From a bacterium (GTDB lineage Bacteria > ARS69), in assembly GCA_025774805.1 (NCBI GenBank), contig JALGZR010000143.1:1-10805 (forward strand): a stretch of 10,805 nucleotides of DNA. Reading direction: 5' to 3'. The notes beneath the pieces were generated by a model. That model saw only the letters and a list, made by a program, of their open reading frames with translations, did not search any database and had not been told where the DNA came from. Each line of letters starts with the position of its first letter. Positions within the stretch are counted from its first letter, which is position 1. A program made the position numbers and the translations under genes. This document shows, piece by piece, positions 1 through 10,805 of the stretch.

Positions 1-1227
1 ACGCTTGATGTATCCGTGGTGGTCGGGACCCCAAACGTCGATCACCCGACGGAAGCCGCGGGCCGCCTTGTCCAGGTGGTAGGCGATGTCGGCCAGGAGA
101 TACGTCGGCGCTCCGTCGGACCGACGGATCACCCGATCCTTGTCGTCCCCGAACGCGGTCGAGACGAACCACCGGGCACCGTCCTTCTCGCGGACGTGTC
201 CCCTTTCGTCGAGAAGCCGCTCCGCCTCGCCGATGCGGGTCCGACCCTCCGCGTCGGGACGGTGGAGCCGCGACTCCCGGAACCAGTGATCGAACTCGAC
301 CCCGAAGCGCGCGAGGGATTCCCGAGCGGCCCGGACCATCGACCCGATTCCCAGCGCGACGAAGTCCACCGAGTCGTGCACCGCGTCGATCACCCCGTTC
401 GGAACCGCCGCCCCCGCCGCGCCGGTCCCGGGGGCCGAAGGCCCGGGCGAAGCCGTCCCGGCGGGAACCGCCTCCTCGGCCTGGACGCGGATCTCGCCGA
501 TGGTCCGACCCGCGGAGACCGCCTTCGTCAGATGAGAGACGACGCCGGCCGCGTCGTTTCCCGCGCCCGCGAGGGCGGCGATCGCGGCGAGAAGATCCCG
601 GCCCAGGTCCGCCACGTATTCCCCCCGGTAGGCGTCCTCCGCCAGCGGAACGTGGCGCCCCGCCGCCTGCAGGAACCGGGCCCGGAGGGAATCGCCGAAG
701 ATCCGGGCCTGCGTTCCCTCGTCGTTGACGTAGAACTCCGAGCTCGCATCGACGCCGATCGCTCGCAGCAGCCGGATGCAGGCGTCCCCGAACGCGGCCG
801 ATCGGGCCGAGACGACGTTCATCGGACCGGTGGGATTGGCGCTCACGAACTCGATCTGGAGACGCCCGGCCTTCGCCGCGAAGCCGGGATCGCGCAGGAG
901 CCCGTGTCGCCGGTCCGCGTCGGCGAGGCTCTTCAGAAACGTCCGGACGCCCTCCGGCCGGACGCGGAAGTTGATGAATCCCGCCCCCGCGACCTCGGCG
1001 TCACAGACCGAGTCCTCACCCCCGAGGCTCCCCACGAGCGCCTCCGCGATGGCCCGCGGACGATCCCCCACGGCCCTTCTCAGGAGGAAGGCAACGTTGG
1101 AGGCGAAGTCACCGTGCTTCGAATCCCGGGGCGGCTCGAGAGTGATCCGGGCGAGGAGATCGTCGTCCACGTCGGGAAACGTGTCGCGAACCGACCGGCG
1201 GACCTTTTCGAGCAGGAGCTGGCGCAT
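1..1227 (-). CDS. argS: Arginyl-tRNA synthetase, N-terminal 409 residues (3' end outside window)
   Basis: Class I aminoacyl-tRNA synthetase that charges tRNA-Arg in the cytoplasm. The frame is open from ATG at 1227 to the window edge. The N-terminal tRNA-recognition domain shows HGDFASNVAFLL (about residues 38-49). The catalytic domain starts with IEFVSANPTGP, the usual ArgRS lead-in to the HIGH motif, and reaches VWGPDHHGYIKR at the edge, matching the family's ADHHGY segment. The KMSK loop and the DALR anticodon-binding domain lie outside the window. Two oddities are present: the HIGH motif (normally HVGH) reads NVVS at residues 137-140, and a low-complexity Ala/Gly/Pro linker sits near residues 252-276. 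A GGAG lies only 3 bases before the ATG, so the start is likely but not certain. It lies 117 bases downstream of rsfS on the same strand. The identification is secure; the motif change is what is seen and its effect is unknown. Confidence 0.95.
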   Translation of the reverse strand, partial: MRQLLLEKVRRSVRDTFPDVDDDLLARITLEPPRDSKHGDFASNVAFLLRRAVGDRPRAIAEALVGSLGGEDSVCDAEVAGAGFINFRVRPEGVRTFLKSLADADRRHGLLRDPGFAAKAGRLQIEFVSANPTGPMNVVSARSAAFGDACIRLLRAIGVDASSEFYVNDEGTQARIFGDSLRARFLQAAGRHVPLAEDAYRGEYVADLGRDLLAAIAALAGAGNDAAGVVSHLTKAVSAGRTIGEIRVQAEEAVPAGTASPGPSAPGTGAAGAAVPNGVIDAVHDSVDFVALGIGSMVRAARESLARFGVEFDHWFRESRLHRPDAEGRTRIGEAERLLDERGHVREKDGARWFVSTAFGDDKDRVIRRSDGAPTYLLADIAYHLDKAARGFRRVIDVWGPDHHGYIKR

Positions 1228-1344
1228 GATCTCCGGGAATCGTGAAACGGAACGCGAAGGATTGCGGGCGACGCGACGCCGGACCGGTCAGCGGCCTGCG
1301 TTCACGGGTCGCCACGCGTCGGGGAAGAGGACGACCGAAGCGTC

Positions 1345-1743
1345 TCAGGCGATCTCCCGTATGTCGTCGATACGCACCGACGGGGCATCGCCCCAGAGAT
1401 CCTCCAGACCGTAGAAGGCGCGCGTCTGACTGTAGAACACGTGCACGACCACGTCCACGAAATCGATGAGCACCCAGCGCCGGCCGGACCGTCCCTCGAC
1501 GTGCCAGGGCTTCATGCCGAGCTCGGTCAGCTTCTCGGAGAGGTGATCGGCGATCGCTTTGACCTGCGTCTCCGAATCCGCGGTGCAGATGACGAACCGG
1601 TCCGCGGCGGAGGTGAGCTTCCGCAGGTCGAGAATGAGGATGTCGTGGGCTTTCTTTTCGAGGGCGAGATGGGCCACGTGAGTGGCGAGCTCGGCGGAAT
1701 TCAAGAGGCGGTGCGGCTCCCGGTTCAGGGTTCGGGTCGGCAT
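1345..1743 (-). CDS. rsfS: Ribosomal silencing factor RsfS (Iojap/YbeB family)
   Basis: A 132-residue cytoplasmic protein of the RsfS/Iojap/YbeB family. The family binds uL14 on the large ribosomal subunit and blocks subunit joining when nutrients are scarce. The signature is clear: KKAHDILILDLRKLT (31-45), an adenylate-free nucleotidyltransferase-like core with DRFVICTADSETQVKAIADH, then WHVEGRSGRRWVLIDFVDVV and VFYSQTRAFYGLEDLWGDA near the C terminus. Length is normal for the family. The ATG at 1743 has no good Shine-Dalgarno sequence, so a slightly different start is possible. It lies 41 bases after the EetB-like gene and 117 bases before argS. A sigma70-like promoter overlapping the previous stop codon could drive rsfS-argS separately from the electron-transfer genes. 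In many bacteria rsfS sits next to nadD; here it neighbours argS. Confidence 0.95.
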   Translation of the reverse strand: MPTRTLNREPHRLLNSAELATHVAHLALEKKAHDILILDLRKLTSAADRFVICTADSETQVKAIADHLSEKLTELGMKPWHVEGRSGRRWVLIDFVDVVVHVFYSQTRAFYGLEDLWGDAPSVRIDDIREIA

Positions 1744-1781
1744 CCGGCCGAAGGACGCTCCGACCGGTTGCTTGCCTTCTC

Positions 1782-1810
1782 ATTCTACCACTCCGGCAGC
1801 CGGCGGTGAA
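1782..1810 (-). promoter_or_regulatory. Candidate sigma70-type promoter for rsfS-argS
   Basis: On the minus strand, TTCACC (1810-1805, 4 of 6 to the -35 consensus) is followed by a 17-base spacer and TAGAAT (1787-1782, 5 of 6 to the -10 consensus). The -10 includes the TAG stop of the upstream gene. Transcription would begin near 1775, giving a leader of about 30 bases before the rsfS ATG. It stands out as AT-rich in a GC-rich region. This is inference from consensus alone. Confidence 0.4.
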
Positions 1811-2288
1811 CGGCCAGAACCACCGCCCCGGTGATGAGTCCGAGGGGCACGGCGGTGAGGGTGAGGACGGGAGCCAGGGCGAGGGCGCCCGATCCCAGGG
1901 CGAACAGCCCGGAGAAGGCGGCGAGCTGCCCCGTGACGTGGGCGCCCGAGCCGAGAACGCTCACGCCGAGAAGGGAGAGAGGGGGGCAGAGTCGACGGAG
2001 CGCCCCCGCCATCACGAGAACGGCGGCGGCGCTCCCGGCCGCGGACAGCACGAACGCGGGACCGCCGAACGTTCCGAGCAGGAGTCCGGTCAACAGGACG
2101 CGCAGGCCGGCGACTGTCAGCCCCGCCGCCGTCCCCAGGCGGACCAGCGCGAGGAGGGTCACTCCGTTCGCGAGTCCGAGCCGCAGCCACGGGAGCGGCC
2201 GGGGGGCGAGGCTCTCGGCGATCTGGAGCGTGATCGCCACCGCGGTGAGCGCCGCGAGCCGCGCCGCCGTGCGGGCGTCGAGAGTCAC
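1785..2288 (-). CDS. eetB: Gx transporter / heptaprenyl diphosphate synthase component I family membrane protein (EetB-like)
   Basis: A 167-residue polytopic inner-membrane protein of the family annotated Gx transporter or heptaprenyl diphosphate synthase component I. In Gram-positive flavin-based extracellular electron transfer loci the member is called EetB. Diagnostic features are PRPLPWLRLGLANGVTLLAL in the first third, GLRVLLTGLLLGTFGGPAF in the middle and GAHVTGQL later, with about five hydrophobic segments covering nearly the whole chain. The start is a GTG whose last two bases and following A form the TGA stop of the preceding gene (GTGA overlap), so translation is probably coupled; no Shine-Dalgarno is visible. 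The open frame extends further upstream, but that part is arginine-rich and overlaps the neighbour, so it is rejected. EetB is thought to pass electrons between the quinone pool and exported flavin components; its biochemistry is poorly defined. The name is given by family and context. Confidence 0.85.
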   Translation of the reverse strand: MTLDARTAARLAALTAVAITLQIAESLAPRPLPWLRLGLANGVTLLALVRLGTAAGLTVAGLRVLLTGLLLGTFGGPAFVLSAAGSAAAVLVMAGALRRLCPPLSLLGVSVLGSGAHVTGQLAAFSGLFALGSGALALAPVLTLTAVPLGLITGAVVLAVHRRLPEW

Positions 2289-2695
2289 CGGGTCACCGCG
2301 TCGGGGACGTCGGCGTCGGGCGGGCCGCCCCCGAGGACGATCACGAGGGCGTTCGGAACGCATGCGATCAGCTCTCCCGTCCGCCGCCTCTCCCCCATCG
2401 CCACGCAGATTCGTTGGGGGCACGGGCTCTCGACGACACGCACCGCACCCTCCCGCACCTCGAGGGTCACCGGCCCCCGGAGTCCTTCGACGACGACGCG
2501 CCGGTCGCTCGCGAGCGACAGGGTGACGGCCTCGCGTCCGTCGACGGTCACGCGAGCTTCCCGCGGAGAGGATGCGGGGGAGCGAAGTCCGGCGGCGAGG
2601 ATCAGCGAGAGCGCGATCAGTCCGATCGACACGATCCGATCGGCCGGGGTCGTCTCGGAGACCAGCGAGCGCAGGGACGCGAGCGGGGAAGCCAA
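2285..2695 (-). CDS. eetA: Membrane-anchored NusG domain II protein (EetA-like)
   Basis: A 136-residue protein with a single N-terminal membrane segment (about 20-38, IVSIGLIALSLILAAGL) and an extracytoplasmic NusG domain II. The domain is recognised by VESPCPQRICVAMG (88-101) and GELIACVPNALVIVL (107-121), including the conserved cysteines C92, C97 and C112. Stand-alone NusG-II proteins of this kind are not transcription factors. They recur beside Gx-transporter and ApbE genes and are named EetA in flavin-based extracellular electron transfer loci. The likely start is TTG at 2695, one base after the ApbE stop. A GTG at residue 22 is an alternative but would clip the membrane segment. No clear Shine-Dalgarno is seen, in keeping with coupling to the upstream gene. 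Its stop overlaps the GTG start of the EetB-like gene. Family assignment is firm; the electron-transfer role is inferred from neighbours. Confidence 0.85.
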   Translation of the reverse strand: MASPLASLRSLVSETTPADRIVSIGLIALSLILAAGLRSPASSPREARVTVDGREAVTLSLASDRRVVVEGLRGPVTLEVREGAVRVVESPCPQRICVAMGERRRTGELIACVPNALVIVLGGGPPDADVPDAVTR

Positions 2696-2696
2696 G

Positions 2697-3782
2697 TCAG
2701 TCGGCCCGGTAGGCGGCGAATCCGGAGCTCTCGTGAAAAACGAGCTCGCCCTCCTCGTCCACGGTGACGATCACGCCCTCGAGCGCGGGGCGGTCCTCGA
2801 GTGCCCGCAGTCCCGCCTCGGGACCGAGCACGAACACGGCCGTCGCCCACGCGTCGGCCCGTGCACACGTCGGCGCGATGACCGTCGCGCTCCGCGCCTT
2901 GCGCGCGGGGTGGCCGGTCCGAGGATCCAGGAGGTGGTGATAGCGCACTCCGTCCACCTCGAAGTACCGCTGGTAGTCGCCGGAGGTGGCCACCGCCCGT
3001 CCGCCGGGAAGGTGGAGCTTCACGAACAGGCGGGAGGGATCGCGCGGATCCTGCACGCCGATCACCCAGGGAAGGCCTCCCGGCTTGCTCCCCCGCACGG
3101 CCAGATCCCCGCCGAGGTTGACGAGCCCGTTTCCGCAAGTCTCCTCCACGATCGCCATGGCCCGGTCGACCGCGTAGCCCTTCGCGAGCGCGCCGAGGTC
3201 GATCGCCATTCCGCGTCGCGAGAGCCGCCACGCGCGGGAGACCCGCCCACCTCCGGACTCGATCGGAAACGAGCCCTCGAGCGGGACGAGGTCCTCGTGC
3301 GAGACGAGGGTGACCGCCGCCGCGACGGCCTCCGGCGTCGGCAGGGCGGGCTCGCCGTGAAACCCCCACGCCTCCACGAGCGGACCGGTGGTCGGATCGA
3401 ATGCCCCGTCCGAGGCGACCGCGACCTGGAGACCGATCGTGAGCATACGGTCGAGATCGGGGCCGACGCGCAGCGGAGTGCCCCCCGCCCGCCGCCCGAG
3501 AGCCGATACCTCGCTCGAATCGGAATAGGACGTCGAGATCGCTTCGATCCGGCCCAGCTCGGCGAGCGCTCGGTCGAACACCTCCTCGGCCCGCTCCGAG
3601 CTCTCGTCGAAGACCTTCAGCTCACCGAAGGTCCCCATCACGGTGACCTGGCGCTTCTTCGGCTCCCCTGCGGAGTCGCGCGGCGAGGAGAAGCCGCCGC
3701 AGGAGGAACCGCCGAAGAGCGTGACGAGGGAGAGAACGAGAAGGGGGACCCGCGTGCGCCGCCCGCCGGGACCCGGATCCAC
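2697..3782 (-). CDS. apbE: FAD:protein FMN transferase, predicted lipoprotein (ApbE/FmnB)
   Basis: A 361-residue ApbE-family enzyme that covalently attaches FMN, taken from FAD, to Thr/Ser of exported or membrane flavoproteins. An N-terminal hydrophobic stretch (11-24) ends at Cys28 in GGSSC, a loose lipobox, so it is probably a lipoprotein outside the cytoplasmic membrane. Family motifs appear in order: MGTFGELKVF (49-58), GAFDPTTGPLVEAWGF (126-141), DLGALAKGYAVD (195-206), VNLGGD (221-226), TSGDYQRYF (266-274), HHLLDPRTGHPA (282-293) and ADAWATAVFVLG (309-320). These include the acidic Mg-binding and FAD-binding positions, so it looks active. The start is GTG at 3782, one base past the polyprenyl synthase stop, with GGAG (3794-3791) 8 bases upstream. 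No FMN acceptor gene (FMN-binding domain, PplA-like) lies in the window, so the target must be encoded elsewhere. Confidence 0.95.
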   Translation of the reverse strand: MDPGPGGRRTRVPLLVLSLVTLFGGSSCGGFSSPRDSAGEPKKRQVTVMGTFGELKVFDESSERAEEVFDRALAELGRIEAISTSYSDSSEVSALGRRAGGTPLRVGPDLDRMLTIGLQVAVASDGAFDPTTGPLVEAWGFHGEPALPTPEAVAAAVTLVSHEDLVPLEGSFPIESGGGRVSRAWRLSRRGMAIDLGALAKGYAVDRAMAIVEETCGNGLVNLGGDLAVRGSKPGGLPWVIGVQDPRDPSRLFVKLHLPGGRAVATSGDYQRYFEVDGVRYHHLLDPRTGHPARKARSATVIAPTCARADAWATAVFVLGPEAGLRALEDRPALEGVIVTVDEEGELVFHESSGFAAYRAD

Positions 3783-3783
3783 G

Positions 3784-4806
3784 TCAGCGACTCCGGGCGA
3801 TCATGGTCTCGGCGGTGGCGAGGAGGGGACCGATCGGAAGGTCGGCCGTGAGGGTCGAGAGGCGCTCCCGGGCCGAGGTGGCGAGGGCCCGGGCCTTCTC
3901 CTTGGCGGCGTCGACGCCTCCGCTGTCGATCACGAATTGACGCGCCGCCGTCCACTCCTCCTCCGTGACGTCTCCGCGCGAGAACCACTCCGCCACCTGG
4001 CGCCCGCGGGTCGTGTCCCCCTCCTTCAGGGCGTGGATCAGGGGGAGGGTGGCGAAGCCGAGCTTGAAGTCGGTTCCCACCGGCTTCCCGATCGCGGCCG
4101 GATCCCCCGTGAAGTCGAACACGTCATCGATCACCTGAAACGCCGACCCGAGGTCGCGGCTGAACTCCGAGAGCGCGGTGGCGGTCGTCTCGGGCAGCTC
4201 GGCGAGGACCGCGCCGATCTCGCAGGAGGACACGAAGAGAGCCGCGGTCTTCTCGTCGATGATCCGGAGGTACTCCTCCAACGGGAGCCGCGCGTCCCTC
4301 CGGCCGGCGAACTCCCGGTTCATGCCGCAGGTCATGCGAAACGTGTGGAACGTCAGAATGCGGAGAGCGGCGTAAAGACCGTGCTCGCACAGCAGATCGA
4401 ACGCCTTGGTGAAGAGGTAGTCCCCCATGAGGATCGCCGAGTGCGGATCCCACCGGTGGTTCACGGTGGGCACGCCCCGCCGCAGGGAGGTTCCGTCGAG
4501 GCAGTCGTCGTGCAGAAGCGTGGCCGTGTGCACGAGCTCGACCACGGTCGAGGCCCAGAGAACGTCCTCCCGGTCGGCCGCGTCGCTCAGGCGCGTGACG
4601 AGCAGAAGGAGCAGGGGCCGGACGCGCTTGCCCTGCAGCGACAGCACGTGATCCATGATCTCGGCCGTCCGCGGGACGTCGGGCCGCTCGATCGCGACGA
4701 GTCTCTTCTCGATCTCGTCGAGGTCTTTCCTGACGAGCGAGTAGACCTCGGGAAGGGAGAGCGGAGCGGAGGGGGCCGAGCGCTCGCGGGCGAGGGAATC
4801 ACGCAT
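3784..4806 (-). CDS. Long-chain polyprenyl diphosphate synthase (trans-isoprenyl diphosphate synthase, DmkB-like)
   Basis: A 340-residue all-trans polyprenyl diphosphate synthase, probably making the side chain of a menaquinone or other quinone. Key sites are GKRVRP (59-64), first aspartate-rich motif DDCLD (D100, D101, D104) followed by RRG, KTAALF (186-191), second aspartate-rich motif DDVFD (D227, D228, D231) and GKPVGTDFKLGFATLPL. The residues four and five before the first motif are T96 and A95. Lack of an aromatic there usually means a long product (C30 or more), but length cannot be fixed by eye. The commonly seen GExxQ segment reads GMNRE. The ATG at 4806 has GGAG 10 bases upstream. 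It is the first gene of the minus-strand run; in FLEET loci the equivalent gene is dmkB, supplying a dedicated demethylmenaquinone tail. It could equally be the general quinone-tail synthase of the cell. Confidence 0.93.
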   Translation of the reverse strand: MRDSLARERSAPSAPLSLPEVYSLVRKDLDEIEKRLVAIERPDVPRTAEIMDHVLSLQGKRVRPLLLLLVTRLSDAADREDVLWASTVVELVHTATLLHDDCLDGTSLRRGVPTVNHRWDPHSAILMGDYLFTKAFDLLCEHGLYAALRILTFHTFRMTCGMNREFAGRRDARLPLEEYLRIIDEKTAALFVSSCEIGAVLAELPETTATALSEFSRDLGSAFQVIDDVFDFTGDPAAIGKPVGTDFKLGFATLPLIHALKEGDTTRGRQVAEWFSRGDVTEEEWTAARQFVIDSGGVDAAKEKARALATSARERLSTLTADLPIGPLLATAETMIARSR

Positions 4807-4878
4807 GAAGGGGTCTCTCCGGGAAGAGCGGCCTCCGGGGCGACGTCCGGGGGATCGGAAAGAGACGGCGGATCGTGA

Positions 4879-4898
4879 GTTCGGCGTCGTTCCCGAAC
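4879..4898. repeat. Short perfect inverted repeat at the predicted transcript start of the minus-strand operon
   Basis: GTTCGG (4879-4884) and CCGAAC (4893-4898) form a perfect 6-base dyad with an 8-base spacer. It lies immediately downstream of the candidate minus-strand -10 box, at about +1 to +20 of that transcript. It could be an operator for a dimeric repressor or a small 5' hairpin in the leader. A 6-base dyad can arise by chance in GC-rich DNA, so confidence is limited. Confidence 0.35.
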
Positions 4899-4905
4899 GG
4901 ACCGG

Positions 4906-4934
4906 ACCGTATCAACTCCCGACAGACCCGTCAA
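4906..4934 (-). promoter_or_regulatory. Candidate sigma70-type promoter for the polyprenyl synthase-apbE-eetAB operon
   Basis: On the minus strand, TTGACG (4934-4929, 5 of 6 to the -35 consensus), a 17-base spacer and TACGGT (4911-4906) preceded by TGA form an extended -10 (TGnTAnnnT). The start point would be near 4899, leaving a leader of about 93 bases before the ATG at 4806. It is the best promoter match in the divergent gap and is placed correctly for the first minus-strand gene. Confidence 0.5.
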
Positions 4935-4996
4935 CGCGACCCCCGGGAACCGCGTTTCGAACTGTAGATCCATCAACGGGTTGCTCCGTCGCCGGC

Positions 4997-5026
4997 TTGT
5001 CGGCCTTCCGGAGCGGGTGCTACCCT
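4997..5026 (+). promoter_or_regulatory. Candidate promoter giving a leaderless mRNA for the YfhO operon
   Basis: TTGTCG (4997-5002), an 18-base spacer and TACCCT (5021-5026) preceded by TGC (extended -10) sit just before the ATG at 5034. With a start point about 7 bases after the -10, transcription would begin at or one base before the ATG. No Shine-Dalgarno sequence is visible before this ATG, which fits a leaderless start. The hexamer matches are only moderate. Confidence 0.35.
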
Positions 5027-5033
5027 CCCTCGG

Positions 5034-7480
5034 ATGACCCGAAGCGATCTCTTCGCCTTTCTGGCACTGGCGCTCGCCGTAGCGGCCTTCTTCGGGCCCG
5101 CCCTCTTCGGGGAGCGGGCGGTGTTCACCTGGAACATGGACCGCTGGCTTCCGTGGGCGGCGCACGCCTCGCCCGAGGATCTCGCTCGACCGACGCGACT
5201 CGCGGACTGCGCTCGCCAGTTCGGTCGGGGCGCATCCCGCTCTGGAATCGCTGGATCTTCTCCGGAACCCCCTTCCTCGCGAACTTCCAGCCCGGCGTCT
5301 TCTATCCTCCCAACCTCGTGCTGGCCTGCACGGGGCTGTCGCTCCCCGATCAGATGACCGCGTACTTGGTCTTTCATCTCCTGCTGGCGGTGACGGGGAT
5401 GTACGTGTTCCTGCGGCTGTGCCGGGTCCGCCCCCTCGCCGCTCTGATTGGGGGCGTCGTCCTCGGCTGGAGCGGGTACAACGCGGCCCGCACCGGCATT
5501 CCCACGATGGTGGCGACGGGAGCGTGGCTTCCGTGGGCGATGGCGTCCACGCGGCGCTGGTTCGAGCGGGAGGACGGCCGGAGCTGGGGGGGAATGGCGC
5601 TCTCTCTGGGGATGTCGGGGCTCGCCGGCTTCGCGCAGATCTTCGTGTTCACGTTCTACGCGTGGGCGCTGCACGCCGTCGTCGAGGGCCTCTTCCGTCG
5701 CCCCCGTCTCCGGCCTCGCCGCTGGCTCGGGCCGGTGTCGGCGGGGGCGGTCGGGGGCCTCCTCGTCGCCGTCCATCTCGCGCCCACTCTCGAGTTCACG
5801 CGGCTCGCACAGGACGCGACGAACTCCCCGGAGATGCTCGGCTCGGGCACGATCCATCCCTGGGTCCTGGGCAAGCTCGTGGTGCCCGATCTGCTCGGCA
5901 ATCCGCGGGACGAGAACAACGCCACCCACCACCTCGGGGTCGGCGCCGGCTACTACCACCAGACGGAGCGGAGCACGGCCCTCTACGTCGGCATTCTCCC
6001 CCTTCTTCTCGCGAGCGTGGTGCTGCTCTCGCCGGGCGACCGGAGGCGCGCGGCCGCCGTCGGTCTCGGGCTCGCGATCGGCGGGATCCTCTTCGCTCTT
6101 CGCACTCCCCTGACCTCGCTGGCGCCCTCGATCCCCGGCCTCGGATTCTCCAGGCCGGATCGCGCGACGTTTCTCTGGTGCACGGGAGTGGCGGTGCTGG
6201 CCGGAGTGGGAGCCGAGCGCATGGCGAGTCGGGAGGGTCCCGGCGCGGCGCGGGCGGCGAACGGGCTCGCGGCGGGGATCGGTCTGGCCGCGCTCGCGTT
6301 CGCGACGGCGGTGGTCCTGGCCGGAGAAACGCTTCTTCCCCCCGCGGTCGTGGCGACGCTCGGCGACGGGTACGCGACCCGCGCGGGACTTCTCGCCCTT
6401 CCGTCCGCCGCGCTCGCGCTCGCGCTGCACGGACTCCGGACGCGGGATCGCATCGGGGGGCGCGCGTTTCTGATCGCCGCCCTCGCCCTGGTCGCGGCGG
6501 ATCTCGGCCGACCGGCGCAGCGAATGAACATCCTCCAGCCGGAGGAGTCCGTCTATCGACCCGCTCGCGCGGGAGGAAGCCTCGCCTGGCTGACCGACCG
6601 ACGGTCGGCCGAGGAGCCGATCCGCATTCTCCGCCACGAGCCCCTGCGCAGCCCGACCACCGGGGTCCTTCCCCCCTCGACGGGCGCGCTCTACGGGCTC
6701 GAGGACGTGCTCGGCTTCGACTCGATCAACCTCGCGCGATACCGCGAGCTGCTGGAGTCTCTCGATCCGGAGATCGTGGTGAGGCGCGGCAACTTCCGGG
6801 GAACGCGCCGCGCCGAGTCGCTGGCGCTTCCCCTCGTGGATCTGCTGAACGTGCGCTACGTCCTCGCCGCGAGCCCGGAGCCGCTGCCCGGACTGGAGCT
6901 CGCGCACGCCTCCGATCTGGCCGTGCACGAGAACCGGGACGTCCTTCCGCGCGCCTTTCTCGTGGACGAGGTGCGGGTTCTCGAGGATCCGGCGGCACTG
7001 CGGCGCGCCATGGCCCTTCCCTCGTTCCGCCCCGACCTCTGGGCCTACGCGGAGTCCCCGATTCCCGGAGTCCCGGAGCGACCGGCCGACGCGTTCCGGA
7101 GCGAGCGGCCCGACCTCGGGGCGGTCCGCATTCTCTCCTACGGGGACGAGAAAGTCCGCATCGAGGTCGAGCCGAGGGGGCCGGCTCTGCTGGTCCTCAC
7201 GGACGCCCACTATCCGGGATGGAAAGCCTCCGTCGACGGCGAGGCGCGGCCGATTCACCGGGTGAACCACGTCTTTCGGGGGGTGGGCGTCCGCCCCGGA
7301 GACCGCGAGATCGTCTTCACGTACGAGCCCTCCTCGTTCCGCGTGGGGGCCGCGCTCAGTCTGGCCGGCCTCGTGGCGCTCGGAATCGGAACCGTCGGGT
7401 TCGGGAGGACCGCGCCGAGGCGGGCACCGCCGGCCGGTTCCGGGACGACCCCCCGGAAGGAAGGAGCCCCTCCCCGATGA
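5034..7480 (+). CDS. YfhO-family polytopic membrane protein, interrupted by a -1 frameshift near 5222
   Basis: A large integral membrane protein of the YfhO family (GT-C-like). Bacillus and Listeria members are needed to glycosylate lipoteichoic acid. The N-terminal part, from ATG 5034, encodes a first membrane helix (about 5-25) and then DLARPTRLADCARQF. At C5222 the similarity moves one base back to RSGRIPLWNRWIFSGTPFL and FQPGVFYPPN, the family's conserved segment after the first helix. Restoring one base gives a continuous product of about 815 residues: many hydrophobic helices, a soluble extracytoplasmic region, LVLTDAHYPGWKASVDGE near residue 727 (the family's YPGW motif) and a last helix before an Arg/Pro tail. 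As read, a ribosome starting at 5034 stops at 5357 after 107 residues. The open frame that contains the main body extends back past 5034, but that stretch has no family similarity. The stop overlaps the next gene's ATG. The true substrate is unknown. Confidence 0.85.
5220..5224 (+). other. Frameshift site: one base apparently missing in the YfhO-family gene
   Basis: The upstream frame reads CGC CAG TTC (5214-5222), and the downstream frame reads CGG TCG GGG CGC from 5222, so C5222 would be used twice. A second C after TTC (TTCCGG instead of TTCGG) restores ARQF-RSGRIPLWN without other change. No slippery heptamer of the X XXY YYZ type is present, so programmed slippage is unlikely. A homopolymer-type deletion, either an assembly or read error or a real mutation, is the simplest reading. 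Confidence 0.8.
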
Positions 7481-8832
7481 GACGAGCGGGTGACCGGCGG
7501 CGGATCGCTTCGCGCCCGATCGGCGTCCCGCGCGTCGGCGCACGGATCGCGGCGCTCGGGTGGGCCGTGGGGGCGGCGATGATCCCGTCGTGCGCCGGCG
7601 ACGGGAGCCCCGACCTCCGCGACGAGGCGGCCGGCCGCGTCTTCCTCATCGGGATCGACGGGGTCACGTGGGACCTTCTCGACCCGCTGCTCGAGGCGGA
7701 GCGACTGCCGAATCTCGCCTCCCTGATCGCCGAGGGGTGTCGCGCTCCGCTCGCGTCAATGGTTCCCACGAAGAGCCCGGCGCTCTGGACGACCGTCGCG
7801 ACCGGCAAGGAGTTCGACTCCCACGGGATCAACGACTTCACCCAGGTCGTCCGGGAGAACGGGCCGCCGAACGCGCGTGTCATGCACATGACGTCGAACA
7901 TGCGCCGGACGAAGGCGCTCTGGAACATCCTCGGGGACGTCGGCCTGCGCTCGGCGTTCATCGGGTGGTGGGTCACCTGGCCGGCGGAGCAGGTCGAGGG
8001 GTACATGGTCTCCAGCCACGTGCCGCTGGCGCAGACGGGGGGGAAGGCGGCGCCCACGAAGGGAACGCTCGTACAGGACCTGGAGGGACAGACGTGGCCG
8101 CCCGAGCTCTTCGAGGAGCTGCGCCCGCTGATCCGTCCCGACGAGAGCGTGACGTTCCAGGAGGCGCGGCGGTTCATGGACCTGAGACCGGAGGAGCTGG
8201 GAAAGAACATCGTCGAGGGATTCCGCTGGGCGTTCGCCGCCGACGAGACCTACCGGGCCGTCACGCTCCACCTCCTCGAGAAGGACTCGGACCCCGACCT
8301 GTGGGGGATCTACTTCAACGGCAACGACGTCGTCGGTCACCGCTACTGGAAGTACATCGAGCCGGAGGTGTATCCCCCCTTTCCCCCGGAAGAGCTCCCG
8401 CGCTTCTGCAATCTCATCGATCGCTACTACGAGTACACGGACGGGCTGATCGGCGAGATCCTCGAGCGGCGGCAGCCGGGCGACACGTTTCTGCTGATCT
8501 CCGACCACGGGTTCCACGCGTTCGGTCACAGGGACGGGCCGGCGGGAGTGATCATCGCCTCGGGACGGCACGTCGAACCGGGCGCCGTCCCCCGGGACGC
8601 CCGCCTCGTGGACGTCGCCCCGACCGTGCTCGCGCTGCTCGGGATCCCCGCCGCGGAGGACATGGACGGGCGCGTGCTCGACGAGCTGTTCACGGAGGAG
8701 TGGCGGCAGCGCTACCCCCGGGAGAGAATCGAGACCTACGATTCGGAGAACTGGCGGGAGCAGTCCCCGATTCCGTCCGGGGTCGACGGGGAGATCCTCG
8801 AGCGGCTACGGACCCTGGGGTACCTCGAATGA
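7477..8832 (+). CDS. Alkaline phosphatase superfamily lipoprotein (type I phosphodiesterase/nucleotide pyrophosphatase-like), copy 1
   Basis: A 451-residue metal-dependent phosphatase or phosphodiesterase fold protein, probably outside the cytoplasmic membrane. The N terminus is basic, then hydrophobic, ending at Cys39 in a MIPSC lipobox. The two-zinc site can be followed: D61 in LIGIDG, likely nucleophile S100 in PTKSPALWTTVATGK (where nucleotide pyrophosphatases have Thr), D284 and H288 in NGNDVVGHRYW, D343 and H344 in ISDHGF, and H351 in FGHRDG. FIGWWVTWPAE (about 161-171) and EDMDGRVLDELF near the end are shared with the next gene. The product ends in LRTLGYLE. The ATG at 7477 overlaps the YfhO stop (ATGA), and AGGAG lies 10 bases upstream. 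Relative to copy 2, the loop between SDHG and the last histidine is shortened. The substrate is not known; a phospho-substituent on a surface glycan or lipid is an inference from the neighbours. Confidence 0.88.
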   Translation: MRRAGDRRRIASRPIGVPRVGARIAALGWAVGAAMIPSCAGDGSPDLRDEAAGRVFLIGIDGVTWDLLDPLLEAERLPNLASLIAEGCRAPLASMVPTKSPALWTTVATGKEFDSHGINDFTQVVRENGPPNARVMHMTSNMRRTKALWNILGDVGLRSAFIGWWVTWPAEQVEGYMVSSHVPLAQTGGKAAPTKGTLVQDLEGQTWPPELFEELRPLIRPDESVTFQEARRFMDLRPEELGKNIVEGFRWAFAADETYRAVTLHLLEKDSDPDLWGIYFNGNDVVGHRYWKYIEPEVYPPFPPEELPRFCNLIDRYYEYTDGLIGEILERRQPGDTFLLISDHGFHAFGHRDGPAGVIIASGRHVEPGAVPRDARLVDVAPTVLALLGIPAAEDMDGRVLDELFTEEWRQRYPRERIETYDSENWREQSPIPSGVDGEILERLRTLGYLE

Positions 8833-10214
8833 GCGTGCGAGTGACCCACCGGACCGATGCGGGAGCGCCGCGCCGAATCCGGCGGATCGCGGGATGGCGG
8901 CTCGTCGCGGCGATCGGGACCGCGCTCGTGGCGGCGGTGGGCTCCGGGTGCGGGACCTCCTCCGAGTTCCCGCCCCCGCAGACCACGCTGATCGGACTCG
9001 ACGGAGCCGACTGGCGGATCGCGCTCCCGCTCCTGCGCCAGGGCAAGCTCCCCACCCTCGCCGCCCTCCGGCGCGCGGGCTCCTCCGGGGTCATGCTCAC
9101 CAATCCGGACTATCGCTTCTCCCCCGTCCTCTGGACGACGGTCGCGACGGGCAAGCTCCCCCGGAAGCACGGCGTGACGAGCTTCATGGCGCAGGTGCCC
9201 GAGATGCCCCGTCCCGTTCCGACCCCGTCGACGGCGAGAAAGGTCCGGGCGCTCTGGAACTTCTTCACCGAGCGGGAGCGGACCGTTGGCTTCGTCGGAT
9301 GGTGGGTGACCTGGCCGGCCGAGCCGGTGAACGGCTTCATCGTCAGCGATCACTTCTCCGTCACGCGGTTCCATCTCGGGCCCGACTATGAGCGCACGCT
9401 CGAGGACGAGTTCCTCGAGCGCCAGACGTATCCCGAGTCGCTCGCGGAGAGTCTTGTCGGGGCGAAGTACTCCCGGAGGGACGTGACCCGGAGCGACTAC
9501 GCCCGCTTCGCCCGGCTGCCCGAGGACTGGCGGCTGCCCGACCGGTTCACGAAGTTCGACAGGTTCAGCGAGTTCGCGATCGCCCACTCCGTCGACCGGA
9601 CGCATTTCGCCGCGGGCGAGCGGTTGCTCCGGGAGGTCCGCCCCGAGCTCTTCGGCGTCTTCTTCCAGGGCATCGACATCCTGCAGCACTACTTCTGGGA
9701 GTTCATGGATCCGGAGGGAAGTCCGGAGACGAGCCCCTCGCTCGAGGATCGTCGCGTCTTCGGGGAGGCGATCGAGGAGTACTACCGGTTCGCCGACGGA
9801 CTCGTCGCGCGACTGATCGAGGCGGGGGGCGGCGATCGGGCGGTGATGGTCGTCTCCGATCATGGATTCCGGCCGGACGCGATGCGCTATCGGGTCAAGA
9901 ACATCTCCGGGGAGCACCGGCGTCAGGCCTTCTACCTGCACGCCGGCCCGGGAATCCGTCGGGACCACCATGAACAAGGGTTCGACGCGGTCGACGTCAC
10001 CCCGACGATTCTCGCCTACCACGGTCTGCCGGTGGCGGACGACATGGACGGCGACGCCGTGCTCGACGCGTTCACCGACGAGTGGATCGAGGATCACCCG
10101 CTCGCCGTCATTCCGACGTGGGAGGTCACGCCGCGCGAGACGGGGACGTTACCGGAGCACTCGATGTCGCAGGATCTCGAGGAGAGGATCCGCGCCCTGG
10201 GATACATCGAATGA
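8829..10214 (+). CDS. Alkaline phosphatase superfamily lipoprotein, copy 2 (paralogue of the preceding gene)
   Basis: A 461-residue paralogue of the preceding protein. A hydrophobic stretch (about 24-40) ends in VGSGC with Cys41, so lipoprotein export is predicted. Catalytic and metal positions are D58 (LIGLDG), S98 in FSPVLWTTVATGK, D283 and H287 in GIDILQHYFW, D344 and H345 in VSDHGF, and H363 in SGEHRRQ. FVGWWVTWPAEPVNGF and DDMDGDAVLDAF match copy 1. The central region (about 170-260) is clearly different and rich in Arg, Asp and Phe, and is the most likely place for a different substrate preference. It ends in IRALGYIE, nearly the same tail as copy 1. The start overlaps the previous stop (ATGA) and only weak G-rich sequence precedes it, so translation probably depends on re-initiation. 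Cooperation with copy 1 on related substrates is inferred. Confidence 0.88.
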   Translation: MSVRVTHRTDAGAPRRIRRIAGWRLVAAIGTALVAAVGSGCGTSSEFPPPQTTLIGLDGADWRIALPLLRQGKLPTLAALRRAGSSGVMLTNPDYRFSPVLWTTVATGKLPRKHGVTSFMAQVPEMPRPVPTPSTARKVRALWNFFTERERTVGFVGWWVTWPAEPVNGFIVSDHFSVTRFHLGPDYERTLEDEFLERQTYPESLAESLVGAKYSRRDVTRSDYARFARLPEDWRLPDRFTKFDRFSEFAIAHSVDRTHFAAGERLLREVRPELFGVFFQGIDILQHYFWEFMDPEGSPETSPSLEDRRVFGEAIEEYYRFADGLVARLIEAGGGDRAVMVVSDHGFRPDAMRYRVKNISGEHRRQAFYLHAGPGIRRDHHEQGFDAVDVTPTILAYHGLPVADDMDGDAVLDAFTDEWIEDHPLAVIPTWEVTPRETGTLPEHSMSQDLEERIRALGYIE

Positions 10215-10805
10215 GCCGGAGAGGGCGCGCGCGCGATCGCGCGACCTGGAGGGCCGTCGCGGTGATGGCGGCGGCCGTGCTTCTCGGAGGGGGAGCGGGC
10301 TGCGGGGGGCCGGGAGCGCGGGAGGCCCCTCCCGGAATCGTCCTCGTGACCCTCGACACGTTCCGAGCCGATTACCTGGGATGCGGCGGGAGCGCGGACG
10401 TCCGGACGCCCCACCTCGACCGTCTGGCTCGCCGGAGCCTGCACTGGTTCGACGCCGTGACCGGCATTCCGCTCACGACGCCCTCTCACGCGACGATCCT
10501 GACCGGTCGCTCGCCCCGATCCCACGGGCTCCTCAAGAACCGGATGCGACTGCCGCAGGGAGTGACCTCCGTCGCGGAGATCCTGAAGGCGAGCGGCTAC
10601 CGGACCGGGGCCGTCGTGTCGAGTCGGATCGTTCTCGGTCCGGAATTCGGTCTCGATCGGGGTTTCGATCAGTACGAGGTGGTCGAGCCGGACCGTTACC
10701 CGGGATCGGGGGAGGGCGCTCGCACGACCGAGGCGGCCGTCGGCTGGCTCGCGGAGCAGGGAGGCGCCGGCTCCTTCCTGTGGGTGCACTACTTCGACCC
10801 CCACC
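10211..10805 (+). CDS. Sulfatase-like hydrolase lipoprotein, N-terminal 198 residues (3' end outside window)
   Basis: A sulfatase-family (alkaline phosphatase superfamily) protein, truncated by the window edge. The hydrophobic signal (about 14-30) ends in GGAGC, with Cys31 as the predicted lipidated residue. Core motifs are IVLVTLDTFRADYLG (43-57, metal-binding D49), TPHLDRLARRS (66-76), PLTTPSHATILTG (87-99), SPRSHG (101-106) and WVHYFDPH at the edge. The nucleophile segment, which is CxPSR or SxPSR in formylglycine sulfatases, reads TTPSH with Thr89 at the key position. It therefore probably does not use formylglycine and may be a phosphohydrolase or phosphotransferase instead; LtaS-type enzymes also use Thr. 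It overlaps the previous gene by ATGA and is the fourth member of the coupled operon. The C-terminal half, which in this family may carry tetratricopeptide repeats, cannot be seen. Confidence 0.88.
   Translation, partial: MSRRGRARDRATWRAVAVMAAAVLLGGGAGCGGPGAREAPPGIVLVTLDTFRADYLGCGGSADVRTPHLDRLARRSLHWFDAVTGIPLTTPSHATILTGRSPRSHGLLKNRMRLPQGVTSVAEILKASGYRTGAVVSSRIVLGPEFGLDRGFDQYEVVEPDRYPGSGEGARTTEAAVGWLAEQGGAGSFLWVHYFDPH

Follow-up and report, generated by a model that had tools for sequence, protein, structure and literature searches.

The four protein families encoded by dmkB, fmnB, eetA and eetB in the flavin-based extracellular electron transfer (FLEET) locus of Listeria are also encoded side by side in a metagenome-assembled genome (MAG) from outside the Firmicutes. 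Does this cluster specify electron transfer to acceptors outside the cell, or do the four genes serve another flavin-dependent process? The window analyzed here is a single contig (C265) of 10,805 nucleotides from a MAG of 5.1 Mb that is 96% complete and has a G+C content of ~65 to 70%. An initial annotation, made from the sequence of the window, had proposed a reduced or rewired extracellular electron transfer (EET) locus with a FLEET-like gene order and a dedicated quinone pool in an apparently non-Firmicute genome. The taxonomic part of this proposal was borne out, and here we ask what becomes of the rest.

The four genes form a tightly packed and conserved operon

The families, order and strand that had been annotated for the four genes all stood, with Pfam scores for the polyprenyl diphosphate synthase (PPS), ApbE, EetA and EetB far above the Pfam cut-offs (Table 1). 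With GTG or TTG start codons assumed for ApbE, EetA and EetB, the PPS gene is separated from apbE by 1 base and apbE from eetA by 1 base, and the GTG start codon of eetB overlaps the stop codon of eetA as a GTGA at positions 2288 to 2285, just as the annotation had described. It had also placed the genes behind one candidate promoter, which a promoter scan did not confirm; a weak promoter-like sequence, TTGACG-N17-TACGGT, matching at 8 of 12 positions, lies at 4934 to 4906. Because the spacing between eetB and rsfS is 41 bases, the transcription unit may extend into rsfS and argS.

Table 1. The four-gene operon and the genes downstream of it in the window
Feature	Position	Strand	Length (aa)	Pfam match	Remark
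Polyprenyl diphosphate synthase (PPS; DmkB-like family)	3784..4806	-	340	PF00348 polyprenyl_synt, 207 bits	
ApbE, FAD:protein FMN transferase	2697..3782	-	361	PF02424, 262 bits	
EetA, NusG domain II	2285..2695	-	136	PF07009 NusG_II, 70 bits	
EetB, ECF-type S-component, proposed FAD exporter subunit	1785..2288	-	167	PF07456 Hpre_diP_synt_I, 95 bits	
RsfS ribosomal silencing factor	1345..1743	-		PF02410, 112 bits	Housekeeping
ArgS	1227 to contig end	-			Downstream of RsfS

The phylum to which the MAG belongs is sampled by five genomes, all from one family. When the four-gene order was sought in these relatives, a check that the annotation had suggested, it was found in full in two other genera of the family (loci L021 and L022), where PPS, ApbE, EetA, EetB, RsfS and ArgS follow one another as in the window, with ~50 to 70% protein identity; the divergent YfhO gene upstream is shared as well. 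In a third genus (L045), the PPS-ApbE part of the operon lies at the end of a contig. The fourth genus (L020) has the operon without apbE, its single apbE gene being on another contig; this genome (G001; 2.7 Mb), rated 100% complete, is the smallest and most complete of the relatives. RsfS occupies the same place in L020, L021 and L022. ApbE and FMN_bind genes are present in all five genomes of the phylum and EetB is present in four, the contig of the fifth ending inside the operon. Because the six-gene order recurs in L021 and L022, and its PPS-ApbE part in L045, the arrangement is not accidental, and chance adjacency of the four genes was ruled out by an order that is kept across genera.

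The cluster differs from FLEET in content and order

FLEET is recognized operationally when a flavinylation cluster encodes a type II NADH dehydrogenase that has a transmembrane helix (Meheust et al. 2021, PMC8238504). No such dehydrogenase was found in the window or at the loci of its relatives, and the window likewise lacks PplA, a DHNA prenyltransferase (DmkA/MenA) and an ECF-T protein (FmnA), absences that the annotation had recorded correctly. For comparison, we used the FLEET loci of Listeria monocytogenes (L178), reached through ApbE, and of two Enterococcus genomes (L181 and L185); further Firmicutes were reached through Listeria EetB. The PPS, ApbE, EetA and EetB families are common to the window and these loci, and the kinship that had been claimed with dmkB, fmnB, eetA and eetB was supported both by the Pfam families and by the Listeria locus. 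The claim of a FLEET-like order failed: in Listeria and Enterococcus, ndh2-eetA-eetB-PPS lie on one strand and pplA-apbE and prenyltransferase genes on the other, with fmnA in Listeria, whereas the order in the window is PPS-apbE-eetA-eetB.

The window EetB is 31% identical to its counterpart in Listeria and 28% identical to that in E. gilvus, as against 44% identity to EetB from an Rnf-linked locus (L059), the highest value outside the phylum. A tree of EetB sequences groups those of FLEET with other Bacillota in a starred clade (99/96). The window family lies outside this clade and adjoins (91/87) the Rnf-linked L100, which has a long branch. The tree was built on ~150 columns, and its backbone is weak. 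In an AU test, union of the window EetB with the FLEET proteins was not rejected, either directly (P = 0.08) or together with other Bacillota (P = 0.37), so that the tree speaks neither for nor against descent from FLEET.

EetB is usually linked to ApbE outside the phylum

Scanning 84,980 species genomes with the EetB of this family yielded 68 loci, 66 of them outside the phylum. An apbE gene lies ≤3.5 kb upstream in 40 of these 66, and 33 have apbE-eetA-eetB in that order, but a FLEET-type Ndh2 (a match to Listeria Ndh2) was found in none. A polyprenyl synthase gene is nearby in 7, always downstream and mostly in Nitrospirota. Rnf genes are close by in three (L058, L059 and L100), with eetA-eetB shortly behind rnf. 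These clusters share the order of the window, as apbE-eetA-eetB in L058 and L059 and as eetA-eetB in L100 (rnfCDGEAB-eetA-eetB), and differ from it in the proximity of Rnf genes, the Nqr and Rnf genes of the MAG being on contigs other than the window. A tblastn search of plasmid records with the window EetB gave no match, and a search of the phylum of a "Clostridia" MAG yielded only six small genomes, without FLEET.

FMN_bind genes were detected in 23 of 25 EetB-bearing genomes (two of the 25 belonging to the same phylum as the MAG), and their absence from the other two is perhaps due to incompleteness. Among 45 FMN_bind loci, a set that includes the phylum itself and leaves out about a dozen mostly weaker further matches, 41 lie beside RnfD/NqrB or RnfA/E-type genes (36 of 40 after the removal of five duplicates). 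According to published data, apbE accompanies eetB in 2,169 genomes and Rnf does so in 572 Clostridia, and eetB co-occurs most often with Rnf or EET systems (PMC9973259).

EetB is predicted to be an ECF S-component

Pfam names PF07456 as heptaprenyl diphosphate synthase component I, and a synthase gene neighbors eetB in the window, in FLEET and in the 7 other loci mentioned above. EetB could on this basis be a subunit of the polyprenyl synthase in an isoprenoid operon, with ApbE as a bystander, an explanation that we consider extremely unlikely. ApbE is encoded just upstream in 40 of the 66 loci, compared with a synthase nearby in only 7; Listeria EetB binds FAD (PMC9973259); and the predicted fold of EetB, that of a membrane ECF S-component, led us to reject the synthase subunit. 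The AlphaFold model has a pLDDT of 92, and each of its top 13 matches in the PDB is an ECF S-component, the substrates including riboflavin and thiamin. The highest TM-score among the matches, 0.72, was obtained with TmRibU; E-values were weak (0.02 and above), but match probability and TM-scores were consistent. The modeled protein thus has the same fold as RibU and other S-components of this class.

In Listeria, EetB binds FAD and exports it for ApbE (Rivera-Lugo et al. 2023, PMC9973259). The window resembles the module described in that study in its families, in apbE-eetA-eetB linkage, in the ECF S-component fold and in the presence of Rnf/Nqr clients in the same genome. It differs in lying outside the Firmicutes, in having the PPS gene first and rsfS-argS after, and in having no ECF-T gene, which was sought within the operon. 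The single CbiQ/ECF-T gene of the genome, ecfT, is paired with truA on another contig, and an adjacent pair of EcfA-like ATPase genes, which score under the curated EcfA cut-off, is found on a further contig. A shared ECF motor could therefore serve EetB, and by analogy with Listeria we infer that EetB drives FAD export here with such a module. At some of the compared loci, genes labeled EcfA turned out for the most part to encode UvrA or another ABC ATPase, and these labels were discarded.

EetA has one transmembrane helix and a NusG domain II, and its AlphaFold model (pLDDT, 90) matches the DUF1312 structures 4esn, 4obi and 3ld7. An alignment of 34 sequences shows no variation at cysteines C97 and C112, which are also visible in all 52 EetA matches, FLEET included.

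The likely clients of ApbE are Nqr and Rnf subunits

A single-family search identified the window ApbE as the sole ApbE of the genome. It aligns over its length with Listeria FmnB at 31% identity. Judged by eye, its N terminus carries an export signal and possibly a lipobox cysteine. The genome contains five FMN_bind genes, encoding NqrC, three RnfG proteins and a fusion of FMN_bind to a NapH-like part. The gene for NqrC is part of an Nqr operon, the NCBIfam cut-offs being exceeded by NqrB and NqrC and that of TIGR01936 by NqrA, and the three RnfG genes are in Rnf loci, adjoining RnfD and RnfA/E-type genes. The fifth product is a membrane protein of 1184 residues that combines a weak spermidine-synthase-like part, FMN_bind and a NapH/NosR-like Fer4_5. 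All five FMN_bind proteins, and also NqrB, have a flavinylation site of the (S/T)GAT type, which agrees with the annotation's expectation of exported domains flavinylated by ApbE. No client gene lies inside the window operon.

None of the five FMN_bind genes encodes a PplA-like, free-standing exported lipoprotein, and the proposal of a "reduced or rewired" EET locus is unsupported. In such a locus, electrons from a dedicated quinone, made with the window synthase, would reach acceptors outside the cell by way of an exported protein that ApbE flavinylates. The four families shared with Listeria are in its favor, as are an EetB tree that does not reject kinship with the FLEET proteins and the multiheme cytochromes that adjoin an Rnf locus. 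Given the components missing from the cluster, the different gene order, the closer EetB relative at an Rnf-linked locus, the Nqr, Rnf or NapH-like context of every FMN_bind gene and the fact that Listeria EET survives deletion of eetA, which is dispensable there (PMC9973259), we judge this explanation highly improbable.

The cytochromes raise the more specific question of which client matters most. As a special case of flavinylation for Nqr and Rnf, the main client might be an Rnf locus with a 16-heme cytochrome and NrfD (L007 and L050) and not Nqr, flavinylated RnfG passing electrons to periplasmic cytochromes. Two genera carry the Rnf-cytochrome-NrfD cluster, and in each the cytochrome has 16 CxxCH motifs, but the window operon is linked to it only by sharing a genome. 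Moreover, G001, which retains eetAB, Nqr and one ApbE, yielded nqrC as its sole confident FMN_bind gene, in addition to one weak match, and none of the Rnf type. That the Rnf-cytochrome locus is the main client is thus very unlikely.

The polyprenyl synthase probably contributes to menaquinone

The window PPS is 34% identical to the PPS of Listeria FLEET over 246 aa and is one of three in the genome; another is encoded beside apparent xseB and dxs genes and another beside a UbiA-like gene (neighbors partly read by eye). UbiA-family genes are on contigs other than the window. Two PF02621 (MqnA/D-type) genes, one of them with an MqnP-like UbiA gene nearby, indicate the futalosine route, so that the gene content points to the synthesis of menaquinone by a futalosine-type pathway. 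The annotation was therefore right to expect a quinone pathway, but nothing shows the dedicated pool that it envisaged; instead, the genome has futalosine-type menaquinone genes and three polyprenyl synthases.

The window synthase probably makes the menaquinone tail, and if so, the operon would supply two cofactors of one respiratory chain. This argument could be taken further: the operon might be a maturation unit in which quinone tail and exported flavin are coordinated for Nqr and Rnf, with the extracytosolic cysteine pair of EetA handing FAD from EetB to ApbE or sensing its redox state. We regard that elaboration as unlikely.

A probable flavin export and flavinylation unit for Nqr and Rnf

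Taken as a whole, the evidence makes it likely that the operon is a unit for flavin (FAD) export and flavinylation that serves Nqr and Rnf and includes a quinone-tail synthase. EetB, as an ECF S-component probably working with the shared EcfT and EcfA/A', would move FAD out of the cytosol, with EetA as its membrane-anchored partner. Outside the membrane, ApbE would use this FAD to attach FMN to threonines of NqrB, NqrC, RnfG and RnfD, and the FMN_bind/NapH-like fusion is probably another of its clients. Most likely, then, the four genes are a real and conserved set but give no evidence of Listeria-like electron transfer to outside minerals.

The association of eetB with Rnf has already been published (PMC9973259). 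What is new is that a small, little-sampled phylum has its own four-gene order for the EetB module. The strict conservation of EetA, set against its lack of a phenotype in Listeria, raises the question of what this protein does. The findings also bear on how such genes are read in surveys, where eetA, eetB and neighboring genes serve as markers of iron reduction through EET. FeGenie includes the entire Listeria operon (PMC7005843), a 2026 estuary study counted eetA and eetB as iron reduction genes (PMC13212322), and a FLEET-type pathway has been claimed from such genes for the Gram-negative phylum "Ca. Effluviviacota" (PMC11323493). The present case and the 66 relatives show that outside the FLEET-bearing Firmicutes these genes usually occur with apbE, in genomes whose flavinylated proteins are mostly those of Rnf or Nqr. 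Used as markers, eetA, eetB, dmkB and apbE therefore indicate extracellular electron transfer poorly and need to be accompanied by Ndh2 and PplA.

Cysteine conservation in EetA

Two cysteines of EetA (window 2285-2695, minus strand), C97 and C112, were invariant across 52 EetA homologues, and a third was nearly invariant in the same set. This conservation was common to FLEET and non-FLEET members, although deletion of eetA in Listeria produced no EET phenotype (PMC9973259). Some plasmid-labelled PLSDB records (L178, the Listeria FLEET locus, together with L182 and L184) resemble chromosomes or chromosome parts; their lengths are 593 kb and 2.9 Mb in Listeria, 2.6 Mb in Acetoanaerobium and 2.1 Mb in Fusobacterium, and a ribosomal protein operon is present on the Listeria record.

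Genes beside the operon

The YfhO-like gene of the window seems to begin in one frame (MTRSDLFAFLALALAV...) and to continue in another, and in relatives it is a single long frame. The frame change suggests that the assembly contains a frameshift or that the gene itself is damaged. The alkaline-phosphatase-superfamily proteins comprise two of phosphodiesterase type and one of sulfatase type; YfhO and both phosphodiesterases are kept beside the operon in other genera of the family (L020 and L021).

Features at the operon and at Rnf and FMN_bind loci
Feature	Location	Basis
YfhO-like gene, divergent from operon	window 5034-5357 and 4805-7480	reading frames
Three alkaline-phosphatase-superfamily proteins in tandem, behind YfhO	window 7500-10805	
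FMN_bind and Fer4_5 fusion protein, 1184 residues	L010:6995-10549 (contig C236 of the window's genome, G000)	
Rnf locus, then cytochrome, ferredoxin-like subunit and NrfD protein	L007:2460-13563; L050:1-10378	

FMN_bind proteins and Rnf loci

The fusion protein joins a membrane part, weakly similar to spermidine synthase, to an FMN_bind domain with a flavinylation-type site (GVTGATLTS) and a NapH/NosR-like Fer4_5 part; it is possibly an unusual flavinylated electron-transfer protein. Its gene adjoins AMMECR1 and one radical SAM gene. Elsewhere, RnfG carries two tandem FMN_bind domains (L143, L146 and L147, in genomes G005 to G007), and the G005 contig that bears this Rnf locus also carries eetB.

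The cytochrome behind Rnf has 16 CxxCH motifs, and its arrangement with Rnf, the ferredoxin-like subunit and NrfD was seen in two genera (L007, from the window's genome, and L050). Through clusters of this type, Rnf could pass electrons to periplasmic cytochromes.
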